The notes under the pieces were generated by a model, which saw only the letters and a program-made list of their open reading frames with translations, was not told the DNA's origin and made no database searches. The translations under genes were made by a program, and so were the position numbers. From Warburgia ugandensis (taxonomy: Eukaryota; Streptophyta; Magnoliopsida; Canellales; Canellaceae), in assembly GCA_035236585.1 (NCBI GenBank), contig CP141138.1:23199437-23263436 (forward strand): a DNA stretch of 64,000 bases. The letters run 5' to 3'. Below, in pieces: positions 1 to 64,000 of this stretch. Each line of letters begins with the position of its first letter. Within the stretch, counting starts at the first letter, position 1.

Positions 1-13
1 ACATCTCTTCCTT

Positions 14-3000
14 ATGGAGTTCCCAGCCGGAGGAAGCGATTTTCGTTCATCTTCCTATCTATCTTCTTCATCCGGCCATGGATACTTCACTGAACAAGCA
101 TTGCGAGGTTCGATCTCTCAAACGCTAATTCCTCTCGTTGTTTCTCGCTTTCATGGTGAAAAACAGTTTTGGATTTCTGTTTCTGGATTTGTGTTTCAGC
201 CGGATATCTCGGCAACGATTTCCGCCGGAGCGAACTTGTTCCGTATTCTATTGCTTCTGCGGAAGCCTTAAAACGAGAACTCGAGAAAAAACAGATACGA
301 GAAGAAATAATCGCCAAGGAGATGGCTCGTAAGCGTGAACTCGAGGAGGAAGTGAGAAGAGAATTGGCGATGGAGCGAGAAATTGCTCTGCGGAGGAGGT
401 ATGCTTTTGCCGCATCTTCGCTGCAGTCAGAAAGCGGCATTGTGTTGCCTCCTCGTCTGTCAGAAGGCAGAGTCGAAGAGATATTGCCTGTTCCCGTTGG
501 TCGGTATGACATTGGTGCTTTTGAAAGTTTGCCGGTTGCTTATCGGCGGGAACCTGTGCCAGAGCCTGCGCAAAAGGGGCCAGTAATTTGGGAGAAGGAG
601 ATTGAGCCGGTACCGGAGGTGGGCAAGAGAAAGATTGTGTTCTTGGTTAGTTCCTGGTTTGTCTTAATTTCTTGTAATTTGGATTGCAATCATAGTATTT
701 GGTTTGTCTGCATTGTTTTTGTCTTAGTAGTTGAAAATTTTGACTGTTTCTAATCTTGCATGCCAAGGCAATAGATGAGTGTACAAAGGATTAGTACTTG
801 CTGGAATCACTTTGAAATATTGCAATGTGCTTTGGTTTGATCATCTAATTACTTGGTGTTCGAGTTGCTTGTATGTGAGACATCAAATTCAAGAAGCTGA
901 TCAAAATGGTAGAGAAATATAAGAACAAGTATAAAACTTCCTGCTAAGTTGCCTGAAAAATTGACGAACAAGTGACTGCTTCAAGTGTGCACCTCTTTCA
1001 AGCTGTCCAAGCTGGTAACATTTCCAATGTTTAAATAATCTCCTTGCTTTCTTGCCTTGCTAACTCTAGCACTAGCTGCACCAACTGCTTCTGAAATAAC
1101 TTTGCGGTTCATTATAAAAGAAATCTGAAGGTGACTCTGCAACCTTCACAGGGAGAACAGGAAGAGATGTATCCTCATCACTTGTTACCTTGCAAGGATT
1201 GACGGTCATAGGGTTTGATGGTCATAAGCAGAAAGAATTCGCTGAACAGGGTAAGTACAAAGATAGAGCTCCAGTAAAGGAACCAACCTTCAAAAGGAGC
1301 CTCAACTTTGATTCATCTTACTACAGTTAGAAAGTGCAACTTGGAATTTTTTGTGGGAGTACTTACCAATTACAGTTTAGGCTAGTTACTCATTCTTAAA
1401 TTCTAATTATGGAAACTAGAATCTGAAATCCTAGAACAGTAGTCTGTGCTCGTCCATAACCAATCACTTATGCATGACTTTCCCTATCACTGCTATGAGT
1501 GGTGGGTAAGTTGGTTGAGGGTGGGTTTTTCAAAGGCTTCCTGAAGCAGAGGAAATTACTTCATATTCTTTCATCCTGCTCCTTAAGGACATCTTTGTTC
1601 CTTTGTCTAAAGAAGATAAGAGAGTGTGGATTCTGGATCCTAGTGGTTGTTTCAGTATTACTTCTCTCTCATATGTTGTCTAATCCTTATCAGGGTTCTA
1701 GGGTTTAGATGAAAGTCTGGTCTCATCTATTCCCCTAACGTTAAATGTCTTGGCTTGTCAATTTGTTATAAGAAGGTCAATTCATTATCCTTACGTTCAA
1801 AGGTTGCATGTTCCTGAGCTGATGTGTTCTCTGGAAAAGAGATGGAGAATCATGTGATCATTTATTCTAGAATCATAGGATGGCTCATTCCATTTGGCAC
1901 CAAATTATTGCTCATTTTGGGGTGGGCCAGGCCTTCCCCAAGTCTATTAGCAATCTTCTTTTGGAGTGGCTGTGCTTGCATCTTGAGGAGAAAGAACTTG
2001 CTCCAGTATATGGTCAGAATTGCTATTTTCGGTACTGTTGGGATGATAGAAATTATAACACTTTCCAAGACTTGGAAAAATCCATCATGCCTTGGGTTCA
2101 TTCTTTCTCGTGCTTCCTCTAAGACGTACTTGTCAGGTTTTTCTATTGCCGAATCCATAGGGATTGGTTGGTAGATCATTGCTGATAGAGTGGGGACATA
2201 TGTTCCAAGCCTACCTAGAATCCTTCACCTATGGATAATGCTACTTTTGGTAAAACCCAGTCACGGCTGGTGAGGGGTGCTGTTGTTAGAGATCATGAAG
2301 GTTCAGGAATATGTGGTTTTTCAGGTCCTATAGGGAGGGATGAGTCCAATAAGGCAGAAGTTAAAGCTCTTTTCATAGGTTTGAAGGTCTTCAATTGGAG
2401 TTTAGTGGGTGGCTATTGGTCGAGGGAGATGTCTGCCATGTCAATGCTTGGATGAGCAACTCAAGTGATGGTCCTTGGCATCTGGTATGAATTCACTATC
2501 TTCTTCTTTCTCGTTCCACTTTAGGCATGTGTTGAGGTCTGTCACTGATGTAGCACACTCTCTAGCCAAGAGACGAGTTGTATCTTCTGTTATGTATATA
2601 AGAGATCTCTGACCCCTCTGTAACTCTATGTTTTTGTTCTTTGAATATGTATACCGTTTTATAAAAAAAAATGCTTCACATGTTCTGCCTTGATTTCTTT
2701 CAATTTAGCTAAGCCAAGGGACTTTAGACTTGACTGCGAGGACTTTACACCCTCTTGCAATTTGTAGTAGAAAAAGTTCTTCCCAGATCAATTGACTTTG
2801 TCTCATGTTATTGATATTAGATTGTCTAGAACTATAATAACTGCCTACCACTTTGTTGTCTGAAATCTTGTGCCTATGGATGTGAGAGATGTACTTTAGA
2901 CTTGGTTATGTCTAAAGAACTTAAGTTGATGAAAATTCAACCCTCATAGTAGAAGAGCCTGGTCTAGGCCCAACAACATGAAGCCCAGTGCTTAAGCTTA

Positions 3001-6000
3001 CAATTAATTGGAGTTCCATGTCCACATTCAGCTATATGGCGACTTGGTTAGGAAGTAGATCAAGTAGGATCTTAGCATTATTGGATTGCTTGGCCAGCAA
3101 GATAATCAAATAGGATGTCTTTCAAGTCATACCATTATTAGATTGCTGAACTACCAAGCAAATGGAGATATTTAACTATAAGTTAGTGTTGTATTCTCCT
3201 TTCAACGTTTACCAGAATCACAGAAATTGAGTTCTATTTTTCTTTGGTTTTCATTGCTTTTGTGCTTTATTTCTGGCTTTTGGTTAGACTAGTTGGAGAT
3301 TCCAACAAAGTTATTCTCATAAGGAGATCTGGCTCTAGGATCCGGTCCCTTAGTATTTTGGTCAGGGGAGTAAGGCAAGGTTGATCAATTACTTCTTACT
3401 TGGGTCCACTATAGATAGATAGGGCTTCTATTTGCTGTCCAATGTCAGTTTGGTATCATAGTGAAGGATCCATCCATTCTTTGAATGTGTTCTTGTACAG
3501 AGTGGGACGGATGGAGGGCCTTAAACTAGAGATTATTGATGTTAATTTTTGACTTACTATCTTGAAACTCCTACTCAGCCCCATAGGACAGAGGAACATT
3601 GGTTTGAAGATAGAGCCTATGGCCATTGACAACTGCCAGATTTTAACCATAGACTTGTAGAAAATAATATTGCCAAAAAGGTTACCATTGAACATGTTGA
3701 CTTCTTTAGAAAATTAAACTACAATGAGTTTTCAGATTGGTTGCATCCTATGGTTGATTTTATGGACTTATATGAGATGGATGGTGCATGGCAAGTTTGT
3801 TTTACTGAGACTACGTTAAAAAACCGAGCTTGCACATGGTGGAAAATGTAGAAGACCCAGCGATGTCCACTAACTGTATATGGGACTGGATGAAAGAGAA
3901 GTTAAAGGAGAAGTACCTACTGCAAGATTATAAATGTCATATTTCAATTGCATTTATTAAGTTGAGGCTAGGGAAATTAATTATTGGTGACTATACCCAA
4001 CAATTCAACCATTTAAGCGTGCTAAGTGGCATTGAAGATAATCCAATGTAGCTCCTCAATCATTACTCATGAACTCTGTGCTGGCATTTGCAGAGATGAA
4101 TTTATTTTTTTCCAAAGACATTGATCATGCAGTCAAACTCTGGCTCTTGATATTGGAAATAACACACAGCATCTTTCCATGAGAAGCTATCAGGTTAGGC
4201 TGTCTAGAACTATGTGCTCCAGAAACTATTTCAAGTCCTACTACAACAATAGTTAGACGGACCTTACCTCACAATCATGGTTATCGTGGGGCAGCTACTA
4301 TTTAGCAATCATTAGCTTTAAGAATGACTCCATAGCACCCATGCCTCAATGTGACGCTGATTTTTCCTACTAAAATGTTGAATGATTGTGCAAAAGTGTC
4401 ATTAGAAGAAGAGCCCAACTTTTCAGAAGTTGTTATGGAAGAATCAGAATGTACATATGAAGAAATCAAAACATATGAAGAGAAGGATTCAGCTTTATGG
4501 CTTCACAAACGTGCAACATCAGAGGAGCAAGAACAAGAGATATGATTGCATGTAAATATCATCCAAACTGGTGTTAAATGTGAAAATGGTTAGATTATGA
4601 AACTATTCATAGATGGGAGAAGTAGCATGAATGTTACGTTGGAGGAGCTTGTTAACAAGCCTCAACTTCAACCAGAACCTCATTCTCATCCTTATTGAAC
4701 TGCATGGGTGGATGATACATTTATACCTGAATGCTAGAGGGTGCTTACCAATTTTCACCTTGGCCCTTGCTAAAAATGATTATTATGGGGCAATGTTATT
4801 CTTATGCAAGTTGCTCATGTTATACATCATAGTTGGACGTGCCAATACATATTTTCTATTCAAAGGGAAATGGGTCAAACTAGAACCATTTGAATTCCTT
4901 AGAGAGAAAGCTAAGATTGAGGTATTATGTATGTACCATTGGCCTGAGCAGTTCCTAACTCTCAGAATCAAAAGAAGCCACCGCTACAACCTAAGGTTCA
5001 CAAATTTGTTTTGAGTTTTGTGATATTAAATCTGAGGAACTACCTAATGACCTCCCTCCCATGCAGGATATCTAGTGTGCTGTGGATCTGCTACCCTGTT
5101 CTGTCTTACCAAATTTCCATGCCTATTATTTGAACCTTGCAGAACATGCTAAACTATAAAGAGAAGATGATGAATAACTCTAGAAAGACTTCATCAGAAA
5201 AAGCCTTAGCTCTTTTTGGTGCTAACATGGCTAACTTCCAAGAAAGATGGTACCTGGAATTTGTGTTGATAGTCAAGCCATGAGCAAAATCACAGGCAAG
5301 TATTGGTTCTTTATTTTGGGACTTGATGATATGCTTGATATCATGAATAGATCTAGAGTCTCTACAAAGATTGATTTTGAATTGCACCAACTAAGAATCT
5401 GTTTAGGTATGAATGGAAGACTGCTTTTAAGACTCTGAGATGGGCTGTATGAATGCTTGGTGATGCCATTTGGGCTAATGAATGTCCAAAGCATTTTTAT
5501 GCACATTATGACTGAGGTATTACGCCAATTTCATTGGCAAGTTTCTTGTTGTTTACTATGATGATATCTTGATCTATGGCCAAAGTGTAGATGATCATGT
5601 GGGACATCTCAAGCAAGTGATGCGTACCTTGCAACAAGAAAAGTTTTATATCAGCCTAAGTGGATCTTCACGCAAAGAACCATTGTATTTCTGTGTTTTG
5701 TTGCCTCATCTCATGGTGTAGGAGCTGACCTTGGGGAAGGTTAGTGCAATCCTCAATTGGTGAACTCCTATCTATGATGTACGTAGTTTCTCTGGTTTCA
5801 CTACCTTCTGCAAACGTTTCATTCGAAATTTCAGCACCATATTGGCTCCCTTCAGATTGTGCATGAAGAAAGTGGCGTTGGAATGGACAGAGGCAGTAAA
5901 CAAGGCTTGTGCTACCATCAAAGAAAAGAGATGAAGGTGCCTATTCTTCAACTTTCTAATTTCAATAAAGTTTTGAAGTTGCATGTGATGCCTCTCAATT

Positions 6001-9000
6001 GGCAGTAGTGGAGTTCTTAGTGAAGAGGCATATCTGGTGGCTTGCTTTAGCTAAAAGTTGGAGAAAAGAAAAGAAAATTGTTCAACTTACAATGTTGGGA
6101 TTCTATGCTGTAGTATAAACTCTAGGGCAGTGGCATCGTCCACTTGATTTCCAAAGAGTTTGTATTGTTTCCTGACCATGAAGCCATGAAGTACCTCAAC
6201 TCAAAAAAGAAAAACAGTGCTTAACATGCCAAGTGGATTGCTGATCTTTGGGGGTTTTCTTATAAATTGAAGAGACAATGAAGCATAAGGCTAGGATTGC
6301 ATCAAGGCAGCTGCTGCCCTTAGGTGGAAATGCATCCTAATCAACTTAATGTCTATCCATATTATGGGTTTTGAAGAGTTGAAGCATGCCCAACATATCA
6401 TGATTTGAACAAGATTTCTCTTGTTGGTTTTGCAAGGGTTCTAATTGGTATACTTGAAGTACAGCATACCTGATGACTACCTGTTTGTGGTTTGCGTTTG
6501 CATTTGCATTTACTTGATACCTCAATCTATGATTTTGTTGTTTGGAAGTTGCATGTAGGAGGGCTAGCTGGTCATTTGGTCGTGATAAGACTAGAGTGCC
6601 AGTAGAAGACAGATTTTTTTGGCTTAGTAAGAAGCAAGCCATTAGCAACATTGATGGGGACTATCATCCCACATTTTTTTTTAATGCTTTAGTTTAGTTT
6701 GCTTTGGATATTTACCACCAAGGGTATTAGGTTTCTTAGTGTGTTCTGACTTAGGTAGGGGCAATTTTGTCTTTTTGCTAGATTAGGGTTGGATGTCCCC
6801 TACTTAAGATCTTTGCCTCTTTTGTGTAAGTAGTTTTTGATGAATAATGAATGAAAGTTTCGTTAAACTTGGTGGATTCCTCATTCTAGCTTCCTGTGGG
6901 CATGAAGCTGCGTTTAGTACAAGGCCAAATTACTATTGTTTCAGCCTATTCTGTGAGTCAGTACTTTTCTACTTGTCTTTTAATGGATGATTTTTGAGTT
7001 GTGTGTGGTTACTTGAGTTGCGTCAGTGAATGATCTAGAATTCTTATAAAGGGCAGCCTCGGTGCACGAAGCTCTCTCTTATGTGGGGTCCAGGGAAGGG
7101 GCGGACCACAAGGGCCTATAGTAGCCAGCCATACCTTGCATTTTGTAAGAGGCTGATTTCATGCCTTGAACTCGTGACCTCAAGGTCACATGACGACAAC
7201 TTTTACCGTTGCGCTAAGGCTCCCCTTCCTATCCTGCAGTAAATTCCTAAACCCTAGATTCGAAGTTTAATCAGGACAATTTGTCAATTAGAGGGACGAT
7301 CCGGATTGACACTTCAATCTTACTTTAATCAATAGAGATTTGGGGCAGTCTGTAGATCCTGTAACTCATTGTAGGCTATTCATGCTAATTAAGATTGGTT
7401 TTTTGCATGTTAAAGTGCTCATTATAATTTAGTTTGTGTTTTCTTATTTAAGTTAATTTTGATATGATATAAGCGTATAGTTTAGGTCATTTTGCATGCT
7501 GTCCTACATTAGACATCCTTCAACAATGGCAAACTCATCAGATAGCAAAAGGACTAAAGAAATTTATGGGGTCATACTGCCATTGCCTACATCACGACAT
7601 CTAGGGGAAGATCTTAGCATGGAATTTGCCTCGGACTTTGTAAGACGCAATGTGGCTATGACCCTTTTTTTGTTGATTGCTTCTCTGAGATGACATGTTT
7701 CCTTGCAAGAAGACTTCAGACACATCTAAAGTAGATAATCTCCTTTTCTAAGGAGATTGTTCAACTACATGGGCTTCCAAAAATGATTGTTTTTGATCAC
7801 AATATATAGTTTTATGGGTAAACTTTGGAAGGCCTTATGGGCCATTATGAAAACAAAACTACAATAATCCATGGTCTATCATCCACAAACAAATGGGCAA
7901 ACCGAGGTCATCAATAGAAGTTTGGTCACTCTACTCCGAAGTCTTTGTTGGTGAAAGGTCCACAATCTACGATCATATTCTTCTTATCGTTAGATTTGCT
8001 ACAAGAGCTTTGCAGATAGATCTATCCTATGTAGTTAGAGGCGCAAGGCGCATCAAGGTGCAAAGGGGTGCGCTTGGAGCTTGGGGCGCCTAGGCGCGCC
8101 CTTGAATCACGAGGCACAAAATTATGTATTTAATAATTAAAAAATAGCTAAAAATGCTAAAAATCATTAATAAAATTTTAAAAAATCCTAAAAAGTATTA
8201 AAACATAGAAACATAATTCTATTATGAAATATTATCTAAACATGCAATTTTTTATGAACAAAATACTATATAAGCATAATCAATCAAGTAAAATAACTTT
8301 TAAGAGTTTAAGAGTCAAGAGTACTCACTTCAGTCATCTCTAGAGGGATCTTTAGGCTCAGGGTTCAAATTATCATCAGAGCTATCATAATCCTCCTCAA
8401 CATATCTAGCAAGACCACCACCTTGACCTTGTAACTCCTCAGTGTCCTCCTCAGAATCAGTTTCCTCTTTTGGTTCTGCAAGTACCCAAGACATGTTCCT
8501 CTGCCTCCTCTGCCTCTGGTACTGCCTAGTGGGAGGAGCAACCCGTGAATTGGATCCCATAGCACGCTTAACGTCACCCCATGTGAGGTTATCATCTGGA
8601 TGGACGAGGTCATCCTCAAGATTTGCTTCAATGATCCACTCATCACTCTCATGAACCTCTCTCAATACAATGAGATCTGTATATGTTTGGAATCTCAAAC
8701 GATATTCGTGTCGATGGCAGAGACGTTGATTGTATTAAACGTATACCAGATCGTTCAATGTTTTTGCGTGCAATCTATTTCTCTTCTTTGTGTGAAGCTG
8801 CAATAAAATATCAAAATTTATAAGGTTGATTGTAAATTATATTGTTGAATGATCTATAAATTAGTAAAGTAATACTTACATTCTCAAAAGTACTCCAGTT
8901 CCGCTCGCAAGGAGATGCACTACAGGTTTGGGAGAGGACTTTGATAGCAAGTTTTTGGAGAATTGGGCATTCAGCCCCAAAAGTAACCCACCACTCGCCT

Positions 9001-12000
9001 ACAGGAGTTAAATAACAATGAATTAAAAAACATAAATTAAAGAAATTTAAGACAAATAAGATTTGAAATTGTAAGACTTACAAGGAACCATTGTCTTCCT
9101 TTTCAATTTAGCTAAGTCATTTAACAAATAGGCTTGTTGCACGTTTATATGGGCCTAGCTTATCAATCACCTTGCTTGCATCATCTTGATTTGCAGATAG
9201 GGTATTGATAGTGTCAAATAAGCCTCGCTTGATAAATCTATCGGCCTCAACATCTTCTTGCCTATCATAATAAAATGCAGGGTTAAGATAATAACCAGTT
9301 GCATGCAAAGGTTGACAAAGTTGATTTGTCTATCTACTATCAACAATGCCACAAATATGGGTGGCTTGTTGCTCATTATCTTTAAGATGTGCCATAATCT
9401 TTTCCTTAGCTTTTGTGATGGTCTCGTATATATATCCCATTGTAGGCTTTTCTTTAGTATCCATAAGCTTCAATACTTCCACAAGTGGTGCCATTATCTT
9501 CAAGCAAAATAGAATATTATTCTAGAAGGAGCTGTGGCTAACAATATTTTGCACTCTTTGCCCAACCAATGTATTGCTCCATTTGCTATTGCTTTATGCT
9601 TGACAGTGGAACATCTCCCTTAATTCCGCCCTGACATTGTAAATACTCTCTAAACTCAAGAAGTTTGTGGCGAAACAAGTGACTGCAGGCCTGACCAATT
9701 TTCTTTGCGTGGTCAGCGTTCTCGTTAAATGAAGGACATGAGTGTGACTGTATATAAAAACAGTCATTGCCTTTGCTTGTTTCATAACATGCTCCACTTT
9801 TGGCAATTTGCCAATGTCTTCCAACATCAAGTGAACACAATGAGCTGCATAGGATGACTAAAATAGATGCTTCCTTCTTATTTGTAAGCATCTTCCTGCA
9901 GCTACATAATTTGATGCATTGGCCGTGATGATCTGTAATAGGTAATGGAATTCGTAAATATTAAAAATTTTAAATATTAAATTTCTTAATGAAAAACTTA
10001 ACTGAGATTAAGAGGAGAGATTACCTGGAAAATGTTCCCCTCTCCAACGTCATATATGACATCATCCAACATTTTAACAATCAAATCTGAGCTCTTTACA
10101 TGCTCAGATCCATCAATTAATTTTAGAAAAACTGTTCCAGTTGGACAGTTTACCAAAAAATTGATTAAGGTGCGACCCTTGCCATCAGTCCACCAGTCTG
10201 ACATTATGGAGCACTCGTATCATGCCCAATCTTTTTGCATTCTTGTACAAATTCATTCATCTTTGCAAATTGTTTTTTGAGAAGAGGTACCCTCAACTCA
10301 TGGTAAGAGGGTGTCTTGAAACCTTAAGATAGAAAAAAAAAAGAAAAAAACACAAGTAAATGCTCTTTAACTTAAAAATATGCATAAAAAGTACTAGTAA
10401 TATAAAGGAAAACAAAAGAAAACCATTTGCCTGGACCATACTGTGCAGTCGCCTCAAACATGGTCTGAAATGATGGACATCGAGCTGCATTGAAGGCAAT
10501 GCCATTCTCATAAAACGAGCTTGTAATGTAATCATATGCTCTGGTTCTAAGCTCCTTCGTATATCATTATTAATTGTTGTTTGATGTAAAGGAGCCTTCT
10601 CAGGATTAGGGGCAAAGTGAATATCAAGAGGTCTTTTTATTCCACTTCTAGACCTCTTGTTGCTCTCTATACTAAATCCATTAGAGCCTGGGCCATTACT
10701 ACCACCAGCCTGTCTAACAGCTTCAAGATCATCAAGAATCCCAAACAAATTTTTTGGTCATGTTTGCTCCACAATAATTCTCTCCCCCTCGTCTTTCTTC
10801 TTTTTTGACTTATTCATATAATCACTTATTCTTTTTGATATATTAGGGGTCACCTTGCTGCATTTTTTAGCATTCCTATGCCCTCCAGCTAAATGTTGTT
10901 TTAGCCTATAAATTCCACAACTGTATTTGTTTTCATACAATTTACACCAAACTGTGTTCTTATCACATGGAATTCTTAACTCTCTATACTCCAACCTTGG
11001 GTTTGCATATTTAGAAATAGTTGAAGTATCTGGAGTTGAACCCCTTGATGATAACATCTTTAAATTTTAGGCTTAAAATGTAGAAAGCATAAAAGAGTAC
11101 TATTATTTCCGTAAAAATTGAAAAAAAAAATTCCAAAATAGGAAAACAGCATGAAAAAAAATCACATATGAAAACACAAGCATGGGAAAGCTATATATGT
11201 GGATAGACATATGTTTTAACTAATAAATATAAAAAAAATAAATTTTTTCCAATTTCTGTAACTGGTATTTAAAAAAGAAAAAGAATAAATAATTTTAAAA
11301 TACAAAAACAGCATGAAAAATACATCACACATGAAGACACAAGCATGGGAAAGCTATATATGTAAATAGGAATACGTTTTAACTATTAAACATAAAAAAA
11401 CAATTTTTTTTCCAATTTCTGTAACTGTTATTTTTGGAAATTTTGAAAAAAATAACACTAAAATACAATAAAAGCATGAAAAATACATCACACATGAAGA
11501 CACAAGCATGGGAAAACTATATATGTGGATAGGAATAGGTTTTAACTAATAAATATAAAAAAAAAACATTTTTTTTTCTTTCCAATTTTTGTAATTGTTA
11601 TTTTTGGAAAAATTAAAAAAAACCCTAAAATGCAAAAAAATGATGAAAAACATTATCACACATGAAGACACAAGCATGGGAAAGCTATACATGTGGATAG
11701 GAATAGGTTTTAACTAATAAATAAAAAATAATAATTTTTTTTCCAATTTTTGTAACTATTATTTTCAGAAAAATAAAAAAAACCCTTAAAATACAAAAAA
11801 CAGATGAAAAAATTATCACACATAAAGACACAAGCATGGGAAAGCTATATATGTGGATAGAAATACATTTCAATGAAGAAATACGAAAAAATGAAAACTT
11901 TTTTATATTTCCGTAACTGATTTTTTTGAAAAAACTGTAAAAAACCTAAAAACAAACTCAAATCTAGAGCAAAGAAGTATAAAACTCAAATGGAATGTTT

Positions 12001-15000
12001 GTTTATACATATAGAATAAGAACCCATCAAGATCTATGGAAAAAAGTAAACAAAAAACAAAAAATTTGATTGAAAGATCGAAGAGGAATGGTCGTTTTCA
12101 CTTTCTCAACAGTTTGGAATATCGAAATTAGGGTTGGAAGATGAAAAAAAGAAAGAAAGAAAAAGATGTTTATAAGTTACCGGCTAAATAGACCGCGCCA
12201 GGTGTCGGGGGCGCGCCTGAAAGCAGGCTCTAGGCGCGCCTAGGAAACCGTACCTCTATTCCACCGCGACTTGCACTCTCCCAGGCACACAACTTCCACC
12301 TTGCACCTAGGCGCGCCTTTAACCATATAGGATCTATCGAGATGACACCATTAGATATTGTTGAGGGAATTAAGCTGCGACAACCCTTTGATCTTGCCAC
12401 TTTACGGTCTGCTTTCAAAATTACTGTTGAAGCTGAAGAACTTGCTCAACAACTCAGGACATACATGAAAAAGTATGTCACCTTATTGCAGCTAGCTCAG
12501 AAGAATATAAAGCGGATGTAGAACTATGTGGAGTTCACCTCCAAGTGGCATGTATCATAGGCTGTATTCTTGAAATGCTGCCTCATTTAAAGTTCTGAAA
12601 ATACTTTGAGCAAGTGCTTATCTCATTAATCTGTGATAGGATTTCGATCTAGTCATGTATTCATGTTTAGGATTTATCTGCTTACTGTGGCCATCAAGAA
12701 GAAGACAACGGAGAAATTGCTCTCAGACTGCTCCTAACACAGAAGAAATAAATAATTGAAGATGTCTTTGTCAAACAAATAATTTCAATGAAAAGTGGCA
12801 GACATCGGAAGTTTTTAATGAAATGGAAGGACCATCCAATATCAGATGCCACTTGAAACATAGCTGCCGTTTTTAAGAATCCAAATCCTTATCATTTTGA
12901 AATATATCTGTTCACTCAACTTGACAGAATCAAGTTCTATCATGCCAAGGAGAATTGATGCAAACCCAACTCCACGAAAACCCAATCAACAAGAAGCACA
13001 ACACTTAAGCCTGGAATTAAGCAGAGTTCCATCCCATCAAATAAAACCCAAGTCCACATCCAGCAATACTGTGACTTGGCAAGCTAGTAAATCAAGAAGG
13101 ATCATACCATTATTGATTGCTTGACTAGCTAGCAGATCGAGATGTTTAGCTATAAATAAGTGTTGTATTCTCCTTTCAACATCATTCGAGAATGAGGAAA
13201 TTTCTTAGTGCTACTTCTGTTTTGTTTTCATTGCTTTTATGCTTTGTTTTCCGTCAGACTTGCTGGACATGCTGGCAAGGTTATTCTCAACAACAAGGAG
13301 ATCTTGCTCATGGACCCAACTGTTTTGTAACTTGATTGGGGAACTAAGGCGAGGTTGATTAGTTACTTCTTTTATACCATCCTTTGTTTGGGTCTTCTGT
13401 TGGACATAGAGGATTCCATTTTGCTGTCCGGAACCAGATCTCTATTTCAATACATCAACTTTAGCTGCTTCTGCCAGTTTGCTGGACAGCTGCTGTAGGC
13501 CTTTAATTTTTAATACTTAGATACAGTCAGGAACAGTCAGAATGAATCCACAAGGCTAGCATAGATAAATCCTCTTGTCAAGAAATTTGCAATGGACCAG
13601 CTTGGCAGGAGGCCAAAACCAAACTTCAGTTTGAGCCAATTCCAAAACATCAAGAAAATAGCTTCAAACCCTCCAACTTGAGGAGCATGACCAAATGATC
13701 TGGCTCTCCTGTTTCCATGCTTATGTCATTGGAAGCCAGGAACAGAGTCTACCCTTAGTCACTAAGTAACTGAAAAACATTGAAGAATTCGTAACTTTTT
13801 CACTTGCTGATTTATACTTTAAAAATTGCAAATAATTCTTTAATCTGGTTATTAAATGAGTAAATTGTGAATTTATTGAATTGAATACTATGTATTTAAC
13901 TCTGTCATGCTTTTAGATTATAATAAATGATAGTTTACTTTTCCATTTATGTATATTTCCTTTTAAATATCCCACCTTGTTTTCCACCCTGTCCTTTTCA
14001 ATTTCTTTCTGAAATCAAATATTTCAAAACTAATTGCTTACACTTGGCAACTTTACTTGTAAATCTTTTGATCTCTTTAACTGCTTGAACAAAGTGTGTA
14101 AAAAATGAATATTGACTTGTTAAATTTCCGAGGTGCCTGATGAACACAATGTCTTCAAAAATCAAGTCTTGGGTTGTGATATACTTTATTGACCAAATAT
14201 CTGCTAATAGTTCATCCAATTGTCATTGGTTTCACCTTGATCTATCATCCCAGCTTGTTGATCTCATATTCCAGCATTTTCCCTTTTTCCTCAAATATTC
14301 TTTTTTTTTTTTATCCTTGAACTCTCTGAACTTCTATATCACTGCTTTTTCCCAAATGCAAACTTTGTGACTATGGCCAGCAACAGTGTGAGCATGGTCT
14401 GAAACTTGATTCCATCAACAGACAAGGCACTTGCTAGTTTTAAGCTTGTAGAAGAACTTGTGCAATTACATTTAAGTTAAGCTCCGAAGACCCAACTCTA
14501 AATCTAATATTTGAAAACCTTTCTTCTCTAACCGTCTTTTTTTGACTTGCTACCTCCTAAATTACATCTGATGAGGCAAAACTAAGCTTTTGTTTGTCAC
14601 CTATTGGAGGGATCTATCTCTGGTTAGGACTTCGCTTTGGTTGCATAATCTTAGCTTGACGTCAATCTCAATTTGACTTTCTACAACTTTTGTTGTTGTT
14701 TCTCCCAACCTGAACTCTATTCTTTCATGGCATTGGATGAATGATCTTGTTATATTGCTGAGTAACAGAGTCTAGGATGCTTGATCCTGGTCTCCTTGAT
14801 GCAGGTCTCCTCAAGTGAGGAGAAGTGGTCATGAAAGGCGTTGGGGTATCCAATGACTTGCATTGAACTCATCCTTTTTCTTGGGACACTTCAACTTGTT
14901 GGTCCAAATGAAGAAAGAATACTTGTGTTTGAAGACTGTTGTACGCTGTAAATAATAAGAGTCCAGACATTTGCAAACGCTAAGATAGCATCTGATTTTC

Positions 15001-18000
15001 AGACATTTTCTGGATTTTCAGCATATTTTTCTGAGATCTAACCAATTCATCTTGCTTGGACTCATTTAGATTATGTATACAACAAAAATACTCCAACGGA
15101 TGCCTTTAGCCTTTTATTTACTTGTGATTTAAATATTTGACCGTTGATATTTAAAAACAGAAAAAAAAGTAGTTAGAATCATCTGATTGGTGTGATTTTC
15201 AGTGAGGAGGCTAAACATGGGAGACTGAACAAGATGAATGCCTTGGATCTAGAAAAATGTGTAAAAGCCAGTGTCTGAAAATAAGATGCTGGTTTTACCG
15301 CTTGAAGATACCAGGACTCAAAAAATAAAGTTGATCTGCACAGTGGTCTGGAAAATGAAACAGGTGGCATCCATTGGGTATTCCCATGGTAACTCTTATC
15401 TACTTCCTTTGATCACCAATTGAAGCTAGTTTTCAGCTTACTGGTAATAGATTTACAGCATGAGCTCTGACCTCAGCCCTTGTTGATGTGGTGAAGCAGT
15501 CAGTATTGCTAGAATTAGAGTGCTTGGCTACTTAAGGTTTGAATTATGGTTGTTTCCTGGTTGAGTATAATAAGTTTTTTATGCCTGATGAATTCCCTCT
15601 TTCCTGTCACACTTAACAGCCTCTGATCATCAGTTTACACCAACTGCAGGTAGTGCACTAAGTGTGGTATCTTTTACTCTATAAATATATCTTCTTCTTG
15701 TTTGATGCATTTCTGCATTTTGTTGTATCTCCAGTTTTCAATTTCTCGTGCAACTATTGTGCTAGTTCTGATTTGCATTTTGGGCCACGCAAAGCTTGCA
15801 TAAGACTTTGTTATTGTGCCATCAAAAGAAAAATACATATATAAATCCCTCTTGTAAACCAAGGGGCCAAGTGGTACACCCAGGTCTGGAACAGAAAAAG
15901 TGGTTTGGTGTTATTTAGGTGTGAGGCAACTGTTTTCCTTTCATCTTTTAGTTTGAGTCAAAAGGAATTGCGTTTGTGTTGATGATTTGTATTTTGGGGT
16001 CTTGCATATGTGACTTGAACAGTTGAACCTATGAGGGATTTTAGTCATATCAAGGGAGAGTGGTATCACTTTTATGATCTGGGGTACCTTTGCTGTATGC
16101 AGATTTAATAAGGGAGCTGTAAATGGCCCTGAGTTGCAAAGTGCTTGTCTTTGGTTTTGCCATTGAGCATGGACAAGGTTGGGTGAAAATGAGGTATGAG
16201 GATGCTTGTCCAAGGCCAATTTATTGATTCATCAATAAGATGTGAGTGACAAACAAATAAAGCTTGCATAGTGATCCAAAAGTGGAAGCAAGAAGGAAGG
16301 TGGGTTTGGACACTTAGGGAGATGTGGCTGCAACTTTGATAACCTAATGAATGTGGAACACCATTTGCGTCTTGGTTGACTAGTTCTAGTAGGTTGAATT
16401 CTCTGGAGGATCTCTTGATGGAATTATGATGAAGCAGTTTGTTATTAGTTGAGTTAGAGTGCTGCACCCTGCATGCTGTGGGTTTCAATACTGTGTTCCT
16501 GCTATTGAAACCTGCAGGCCTACATGGCATGGTATTAGAGTTTTTTTCAGAGAACAGAGACTTTGCTTCACCAATGTCTTGGCATTTATGTTTCTTTTGA
16601 GCTGCTATTTCCTTTACATAGAGGTAACTTGTGCTACTTTTTGGTTGCCAGGAGTTAGAAGATGCGTGGTAGCTTGGGTGGTCCCAGCAATTTGATGGGG
16701 CAATCTTTGTGTTCCAGTCCATAGTCTCTAAACTCCACCCAGGGTTTTGGCTGTCATATTTCCTTTAAGAGAAGAAAAATATGTGAGAAGACAACAATAT
16801 GATCTATCTTTTGTGGTTATTGATGAGAATATGTGTGTAGAGGTACCATATGGGACTCAAACATAGTCATTGAGATCCAAGCAAAAACTGTTTAGTCTGA
16901 TCTTAGGCATTGATATGGCATCATAGTTGTGAATATTGTTTAGGCGCAGGCTAAAAAATTGATTTTTTTCTTTTTTCATTGTTAATTTAAATTTGGGTGA
17001 AATTGACATTATTTATTTTAATCAATAAAAAGTGTAAACATTTACCGAAATATCTGGACAAAGTATAAACCTGCAAATAGCAATTCTGGGAGCCACAAAA
17101 TATAAAAATTTGTGTAGCATCATGCTTAGTAGTGTGATGTTAATAAGTTATTACAATCAATTAAATTCAACATAACTTTGAGCTTTCACAAAACAGACAA
17201 AATTCAACATGTAGCAAACGCTCAACATAAGTTTGCACAAAATTAGAATAAAATCCAACCAAATTAAAGATCAAATGAACTTTTTCTTCTCAGCTATGCA
17301 TCTTCCTTCTTCAATAATCAAGATTGTCATATAAGAAGTCTTCATCCTCATCTTCTTGTGCTCTTGCTTGTGCCTCTTATCCCACATAAATATCATAGCT
17401 AGTATCATCATGTTTGTCTAGATCAGTAGCAATAGATAGAGTTCTAGGAGTTTCAAGAGCCTCAGGACCTTAAGGTTGAACTTCGCCACTCCTGCTTACT
17501 CATCATTATGGTTCATGCTCAAGTTTTCGCCCCTCTTCATCAGCCACTAGCAATTGTCGACTTGGATCGTGCATTCTAAAATGTACAGTATCTTCATTGC
17601 CTTCCATCACCTAGAATATCGATGCTATCTAAGCAAATTGGGTCTAAAAGGGTTGACATGTTTATTAGATTCCTGTACCTGGCTCAACAATTATTCATAA
17701 GATGAAGTTAAAGTCTTAAATCTACTGAACTCAATACTTGGCATTGATAATTTATAGCTTGCCTTAAATGGGAGATTGTGTTGTGGACAAAGACAAGACC
17801 ACTGCGCCAGTCATGCTCCAACCTATTTCTCCTACTTGTATGGATGTTCTAAAAAGCACTCTAGTCTCTCTTGTGTCCATTAAAACACAATATCTGAGGA
17901 TCTGAATGGAAATTGCTGCAAATCAGGAACTTTAATCCCGAATTGGCCTCACTGTGCAACTACAACGACCAAGTAAATACATTAACTAAATGCATCCTAT

Positions 18001-21000
18001 GGATATATATACCGTTTTAAATCTTTAGAAACTTTAATATACAACAATTTATTATCTGGGCCCAAGACTTTGCACATGTTCTTTGCCATTTTATTGCCTA
18101 ATGGCCCATCATAATCCCGATATGAGGCAAGCTGGGTATTGATCAATTCTTGCTGAGCTCGATTTCAAACAATCCTCTCTATAGCTCTGTTTATCTCTTC
18201 CTGAACATTATTAACATTCATGTATAGGGAGGAAAAGAATTTTCCACAGTTCAACATGTGACCTGCTGCATGAAGGGGTATATGCAACTGTTTGTTCCAT
18301 CTTCTATCTATCACATTCCACACAAGTATATATTCTGATCCCTTGTTTCTCAAACCGTTCCTTATAACTACTTTTGAGCCATAGCTTCGTGCATGTATGC
18401 CATAGATGGCTTCACTTGCTTATCTGCCATTCTTAGTGCCACCACAAATGGCTCTGTAATGTTGCATAAGATCTTACAATCAATCCAGAATTGCTTATGC
18501 AACTCAATGTCAAACATGTTTTGAGAGGCTTGTGTGGATTCCTACCCCATTTAGATTCTTGATATTCTGAAGATGCAAATATTTGGCAGAGAGCATTCCT
18601 GTGTTCCAAAATGCTGTGGATGGAAAAACGTTTGTGGCAAACCTGGTCATACCAGGCCTCCACAATTCCTTGCCGCCATTATACTTCTTTATGAAATGGT
18701 AGACCCAACTATGATTGTAAATGAACTTTATAATATCATTTGCCTTCTCTTTCATTTTGTAAATACTGGAAACCACCTCTCATTGTCCAAGCAATGAGCA
18801 GTACAAGGATACCAATACAAAGTTTGAAAATCCTCCATAAGCTCCATCTCTGCAGCTTTATAACATGCTTCGTGTTAGTAACTAACTGAACAACATTTTT
18901 TTCACCAATCCAATCTACCATAGACTTGAACAACCCAAAAAATTCGTTTGTAGTCTTTGACTCTCCACTAGCATCGACAGTTTTCACAAATATGGTTCCT
19001 CCAAGGTATAAACTGAGAAGTTAATATGCTAGTGGTTTCTCCCATCTGTCCAACCATCTGCCATAATGGAGCAACCAGTATTGCTCCACTTTCTTCCTGT
19101 ATTGTCCAGATACGAATTGAACTCCCTCAAAAGAACCAACAACTTCCCTCTCAGATCATAATATATGGGAGCCTTGTACCAGGTCCCAGTTCAGCAACCC
19201 TATCAAACATATAACTGATAATAATATTAGTTGGTTACATTGAAAGGGGAACTTGTAATTGTACCACCACCTTGCCACTACCATATCAGCCGTCTCCTTG
19301 GTACCTTTCGAGGCCATAGCACTTCTACGAGGAACAAAATTTTGGCCAATCTCTTTTCTCCTCTCACATGTGCAGCATGTTGCTTTCCCTTCTCTCTTCC
19401 TACTGGTGGGCTAATTATAGTTAGTTCTTCGCCAATCACAAAATTTTCCTTTTGAGTTGGAGGATCATCAAAGAGATAGGCAACCTCCTGATTCTGTTGG
19501 AATTTTGTTGCTTTGTCTTCACCATGCTGTGTCAGAAGTCCATCCACACCCTTTGTTACAGTTGACATCCACACCCTTTGCAAGCTTGTGTATCACCACC
19601 ATAACCTGCCAAATGTTTTTGAAGTCAGGTAGATCCTCACTCTTTAAATACCAAGTTGCTATGTTTACATCGCATCCAACCCTACAGGGAACTTTAAAGA
19701 GGCAGGGGTGGCATGATCCCAACCCAGATCATTAGTTCTTCTATTGGTCCTTGAGCTCGACTGTGAGGGAGTGCTTCGGCTCCCAGCTATCACAAACTAT
19801 CATTTTAATGTAAAAAATCAATAAACAAGCAACACGAACAAAAACTAATGACTACAAAATGAAAAAAATGCACATATTCCACATGTATTCCACCCATAAT
19901 CCACCACATCCACCAGTAACCAAATAAACTGCTACCAACAGCTATACACATTCACCCCAAGGGCCACAACACCCACAGAAAACATTTCTGGAATTAAAAT
20001 TAGAGAAGAAGCACACATTTTGAAGGGGAGCCTTGGCGCAACGGTAAAAGTTGTCGTCATATGACCTTGATGTCAGGGGTTCAAGGCGTGGAAACAGCCT
20101 CTTACAAAAATACATGGTAAGGCTGTGTACTATAGGCCTTTGTGGTCTGCCCCTTCCCCGGACCCTGCAGAGGTGGGAGCTTCGTCCGCCGGTGCTGCCC
20201 TTTAAGAAGCACACATTTCTAGCATTCAAATTAGAGAAGAAGCGCATAATTTCTAGAATTAAAATCAGAGAATATGCACAGTAATTACACCCCTAACGAA
20301 TTCCCAACTCGATACAAAGAAAAATCCTCTGTAAAACCACACACTTAAACTTAAGAAACAAATGAGAGAACAGAACACATTAATTTGTGAAATCAAAGTA
20401 AAACCCCAGTTTAGTATAAAGTGCACGTTAACCCTCTGTAAAATCAAACTTTCCGAACCCATCTTTTCCTGTAAAACCAGATGAGAAAATAAAAGCATAG
20501 ACAAGAAAAGAGGAAGAGAAACTTAGAAAGATGAAAATGAAGAGCAAACTTTACCTTTTTCTTCTGAAAGAGAGAAGCAAAGACAAGTTCTTAACTTATG
20601 AATTTGATGCTTTTCTTGAATATCCCCTAGTTATTTTTGACTTTACTACCATAGCTGTTTTAAACCTCTACAAAAACTGAAATTTTCAGCTTGGATAAAC
20701 ACTCCATAGCAACATGCATTACGTTCTTCAACATGCAGAAATCTGAAAAGCCTTAAAAACCAGTTTCTTATTCTTCTTCTTCTTCAAGTCCATATCATTC
20801 TTCAACTTGCAGAACCAGAGAACTAAAAAGCCTTGAGAACTGTCCATCTCACTCTTCTTCTTCAACTCAGTTTGGTTTTGGTTCCACTTTTGTATCTGCT
20901 TCTTGCCGTCTAAAATGAAGCAAAAACCCTAGAAAGACCTTCTCTTTTGAGGAGACCTGATTGAGTGCGGTATTAGGGAGGGTTCATTTCACAGAAATGC

Positions 21001-23932
21001 CCTTTTACATGATATTTAGTATCCCATGGGCATTATGGGAAAATAAATAAGTTGAAATATTATTTTAAATTTTGTCCATGTTGACCAGGAAATCATGTAT
21101 TGTCCAAAAATAGTCGATATGGACCGAAATGTACCGAGATATCACCGGAACTAATATTAGCCATATCTTGTATCATTTTTTCTTACTGAAATCAGTATTT
21201 TGGTTGTATTGGGAAATCAGATGCGAAATTGATGACCATGTATGGAACTTTTTCATTTAGTGAAACCTCATACTAAATTAATTTTGTATAATTATTTATT
21301 AGCCAATTGATTAGCAGATCTTTTTGAAATCAGTCTGAGAATCCTGTCAATTGAGGAGTCATTTTCTATGTTCTAAGTGGCATGTGAGTATGTGGGAAAA
21401 CCATAAGAACTTGGAGTAGCAGAAAGACAGCATCGTTTGCAAACTCCCAAAGGCAACCTTTGGCCTAAAGCATGGCAACCTTTAGAAACAGTGGCTGCAT
21501 GGGTTTAGTTTGATAACTGATTGTTTATCAAGCATTCCCAATCAGAAATGGTGCTGGTTTTGGTATATAAGTGGATATAATCCTGGAAAGCAGTGATGAA
21601 CTGAAGTTTCAGTCTGAAATACATCCGAACAGAATAATGTACATAACACAGTAAAAGTATGTCACTGATCTATGTAACAGTTCTGGAATTATTAGTTATG
21701 AAGTTAATACTTAAGCTGTATACAAGAAAAAGTCCCTTTTTAATGGTAAGCAGACTTGAACCCAGAACCAAGTGGTTGCGAATCAGTCTGCTTCCAAACT
21801 AGGATTGGTGCTCAAGCTCAAATGTGCAACAAGAAGTTGAGCAAGAAAGAAGGTTACAATACAGAAAGGTCCACTTACTGTTTAAGCATGGTTGTTCCAT
21901 TTTAATATCTGATCCTTACCATGCTAGACTATGAGGTGAATGGGGTGGGCCAGTATCTGTGTAATCTCAGAGAGGAGCATCTTTAAATGCCCGCGCGAAT
22001 CATGAGGTATTGTGAGGTATACTTCAAGTCCTCCATGATATTTCATATATGGTTATTCAAACACAGATTAGGTTGGAGAACTCTACATTACCAGGTATGT
22101 GGAGGAACTTTTTCTCCAAACGGGTACTTCATTGTTGGTGCAGGCAGACATCATTATCATATGGCAGAAGAGCGAGCTTCTTTACATGCTACATCATCTT
22201 GAAGGAGATTGTCAAATTTACTCAACGACCCTTGTATTATATAAGTGCTGCCTGCAATATAATTTTCTCACATACACAATTTTCTCTCCCTCTTCTTTAT
22301 CATTTATATTTCAGATTTAAGGTAATTTAAGATACTTTCAAAATTTTGTTTTGCTCTTTCCTATAGTCATTTTTTTGAATAAACAAAACTGCTTGTGCTC
22401 AAAATAACAATGAGGAAGTGTACTGTTTACTGAGACACACTCTTGCACTCATGCAGACATGTGTGTCCTGGGATTTCTGCTCTGTAATCTTTGTTTGCTT
22501 TCTTCTTTTCAGCATTAATATTCATAGTGAGTGTTTATGTTGGATAGTTACTGCTTACCTTGTTATGCAGAGTAAGGCTGCACAGAGTCCTACTCTTACT
22601 GGGTTAAAGAGGAAAGTAACATCAGCAAATACAGGTGATGAAGAAACATGGCCTGTCAGTCTGAAGAAAACCAGAAATGAATGGAGTTGTGCCCTCTGTC
22701 AGGTTAGTGCCACCAACAAGGAAGGTTTGAATGCCCACCTTCAAGGAAAGAAGCACAAAGCAAAGGAGGAAGAACTAGGAGTGGGCAGCACTCAAGGCAA
22801 AACCATAGGCAATTTTTCTTCAGTGGCCAAGAAAAAAACTGATGAAGTCATGGTCAAAATGAAAGATGGAGCTGTGAAAACCGATGAAGTCATGGTCAAA
22901 AAGAAAGATGGAGCTGTGGCCAAGAAAACTGATGAAGTCATGGTCAAAAAGAAAGATGGAGCTAACATCATTAAGCCAAAAACACAGCACCAGAAACCCA
23001 AGGGACAAAAGCAGCACACCAGTGAGAAGAGAAAAGGCTTGTATTTCTGGTGTAACCTCTGTCAAGTAAAGTGCACCAATGAATCTATCAAGGTTGCTCA
23101 TCTTGGTGGGAAGAAACATCTTGCCAAGTTGCAGGAGAAGGAAGAGGCTGCCAAAGCAGGTGGTATGAAAGTGGATGGTGCATTAATGATCAAAGAGACA
23201 AAGATTGATTTGAAGAGAAATATTGTTGGGAATGAAGATGGCATCACAAAAGTACTGGAGAGTAGTAAAGAATTGGTGGCATCAGAAGCAGCTAGTGATA
23301 AGCCAAAGAAAGCTGATACAGCTATGCCCAATAAGAAAGCCAATAAAGTTATGACAAAGATCTCAAAGAAACAGAGAGCAAAGCAGCAAATGTATATTAA
23401 GAAGAAATATTTTAAATTCCGGTGCGACCTTTGTGATGTAAGTTGTACCAGTGAGTCTATGAAGGCTGCTCATTTAAGAGGGAAAAAGCATACTGCACGG
23501 TTGCAGGAAGAACTTGAGGAAGGTGTTGGAAAAGCAGCAGCAGCACTAGTGCCAATCGACGAATCAGTGGGAGAAAGGAGGGGAAACACTGATGACAATG
23601 TGGATGGAGTAGCCAAAGTTGAAAAGAGTGGTGCAACTTTGGTGGGAACCAAAACAGAGTTACCAAGTGATGAGCCAACTGCTGTAGCTAACTTATTAAG
23701 CAAAGGGGAAGCAGAAGACTCAGAGGCACCAATTAATGTGGAGATGAAAACAGGCTACAGTGATAATGAGGAACCGGAAGAGTCAGAGGAGGCAATTGTT
23801 GAGATAGAGGAGAAAACACTGGATAGTGACGCTGATGAACCAGAGGACCCAAGTGCACCAATTGATGAGGTACAGGAGAAAGCAGAGAGCTCTGACTATG
23901 AGGAAATAGAAAGAGCCGGTGGTGATAAATGA
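14..23932 (+). CDS. Three-finger U1-type C2H2 zinc-finger protein (spliced, 3 exons)
   Basis: Exons are 14-107, 200-645 and 22571-23932, giving 1902 nt and 633 residues. The splice sites are GAG|GTTCGA (phase 1), TTTCAG|CC, TTG|GTTAGT (phase 0) and ATGCAG|AGT, and the frame stays open throughout. Exon 2 encodes a charged helical or coiled-coil stretch ([13 protein letters not shown], then [15 protein letters not shown]). Exon 3 encodes three fingers of the spacing C-x2-C-x12-H-x5-H: C220/C223/H236/H242, C341/C344/H357/H363 and C465/C468/H481/H487. The motif GKKH recurs at the end of each finger. This is the zf-met/U1-like class, whose known members usually bind double-stranded or structured RNA. 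The tail is highly acidic. Exon 1 starts at the first ATG of the frame, and its 5' leader is cut by the window edge. The last exon could be misread as a separate gene beginning at 22418, but the acceptor at 22570 joins exon 2 in phase. The exact biological role is not known to me. Confidence 0.82.
108..199 (+). other. Intron 1 of the zinc-finger gene (92 bp)
   Basis: A GT donor follows GCGAG and an AG acceptor ends a T-rich run (TTTGTGTTTCAG). Removing it joins a phase-1 codon (G|CC, alanine) and gives the continuous frame ...[14 protein letters not shown].... Reading through it in the exon 1 frame reaches a stop at about position 271. Confidence 0.8.
660..1480. other. Intronic sequence, no feature seen
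   Basis: AT-rich intron DNA with no open frame of coding character and no recognisable repeat ends. Confidence 0.5.
1480..2671 (+). mobile_element. L1-type LINE 3' fragment (zf-RVT plus RNase H remnants, poly-A)
   Basis: Broken frames at about 1880-2120 carry a zf-RVT-like stretch ([16 protein letters not shown]...LLEW). At 2231-2455 there is an RNase H-like stretch ([18 protein letters not shown]...[12 protein letters not shown]), as in the C-terminal part of plant L1 ORF2. The fragment ends with a short poly-A run near 2661-2670, after a T/G-rich tail typical of plant L1 3' ends. The reverse-transcriptase core is absent, which fits 5' truncation during insertion. Several frameshifts and stops show that it is dead. 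Confidence 0.65.
2927..3447 (+). repeat. 5' LTR of the gypsy element
   Basis: It starts TGATG and ends TGTCA. It aligns by eye with 12956-13436 over several blocks, for example GTGTTGTATTCTCCTTTCAA and the terminal TTGCTGTCC. It is followed three bases later by the primer site. Confidence 0.72.
3451..3461 (+). promoter_or_regulatory. Primer-binding site, iMet-tRNA type
   Basis: TGGTATCATAG matches the common plant primer site TGGTATCAGAG with one change, directly inside the 5' LTR. Confidence 0.65.
6650..7485. mobile_element. Probable solo LTR or other insertion inside the gypsy element
   Basis: The gypsy zinc-binding region stops near 6645 and recognisable integrase sequence resumes near 7490. 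Normally these are adjacent. The inserted stretch has no coding character but has LTR-like features, including TGATGAATAATGAATGAAAG near 6840 before a GGTGGATTC motif. It carries an Au SINE. Exact ends and a target duplication were not found, so the boundaries are approximate. Confidence 0.4.
7050..7228 (-). mobile_element. Au SINE (tRNA-derived short retroposon)
   Basis: Read on the minus strand it begins GGGGAGCCTTAGCGCAACGG, a tRNA-like A box. It has a B-box-like TTCAAGGC after GACCTTGAGGTCACGAG, then a GGGCCTA/GGTCCGCCCCTTCCC body, and ends at GGGCTGCCC (read as GAGGCTGCCC here). This matches the widespread angiosperm Au SINE structure and is close to the copy at 20021-20203. Confidence 0.8.
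8330..11057 (-). pseudogene. hAT transposase relic (BED, DUF659, hAT C-terminal)
   Basis: The minus-strand frame starts at 11057 with a BED-type finger ([23 protein letters not shown]; the C/H ligands are visible). It continues with [16 protein letters not shown]-like sequence near 10430-10500, [14 protein letters not shown] near 10270-10310, DUF659 ([15 protein letters not shown] at 10204 and [15 protein letters not shown] near 9830) and [20 protein letters not shown] (about 9680-9610). The C-terminal acidic segment ends at 8330. Interruptions may be introns or decay; at least some are stops and frameshifts. It would catalyse cut-and-paste transposition in the nucleus if intact. Confidence 0.72.
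11115..11900. repeat. Tandem array of about 163-bp units (5 copies) inside the hAT element
   Basis: The motif CATGGGAAAGCTATA recurs at 11181, 11344, 11507, 11675 and 11835, giving spacings of 163, 163, 168 and 160. Each unit also contains ACACAAGCATGGG, a TTTTAACTA block and a CCAATTTCTGTAACTG-like block. The array lies between the transposase start and the right end of the element. Confidence 0.85.
12956..13436 (+). repeat. 3' LTR of the gypsy element
   Basis: It begins TGATGCAAACCC directly after a purine-rich AAGGAGAAT and ends AACCA. The same order of blocks appears as in the 5' LTR, with many substitutions and small indels. Confidence 0.7.
13437..16930. other. Intron sequence without recognised feature
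   Basis: About 3.5 kb of AT-rich DNA. There are short poly-T runs and no open frame with family resemblance on either strand. The 205-codon minus frame at 16105-16722 shows no recognisable domain, and I treat it as chance. Confidence 0.45.
17311..19750 (-). pseudogene. Second hAT transposase relic
   Basis: Minus-strand remnants in hAT order: a start-like [15 protein letters not shown] near 19735-19690 (BED region), DUF659 with [17 protein letters not shown] and [11 protein letters not shown] (18987-18870), [20 protein letters not shown] near 18730-18680 and MTRFATN near 18650. The C-terminus [13 protein letters not shown] is followed by a stop at 17311-17313. Many frameshifts are present. 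It differs clearly from the hAT at 8-12 kb. Terminal repeats could not be identified; the insertion may extend from about 16.93 to 21.2 kb. Confidence 0.68.
20021..20203 (+). mobile_element. Au SINE with 15-bp target duplication
   Basis: The body begins near GGGGAGCCTTGGCGCAACGG, has a B-box-like GGGGTTCAAGGC, then GGCCTTTGTGGTCTGCCCC, and ends GGTGCTGCCCTTT. It is flanked by identical AAGAAGCACACATTT at 20006-20020 and 20204-20218, showing target-primed insertion. It lies near the 5' side of the second hAT relic, so it is the younger of the two. Confidence 0.88.
21200..22570. other. End of intron 2, no feature recognised
   Basis: AT-rich DNA leading into a T/C-rich stretch before the acceptor at 22570. 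Overlapping open frames at 21987-22330 have no coding character. Confidence 0.45.
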
Positions 23933-25072
23933 GGGACCAGAAATCAAAGAGGTTGATATTGAGGATGCTGGTTTTATCTGTAAGTTTAGGTGCCAGAGGA
24001 CTGCCTGGAAGATTAAGCTTTATGCTGAGTAACTTTGTAGATTATATATATCATCCATCACCATCTCTTGTGGTAGCTAGGGATTTTTAGGGATTTCCTC
24101 TGACTGATTTTAGTTTTTGCTTCGGCCTATTGCTTCGTCCTATTTCAGTAATCAAGTGTTCCCTGAATTATTATCTATAACATATATGCTTTTTGTGTTG
24201 CTTGTCTGAGAATGCTTAGAAATTTGCCAATGCAGGCTTGATGCTTCCCTGGATGGGCCTGGTTTATAGGTGGATGCGGCCAACAGGCAGATGGATTTTG
24301 TCCCATCTGTCAGATTAGAAGTGTTGGTGGATATGTATTGTTGGTGACAAACTTTTCGGAACTTCATCAGACTTCAGGGCGGTCATTATTTCTCCTAAGT
24401 AAACAAATCGGATTCATGCATGAAATGGATCGTTGGCAATAAAATGAAAAAAAATAACAGCGTTCACTATATCCTACGGCTTGGAACTCTGATGAATTCG
24501 GAGTTTTTGTCCTGTGAACTGAAAATTGTTAGCGGATAGCGTAGCAAATTTGTAAAGCTCTAGTTGAAGTCCGAAGTTTTATAATAGGAACACACTTTCA
24601 AATGGGGGTGATATGGGGGTGGTGTACTTGGGTTCTCTAACCAGGTCTCAAAGTGAGGCTCCTCTCAAGACAATAAGTATCTCATTTAACCCAACCAAGT
24701 GGTTATGTAGCAGATTGACAGGGAGCCTTACTATGAGGGCCAATTAAAGAGCCTTTATCATTTTCCCTTTGGAATATGTACCTAGCGAATGCTGGCCTTT
24801 GCCTGCATGACCTAGTCCCGATCGGTGGAGTTCACCACCGACTGAGCCTTTGGTTGTAGCTTGACGGAGGTTATTTAGATCTCTGATAGCTGAAACAGCA
24901 GCAGCAGCAGCAGCGGCAGGAAAGTTGTGTTTTACCTTTTTTTTTTTTCTGTTTTTTTTGGACAGAGGAAAGCTAATTACATTAACCAAAATGAGAAGAT
25001 CAGACCTACAATAGTAGAAGGTTTTCTTTCCATCCTGCATCATTATAGGATTGTTTTCCATTATATAAGTTA
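23933..25072. other. 3' flank of the zinc-finger gene; intergenic
   Basis: This must hold the 3' UTR, but I could not fix a polyadenylation site. A short (CAG)n run of eight triplets, one of them CGG, lies at 24896-24919, followed by a poly-T stretch at about 24940-24960. No other gene is seen. Confidence 0.5.
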
Positions 25073-25916
25073 GGGTGTGCATGGTCTGTTTTGATCGGGT
25101 CTTAGGAGTCAAAGTGGATCGGACCAAATTTTTTCGATTGAGGACCTTGACCGGACCAAACTAATTTGGGCCGGGTTAAGACCCACTGAACGGTCTCCAG
25201 TCGAGTTCTCAGCCCTACTTAGTCCAAATAACTATAGGCGCCAGAAAGAAAGAATAGCTAGTGCTGTATAGCGTTACTTACTGTTGGTAGTACTGTAATT
25301 CAATGATGAAATAGGAGCAAAGCCGTGAGAAGAGTGGAAAGAAGAAGTGAAGAATTGGTCCAGAGGAATTCAGAAATATATGGGGAAAATGTGCTGATGA
25401 GATTGGAGATCCCTAAAAAGGGGTTATTGCTTTGGTTGAGTACTTCAGACACCGCAGAAGCAGCTGCAAGAGCTTATGACAAGGAAGCCCGTAAAATTTG
25501 GGGAAAGAAAGCCAAAGTCAATTTCCTCAACAGGAAGAGCGACCTGCTTTTCCCCAACCAGAACCTTGTTACCCGACTTCCCATAATCCGGGCACCGTGG
25601 ATCTCTCTAGGGCCGTCGGTTTTGGTGTGATCGGGTCCTCTGCTGCTAAAGAGCCTAATTCTGTTTCAGTGGGTGATGTGGTTTCTGGGTCTGCATCAAA
25701 CGGTCGAGATTCTTATGTGGTTATTGATCCACGAAAGCGATTGTCCGAGTTATGCCTTATAAACATTGGAAATCCGTTTGGTCCGCTTGGGTTGAACTGA
25801 AGGATCGGGACCAATCTACATGTCTTGCGTATCATGTATCCGGACCAGACCAATACAATGGACAGACAATAGAAAACTCAATGGCCCGGTCCAGTCCAGT
25901 TGGCTTTTGCACACCC
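25073..25916. mobile_element. Short TTA-flanked element with 9-bp inverted ends, carrying ERF sequence
   Basis: GGGTGTGCA at the left end is matched by TGCACACCC at the right, with TTA immediately outside both ends (25070-25072 and 25917-25919). This resembles the TTA target duplication of PIF/Harbinger-type elements. Both subterminal regions are rich in GGACC/GGTCC/CGGGT motifs, while the middle is an ERF pseudogene. The inverted repeat is short, so chance is not excluded. It could also be another TIR class. Confidence 0.45.
25330..25797 (+). pseudogene. ERF/AP2 transcription-factor pseudogene fragment
   Basis: The end of an AP2/ERF domain is clear: [20 protein letters not shown] then AKVNF. 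Upstream, in a shifted frame, are degraded YRGI-like and DEIGDP-KKG remnants of the same domain, with stops between. Downstream the frame shifts to [15 protein letters not shown]...VSGSASNGRD. In living family members this domain binds GCC-box DNA. There is no intact domain and no start, so it is not functional as such. Confidence 0.75.
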
Positions 25917-26697
25917 TTAATAAAAGCTATAAGCTGAAAACCCATTATGGTATCCAAAAGCACTCCTGGAGTCAGCATGTCCAGGATTAGATTGAGCAGC
26001 TCCATCAAAACAGGAGGGATCCATTTGACTACTGCAGTTCGAGGCCGCACAGTAGTTATATTATGTTAATTCTCTATCAAAAGTTTCATTGGAAGAGGAG
26101 AGATTGGCCATGTCTACCACCTTGATCTTTTGGAGTCTTTTAGCAGCACGAGGATGAAAGTGCTTACTGTCTTGAACCACATCATTCCTCGCCTTCTATA
26201 CTTCATGTAAGAAATATGTAGATGCAATGTTCCATGGGCTGAAAATTGCAGAAGTCTGTTGGAGAGAGGAGAAACCTTTCCCCGGGAGGCCAAAAGACAG
26301 AGAGAAGCTTTCTAAGAGGTGCTGGGGGCAGTAAAGTAAGACGTGTTGCTCAGTTTCCACTTCCTATGCCCAAAGAGGGCAGAGACGAGATGATTCCAGA
26401 AACCAGCCAAGGTGAGCTCTTATTGGGCAATCTTTGGTGGAATAGTTGCCATGAAAAAACTTTAACTCTATGCAGAGTTTTGATTTGCCAAATTAAGTTA
26501 CAGCAATTAGAACGCACGTTAGGACCTTCTGCAAAGGTAAGAAATTTATGGCTTGATTTAATTGAGAACTATCCATCGTTTGAAGGGGCCCACACCAATT
26601 GATTGGAGAAGTATGGGTGCAAACGAATGTTGGAAATGACGTCTTGAATTTCTGGGGGAAATAAGGATAATTTGTCACCGTTCCACTTCGATCCTGA

Positions 26698-27217
26698 GAC
26701 ATCCAATAAGAGTGTTAACTCTTGCCTGCCCATGAAATTCCAGAGCCTTATGTAGATAGTTCACAACATCAAAATGAGGCTCAGACCAGTCCAATTATAC
26801 TAACATAAACTGGTTCAGGGCCCATTGCAAATGATCTCTGAGCCCCATTAACCAGTGACTGATTAAGCTTAGTAATCTCCTTCCATGGAGCGAATGCCAA
26901 ACAAGGGGCAGTATGGTTGAAAGACCTCCCCTTGAGGTATTTGTCTTGAATCAAGTAGACATCCAATAAGAGTGTTAACTCTTGCCTGCTCATGAAATTC
27001 CAGAGACTTATGTAGATAGTTCACAATATCAAAATGAGGCTCAGACCAGTCCAATTATACTAACATAAACTGGTTCAGGGCCCATTGCCAATGATCTGTG
27101 AGCCCTATTAACCAGTGACTGATTAATCTTAGTAATCTCCTTCCATGGAGCGAATGCCAAACAAGGGGCAGTATGGTTGAAAGACCTCCCCTTGAGGTAT
27201 TTGTCTTGAATCAAGGA
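26698..27217. repeat. 260-bp tandem duplication inside the L1 relic
   Basis: CATCCAATAAGAGTGTTAAC occurs at 26700 and again at 26960, and the following 250 bases match with few differences in both copies. Unit 1 is 26698-26957 and unit 2 is 26958-27217. Confidence 0.9.
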
Positions 27218-27259
27218 GATCCATGGAGATAATTTGTGGCCAACAGTCCAAGCTAGTTT

Positions 27260-27322
27260 GACCCTTGTGGTCCACTCCTTTTCCAAACCCTGTATATGCG
27301 GGAGCTTCTGGGCTGCCCTTTT
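27260..27322 (+). mobile_element. Au SINE 3' fragment
   Basis: GACCCTTGTGGTCC, CCCTGTATATGCGGGAGCTT and GGGCTGCCCTTTT follow in the order of the Au SINE 3' half. The tRNA-like head is missing. Confidence 0.65.
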
Positions 27323-28479
27323 GGTCTAAGCTAGTTTAAGATTAAAAGCTCGTTGCACATTTGAAAAAAATCTAAGTGCTAATCCACCAGATACTTCATG
27401 TTTACAAAGTGGTTCCTAGGTGACTATGTGCATGTTTCTACCAGTTTTATGGGGCCAAAGGAAATATTTTTGAAGTGTATACACTCAGCTAGAATCTTCT
27501 TTGGGAGAGGCAAAGCAGATAAAGAGTAAATAGGGATGGCTACACCTCTTGCTTTAGCAAGAGTAAGCTTCCTCCAGGAAGATATTTGTTCCAAAGTTTG
27601 TCAACGAAAAATTTAAAGTAGTTTAGCTTAGGGTACCTGAAAACACTAGTATTTTCAGATATTTTGAGCCAAATATGCTAGCTATTTTTAACACCCAGGG
27701 CTCTATTAAATCGCTTTTGAACCCTGTGGTGAACAAATTTGGAGAAAGTAGTGGAGGACTTGTCAGGCGAGAAAAACAGACCAGGTTGAGATCCAAAATC
27801 TGAAAGTAATCAAGAGGCCTGGTTGATATTTTCAAGAGATGCTGAGAGGAAGAGAACAAGGTCATCAGCATACCAAAGGCATGCGATAAGAGGTCAATTT
27901 CTTCCAAGGAACATGGGTTTAAGGTTGCCTTGGTTGATCTTAGAGTCAAGGGTTGTTGAGAAAACCTGAGCACAAAGAAAGAATAAATATGGAGAGAGGA
28001 GATGGCCATGGTGCATGAAGTGATGGGAAACATAAGGATTTTAATGAGTTTCCTTTTTTCTTTTGATGGGGAGGTGGGGTGGGGGATTGGGGAACTCAAG
28101 TTTTTCCAAGTCAATTGCTTTTTAGAGAACTTAAGTTGCTCCAAGTCAAATGCTTTTCTCCAAGTTTGCTTTAATGGGCACGTTATGAGACCTTCCTTTC
28201 GAATTGGAAAAGCTATGTACAACTTCATAAAGGATTAGAATGTTTTTCTAAATGCTCCGTCTTGGCAAGAAGGCAAATTGGGCTTGTTAACATGACCTTA
28301 GCAAGGATTTTGTAGAGAATGTTACATAAACTGATTGGTCGGCATTTCTCACAAGAAGAAGACACGTGCATTTAGGAACCAGAGTAATAATAATATTAGA
28401 AATATTTTTGGCAAAGCAAAATATCCATTAACACTAGGACTTTAAGGGGGCCCATATATAATCAAAGATAGAAGATAAT

Positions 28480-29780
28480 CACTTCGAAGGGATCATACCT
28501 CCTATATTTCAAGTTAATTTCGAGAAGAACCTGGATCTCCTAACTTCATTTAAGCCAAATAAAAATTTTCTCCTTCCTTTTAAAGAGATTTACATCCAAT
28601 AAGTAATACCTAGTATTTCTACTTACAATTTGAATACAAAAATGAAAGGTCTAATAAATAATTAGATAGATTAGTAGTAGTTAACATAACTTGATTCTTA
28701 AGAAAACACAAATAGAAAGACTTAGACTCCTCCTTTTTTAACTTCTCTAAATAAGATTATATTGATAATTATCTATGTTAATAACATTCCACACCCCTGA
28801 ACTAAACCTTGTCCTCCAGTGTCTAGTGTAGATAATTCATTTTGATCATGCAATCGCCAAGATTCCACACCGCAAATTCAAAGGTTGCCAAATGTAGAAC
28901 ATTATTGTTGTTATAATTTGTCCTTGTTGACCTTCTTGAAAGTAAAATTTCTTCAAAATTTATTTCTGCGGTGCATTTCTTTTAGTTGATTGCTTCAAGG
29001 TTTGTATTAATGATGGCATCTCATGTGTTCATTGTTCTGAGGTTAGCATTAATAGTGGTACCTTCTTGTCATCATCTTTTGTTACCACGGATTTAGAGAA
29101 TTCTTTCAATGTCATGATCATTGATCAGATTGTTTCAGACAAAACTTTAACTTCCCTTCTTTTGAATTGAATAGTTGCTTCTATTTTTTGAAACCACTTA
29201 TTGTATATTGGAGCCAAGATCATGTTAATTTTTAACCCTTAATGAAATCTTTCCAGCAATATTGAGATTGTAGCAATTTGAAACTATATAGTTGTAATAT
29301 GGTCATTTGAAGACGAGTGTCAAAAAAGCTATAAAACCACTAAACGAAATTGAAAAACTGCTAGGAAAAGATTGGAAGGTCATCGAAACATATTAGAAAT
29401 TACCAAAATTTTGCTAAAAACTTCCTTTGGATCAAATCCTTTGGTACCAAATTATTATGAACCAACATATAAAAAGAAAATTAAAAGAAGAAGAGGAAGA
29501 GGAAAAAGATGATCACTTTGAAGCTATTAGACTCCTATTTTAGGTTAAATTTGAGAAGAACCTAGATCTCCTAACTCAAAATAGGGCTAAATAATTTTTT
29601 TCTCCTTCCTTCTAAAGAGACATACATCCAATATACAATACCTAGTATTTCTAATTACAATTTGAATATGAAAAGGATGCTATCCTAATAATTAATGAGA
29701 ATGACTCTAGTAATTAATATAACTTGATTCTTAAGAAAACATAAATGGAAATGACTTAGAGTTCTCTTTCTGAACTACAC
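28480..29780 (-). mobile_element. Possible short non-autonomous LTR element (direct repeat pair)
   Basis: About 270 bp at 28488-28750 reappears in diverged form at 29510-29775. Shared blocks include GAGAAGAACCT, TCTCCTTCCTT, ATACCTAGTATTTCT and TAACTTGATTCTTAAGAAAA. A TTTGGTACCAAA motif just inside the right copy, read on the minus strand, could be a degenerate primer site. The interior has no recognisable domain. The element separates the L1 RT relic from the ORF1-like relic and may have inserted into one L1. Confidence 0.4.
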
Positions 29781-29799
29781 TCTATTAGGTTGTTGAACA

Positions 29800-31850
29800 T
29801 ATCCAAAGGTCCTCGAGGAATTTAAATAACCAATAAGGGCCCACAATTGATCTTATGGTGGGGACAAAAGCAATAATCTACCACCAAAGTTCTTTGTGTG
29901 CTTCTAAGTGTGAACAAGCATAAAGGCGAGTAATACAACATGCAGAGCTATTTGGTGAGTTTTTTGAGACCTTAAAGAGCATGAACCATCTTGTGGCCAT
30001 TCCAACATAAACAGAGATAAAAGTGCCATGCCATTGGATAGACATTGGTAAGGGATAATGATTCTACAATTGAAGCTATCTTTAAGCTTCTTATTCAAAA
30101 GATGATATTACAAGTGAGCAATTTGTGTCTCAGAAAGGAAAACCTATGTTGGGTTTGAATGCACATCTTCAAAAGCACAATTCCCTTAATGGCCAAGAAT
30201 TCCATGTAAGAAGTCTCATAGGCAAAAATTAGTAAAAGAGGAGAGTAGGATGGGCAAGCACTGCCTTTGTTGACTCATGGTACAAATGAAGCCATGTGGG
30301 AATCCGAAGGGTCATTGTCATGTAAGCTAGTGTTCATAATGGGACTAAGGCTTCCATGCCTAAGAAATTCTCCTTTGTTCTTCTACAAATTGTAACCATG
30401 CTAGAAATTCCTAAAGTTATTTCAGTAGCTTGATACATTCTTGCTCAAAGAAATGGATTGCCTCTAGCTTTTGTTCTTTTGTAGTATGGCAAAGGGACTA
30501 CAAGTCAGGAACATAATATCCACTTCTAGGATGAATGAGTAAGTAGCTTATTGAGGGCTTAAGGGCCTTGATTTAGCCGTATTCTTCAGTGTGGAAGCAT
30601 GTTCCATGGAGAAGTTTGGAGGAATACAAAGGTTGGGACTTAGGTGCAAGGTAATAATATATGAGGGAGAGGGGTTTCTTGGAAGAAGATTTCTAGGGCA
30701 ATTATCAAGAGTAGGAATATAAAAATTTTGGTTGGGGTTATCCTAGTTTCTTAGTCAAAGATAGAAAAGGTAGAGGAAGAATTGTAAGAACTAGACAACG
30801 AATAGAAGTGGAAACGGATGGGCATCGTTAGATTGAGAAGGCAAAAGGGTAAAGAAGAGCTTTTGGAGAACAACACAAATAAAAGAGAGTGCAAGACGAG
30901 GTTCTCTTTGTAAGAACCTTTGTAGTTGCATGTCAGAGAAGTATTGTGTAAAAGATTAGCTTTTTATAACAACAAGTGTTGGGTGTAAGATGACTTAATT
31001 AAGGCCATTATTACGCTCAGAAGGCATTTAAGCCAAATATCTAATCCCCTCTTTTACTTGTTAAAATCCTTCCATTCTTGAAATCTTTTGTTCAAAATAT
31101 TACCCCAGATTGCTTGTTTATGGTGCCAATTTTAAGAAATATTTCACCATTTTTTATGAACCTAAGATGCCTTGGGTTTTGAGCATTTGAATAATCTCTA
31201 GGGCCTTAGAATTTTGTCATTGTTGGTTGTCATTCATTGCTCTACAGTTGCTTCCATGGTGAAATGAGTTTTTGTACAATTGCTTCAATTGTTCCTTCTT
31301 GATTCTAGCAGCAATAGAGGTGATAGAAAATCCTATAGTCTTTATATTATCATGTGAAAAGGTAGGACTAGCATAATGATCCTTAGAAGTTGAATAAGAC
31401 CACTGTTATTGATTGGACTAGGGAGGCCAAATTGAGTTGGCAATACAAGAGAAGATTGAGTTAAAGCTCTTGAGTTCCATCAAATATCAATAAGGTTCCC
31501 ATGCTGAGTTATAGCATTATCTTCAAGGAAAAGAGAAAAGCGATCTTCCATATTTTGCTAAAACAAGGGATCTATTGGAATTAAGGAGGGGGTTAATAGA
31601 GGAGTCTTTATAATATGTAGGATACAAAGGAGAAAGGGAGGAAGATTGACAGTGGGACATCTTTGGACTGAAAGAAGGGGAAAAGGAGGGGGGGATGCAT
31701 GTACTAACAAAGGAAGCAAGAGAATTAGGGTAAGGTAGAATTATAGGATGAAATTGAATGAGAGAAAGGGCTACAACTACTACACATTCTAGATAGAGCC
31801 TCATAAATTATAGGTTACCAAATCACTCGATTTTTAAGGCTAAGAAAAAT
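29800..31850. other. Unassigned repeat-like DNA
   Basis: There are no long open frames. It lies between two minus-strand L1-like remnants and may be decayed L1, but I see no endonuclease motif that would prove it. Confidence 0.35.
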
Positions 31851-32420
31851 TCCATTGAAAAGCATTAAGGACTCAAAAACTTCAATCATTCCCTAGGGTA
31901 TTTGCCACTCCAAAGATTTTCATGAGGATTTAAAAAAAATTCTCTTAGCAGAGTTAGATAAGGGAGGAGTGCCATTGTGAGATGTAATTTTAAACAAACA
32001 GTCCTCATTCCAAAATTCAAAAGGAAGATGTGACAATCTAACCCAAAATGAAAATGTGATAGGAAGGATTCGTCAAGGACAAAAACTAGGATCCAAGGTT
32101 CAGAAAACAAATGAGTGCCAGTCATTCTCCAAGGGTAGTTTAACCTCACGAAGTTGAAATCTTCAATCATTGAATTTCAAAGACAAACTCACCCAAGTCA
32201 ATAATTTGAAGACGATTTTCCAATTTCCATACGATTTCAAAAATTGAAGGACATTTTTATTTTTGAGGTGTTTAATCACCAACTTAGCAATCAAGGTGTT
32301 TTATTGAAATAAGAAGTTAGGTTCAAAGACAACAACCTTCATGGTTGAGACAACCCACTGACAAGAAAGAATATTCTTTATAACTTCCATAACATTAGCT
32401 CAGGAGTTGCGAGTCGAGTC
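31850..32420 (-). pseudogene. L1 ORF1-like (DUF4283-type) relic
   Basis: On the minus strand, broken frames give segments such as LPFEFWNEDCLFKI and LPLENDWHSF. These resemble the DUF4283/gag-like domain of plant L1 ORF1 (usual pattern LPLE-W-...-L-I). It has the same orientation as the RT relic 4 kb away, so the two may be parts of one old element. Confidence 0.42.
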
Positions 32421-32429
32421 GAAATAGGA

Positions 32430-34807
32430 AGGTCCAAGCTTAAGCAATATAAGTTATTTTTTATTTTTACTGCATCTACAAAGGAAAGTTTTCCACTGGT
32501 TTTCCATCCTTGGCCGAGGGAGACTTTTGAATTATAGTGTGCCATGTTGATAATCGAAAGAACTAAAAAGCTTCTTCAATTGCAATTAATGGTGACCTTC
32601 GACCAACAGGAAAGTTGTATCATATGTTTTAGTTGTTGAATATGAGCAATCAACAACTTTATGTAACCAATGGTTCAGATTAAGATGACCAAAAATCTAT
32701 TTGCTTGGGGTCCTCGGATATAAAGTCATCCAATTGAAATGATTTTAGAGACCCGCTAGCTAGATGCAAGTTCTAAGGATGCCAATAGGGCTACCAATGG
32801 TAGGATTTGTTCAAAGAGGCCTACTAGTTAGTTGGTTGGATCCCGTTTAACCTTCTATTGGCAATCCTTGGGATATAAGATTTCAAAGCTAGTAAAGATT
32901 GAATATGGAATCAATCAGAGAGACTGGGGTCGTAAATTGACTCAGATATAGTGACTGGAATGGAGGTATCATAAATGATGTCTGTCATCATTGTGCATGT
33001 ATAAATGCTTCCTGTATGACCTCAAGGAGTAAACATGAGGACGCATATTTAGCCTTGGGTCCAGAAGAAAGATAGAGCCCGTGACCTTGAAAAATAAGAG
33101 CATCCAACTACTCATAATTAGGGCCAGCAAAACAGGTCAAAATCCTTGGGTAACCCTTTATCCGTCTCAATTAGACGGATTTGGATTGCAAAACTATTAT
33201 CTATTACCCTTACGGATTGATCCACAGATACCCGTTTAAGAAGGGTAAAGTAGAAATATAGAAACTGAGAGGATTTAGGGAAATTGATTAGCATTCAACC
33301 CCAATCCTAGCTCCTTTTTCTTTACAGCTTTCCCAGTTTCCCTCCCTGCTCTCTTCGCTGTCGCCCTTTCTCCTTCGACTTGAACTTTGGTCATCGTTGC
33401 TCTCTCTCTGGCCTCCTTTCTTTGTCTATCTATGACATCTCTTCTCTTTCTCTCTCTCTCGATCTCTTGACGTTATTGCTGTAGAAATCTGAGCAGAGAA
33501 GAAGAAGAAGGTTCATTTGTCTCCCTTTATAACTGCAGTGTACCATCTCTTGGATTTTATCATAAAATTCCTAATGTTGTTCTAGATTATCCAGCTGCTT
33601 TTGGATAGTCATTATTAGAACACTCGAATCACATTTGATTTGTAAGCTGCTAATTCCAATCCTATTGCTACTTGCAACCCACCTAGTTGTTAGTTTGCTG
33701 GGTGGAATTGTAACTGCCAAGCAAGACTCTACTTAAATAGTCTAAGCAATCCTTCAGCCCCTACATTGGCCATAGGATTGCCAAATCCAAAGCTGTCGAA
33801 CCTAATACAATTGGAGGATGGGATCCCATCTAATCATGATCTATATTGTATAGATAAATTAGGCCTGATAGCCATTTGTTTCCAAGCGAGTAGCATCGGG
33901 AATGAACGATCAGCATAGAATTGAAAGTGATCATTTGAATTCGCTACTCCAACAACCTGCATTTTAAATTCGGTTTTTTCATAAAAATGCCATTACATTT
34001 TGGTATTTTGGCAAAAAAAGTACAACATTTTTTCAATTTTACAAATTTCCCATTAAGTTTTTCTGAACTTTGCAAAATTGCCATTTCATTAGTTTTCCAT
34101 CATCCGTCCTTAGTTTTTACAAAATTCTGACATTACCCTCACAGACAGACGTGTGCACTGAGGAAGGTGTCGGAAATAGGGACTATGACGGGTGGAGAAT
34201 TGGGTGGTGGTGGGATGTGCTAGTTTGGGTAAACTGGAAAAAGAAAGCCGAAAATCAAGGAGGGGCGCCGAAGATACCAAGAACCCTCTTCTATTGATAA
34301 TTCAATATCTGTATAGAATTAGTCATGTTGACTAATATATTTAGTTTATAGAATATAGAAACCTTTCTTATGCATTTTAAATGAGAATGCATCATGTGAG
34401 AATCCAAATATCAAAGAATATAAGATTCCAAACAAAAAGAATCATTTTAAATAAAAAAGAAAGATTGGATCATATTGTATCCAATATTACATTGTTGGGA
34501 AGTGTAGGGGTGCCGATGATCATGCATTGGGGAGGGGGCCCATTTGACAATCGTGTGAGGCTAGCAGGTTGACGGGAGGGCCGCTGTTGATTGGGTGTGG
34601 CGGCAAGGGGGTTGGAATCGTGCGCGCGTGTGTGGGGTGGGGGCATTGGAGCGTGGGTGGATAAGTCAGAGACCAAGGGAAACAAGATCTGCCGGGGTTG
34701 ACCAGCGAAAAACCAGAGGGAATGCACCGAAAACAGGGGTTGCCGATGATCATTTGAGGTGGGTGCTGTTGATCGGCTACAGGTGTGCACCGGGCTGTGG
34801 GACCGAT
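32430..34807. other. Intergenic DNA, no gene recognised
   Basis: It contains C/T-rich patches near 33330-33480 and a stretch at 33120-33250 with GGGTAACCC/ACCCGTTT-like motifs. No open frame has family resemblance. Confidence 0.4.
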
Positions 34808-35571
<764 letters not shown>

Positions 35572-36367
35572 CACATCACATTTTATTTATCAAAACTCAA
35601 TGCTTAATAATAGATATAAAGGATTATTTGGTTTCATTTTTTCTTATCGATGACATGCATACTTAACAATTTCATATTGAGAGGTCGATATATAGTTGAA
35701 ACCTCAAATAAATGGGTTATAGTTCACCCCAAAGGAATGGGTGGATTTAAGCGTAGTTTTATTGCATAAGCATAATCAAAGAATGGTTTTCCACTAAGTC
35801 TTGTATATGTATTAATGTTCTATTTTCAAAGTTTTACTCTTATGAAAAGTTAAATCTTGTTTTGTTCAATTGAAGCATGTGCATCCATTTTCTGATTTTA
35901 TTTAAAATCCCACCATCGATCCCGTCTAATAAATGGCCACCCATGTTTTGGTTTTGTCTTGAATCTCATCATCGATCTCACGTTGATATATGAGCACCCA
36001 TATTCTAGTATTGCTTTGAATCTCATTCATTAATAGCATGTAAATAAGTACGTGCACCATTTTATTCCCAAGACCAATCAAGGAACGTTGTAGTTTCACG
36101 TGTCATCTATGGATTGCATGATTAAACAAGTAGGAGTACTTTGTCCTTTCTTGAAGAACTATCTAGTCGTGTAATTGATTTCATGTTTTCACCATAGATC
36201 TCTTTAAAAATGAGCATGGACACTATTTATTTCTTTGATTCACAGATGTATACTAGGTGCACCCACTCATTTGTTTGATTCATCGATGTGTAGCATACAC
36301 ACCCACTCATGAAAAATGGATCTTTGAATAGTTGATACATGATAGGGTAACTTCCCCTTGACCTCCA

Positions 36368-36453
<86 letters not shown>

Positions 36454-36640
36454 GAAATGCCAGAAAGAGCAATGCATAAAGGGCCCTCTTTTTAGCATTA
36501 GTTGAATGTAGTTTACGATAGTTGTTATCCTTTTTTTGGAATTGAATTTCATGTGGGTGTCTTTATCAATGATATATACCTTGGGTAGTGAATTTTCAAC
36601 CCAAATCTTGCTTCTTCTTTTTTCTTTTGTATTGCATCTT
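35572..36640. other. Intergenic DNA with short dispersed motifs
   Basis: Between 35880 and 36300 the phrase CACCCA or GCACCCA recurs after ATCTC/ATCGAT-like words at irregular spacing, which suggests a decayed minisatellite. No gene is seen. Confidence 0.35.
36372..36450. repeat. (TC)n microsatellite, 79 bp
   Basis: An uninterrupted TC run, the reverse-complement type of the (GA)n run 1.2 kb upstream. Confidence 0.97.
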
Positions 36641-36734
36641 TAATAGTTCTCCCTGGTATAGTGAAAAGTGTGAATGAGTTCATGCCATAGAGGTAGAGAA
36701 GTGCATAGGTAAATAGGATATCTCAAGAGCATAA

Positions 36735-37573
36735 GATTCATATTGCCACATGGAATATAAGGACAGTGACAGGTAAGAGTTTAAAGTTAGTAGATACGAT
36801 GAAACGTAAGAGAGTCAACATCGCTTGTATCAAAGAAATCAAGTAGAAAGGGGCTAAAACTAGAGAAATTGATGGGTATAAACTCTAGTATGTAGGAAAG
36901 GATAATAACAAAAATGACGTAGGAATAATAGTGGATAAAGAATTAAAGGATAAAGTTGTGGACGTTAAAAGAATTAGTGATAGAATTATAACAATAAAAC
37001 TTATTCTATGAAAATAGGTAATAAATGTTATAAGTACATACGCACAACAAGTAGGGTTAGAAGATATAATCAAGAGACAGTTTTGGAAAGATATGGTGGG
37101 AGTCATGCAAGAAATTCCTAACATTGAGGAAATATTTATAGGAGTAGACTTAAATGACTATGTGAGAAAAGAAAAGGAAGGATATAATAGGATACATGGA
37201 GGGTATAATATAGGAGAACAAAATGAGATGGGGGAAACTATCCTTGATTTTGCTTTGTCATATAACTTGGCCATTACAAATACATTCTTTTAAGAAGAGG
37301 GATGAACACTTAATAACCTTTAAAAGTGGACTTCATAAGAGCCAAATAAACTTTTTTCTACTTAGGAATACTGAAAGATCAATGTGTAAGGATTGTAAGG
37401 TGATACCCAGTGAGAGTTTAACCTCACAATATAAGTTAATGGTTATGGATATCTATATTAAAAGATGGAAGAAAAGAATTGACCTTAATAGGTATCCAAA
37501 AACTAAGTGGCAGAACTTAAAAGGAGATAAAATAACCTCCTTCTCAAATAAGTTGATGGTAGAAGGAAACTAG
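36735..37573 (+). pseudogene. RTE endonuclease domain (broken)
   Basis: EEP-type endonuclease remnants are HIATWNIRT, a glutamate-containing CIKEI with a stop soon after, GVDLNDYV (37144-37167; normally a GDxN catalytic motif) and LDFALSYNLAITNTFF (about 37240-37293). A frameshift near 37290 moves the frame. This domain nicks target DNA in active elements. Confidence 0.68.
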
Positions 37574-37597
37574 AACTATGAAACAGAAGTAAACACC

Positions 37598-38960
37598 ATG
37601 TGGATTAATATGACCGATTCCATTAAAAAAGTGGCAAAAGATGTTTTAGGAGTATCTAAAGGCAAAAGGCAATTAGTAAAGGAAACATGGTGGTGGAGTG
37701 AAATAGTGCAAAAAGTTATTAAAGAAAAACGGGAATGTTTCAAAACATGGCAAAAGATTAGAAATAATGAAAAGTATAAGAATGCTAAAAAGGTTACTAA
37801 GAGAATAAAAAGTCAGCCTAAACTTAAGGCATATGATGACCTCTATAATAGACTAGGAACAAGAGAAGGTGAGAAAGATGTGTTTAAACTTGCAAAAATA
37901 AGAGAATATAAGGGTAAGGACCTAGATCATGTTAGGTGCATTAGAAGTGATGATCAAAGGGTACTGGTCAAAGATGACGATATCAAACAAATGTGGAAAA
38001 CTTACTTTCAAAAATTGTTAAATGACAATGGCTCTGAGAATATAGGGATTGAAAATACTATAAACTTAAATAACATTGGACATTATAGATATGAACATAG
38101 GATTATAATACCTGAAGTGAAAGATGCCTTAAAAAAGATGAAATTAGGAAAGGCCATGAGGCCCGATAGTATACCAATAGAGGTTTGGAAGCATATGGAA
38201 AATATTAGGGCATTTTGGTTGACTAAGTTGCTTAACAAGATTATAAAATCAAAGAAAATGCCGGATGAATGTAGGAAAAGCTCTATTATACCAATTTATA
38301 AGAATAAAGGAGACATACAAAGCTGTACTAATTATCAAGACATCAAACTTATGAGCCACATGATGAAACTCTTTGAAAGATTGATTGAGAAGAGGTTATG
38401 GCATGAGACAAAGTATATCAGAGAATTAGTTTGGTTTTATGCTTGGGAGGCCTCCCATGGAAGCTATTTTCTTATAAGTCAATTGATAGAGAAATATAGG
38501 GAGAGGAGGAAAGTTCTCCACATGGTCTTTATCAACTTAGAGAAAGCTTATGATAGAGTCCCTAGAGAGTTAATATGGAGGGAGGGTGTTGGGCGAGAAA
38601 GGGGATTTGCGAGGGTATATATACATAATTAAAGATATGTATGAGGGAGCGGTAACAAATGTTAATACCACTAGTGGCAAGACTAGTGATTTTTTTGTCA
38701 CTGTAGGATTGCATCAAGGATCGGCATTGAACCCATGCCTTTTGACGTTGGTTATGGATGAGTTAACAAAACATCTATATGAAAAAATTCCCTGGTACAT
38801 GCTATTAGCAGACGATATAGTCTTACTTGATGAGATAAGGGATGACATAAACATAAATATAGAGTTATGGAGAGAAGCATTAGAATTTAAAGTATTTAAA
38901 ATTAGTGTAACTAAGATAGAATATATGAAATACAATTTTAGCAAGGAGAGTAGGAGCATC
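37598..38960 (+). pseudogene. RTE reverse-transcriptase domain (broken)
   Basis: A 344-codon frame (37598-38632) carries [15 protein letters not shown] (motif 0/1-like), [19 protein letters not shown] and [15 protein letters not shown] (motif A, where the usual first aspartate is asparagine). A shifted frame at 38586-38962 carries LHQGSALNPCLLTLVMDEL (motif B) and MLLADDIVLLDE (catalytic DD). The frame is lost near 38600. The domain is cut by the organellar insert right after KIEYMKYNFSKES. Confidence 0.83.
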
Positions 38961-39189
38961 TGAGAATTCTTAATTGGCTAGTTGTAAATAGCCCCCGGGC
39001 TGTGGAACAAAGGATTATCCCAGATCTACACCGAGGTATTGACTGTGATTCTCAAATATCACAGAACATAATGTGATACGATGAGATAGAATGCAATAGA
39101 AAGAAAGACAAGGAACGGGTTACCTACTCCTAACGATCAAAGCGAGCCCTTTAATTAAGAATTAAAGAATTAATCAAATCTCCCCAAGT
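38957..39189 (-). repeat. Left arm of a 233-bp inverted repeat (plastid trnN flank)
   Basis: This is the near-perfect reverse complement of 41792-42024. It starts at CATCTGAGAATTC and ends at CCCCAAGT, which is the last few bases of trnN. Confidence 0.9.
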
Positions 39190-39534
39190 TCTATGAAATT
39201 ACATCGATACTTCCACATATTACGGGTAACATAGGAGACATCTCTATTTTTCACCGGGGATCTTTAGAATTACCACTGCTTAGCTTTCAATTCACCTTTG
39301 ACCATCAAATGAAATGCGAATAACCCGTCCTCCTCTCTTTGAAACAAGGGGCGCTTCTGGTTCTGTCCATGCTTCAAACAATTTTGTCTTCTCCATATTA
39401 CCATATCTCTAGAGTCAATAATTTTATATGAGGAACGACTGAACTTAATCACTTGCTGCCGTTACTCTTCAGTTTTCTGTTGAGGTCTATCCCGTAGAGG
39501 TACTCAAATCAGTGATCAATTTCTAGGTTTCGTT
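39190..39534. other. Organellar sequence, gene not assigned
   Basis: It lies between two clear plastid segments and has plastid-like composition. I cannot name its source locus. Confidence 0.45.
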
Positions 39535-39881
39535 GAAGTTAGTTCTATACATATGACCAGTGACGAGAAAAAGAAATGCAATAGCTAAATGATGATGAGC
39601 AATATCAGTCAACCATAAACTTTGTGTTTATGGATGGAATCCCTCGAGAAGGGTTAGAATGGCAGTTCCCGCTCCTTGGGAAGTACCAAATAAATGACTA
39701 CTAGAATCGGGGTTTTGGGCATAAAGATTCCACTGACCTGTAAAAAGTGGGCCCAACCCTTGGGGATACGGTAATACATCTAAGAAATTATTCCATCTGA
39801 CGTACTGCCCCCTGATCCGGGAATAGCAACATGAACTAAATGTCCTGTCCAAGCCAAGGAACTTACTCCGAAGGTACCCAT
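39535..39881 (-). pseudogene. psaB: psaB internal fragment (photosystem I P700 apoprotein A2)
   Basis: The minus strand encodes [20 protein letters not shown], then [54 protein letters not shown] and [19 protein letters not shown]. This is a well-known stretch from the N-terminal third of psaB, including membrane-helix histidines. It is about 115 codons of a gene of roughly 734 codons, with no start or end. GG to EG in LLEGFHP is a G-to-A change. Confidence 0.85.
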
Positions 39882-40069
39882 CTTATTCTTCGATTTCTAC
39901 TGGATTAAACCAATGAATTGGAAGGAGTCAACTGACCCTATTTTCAGCTACACTTCGACTATGGTTCTATTTAGACTATTATACTTCTATAGGAATTTAA
40001 AAATTTCTTTTCAGTTTCAGATTTCTCAACAATAATTCCTCTCATAAGCTACTCCATACATCTATTCCA

Positions 40070-40252
40070 AATTCATGAATCGTTCATGGATGCTTAAGAG
40101 GGAGGGATCATCGTACATCGTGAATAACCAAATTCCAATTGAAATGAAATCTTTAGGAGGAATCAATGAAACAGGAATCAATGAAACGACATCAATTCAA
40201 ATCCTGGATCTTCGAATTGAAAGAGATATTGAGAGAGATCAAGAATTCTCAC
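40070..40252 (+). pseudogene. ycf2: ycf2 5' end fragment
   Basis: The ATG at 40181 opens [20 protein letters not shown] followed by KNSH, the start of plastid ycf2, then breaks off into other sequence. The region just upstream (GAAATCTTTAGGAGGAATCA) is the ycf2 leader. A 12-base AATCAATGAAAC duplication lies just before the start. Confidence 0.75.
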
Positions 40253-40990
40253 TAAATAAAGATCCTTGGTCTCATCCTCTATATTGAGATATATCATGAG
40301 ACCAACAAGTTGATTCGAGATCTCATTATCAACCTCTTGTCCTAAAAAAAAGTAATCTTTTTCGATGAAGTCAGTTGATTAGGACAAAATTGTATCCCTT
40401 AGGAACCGCACACGCACCTTTAGATGCATATGGTTCAAAAAAAAAAATCAAAATTGTGAGAAAAAAAAGAATCAATGTGTCGATTCCAGCCCTCTTTCGT
40501 TTTTTGTAGCACGCTTTTTCTTAAGGAAGGGACTCTTTTTTTTTCCAAGAAAGAGGTGTTTTAACGTGCTTCCTATAAAAAAGAATTCATTGAACTTATA
40601 GAACTAACCTCTCATTGATGTATTGTTTCATCGAGATACAAATCGCGATGTAATTTTCTTGTTCCTGAATGGGCCTCTTCAATTCTTTTAGGTTTATGCT
40701 CTACTCTGGGTAAAGATCTGCTCGAATTCTATAGATTGATTCCCTTGTAATACACTTTTGATCAAAATAGTTTTATAAATTCCAACGAATTTCACTTTTT
40801 TATTTTTATTTGAAACTTTTTTGAATTTGAACCTTTTGATTTCTATATCGAAGATATGCTTACGAAGTTGGAACAACTTATTGATTGGTACTAACCCTAG
40901 ATCCGCCCCCTTGATTGATAAATGAATCAATACTTTATACTCGAGCTCCATCATGTACTATTTACTTACAACCTTCCCCCTAAAAGGTTG
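40253..40990. other. Plastid-like sequence, gene not assigned
   Basis: It has A/T-rich spacer character with homopolymer runs. An 86-codon minus-strand frame (40694-40954) contains EYKVLIHLSIKGADLGLVPI, which I cannot place with confidence. Confidence 0.4.
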
Positions 40991-41590
40991 GGGTTCTAGT
41001 AGAACAGAACAAACTATGTCGAGCCAAGAGCTCAGTATTAAACGTATTCCTATTACTATTATCCTTAACCCTACCATGGAATCTTCTCGTTAGCCCTCCA
41101 TTATACTGGAGGAAAGAGTGCTTTTTGCTTGCCTAAGGGAGGAGACAGCTTTCAAAGGGACTGGATGGTATTAGCTTAGGACTTCAACTGGAACTTAAAC
41201 CCCAGATAAAGGAAAAGAACTGGTAGGGAGAAAGACTACAACTAGATGACTGGTAAAAGGCACTAAGGATTCTCTTATGATTCTAACTCACGCGAAGGCA
41301 GAAAGCCTGGAAAAATGTCTGGAGGGAAACAATAAATACGCTACTGAAAAGATCCTTGGAAAAGGAAAATCTCGAACTCAAACTGCAAGAAAGGAAAAGA
41401 TTTTAAAATCATCACAAACCTCCCCATTTTCTTTTCTATTGCAATTTCTCGATTATTATATGATGATTTCTTAACTTTCCATAGATAGAAAGAGAAAGAC
41501 TAGAAATGACATCTCTTATGTCAATGATACCAAAGGGATCTTAAATGAATGGAATTAGGATATGGACGGAATATAATGAAATAGAGCCGC
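40991..41590. other. Possible mitochondrial-type segment within the insert
   Basis: The style (balanced base use, motifs such as GCTTGCCTAAGGGAGGAGAC) is unlike plastid DNA on either side and resembles plant mitochondrial intergenic DNA. No mitochondrial gene is visible, so this is inference. Confidence 0.3.
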
Positions 41591-41730
41591 TTTGAGGTTC
41601 CCTATGAAATGAGGCATGGAATGAAGCCACTATGAAGAAGTTCAAGGAGTTACGAAGGAAGCTTCGGGCTCATATTGGTCATGGGTTGAGAACGGGAGTT
41701 GAACTCTAGGAGATCTAATCTCCCGTTGTT

Positions 41731-41802
41731 CCTCAGTAGCTCAGTGGTAAAGCGGTCAGCTGTTAACTGATTGGTCATAGGTTCAAATCCTACTTGGGGA
41801 GA
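41731..41802 (+). tRNA. trnN-GUU: Plastid-derived trnN-GUU copy, decayed
   Basis: The 72-nt cloverleaf starts TCCTCAGTAGCTCAGTGG, with anticodon GTT and a T-loop GGTTCAAATCC. Compared with the conserved plastid gene I count five differences, all G-to-A or C-to-T, four of them at CpG sites. Its neighbour trnR lies about 590 bp away in opposite orientation, as in the plastid inverted repeat. It is unlikely to be used as a nuclear tRNA gene. Confidence 0.85.
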
Positions 41803-42024
41803 TTTGATTAATTCTTTAATTCTTAATTAAAGGGCTCGCTTTGACCGTTAGGAGTAGGTAACCTGTTCCCTGTCTTTCTTTCTATTGCATTCTATCTCAT
41901 CGTATCACATTTTGTTTTGCGATATTTGAGAATCATTGTCAATACCTCGATGTAGATCCGGGATAATCCTTTGTTTCACAGCCCGGGGGCTATTTACAAC
42001 TAGCCAATTAAGAATTCTCAGATG
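41792..42024 (+). repeat. Right arm of the 233-bp inverted repeat
   Basis: It overlaps the last bases of trnN and continues into the trnN-trnR spacer. It is the reverse complement of 38957-39189. Confidence 0.9.
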
Positions 42025-42390
42025 ATGTACTAGCAGTGCATTAAAGATGCAGTCATCGATTCTACCGAGAGGACACAATACCGCGAGCAAACATATTAAT
42101 GACGAGGAACATATTTTTGCTTTGCTATGCTACTAATACTTGTATTTGCTCTGCTATTTTGCCCAAGCCTGGCTGAGGAAGAGTTACGGGGAGTAAAACA
42201 CAAATATGTTGATTCGAACTGGGCATATTCTATTGAATTATAGAATCATTCACAATAAATAAAAAGTAAGGCCATTCCATTTCGACAAAAGACCCACACC
42301 CAAGTTCCATAGCTTTGCGTCCGCTATCCTGATCATGATTTTCCTACCCCCATAGGTAAAGGAAAGGTCCTTCCCTTTTGGGCCGGTTGT

Positions 42391-42464
42391 GGGCGAGGAG
42401 GGATTCGAACCCCCGACACCGTGGTTCGTAGCCACGTGCTCTAATCCTCTGAGCTACAGGCCCC
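42391..42464 (-). tRNA. trnR-ACG: Plastid-derived trnR-ACG copy
   Basis: On the minus strand the 74-nt sequence starts GGGCCTGTAGCTCAGAGG after one G, has anticodon ACG within CTACGAACC, and a T arm GGGGGTTCGAATCCC. It looks intact, unlike the neighbouring trnN. Its order and orientation relative to trnN match the plastid inverted repeat. Confidence 0.88.
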
Positions 42465-42509
42465 ACGCCGTCTCCACTGGATTTGTTCCTGGGAGTACTC
42501 TAAAAAAGG

Positions 42510-44790
42510 AACCTCAAATATCTAAATTTCACCCTTTTAGATACTTTTTCAGACCCATTACTAAGTAGCAGTAAAAAATTTGCATCCATTTTTCATGATA
42601 TTATGCATGGATCAGATATATCATGGCCAATTCCTCAGAAAATGTTGTGGGTGATTCTTCCACAATGGAATATGATAAGTGAGATTTCGAGTAAGTGTTT
42701 ACAGAATCTTCTTCTGTCCAAAGAAATGATTCATCGAAATAATGAGTCACCCGTTCCATTGATATGGACACATCTGAGATCACCAAATGCTCGGGAGTTC
42801 TTCTATTCAATCCTTTTCCTTCTTCTTGTTGCTGGATATCTCGTTCGTACACATCTTCTCTTTGTTTCCCGAGCCTCTAGTGAGTTATAGATAGAGTTAG
42901 AAAAGATCAAATCTTTGATGATTCCATCATACATGATTGAGTTGCGAAAACTTTTGGATAGGTATCCTACATCTGAATTGAATTCTTTCTGGTTAAAGAA
43001 TCTCTTTCTAGTTGCTCTGGAACAATTAGGAGATTCTCTGGAAGAAAGACGGGGTTTTGCTTTTGGCAGCAACATGCTATTGGGTGGTGGTCCCGCTTAT
43101 GGGGTCAAATCAATACGTTCTAAGAGGAATGATTTGAATATCAATCTCATCGATATCATCGATCTCATAAGTATCATACCAAATCCCATCAATCGAATCA
43201 CTTTTTCGAGAAATACGAGACATCTAAGTCGTATAAGTAAAGAGATCTATTCATTGATAGAGAAAGAAAAAACGTGAACGGTGATTGGATTGATGAGAAA
43301 ATAGAATCCTGGGTCGCGAACAGTGATTCGATTGATGATGAAGAAAGAGAATTCTTGGTTCAGTTCTCCACCTTAACAACAAAAAAAAGGATTGATCAAA
43401 TTCTATTGAGTCTGACTCATAGTGATCATTTATCAAAGAATGACTCTGCTTATCAAATGATTGAACAACTGGGATCAATTTACTTACGATACTTAGTTGA
43501 CATTCATAAAAAGTCTCTAATGAATTATGAGTTCAATAGATTCTATTTATGAGAAAGACAGATCTTCCTTCTCATTATCAGACAATCACTTATTCACAAA
43601 CCTCGTGTGGGGCTAATAGTTCTCCTTACCCATCTCACGGAAAACCCTTTTTGCTCCGCTTAGACTTATCCCCTTCTAGGGGTATTTTAGTGATAGGTTC
43701 TATAGGAACTGGACGATCATATTTGGTCAAATCCCTAGCGACAAACTCATATGTTCCTTTCATTACGGTATTTTCGAACAAGTTCCTAGATAACAAGCCT
43801 AAGGGTTATCTTATTGATGATATCGATCTTGATGATAGTGATGATATCGATCTTGATAATAGTGACGATATCGATCTTGATGATAGTGACGATATCGATC
43901 TTGATGATAGTGATGATATTGATGACCTTGATATGGAGCTGCTAACTATGACGAATGTGCTAACTATGTATATGACGCCGAAAATAGACCAATTTGATAT
44001 CACCCCTCAATTAGAATTAGCAAAAGCAATGTCACCTTGCATAATATGGATCCCAAACATTCATGATCTGTATGTAAATGACTTGAATTACTTATCCCTC
44101 GGTCTATTAGTGAACTATCTCTCCAGATATTGGGAAAGATGTTCCACTAGAAAGATTCTTGTTATTGCTTCGACTCATATTCCCCAAAAAGTGGATCTCG
44201 CTCTAATAGCTCCGAATAAATTAAATACATGCATTAAGATACGAAAGCTTCTTATTCTACAACAACGAAAGCACTTGTTCCATACTAACAGATTCAAGTC
44301 CATAACCATGGGTTCTAATGCACGAGATCTTGTAGCACTTACCAATGAGGCCTTATCAGTTAGTATTACACAGAATAAATCAATTCTAGACACTAATACA
44401 ATTAGATCAGCTCTTCGTAGACAAACTTGGGATTTGCGATTCCAGGTAAGATCGGTTCAGGATCATGGGATCCTTTTCTATCAGATAGGAAGGGCCGTTG
44501 CACAAAATGTACTTCTAAGTAATTGCCCCATAGATCCTATATCTATCTATATGAAGAAGAAATCATGTAAGGAAGGGGATTCTTATTTGTACAAATGGTA
44601 CTTCGAACTTGGAACGAGCATGAAGAAATTAATGATACTTCTTTATCTTTTGAGTTGTTCTACCGGATTGGTCACTCAAGATCTTTGGTCTCCATTCAGA
44701 CCCGATGAAAAAAATTGGATCACTTCTTATGGATTCGTTGAGAACAATTCTGATCTAGTTCATGACCTATTAGAAGTAGAAAGAGTATAC
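42510..44790 (+). pseudogene. ycf2: ycf2 internal fragment (AAA-like domain)
   Basis: Successive frames encode known ycf2 stretches: LDTFSD then [52 protein letters not shown], a P-loop-like [20 protein letters not shown] (about 43690-43755), [20 protein letters not shown] (Walker B-like region) and [20 protein letters not shown]. The native gene encodes a very large essential plastid protein; this is roughly its central third. There is a stop at about 42887 and frameshifts near 43277 and 43552. It ends at LLEVE and joins unrelated plastid spacer. Confidence 0.9.
43819..43914 (+). repeat. Four 24-bp tandem repeats in ycf2 (DIDLDDSD)
   Basis: GATATCGATCTTGATGATAG plus four bases is repeated four times, with one GAT-to-AAT change, encoding acidic octapeptides. 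Length variation at this position is common among plastid ycf2 genes. Confidence 0.9.
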
Positions 44791-44912
44791 AATAATGATG
44801 TATTTGGTGAATCAAATACCATGCTAATAACGAACCATTCTAATTAGTTGATAATTGATAATATTAGTTGATAATTTTGTGAAAGATTCCTGTAAAAGGT
44901 TTCATTCACGCC
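44791..44912 (+). other. Plastid spacer, probably atpB-rbcL type
   Basis: It lies between the ycf2 and rbcL fragments, with TTAGTTGATAATATTAGTTG and GTGAAAGATTCCTGT motifs reminiscent of the atpB-rbcL spacer. It is joined to the middle, not the start, of rbcL. Confidence 0.35.
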
Positions 44913-45664
44913 TAATGCGTTGGAGAGACCGTTTCTTATTTTGTACCGAGGCTCTTTATAAAGCGCAAGCCGAAACAGGTGAAATTAAAGGCCATTACTT
45001 GAATGCTACTGCAGGTACATGTGAAGAAATGATCAAAAGGGCTGTAGTTGTCAGAGAATTGGGAGTTCCTATTGTAATGCATGACTACTTAACAGGGGGA
45101 TTCACTGCAAATATTACCTTGGCTCATTATTGCCAAGACAATGACCTACTTCTTCACATCCATCGTGTAATGCATGCAGTTATTGATAGACAGAAGAATC
45201 ATGGTATGCACTTTCGTGTACTAGCTAAAGCATTACGTATGTCTGGTGGAGATCATATTCATGCCGATACCGTAGTAGGTAAACTAGAAGGAGAAAGGGA
45301 AATCACTTTGGGTTTTGTTGATTTATTATGTGATGATTTTATTGAAAAAGACCGAAGTCGCGGTATTTATTTCAAACTAAAAGGAAAATTCTATAGGATG
45401 GCCATAAGGCCAGCCATGCTTTATGGATCAGATTGTTGGGCCACTAAGGAACACCATGTTCATAGGATGAGCATCACTGAAATGAGGATGTTGAGATCAA
45501 TGAGTGGCAGGACAAGAAAGGATAGAATTAGGAATGAAAATATTAGAGAAAACTTAGGGGTAGCACTAATAGGTAACAAAATGTGGGTGATTAGACTTAG
45601 ATGGTTTGGACATGTCCAAAGGAGACAAAAAATGGCACCGGTTAGAAGAATTGAGGAAATGTAA
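44855..45664 (+). CDS. Chimeric open frame: rbcL fragment fused to RTE C-terminal region
   Basis: One uninterrupted 269-codon frame joins 20 spacer-derived codons, about 153 rbcL codons and about 96 codons of the RTE C-terminal region. The junction is [13 protein letters not shown] at about 45371-45375. It survives because insertion left the frames in register and no later stop arose. No promoter is evident. Whether it is transcribed is unknown, and a functional protein is unlikely. I list it because it is a real, long, open fusion frame. Confidence 0.55.
44915..45374 (+). pseudogene. rbcL: rbcL internal fragment (Rubisco large subunit)
   Basis: It encodes [80 protein letters not shown] and [13 protein letters not shown], about 153 codons from the catalytic barrel (roughly residues 212-364). 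Several residues differ by transitions from the conserved protein, such as VVVREL for VFAREL, ADT for AGT and LLCDDF for LLRDDF. The conserved GGDHIH metal-site region is intact but the gene lacks both ends. It runs in frame into RTE sequence. Confidence 0.92.
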
Positions 45665-45837
45665 GTAGAAGGTTCTAAAAGGGCAAGGGGAATGCCTAAA
45701 AGAACATGGATAGAAATGGTAAGAAAAGATTTAAAAACTTTGGGACTAAATGAAGCCATGGTACTTAATAGAGAGGGATGGAGGAGTAAGATTCATGTGG
45801 CAAATCCCTAATTGGGATAAGGTCTTGATGATGATGA
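45374..45837 (+). pseudogene. RTE C-terminal region and 3' tail
   Basis: [20 protein letters not shown] and [20 protein letters not shown] and [11 protein letters not shown] are the standard C-terminal block of plant RTE polyproteins. A stop interrupts after RRIEEM, but coding resemblance continues (RGMPKRTWIEMV, REGWRSKIHVANP) to the GATGATGATG tail. Confidence 0.85.
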
Positions 45838-45877
45838 CATCTTCAATAGTTCCATAAACCCAGATGCTACTACTTGG

Positions 45878-48800
45878 TGATGACCCGAGTTTTCACATGC
45901 ATTTTTAAATGTAAAATTAATTCCTAATGCGGGATCGATCCCTATTTGAAAACAATTTTAGAAAATCAATGCAATGCATCGAAAAAAATATTTTATTTTA
46001 AATTCATTTTAAAAACCTTGAGTGTCATTTGCTTTCAAGACGAACAAAGTAATTTTGAAAAAAAAAGAAGACAATCATATATAAACCCCAAGTCTATCTA
46101 GTCATAGCTCACAGCCCAACTGTAATAATTACAGATACATGTCCAAAAGGTAGATCATATACTTACATTTATACTTGTCTCCTTTTCATTCACTTGATCG
46201 TAGCATTAACATTTTCTGATGCTTCTTCTAATCTTGTGTGGAGCTAATCTGTAAAAATAATATATTTGGATGAGTATTCCTCATACTCAGTAGGTGATCT
46301 GATACCACTATTTTGAAAACACGGCATGCAACATACATGGTTTCAAAAGAGGCTTTCCATGAGAAACATCATGAAATTTCTCTTTGTGTATACATTTTTA
46401 TGCATAAATCATAAGCTTGTTTGCACATTTTCAATCAGGGAAGCTTTTAGCGAAATCCAAAAATCAACGATATAACTATGGACTGCTTTATTGAAATCCT
46501 ATATGCAATAATATAAATAGGACTAAAATCATAAAGTAGTAATTGATCAGCCCATGTAGTAAGATCTCATCAAAAGCATCAAGCCAATAAGTCACATATA
46601 ATAATCATGAAACTATTAAAATAGTAATAATTCAAAGCAGATGATAGCATCCCTATAGATATCATGCACATGGTCTTTCGATTTTGTTCCCATCGTAGGC
46701 TGCTTCATTGGTGATCTACCCACTTGGAACTCAAGCCGATGGGTCTGTAAACACATCAAACCGATTGGTCATGAGTACTTATCTACGATCATCTCAATGC
46801 TATGTGCATATCGATAAAATTGAAATCATAGGGCCAACTATGCTCATGACCAGCACACAGTTGGAATCGTGTGTCTCCGGTATCTAGAGACCACCCACCA
46901 TAGCCCTCCATGGCGACTATGGATATGTCCCTGAAAGGGTACCGTGAACACCTCCAGTGGTCGTCCTTGTTTACCACATCAGTCGAGGAAGGGACAATGC
47001 CATTTTGGTAGCGATACCATCTACTTTTTGTGGTAAAGGTCGGGAGGCCAACCCCATACATAACAACCTCTCAGCATAGTGCCCACCAGGCTCAATAGCC
47101 CAAAAGCATATATAATTAATCCAAATCTCAATCATCGTAAATCATGCAATCTATGCAATGCGTTTCAAAACATGCGAGCAATGCATATAATATGCATTTA
47201 CCAAATCTCAATCATCACAAGTCCTGCAATTTATGCAACCAGTTCCAAAACATGTATGCAATGCTTATATAAAGCCTATTTACCAAATAGGCAATTTGCA
47301 TGCAAGATCATAAGGAAAATCTGCATACTCATTATGAGAATATCAAATCTCAAGAAGCATGCTAAACACGGTTATAGGATCAAATAAATCAATTAGAGTT
47401 TAGAAATTCATTTAAAAAGGCAGCAGTATCAGACTACCTACCTCGATGTCTTTTGAATTGCCTTCTTCATTACTCGTCCCTGATTTACTTGTTGAATATC
47501 AATTGATAACAAGGATTCAAGTATCATTTTCCACCCTTTATAGATTAACGGCTAGATCTTCCTTTGAGGATCATAGATCCTTGCTTAATACGTTTCTAGG
47601 CTAGATCTTGCGTATAGATCTAATGTTTAATGGTTAGATCTCATAGATTGCCTATCCTGATGCTTAGAACATTCTGTACTTGATTCGAACGGTCAGATCT
47701 ATATGATTTAGGTGTGATCTAGGTATATTGATCTTCTAATATACCTAATGGATCAATTTATGAGAATTAATCATCTTTGATCTTGTAGATCTATGATATT
47801 TTCATGGCTTCTAGGCTATAGTCATATAAAATAGTCCATTGATCCTAACTTTTATAGTATCATTAGGTTCGCGTCGTTAATATGAATGCAACAATTCTTT
47901 TGGATTGTTGATCATAGTTATATAGCCTCCTTAATTGTGTTTTTAGTGTCATGAATCAATGTACAAACTAGATTCATCCATACTAGGCCTGCGTGTCACG
48001 GTTCCCTAGACGTGTGCGCATCCCAGTCGAACCAAGATTGCGTTTGCATGCATGCACACACCTGAACGATGCACCAGGGTGTGCATCCTAGACGGCATTG
48101 CTCGGGGGCGTCTTTGGCTCGGGCGCACGCGTGTCACGACTTTTGGGGCGCTCATACTTCCTGGTCGAACTGGGACCATGCCCATACACCGCATGTGCCT
48201 GAAGTCTATCGCAGGGGCCGTATTTCGGGCGTGTGTTATGCACTGCATCCCTAGGATGCCCTGGTTCGAGGGTTCTAGAATGAACCCATCTTCTCTAGTA
48301 TTTTTCGACCAGAAAATGCCAGATCCGGCATGGATATGGGTTAGAAGAGCGGGAAAACCAAGGGGAGAGAGAGAGGGAGAAAGAAGGGCCTTACCTGGGC
48401 AGCCAGAGATGGTGCCCTTTTTCTTGTGATGCAGTTCCCTTTATGCTTGTCAGAACCGTAGCTTGAAGTAGTCGGAGGAGAAGGAGAAGGGATGATCGGA
48501 AAAAGAGGAGGAGAGGGTATAGAGGGTGAAGGCGGTGCCGCCATTTTTGTGGCGCCGTACTACACAAAGGTGGTGCAGTGCGTCGGCTGGAGGTAGGGGA
48601 CGACCAGGGGTGTCGTTATCAAAATGACCCCTTTTGTTTTTAATCCTTTTTGTTTTTAAGTTCAAATTACACAAATGCCTCTTATCTTCAAAAGTCCATT
48701 TCTTGGTCATACGAACTCCGTTTTCAGTGTTCTTTGAGGCTTTGGATTCCACTTCGAGCATAGAATCTAATTATGTGGATATTTCTCTCAATTTACTTTA

Positions 48801-48975
48801 TTTCATAGGTTAATTAAAATAAAATATCCAACAGCCTATTAATATGATTAAATATCTATTAATCTCCAAAATTTTCTAAAATAAACAAGCTATACCTAAT
48901 TAGCACATGGAAACAATATGATTGATTGTGGTTATAAAAGTGATATACTAATATTGAAAAATTTGAGTCATTACA
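45878..48975 (-). repeat. Left LTR (3' LTR of the element)
   Basis: It matches the right LTR over nearly its whole length. It carries about 220 extra GC-rich bases near 48000-48225 and about 50 extra bases near 47306-47355. Confidence 0.85.
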
Positions 48976-51900
48976 TCATTACCCCCTTCCATGAATTTCA
49001 TCCTCAAAATTCCACAGATTATTATCTTCAAGTTATTTGTCTTTTAGACAACCTCTTGATGAATGCAATCTCCCTTAGGACTCTGACTAAGAAAATTTCT
49101 TTGCTTTCCAATATATCTCTCATCTAGTATCTTAATTGGGTCAGTAAGTAAAGAAAATTTGTCCTTGAAATTCTCTTCATGTTACCTTGCAACCAAATCT
49201 AGGCACATCCTCAATTTTATCATCCTCATAACTCCTTCCTCATAATGCCTTCCATAAAGGCCTTAAATATAACTACAGTGCAGCTTGCTTTACGTACTCA
49301 AGAGCTGCTTCCGCTGCATACTCTGATACTGCGTTCTTTACTTGCACCCTTATCAATATTGGTTTCTCATTGTAGTTCATCTCGTTACTATAGAGTTTAT
49401 TTAATTAATATTGACAAATCCTTAGATGACCATACTCCTCTAATCATGTAGAAATTACTCTCCACTACTTTGATACTGTATCATCTTATTTCTTGTCTTT
49501 CATTCTGAATAGTAGAGGATAGCCTCCTTTGCCTCTTGTCTTCCATCAAATGACCTATTATTAGAGTCTCCGCCTTAAGTGTTGACTGTACCTTGCTAGT
49601 AAGAGCCCCAAAAGTTTACATTCTTTCTATCAAGTCTCACTTGGCTCATATGTTCATTAAGAAACTTCCATGTGACTTGGCTCATATGTTCTTCAAGAAA
49701 CTTCAATGATTGATACAATATCACTTCTCATCTCTTAATATCAATGCTAATAGTTTTCTTCATACCAACTCCTTTAGTTGGAAAGGTGTTTTAATACTAG
49801 TCTCCAAACTTCAAGTTCCAACTGTCTTTTATTTTTCATTTGTGACTTGATTCCTCAACCAATGTTTATATTCATAATAGAACCATGAAAACAAATCAAG
49901 TAGCATCTTCCCTCAAGGATACTAGTACTTACTGCAAATAAGATCTCCTAACTACTATTGAATTCTATCACAAAGATATTCCTCCTCGAAGAATTGATTC
50001 AAAATCATGTCAACTGTTTATGGTGAATCTATCTTCATAGATTGAATGTTCTTATCTCATCATTTACCTAGAATTGTCATTAGAATTTCCAGCCAAATTT
50101 ATACTTATGTCAAAAGTCTCTTATCTCTAATATAGTCCACTTACTATGTTCATGGTTTCCTTGCTTGACGATTTTCTTTGCTACCTCCTAGACCAAATGT
50201 CCTATACTCAATCCAGTAAAGTTAACCCTTATAACATTTACTTCTATTCGGTTTCTTCAGTTGGTCTTTGTACTTGATACGTACATATAACAAATACCCT
50301 TTTTGTTTAAAGGCAATTAAACATCAGATGTTACTGTATAGCACGTCAACTTTCTTAATTTTTCCTCCTTCCATTCCTTATGTTGATACATTGTTCAAGC
50401 ATTTGTCATTAACTATTAAGTCTTAATTTGTCATGAGGGACCATCATAAGTAGTGGTTCTCTAAATTCCTCAAATTTTATCTTTCAAGTACCACCTCATA
50501 CCTATTGTATAACAACAATAATAATCATCCAATAATCATCATCTAAATATTCGCTGAAGCTTTCCAAGCAACAATTTTTAAGAAACACACAAGTAAGCGT
50601 AGAGCATCTTCTTAGACATAGACAAAAATTTTGTTCGACTACTTGTATATCCTTTCCCAGATTTGTAGGCTTTAAGCTCAAAGGTCTCTAAAGCGACGAG
50701 TGCTTAACCACCTTTCTTTTTAATCCAATCAACAGCATATTGTCTAGACCCAAAGTGATCTCCATAGCTTGTCATAGCATCTAGTATGGTCCAGGAATAT
50801 CAGCAATTTTAGTCATTGTTTTGGGTCATTTCTCATTTCACCTTTGTCTCAGTTGTTACTGAATCTATTGAGCTCTTAGGTCCTCCAATGACTTGGTCAA
50901 ATCAATTGACTTCCTTTAGGGAAAAACTCATGTCTACGTACCCATACTATTCCTCATAACTTAGGCTACTATCTACTAGATGCTATCATGGTTAAATAGA
51001 TATGATTTGAATACCTTAGTTCAATCAACATTAGTTCAATCAGCATCATTCTAAAGATAACGACACTTAATTCTATTTGCTCTTCCAACTTGTCTTTATA
51101 CTATCAAGTCCTCAAGTTGATCCTTGATGATACTCTGGTTGATGAAGATCGATTGGACAAGTCACTATCCTTGCTCTTTACTTCTCACTATAACTTCACT
51201 CCATCAGATAATGACAATGTAGGGTCTTATCAACTTTTCCTTTTCATAGATTACAGCCACTAGTGTTTCCTCATAAACTAGTGGATCTAATAAAATTCTA
51301 ATATCACCAATGGATATAAGCATTCAACTACATGTAAAATTAAATTCCTAGTTGGTCACTATTCCCAATTTCGATACTCTGCTCAAAGACTGTATTTTCT
51401 GCTATTTTATCTTCATCATACTCTTTCACCATAATATCACCAACCCGACTATTATTCCCTCAATTTGGAATGATTTATCTTTCGATTTGGCAATGTGACT
51501 CAAGATGAGAGATTTTTTATTCTATACTTCTCCTTCCTTTCCTCCATAAATCATGATCTTCTTATTCTGACTATTCAATGTCTCTATTTGATTTGTTGCA
51601 TATAATCCCTACTACATCTACACTTTTGTTCAACAGAGATGATGAACTGAATACTTTTAGGAAATGTTAAAATTTTCTAATATCATCTAAATCCTTCATC
51701 GTCTGTATTCTCAATAAAATCATATAGTGTCTTAACAAGTTTATGAACAAGATTAATCAATCGATTATCATAGATCTATCATCCCCATCAGATTATCATC
51801 AAAATATTTTAATAACTCGGTTATACTTCAAATTCCTTGTCATTCTCCTCAACTTCCGTCTTTTACTCATGTTGTATTTCTCTTGATCATATATCCATTA

Positions 51901-52378
51901 TTGGACTCATATTCTGATCTTCTCTATTCTTCTTGGAAGATAACCATTTATTTTTCATAAAGTTCCAATTAAGTCATCTAAGTTCTTTAGAATTCTCACC
52001 TTTGATTGATCAAAGTTGTCTCTTAAGGATTCCACTAGTATCATTTTGTATTCTCATTCATCATTCTCATCATAGTCTTATTCTCATATACTAGTTTCCT
52101 TGTTTGCACCACTACACAACAATCCTTATCCCCTAAGTATGTTAGCCTAACTTTTTGCTAGAATTTGAGCCATCCAATACCTAAGTACCTGCTAGATCTA
52201 TCACCTTTTCACCTATTTATTTATGGTGTATTTCTTTGTGATCTAATATTATTTCTTATTCTAGTCATCTCTACTACTTATATTTAGACTACTTTTTCTT
52301 AATTATTCCCATCATATATGACTATTGGACATGCAAGATTGGCTGTGAAAGGATAAAACCGGGCTCTGATACCAACTG
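48976..52378 (-). other. Non-coding interior of the LARD-like element
   Basis: This is strongly C/T-biased on the plus strand with frequent stops in all frames. I see no gag, protease, RT or integrase remnant. It begins with the polypurine tract and ends with the primer site when read on the minus strand. Confidence 0.65.
52363..52374 (-). promoter_or_regulatory. Primer-binding site, iMet-tRNA
   Basis: TGGTATCAGAGC on the minus strand, four bases inside the LTR end. Confidence 0.88.
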
Positions 52379-55182
52379 TGATGACCTGGGTTTTCATATG
52401 CATTTTTAAATGCAAAACTAATTCTTAATGCGGGATTGATCCCTATTTGAAAACAATTTTAGAAAATCAATGTAATGCACCGAAAAAAATCTTTTATTTT
52501 AAATTCATTTTGAAAACCCTGAGTGTCATTTTCTTTCAAGACAAACAAAGTAATTTTGAAAAAAATAAGACAATCGTATATAAACCCCAGGTCTATCCAA
52601 ATCTGACTCACAAATTTCAACTGTAATAATTACAGATACATGTCCAAAAGGTAGATCATATACTTACATTTATACTTGTCTCCTCTTAATTCACTTGATT
52701 GTAGAACTAACATTTTCTAATGCTTCTTCTAATCCTGTGTGGAGCTAATTTGTAAAAATAATATATTTAGATGAGTATTCCTCATACTCGGTAGGTGACT
52801 TGATACCATTATTTTGAAAACACGGCATGCAACATACATGGTTTCAAAAGAGGCTTTCCATGAGAAACATCATGAAATTTCTCTTTGTGTATGCATTTTT
52901 ATGCATAAATCATAAGCTTGTTTGTACATTTTCAATTAGGGAAGCTTTTAGGGAAATCTAGAAATCAACGATATAACTATGGACTGCTTTACTGAAATCC
53001 TGTATGCAATAATATAAATATGACTAAAATCATAAAGTAGTAATTGATCAGCCCATGTAAGAAGATATCAGCAAATGCATCAAGCCAATGAGTCACATAT
53101 AATAATCATGAAACTATTAAAATAGTAATCATTCAAAGCAGATGATAACATCCCTATAGATATCATGCACATGGTCTTTTAGTTTTGTTCCCACCGCAAG
53201 CTGCCTCATTTGACGATCTGCCCACTTGGACCTCAAGCCGATGGGTCAGTAAACACATCAAACTGACTGGTCACGAGTACTCATCTACGACCATCTCAAT
53301 GCTATATGCATATCGATAAAACTTAAATCATAGGGCCAACTATGCTCACAATTAGCACACAACTGGAATTGTGTGTCTCTGGTATCTAGAGACCACCCAC
53401 CATAGCCCTCCACGGTGACTATGGATATGTCCCTAAAAGGGTGTCGTGAACACCTCCAGTGGTCGTCCCTATTTACCATAGCAGTTGAGGAAGGGAAAAT
53501 GCCATTTTGGCAGCAATACCATCCACTTTTTGTGGTAGAGGCTAGGAGGCCAACCCCGTACATAATAACCTCTCAGCATTGTGCCCACCAGGCTCAATAG
53601 CCCAAAAGCATATATAATTAATGCACATCTCAATTATCATAAATCATGCAATCTATGCAATGCATTTCAAAGCATGCGAGCAATGCATATAATATGCATT
53701 TATTCCAAATCTCAATCATCACAAGTCGTGCAATTTATGCAACCAGTTCCAAAACATGTATGCAGTGCTTACATAAATCCTATTTAGCAAATAAGCAATT
53801 TGCATGCAAAAAGCATGCTAAACAAGGTCATCATGATCAAATAAATCAATTAAAGTTTAGAAATGCATTTAAAAACGTAGCAGCATCAGACTACCTACCT
53901 CGATGTCTCTTGAATTGTGTTCTTCATTACTCGTCCTTGAGTTACCTCTTGAATATCAATTGATAACAAGGATTCAAGTATCATTTTTCACCCTTTATAG
54001 ATTAACTGCTAGATCTACCTTTTAGGATTATAGATCCTTGCTTAATTCGTTTCCAAGCTAGATCTTACGCATAGATCTAATGTTTAATGGTTAGATCTCA
54101 TAGATTGCCTGTCTTGATGCTTAGAACAGGTTTGTACTTGATTCGAACAGTCAAATCTATATGATTTAAGTGTGATTTAGGTATATTGATATTTTAATAT
54201 ACCTAATGGATCAATTTATGAGAATTGATCATCTTTGATCTTGTAGATCTATGAGATTTTCATGGCTTCTAGGCTATAGTCATGTAAAATAGTCCATTGA
54301 TCCTAACTTTTATAGCATCATTAGGTCCACGTTGTTAATACAAATGCAACAATTCTTTTGGATTGTCGATCGGAGTTATATAGCCTCCTGAATTGCGTTT
54401 TTAGTGTCACGAATCAACGGACGAACCAAATTTGTCCATACTGGGGGCGCGCATTATGCGTTGTGTCCTTGGGACACCCTGGTTCGAGGGTTCTGGAACA
54501 AGCCCGTCTTCTCCTGCATTTTTCAGCTAGAAAATGCTAGATCCTACATGGATCTGGGTCAGAAGAGGGGGAATCCTAAGGGGAGAGAGAGGGAGAGAGA
54601 AGGGCCTTACTTGGGCAGCCAGAGATGGTGCCATTTTTCCTATGGTGCGGTTCCCTCTACGCCTGCCGGAACTCTAGCTTGAAGCAGCTGAAGGAGAAGG
54701 AGAAGGGATGATTGGAGAAAGAGGGGGAGAGGGTGAAGGCAATGCTATCATTTTTGTGGCACCGCACTTCACAAAGGCGGTGCAGTGCGTCTGCTGGAGG
54801 TAGGAGACGACCAGGGGTGTCATTATCAAAATGGCCCCTGCGTTTTTAACCCTTTTTGTTTTTAAGTTCAAATTACACAAATGCCCCTTATCTTCGAAAG
54901 CACATATCTTGGTCATACGAAGTGCGTTTTCAATGTTCTTTGAGGCATTGGATTCCATTTCGAGTGCAAAATCTAATTATCTAGATATTTCTCTCAATTG
55001 CATTTGTTTCATAGGTTAATTAAAATAAAACATCCAACCACCTATCAATATGATTAAATATCTATTAATCTCCAAAATTTTCCAAAATAAATAAGCTATA
55101 CCTAATTAGCACATGGAAACCATCATGATTGATTGTGGTTATAAAAGTGATATACTAATATTGAAAATTTTGAGTCATTACA
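52379..55182 (-). repeat. Right LTR (5' LTR of the element)
   Basis: It is the shorter copy, lacking the GC-rich block present in the left LTR. Its ends agree with those of the left copy. Confidence 0.85.
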
Positions 55183-56050
55183 TACCTCATGTTCCACATT
55201 AGTCATTTAATAACAAACCTAGCTGTTTGACTAAATGCCAAAGTCAGGACATTGGGTAAAGTGTCTCATGCTAAAAATTCAAGTTAAGATATTTGGGTTG
55301 GTTTAGACTTTGTCTTGATGGGATCTCCACCTCCTTTTCCTATTTGTTCTTTCAAAATAGGATAAAGTAAAAAAGAAAAGTAACCCATCTAGGCTTTGTA
55401 CAAAAGTCATTAGTTTCTTTCAGAAATGCCTTTTTGGAGTGATTTCTTTTGTCCCCATTCTTCAACACATCACCTTTATTATAGATGGAAAAATTAGATT
55501 TGCATAGTGTTGAAATTTGGAGTCTGGTAGCTATTGCAAAGTGGGATTTCTGGCGCTCATGTCACCCATACTATTATAAACTGAACATGAAGTATGTAAC
55601 AATACATGTGTTCAGCATCCGACAATCTCATCCAGAAACCTGATGAAGATAAGCAAATTATAAATGGCCTTTTTTAAATTTGGAACATGATGTCTTAATT
55701 TCTTGACTTACATGTGTGATTGTAAGCAAGGGGTTATGACAAACAGACATGCCTTGATCAATTGCAAAATTTGCACCACACTTTGATATGCCTCCACTAA
55801 AATTTGGATACTTAAATTCACAGTAGTATGCGCATCTTAATTTTGCACATTGCAACCTGAAAATTTAATGTATATCAAGAAATACATGCACATTATCTAA
55901 TGATTATTTGCATGATAACAACATTTTTGGACTTGAAATTTCACCACTTGTATTAAAGCTTGATGTGCATGAAATCTACTGGATTTGACATGTATTTTGA
56001 TTTATTTTAACCATTGAGCATCCTCTATATAGTGCTCTTTAAACTAGTAG
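55183..56050. other. Intergenic DNA, nothing recognised
   Basis: AT-rich DNA between two retrotransposons, with no open frame of interest. Confidence 0.4.
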
Positions 56051-56759
56051 GTTCTTAATTGTTTTACTGCAAGTGCACGGTTTATTGATCTTACGGGGAC
56101 TCAACTTAAAAGGACGGAGTTTAAATAAAATTTAATTGTCCAAAAGTTAAAAGAAATGACAGAAATTAAATAATAATGAATTCAAAATTCAAATCTATTT
56201 AACCAATGAAAATTATAGAAATCTAAGTTCAAAAAGACAAAAAATAAACTGAAAAACAAATAAAACTTACTTCCCTAGTTTGATTATACAAATTTTTTCA
56301 AATATGATAACATCAAAGTTGATTAGCCTTCATTAATCTCTCACCAATACTTCTGATTAAGGATCCAATGGATGCATTAAACAGATTTTCCAAAATTTTG
56401 ATGATTTGGACTAAAGAAGGATTTTATTTGGTTTTTAGATTGAAGATCAGAACTATTGAATCAATTAGGAGATGTCCTAAGAATAAGATCTGAAGATTAA
56501 TTAAAATTTTGACATGGAAAAGATAAAAAAAATAAAGAAATCATGTTTATTAAAGCTAGATCGTTGATTAGGTTAAGCTTGGATAAAATAGACTTGGATA
56601 ACTCAGTTCCTGGATTAATTTGAAAATAGTACAAAACTAGTAGAGCAAAATCTGGATAAAACAAAATAAGAATAAGAATACAAATGGATGAAAATGTAAT
56701 TGGAATTAATGTCCTAAGGGAAATTTTGAAATTAATAAAAATCTGGTTTTAAATGAAAA

Positions 56760-57840
56760 CAAAATAGAGGAAACCCAAGGAAGATGATGACAGGGGAAGT
56801 TTGAGGTGGGAAGAAGAAGAAGGTGCTAGAGGCAGTAACAGAGGGAAACAAGAGAGATAGAGGTGAGGGAGAGAGAAGTAGAGCAGTTCTGGTCTGAGGA
56901 GAAAGACAAGTGCTACCAGCTAGTTGGGGCAGTGCTATATACAGAGGTGAGGAGGAGAGAAAAACATCGAGTGCAAGAGTAAGCGAAAGAGGTGAAGAGG
57001 GAGTCAGAGAAAGAGAAAAAGACAAAGGGAGCCAGTAATAAGGGAGAAGTTGGGGATTAGAATGGTGTGGTGAAGGGGCTAGTCTCTCCTATCGCTCTTG
57101 CAGTGGAGCTTGGAGATGCATAGAAGGGAGAGTGAGATAGAGAGTGATAGCAAAAATCAAGTGAGAGAAGGAAGGGGGAGGGGAGTGGGAGATGAATGAT
57201 TCTAGTTTCTTGTTAGAAACCAAGAGAGAGAAAGAGAGGAGGTGGAGAGAGAAATATATGAGGGGGAGAGTGAGATGCATTGGGGTAGTGGTGAGCAATA
57301 GGAACAAAGGTAGCTGGAGAAAGGGGGATCATCAACTTTGGGTGCCCTAGGTGTCTTACTATTAGTGATAGAGGAAATGAGGTAGAGAGGGTGAATGGCT
57401 GTTTGGGAAAGAGGAATCGAGTGAGGAAGAGAGTTAGAGAGTGACAGAAGCAGAGGGAGAATGTGAAAGAGAGAAGGGGAGGAGAGGGGTTGGTGCAATG
57501 AAGGCGAGATGGTGCAGCAGGTATGTTAGAGGGAATGAGAGAAGAAAAGAGAGCAGTGCAAGAGTGAAAGAGAGAAATAGAAGAGAGAGGGAGAAAGCGG
57601 TGAAGGGGTGACAAAGAGTTCTGGTTTCTAGGCTAGAAACCAAGAGAAAAAAAAGGGAAAGAAAGAGGACGAGAGAGATAGAGGGAACGAGAGAGAGAAA
57701 AGAGGAGAGGTGTAGCGGTGAAGAAAGAGGACAAGAGGGAAACAGAAAAAGGGAAAAAGATAAAGAGAAGGGATAGTGCAGGCGAGAAGAGAGAGAGAAA
57801 GTGAAAGAGAAAAGGGGTAGGAGAGGGGGTACTGTAGTTG
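56760..57840. repeat. Purine-rich (GA-rich) tract of about 1.1 kb
   Basis: The plus strand is overwhelmingly A and G, in GAGAGA/GGAGAG/GAAAGA patterns. A phrase GAAACCAAGAGAGAGAAAGA at about 57216 recurs in variant form (GAAACCAAGAGAAAAAAAAG) at about 57636, about 420 bases later. It produces spurious serine/leucine/proline open frames on the minus strand. Confidence 0.8.
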
Positions 57841-60349
57841 GCTGCCCTTTTTGGGTTTATGAGACCTCTTATAATGTCCCAAGCTTCCTCTTATCAAGCA
57901 TTCCTCTTTGGGTGTTTCTTTTCCTGGGTTTCCTATTCTTTCTTGGTCTTCAACTAGAAATTATTCCCTCTTGCCTTATGAGCGATTTGGTTCATTGATT
58001 TGACCCCATCCATTCAATGTCCTTTAGGATGATCTGCATAGTTGAATTTTGATCTGAGCCATCCAAACTACAATTTGGTTGATTTGTAAAACAAAAGACC
58101 TGATTAGAATCATCTAAACTGTACATTACACCTTTGATTAGGTTTGATGATCATCTGACCATTAAATTTTACAAAACAATAGTTGGATGGTCAATTAGAG
58201 CTAAAATTTATATTTTATTTAAAAATTACAAAATTAATTAGTTAGATGATTTAATTAAATGATAAACTAGTGGTATTTTGATAAAAATTGAACACTTAAC
58301 ACACACGCCAACAAGCATTTTGCTAGTCCTAAGCAAAACATGCTAAAAATTAATTTTTTAAATTCTAAAAATTACTTTTAAGTCAACTCCCACTTTTTCT
58401 CAAAGAATTATCTTCAATAAATCTATTAATTTTAGAAAACTAATAAAAATGAATGAAGAATTCAAAACCCTACCCGTATGCTAAATACATTTCACTTAAG
58501 CTTAGATCTCAGAGTGAGTGTGTGAGTGTACAGTTTACATATAGAATAATCTTTATCTCTAAGCAGACTTCTAACTTTTGAACTCAATCTGAAATATGTT
58601 TAGACCTCAATTCTTACTAATAGATATACGTTTAGAAATAAAATCTCTTAGATAAAGGGTTCAAAACATATCTCTCTTTTAAATATGTGAGTATCGTCAA
58701 TAAAGCAAATTTATCTCACATATACTCATGAAGAACATGAGTTACTAAGGAATTTAATTTTGAATCCTTTAGAAAGAATAAGATGCCATTACCTTTGAAT
58801 ATTTAGAAATACTGTTCTTTAAATCCTATCCATTCATATCCTTATCAAGACTATATTATCCTCAAAGCAATAGGTCTTCAACTAGGACAAAATATAGGCT
58901 TAGAACAGAGTACAAAAGAAAGGGTATTCCAAATTTCTTAAAAAATAAGTAGAGGTCTTCTACTAAAGTTGACAATTTATTCTTTACTTTTCTTGCTGAA
59001 TTGAATATTTCACTTTTCTATACATTCTTCAAATTTTTTTCCTAGTACTTTTCTTTCTTTTCAAAACTTTTGAAAGTCTTTAAAGAATATTTCCTTTCTT
59101 GATATTCATTTTTCTACTTTCATTGCCACTAATAAGTATATCTCCATTCATTTCTAACTTGTCTTTCAAAGAAAATAGGTAATGTGCATATTTATAATCG
59201 GTTAATATGAGTAAAGGTAATTTGGGTGACAAAAGAAAAAGGCTTATATAAAAGGCTCAAATTGGTTAACTAGTGGAAAAAATACTTTTGGAGTAGGCCT
59301 TACGTCTCTAGGTTAACAATAATGATGGCCTAAATAATTTTCTATGTTTCATAAAATCAATCAAATTCAATGAACTTTGAGAATTTTAAAGGTAATACTC
59401 TAATAATTTAGGTAATTAGCCAAATTTAAGAGTTGATGGGATCAAATTTTACTTAATTACACTGAAGAAAATTAAGAACATTTATAACCTCTCAAAAAGA
59501 ATGAATAGCTTTAAAACTCTCTTAGGTTATAGGTCTCCACTAAATTTCTTCAGGATCTCTATGTTATAACTACTTATCAATTTAGATTGTATATGCAACT
59601 ACATGTATAGGTGTGATTTGAGACTTTACTTTCATTGAATACTTTACAAAATGAGCAAAATTATGAATTAATCATGTCCAATTTCATTAATAACCTAAAA
59701 TTATCTAGACTATACTTCAAAAAATTCAATTCTCATCATAATGTAGGAATTGACCTAAAAATTTTCAAATTTTTTATAACAAATTTTCAATTTTTTAGCA
59801 ATTTTTTTCAAGAAAATTAAAACTAAGAAAACTAGAATATGTTAGAATTCTACACCCCCAATATGAAAGAAACATTATCCTCAATGTTTAGAAAGCAGAA
59901 CAATGATCATGCATTGAGAAATGAAGAAATGGGAGATGTAGAAAAGGAAAGTTCTAAAAAAATATGGTACATTATTATAGATGAAAAATTTACAAAGTTT
60001 GAAATATCCTTGGGTTCCATAGAAAATGAGCCAGACAAGCCTTTGAAAAGGAATGGTGAGTGATTTTATCTTGCAATTTTGAATTTTATCATAGGCAAGG
60101 TAATTATATCACCATGCTGCTTCTCATAATTAGAGACAATTGTGGGAGCTTGATGTAGCCCTTGTGGAAATGGAGCAAGGATGTCACATGGCTTAGTGGG
60201 TGGGATATTTTCCTTATTAACAAATTTATCCTTTTTCTAACAGGTTTGGGTACTATCTCAGCCTCTTTTAGTACCAGATTTCTCAATTATTTTACTACTA
60301 CGAAGAATGATAACTGCCTTTATTTGTTCCATGTTTGTAACTGAAGAAT

Positions 60350-61909
60350 TAATCTCACCTACCACATCCATATCATCATGGTTTTCATTCAGTGGGTAGT
60401 ACATTGTCCTTTTCCATTGGTCTGTAGCATTTGGGACATCATGTCCTTCAATTTAACCATGGATTTTGTGTTTTCTTTTAATGTGGCTTTAATTTGAGCA
60501 TTTTTCTTTTCCTAGTATTGCATGAATTAATGAAACTTATCCTCCATGTCACTCTTAAGTAGAGGAAGGTAAGGTCCAGGAGCAAGTGGTCCTTGATTTT
60601 GGGCCTAATGTGAGACATTAGCATTATATTTATTTCTCTAACTGAAAGCAAGATGATTACTCCAGTTGGGATTATATGTCTCTAAAAAATCGGGGAAAAG
60701 GTTGCTCATAAGAATGTGCCTGTTCATGAATTGCATCCTAAAATGCAGGAGTGAGGGGCCATTCCTGAGTGGGGTGCGTATTACTTTCACAAATTTCACA
60801 CACCTACTTGACTTTCTTAGAGGAAAACTTTCCCATTTCCATGGCCTCAACTGTTCTAGCTAGGGATGCTATTTTAGTACTCATATCATATTTTTTAGTC
60901 ATGACATATATTCCTCCCCTAGCAGATGTGGGGGTGGACTTAGGAATTTTTGGGTAACCTACTTTTTTCAAATCACCCCAAGTTTGTACACTCTTGCTAG
61001 CCTTTCCAAATACTTTTGTCCCTCTTGAGGTTGTTTATTTAAGAAATTGCCATTGCACATCATTTCAACAAATTGGCACATATCAAAATGAATCCTTTCA
61101 TAAAAGAAGCTAATGATACCCCAAAGTTTGTATCCATGATGGGGACAAGTTAATAATAATTCCTTGAATCAACCCCAACATTGGTAGAAAGTTTCTTTAT
61201 CCTTCTGGGTAAAATTCATTATATTTTGACAGAGAGCATTTGTCTTGTGTATATAAAAGAACTTATTCCAGAACTTCCTAGTCATTTCTTGCTAGGTTTG
61301 TATGGAACCTACTGGCAATGAATGAAATAACATCTTAGTTTTTTCCTTTTATAAAAATAAAATCGTTTGAGTCTTACCATGTTTAATTCGATATTTTGTG
61401 TATGTTGGGGAATTTACACTTCATGGAATTCTTTTAAATGTAGGTAAGGACTCTCACTATCCAACTTGTAAAATTTAGGAAGTAATTGAATTACTCCCAT
61501 CTTTAATTCAATCTTACTAGCATTCAGAAGTAAAAGTATACATGATAGTGCACTGGTATAATTAGGCTGTAAATAGTCTCTTAGTGTTTTTCCATGAGGA
61601 TTTTGGTTATGCCAATTATCCTCATGTGTTCTAAGTTGGTCCCATTCCTTGTTATATTCCTTATCCTATTTCATGTGGTAAAGAATGATTCCTCTATGGA
61701 TGTATATTATCATTAAATAAAGGTAGCGGATCATTAGCATCAAAGAGAGGATTGCTCGTCCATGAGGAAACTTTGTCATTATCTAGGATGAGAGGTGGTT
61801 CATCATCATTAAAGAGGGGATTGCTTCTCCACATGAAAATATCTTCTCTGTTAGTACTAGGGTGTAAATTACCCCTTTGATTAGTGTTTAGAATATTCAT
61901 TGAATGCAA
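60350..61909 (-). pseudogene. Ty3/gypsy gag relic
   Basis: Minus-strand remnants include ELLLTCPHHGYKLWGIISFF, HFDMCQFVEMMCNGNFLNK, ETYNPNWSNHLAFS and APGPYLPLLKSDMEDKFH. All are hallmarks of the retrotransposon gag region and its proline-rich linker in large plant gypsy elements. A 71-codon open piece lies at 61694-61909 with an NPLFxDxxPP repeat. Frames are broken many times. Confidence 0.62.
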
Positions 61910-61920
61910 CCAATCATGTA

Positions 61921-61939
61921 GTTTTTTTTTTTTTTTTTT
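61921..61939. repeat. Poly-T run
   Basis: Nineteen consecutive T residues at the upstream edge of the gag relic. Confidence 0.95.
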
Positions 61940-62303
61940 CTGAATAAAAAAAACTACCCTACATGATGTAACCTAAATTCCTAGAATAATGAGCAAACAA
62001 AGGACATAATCAAATAATCCTTGAGACTAACAAGAAAAAATATTTTAATTTTTCTTAAATTTGTGTGGGGGTGATGCTTTTAGATTATCCTAATCTAATG
62101 CTCCTCCTCTCTTTTAGATTTGACTATTGCTTACCAATTGGGTTCTACTCTAAAGTGGTTAATACAATCCTCATGTCAGGAGGCATTTAGACCTCAACCG
62201 ACATCAATGGAAGGCATGGGAAAATCACTTGGATTTTAAGACACCCACTATAACCATAGTGCTTAGAAGCCATCGGAGTGACAATAGATCATGTCCTATT
62301 ATG

Positions 62304-64000
62304 TGATAGCCCAGGTTTTCAAATGCCTTTTAAAGAATTATTTTTGAAAGGCAAGATCCCTATTTGAAAATTTCATTTAGAAAACAAACAGCTAGAATAT
62401 TTTTCTCTGGAAAGACCTTTTAGAAAATCCTGAATGTCATAAGACCAATCAACACAATCATGAGTTCTAAAATCAAACATTTTTACATTTTAATGTGACA
62501 AGTGAAAAACTTATCATGTCTTAGAAATCTGTCCAGTTACAACCCACAATCCAATATGTATTTAAGATAATTATACATGTCTAAACTGTTTATAACAGTT
62601 ACATAACTACTCAGTCATCTCACAACATTTATAAAATGTGCAGATCATACATACACTGTCTATGTCCTCTCTCTGACTATTCTATGGCTTGGTCTCAACA
62701 CTCTTGCCTTTCCCTTCTTCATATTTATCTATAAAGCTGGTGGGCTGTGTATAGGGGAATCTACTTAGCAGGTAAAACCAAGATCACAAATATAAGCCAA
62801 TGCAAATCTCCTTCCATGCACTCATGCACACAGTGAAATATCCTTAGGTATGGTTCCTAAGGCTTATCAATATAAATTAGTAATATAACATTTGCATGCT
62901 TTTCAAGTATTCCATCCAAGATTTTAGGTTATTTGAGTATAATACAAGTACAGGTATAATATGATATGTTGACATCAAAAGAGTACTCAATAAACAAGTG
63001 CACAAAATGGATGAAAAAATAGTTAAACACTAAAATCTCAATTTAAATAACATATAAGAAAGTCCTCATCAATTTATGTCAAACATATCAGTTCTTTGCA
63101 AATATGAATATATCAAATATTAAATCATACAAGGCATTGTCATGCCTAGTGGTCATGGTATTTATGACCTTATCGCACGCGTGTTGCCAAAAAATCAACC
63201 TGCGGCAACTACCTTATGATGGGACATCGCAATACTACAACAACTGCCCAATCATAGGACACTGTACCAAAAGCATTAGCTAACACCAACTATGTAAGAC
63301 TTCTCACCATTTTGCATGAGAGGAGAATGGATGATGTAGTGTAGCCTTTCCATGATGCCACACTTGAAATCTAACCACTTGGTCCCTGTGTAAAAATATC
63401 AAACGTCGAAAGGTGGCTGGCCATCCCTATAACTGTCTTATCATAGTGTCCATTAGGTGAAAGTGCGTGTTTAAAACAAATCCTTGGCAAATCAATGCAT
63501 GAAAATTTAGGCACCATTGTACCCTCAGTGATATATTAGTCACTAATCACGTAATCAGATACTAATCATGGTTCAAAAATACATATTTTTCATTTAACTG
63601 CCATTGGATGTCAAATATAAATTATGCATGAGATTTAGTCAAGACAATTGCCCATAATGGACATTTTATGTTTTCTAATATAATAATAATAATAATAAAA
63701 TCCTTATATTTTTAATGAAAATTTTGATAGGGTTTCCCCTGTTAATAGGACAATGCACATTTAACGCATGTGGTGCATATCACCTGATCATCATAATTTC
63801 ATATTTATATAAAAATAGAGACTTTGTCTCCTGACAATTTCATCCACAAATAATTCAAAATTTTTCACATAATTCAAGTCATGAGGATGTTATTTTTAAA
63901 TCTCAAGGATAATCATCAACTACAATTATTGTAGTAATTACATGTACTTAACAAAACAGTGCGTAAGTGAAATAAATATGAAAATAGCAATCTTAAAATT
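62304..64000 (-). repeat. Third LTR related to the LARD family, cut by the window end
   Basis: It starts TGATAGCCCAGGTTTTCAAA and continues with GATCCCTATTTGAAAA and TTTAGAAAA blocks in the same order as the LTRs at 45878 and 52379. Farther in are a similar ATTACA-GTTA/ACATGTC region and a description-like CATGCCTAGTGGTCATGG. Similarity is clearly lower than between the other two. Confidence 0.5.

Follow-up and report, generated by a model that had tools for sequence, protein, structure and literature searches.

A mosaic of largely plastid-like fragments within a single RTE retrotransposon of Warburgia ugandensis

The DNA analysed here is a 64,000-nucleotide stretch from Warburgia ugandensis (GCA_035236585.1, contig CP141138.1, positions 23,199,437-23,263,436 of the forward strand), referred to below as the window. 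Between 36650 and 45837 it carries, on the plus strand, a copy of a very abundant retrotransposon (11,482 first-look candidates in the genome), which its C-terminal motifs suggest to be of the RTE clade. The frames of its 5' part (36650-38956) are broken; this part encodes reverse transcriptase, with a Pfam match to RVT_1 at 38574-38960 (E 1e-8) and a further one, under the cut-off of the family, in 37574-38629 (E 6.2e-4). No Pfam family was found in 37018-37290 or 45371-45661. Both ends of the element recur elsewhere. From the best 40 of 5,816 candidates scored for the start, all 41 other rows begin at window 36648-36662, with 36651 as the first base in 13. From the best 40 of 4,651 candidates scored for the 3' part (45375-45837), all 39 other rows end at 45834-45846, and 28 stop exactly at 45837. 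Directly before the 5' end is one copy of a target-site duplication (36635-36649, plus strand), 14 of whose 15 bases are identical to those of the second copy (45838-45852, plus strand). A match of this quality was obtained in 1 of 60 random stretch pairs with position left free. Because 36650-45837 runs end to end between the two copies of this duplication, the left and right RTE flanks are parts of a single element. RTE relatives were not found in a viral collection.

The element is interrupted at 38957-45374 by a mosaic of about 6.4 kb, in which we distinguish 12 pieces (A to F, G1, G2 and H to K) separated and bounded by 13 junctions. Other nuclear copies, including those in C6:79530001-79730000, stood in for the organellar genomes of the species. 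Ten of the 12 pieces could be located on the plastid map; G1 resembles plastid DNA but has no map position, and G2 has no assignment. Fragments of distant plastid loci thus lie together at one nuclear locus, in an order that is not that of the plastid and in both orientations. These results agree with the original prediction of an organellar mosaic, scrambled in order and orientation, within a single RTE element, and its limits of 38957-45374 hold, as RTE and organellar copies change over at or close to those bases. The trnN/trnR, psaB, ycf2 and rbcL pieces it named are real, as judged by ARAGORN, Pfam and PDB matches; its list did not contain the rpl2-side piece, the trnS-GGA-side piece, clpP, the two unplaced pieces or the inverted second copy of the trnN region.

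The mosaic opens with piece A (38957-39189, minus with respect to trnN), which holds the trnN 3' end and trnN-trnR spacer and repeats part of piece H (41792-42024) in inverted orientation with 95.3% identity. Piece B (39190-39533, plus relative to ycf2) is rpl2-side plastid DNA, presumably rpl2 intron, that lies about 0.97 kb before E in two copies on C6. Piece C (39534-39873, minus) is from psaB (Pfam PF00223, E 1.1e-12; PDB PsaB residues 202-263), and genome copies of it stop at the same points. Piece D (39876-40085, minus relative to trnS-GGA) is assigned to plastid DNA beside trnS-GGA from a 96% match to one nuclear copy, L058, with a tRNA-Ser(GGA) 0.2 kb off. Piece E (40085-40254, plus) comprises trnI-side spacer and the 5' end of a gene we take to be ycf2. 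It is matched by copies on C6, L030 and L031; the C6 copy lies 3.6 kb before a ycf2 piece on the same strand, and the L030 and L031 copies have a tRNA with anticodon CAT, which we take to be trnI-CAU. The earlier assignment of a ycf2 5' piece is supported by the location of the C6 copy and is probable; Pfam found no family in 40048-40284. Piece F (40254-40732, minus) covers a clpP exon in part and, next to it, non-coding DNA, presumably intron; its C6 copy is within clpP, adjoining psbB (Pfam), and the window frame 40181-40378 (minus) has a CLP_protease match slightly under the cut-off (E 0.0012).

Pieces G1 (40734-41031) and G2 (41029-41392) are both given as plus, arbitrarily. G1 is matched at 96-97% on three chromosomes: on C6, on C13, where a copy of H lies 15 kb away, and on C3, where a copy of B lies 9 kb away. 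Seven frames adjoining the C6 copy gave no Pfam match over the cut-off and one below it (E 0.0077). G2 has a 93% match at C5:85666188 and more copies on C1 and C2, and from its look we presume that it is possibly mitochondrial. In 7.4 kb around the C5 copy there was no tRNA and no Rfam family up to E 0.1, and 10 of the listed frames there yielded no Pfam family up to E 0.1. None of the 56 COX1 matches in the genome lay within 1 megabase of the C5, C1 and C2 copies, as compared by eye.

The right part of the mosaic begins with piece H (41394-42514, plus with respect to trnN and so inverted relative to A), a plastid trnN-trnR block in which ARAGORN found tRNA-Asn at 41729-41802 (plus) and tRNA-Arg at 42389-42463 (minus). 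Piece I (42515-44781, plus) is 2.27 kb of the second half of ycf2, stopping near Ycf2 residue 2010 of 2294 (PF05695, E 2.5e-63 and 2.3e-66; PDB Ycf2, E 3.3e-197; eight copies compared). The rbcL middle forms piece K (44915-45374, plus; PF00016, E 1.2e-58; PDB rubisco residues about 199-364). Piece J (44779-44916, plus) is upstream rbcL DNA, as predicted originally: it precedes the K copy on the same strand by 695 bp on C12 and 687 bp on C6, and we infer that it is atpB-rbcL spacer. The ycf2-rbcL part had no match in plasmid or phage collections and the Ycf2 frame none in a viral collection. No function of the insert is evident.

We compared the site with other copies of the element. Of 38 other scored places with a match to the right flank, 34 have the left flank as well, and in these the two are separated by 98-187 bp in place of the insert (mode 179 bp; 179-182 bp in 23 of the 34). 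The search for empty RTE copies that had been proposed thus found them, and compared with these copies about 180 bp of RTE is absent at the insertion site, ahead of 45375. The earlier view that RTE sequence flanks both sides stands, with ends and duplication of one element mapped, but in view of this loss its resumption at about the expected place is not supported as stated. The deletion could have preceded or followed the insertion.

With the empty site preserved in many RTE copies, the terminal junctions can be read. On the left, RTE copies run through 38955 (one of four) or 38956 (three of four) and six organellar copies begin at 38957; on the right, a single rbcL copy was compared and runs through 45374, and RTE copies begin at 45372 (three of four) or 45374 (one of four). 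Across all 13 junctions, several of which were called from one donor copy, 3 are at 0 bp, 6 have 1-3 bp in common and 4 have 1-2 bp unmatched, so that adjacent pieces meet at blunt or 1-3-bp-shared junctions in 9 of 13 cases. Host DNA is absent between pieces, and unmatched bases number at most two. Among the matches listed, no other genome match extends more than 7 bases past any internal junction.

Measured against other nuclear copies in place of the plastome, the insert shows the decay of nuclear residence: over 5913 columns it has 149 private changes, and C>T or G>A account for 102 (68%). All nine segments of more than 200 columns have private changes (3 to 55 each). Some segments have few (C, 3/324) or none (E, 0/155; J, 0/113), and C>T/G>A changes do not make up a large share everywhere (3/6 in A, 4/9 in G2). 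Decay among the 11 segments other than D was not significantly uneven (P 0.12; several segments having two or three comparison copies only), and is compatible with one age. When independent ages were drawn from the rates of 12 other copies, evenness this great arose at P 0.019 for all 11 segments; those copies have about 1000 or more columns, two are from the same C6 cluster, and as top-scoring copies they are a non-random sample. (This version supersedes a simulation with nine segments and 28 rates, which gave P 0.0075.) A post hoc split gave 27/1516 (1.8%) for A-F and 122/4397 (2.8%) for G1-K, a borderline difference (Fisher P 0.036). The earlier proposal of a single capture event is thus compatible with the evenness of decay and with the failure to find any junction elsewhere among the matches listed, but the post hoc split would fit two steps. 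The data suit pre-ligated fragments, as that proposal has it, and fragments ligated in the course of repair equally. We also considered A as a post-insertion duplicate of H. Late copying was unsupported: 39002 is the sole position at which A and H agree against the majority of six other copies, and two of the six agree with them there, while 39033 is a 3-3 tie. An early duplication of H could nevertheless have given rise to A.

We consider the insert to be a complex NUPT, formed when an RTE copy broke and was mended by end joining that captured loose organellar fragments with the loss of about 180 bp, and put the probability of this reading at roughly 0.85. A full RTE copy inserted first, making the target-site duplication of about 15 bp, and later a double-strand break probably occurred within the reverse-transcriptase ORF. 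Either ahead of repair or in its course, loose organellar fragments would have been linked to one another using scarcely any homology, and the gap probably closed by end joining, with which the anatomy of the junctions is consistent. The insert then decayed as neutral nuclear DNA, probably methylated, given the overall C>T/G>A excess. The donor was DNA rather than processed RNA, since H is one continuous stretch with a tRNA gene on each strand. Break repair, suggested earlier as the route, is probably correct, and the insert is possibly a plastid-mitochondrial numin.

Stepwise growth of the mosaic, by independent organellar insertions or later internal rearrangement at the same site over time, is unlikely. 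The slightly younger look of the left pieces in the post hoc split would suit it, as would J and K, which stand in plastid order with about 690 bp skipped, as a later deletion could bring about. However, a single age is compatible with the decay and independent ages fit worse, the pieces abut directly, and the rice comparison, as described by Portugez et al. (PMC6215612), gives no case of recurrent insertion. It is improbable that the whole mosaic was a mitochondrial stretch that already contained plastid pieces and moved as a NUMT. Plastid pieces occur in plant mitochondria, and G2 could be mitochondrial; on the other hand, the plastid map accounts for ten pieces and an eleventh looks plastid, and the junctions were found in no other scored nuclear copy, even though the COX1 matches indicate that mitochondrial DNA is well represented in the nucleus.

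That two separate RTE copies flank an organellar insertion by chance is very improbable. Copies of non-LTR elements are often truncated and RTE is abundant, but here both element ends are present, with a matching duplication outside them that has few equals among random pairs, and the flanks are about 180 bp apart on the element. An assembly chimera of organellar reads is equally hard to credit, given an RTE copy otherwise complete end to end and private changes in all nine longer segments, which taken together contain many C>T/G>A and do not look like those of a live organelle. The position within the reverse-transcriptase ORF might suggest that the RTE machinery captured organellar RNA via template switching. 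We regard this as extremely improbable in view of the opposite-strand genes in H, the spacer DNA, the stretch missing from inside the element and, as judged by eye, the lack of a poly-A tract or second duplication at the ends of the insert.

With probable capture during break repair, as set out above, the insert is a clear instance of a phenomenon that is well known from plants. Transfer of plastid DNA in tobacco (Huang, Ayliffe and Timmis 2004; Lloyd and Timmis) reportedly yields simple and complex loci; in contrast to such newly transferred DNA, the present insert has decayed and is hence not new. The account of complex nupts and numins in Portugez, Martin and Hazkani-Covo 2018 (PMC6215612), which attributes them to end joining, describes multiple fragments from various organellar regions, at times inverted relative to one another, whose junctions are either blunt or marked by short microhomology, all features shared by the insert. 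The example in Fig. 2 of that paper is a 3,573-bp numin of four fragments, and its survey, as presented there, omitted terminal junctions for want of near relatives; here there are twelve pieces and readable terminal junctions, and the mitochondrial share is putative. From rearranged NUPTs of pattern (b), as outlined in a 2020 review that also describes NUPTs co-located with transposable elements (PMC7037861), we see no specific difference, the present insert lying within a single mapped element. At the level of titles and abstracts, no insert in an RTE element was found among the matches listed from the NUPT literature.

We propose tentatively that the 12 fragments, eleven plastid-like and one mitochondrial, formed one concatemer taken up in a single break-repair capture in one retrotransposon, and that sister RTE copies in the same genome reveal the empty site, the target deletion and the junctions at either end. 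If this is true, abundant repeats would offer a general means to read the terminal junctions of old organellar insertions. With a high-copy repeat as the target, the sequence before insertion is known, so that no sister species is needed to measure target loss or the terminal junctions. The locus is a well-resolved fossil of organellar DNA capture at a chromosome break that was probably repaired.

The window occupies C13:23199437-23263436 of a genome of 1.12 Gb in 14 contigs, which is that of a plant by its gene content. This genome was searched with DNA queries for other sites of each piece of the insert, for the look of the empty RTE site and for the junctions elsewhere; at most the best 40 candidates were scored per query (all 29 with one query), and every absence stated below applies within that limit. 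The interrupted RTE retrotransposon (window 36650-45837) is a single element, end to end, with a target-site duplication, and is split by the insert, because both of its ends could be mapped and a near-perfect repeat flanks them. In particular, among the best-scored candidates, 41 of 41 other copies start at 36648-36662, and 39 of 39 end at 45834-45846 (28 of them exactly at 45837). Directly outside these ends, 36635-36649 and 45838-45852 are identical at 14 of 15 bases; a 14/15 match anywhere was seen in 1 of 60 random pairs of same-size stretches from the window, a comparison that did not require the match to abut both ends. Pfam matches the reverse transcriptase at E 1e-8 in one 5' frame and below the cut-off in the other, and a Pfam search of the 3' frame gave no match; the clade name RTE is therefore presumptive and taken from sequence motifs. 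Note that two long direct repeats (45877-48976 and 52378-55183; 89% and 86% identical), which start 24 bp past the target-site duplication, resemble a pair of LTRs from an old LTR retrotransposon, and that an AT-rich, tandem-like array with copies 78-82% alike lies at 11099-11956.

To view the empty site, both RTE flanks were joined into one query, and left and right flank pairs were tallied by hand from the search output. Among the best 40 of 11,482 candidates, the right flank matched at 38 other places, in 34 of which the left flank was also found, 98-187 bp away (179-182 bp in 23 of the 34, and zero in none); the lost stretch is directly visible in four aligned RTE copies. Thus, the insertion took the place of about 180 bp of RTE, and the ORF does not pick up at the point where it broke off; the original statement that RTE coding sequence resumes at about the expected place is not supported as it stands.

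Breakpoints within the insert (38957-45374) were set by the common end points of many alignments to nuclear copies. Piece A (38957-39189) repeats part of H in inverted orientation, with 95.3% identity over 233 bases. It is followed by B (39190-39533), presumably rpl2 intron; C (39534-39873), psaB by Pfam and PDB match; D (39876-40085), a neighbour of trnS-GGA in one nuclear copy; E (40085-40254), which we take to be the 5' end of ycf2; F (40254-40732), clpP by Pfam; the two unplaced pieces G1 (40734-41031) and G2 (41029-41392); H (41394-42514), with trnN and trnR by tRNA search; I (42515-44781), Ycf2 by Pfam and PDB match; J (44779-44916); and K (44915-45374), rbcL by Pfam and PDB match. J is assigned upstream of rbcL because it precedes the K copy on the same strand by 695 bp on contig C12 and 687 bp on C6. 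A Pfam search of the frame over E gave no match; E contains a 15-bp tandem duplication (40158-40187) and aligns to the two C6 copies only with gaps, at 83.5% identity, but to six copies elsewhere at 97-99%. The order and orientation of the mosaic differ from those of the plastome. When compared to C6, relative order and strand are retained among B, E and I (on one strand, B precedes E by 0.97 kb and E precedes the ycf2 piece by 3.6 kb) and likewise between J and K.

The C6 stretch that served as a stand-in plastome belongs to a large NUPT cluster of about 345 kb (G000:C6:79433144-79777778; copies L009-L028, L034, L044 and L057) that is rich in plastid pieces, among them two blocks each of trnN and ycf2. 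Another mixed cluster holds three partial G2 copies and one B copy in 23 kb (G000:C2:32001495-32024163). A COX1 match at G000:C5:48728495-48729838, covering the full Pfam model in a stop-free frame of 522 aa, represents either a recent NUMT or mitochondrial sequence within the assembly.

Junctions were read by base-by-base extension of donors (other nuclear copies of a piece), many with one or two donors each. RTE/A, A/B and H/I abut with 0 bases; one base is shared at D/E and at E/F, two at J/K, and three at G1/G2, I/J and K/RTE; one base is unmatched at B/C (where 1 of 5 left donors extends further), F/G1 and G2/H, and two at C/D. This anatomy is the expected trace of end joining. By inspection, the overlaps look barely above chance level, and therefore microhomology need not have been required. 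Among the best-scored candidates (the best 40 of 61 to 1,356 in most searches), queries spanning A/B, B/C, D/E, E/F, F/G1, G1/G2, H/I, I/J and J/K, together with C/D from the D side only and G2/H from the H side only, found no other match reaching more than 7 bases across.

Each segment was compared to 2-8 other copies; on this basis, the insert carries private changes at 149 of 5913 columns (2.5%), 102 of which are C>T or G>A. By piece, these are A 6/229, B 8/331, C 3/324, E 0/155, F 10/477, G1 7/295, G2 9/289, H 34/1091, I 55/2149, J 0/113 and K 17/460. Homogeneity of decay is not rejected (P 0.12 for 11 segments; P 0.47 for the nine with >200 columns). Rates in 12 other copies run from 1.2% to 8.8%, and ages drawn randomly from those rates give an equally even pattern with P 0.019; on the opposing side, a post hoc grouping sets A-F (1.8%) against G1-K (2.8%) with Fisher P 0.036. 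A single insertion event is favoured, though not proven. That the insert shows decay argues against an assembly chimera built from live organelle reads. Capture of organellar RNA by the RTE element is disfavoured because H is one stretch with genes on both strands and because spacer DNA is among the inserted pieces. End-joining repair explains all of the observations: a break inside the RTE copy would have been repaired by end joining, with target sequence lost at the break and organellar fragments captured, joined either before or during repair.

The insert belongs to an already known kind, the complex or rearranged NUPT. Portugez et al. 2018 (PMC6215612) report 1,782 numins across nine plants, as well as complex nupts whose junctions are of the types seen in the insert. 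A review (PMC7037861) counts rearranged NUPTs among the major patterns and describes NUPTs as co-located with transposable elements. This insert offers one useful addition: its high-copy target exposes the empty site as well as the terminal junctions.
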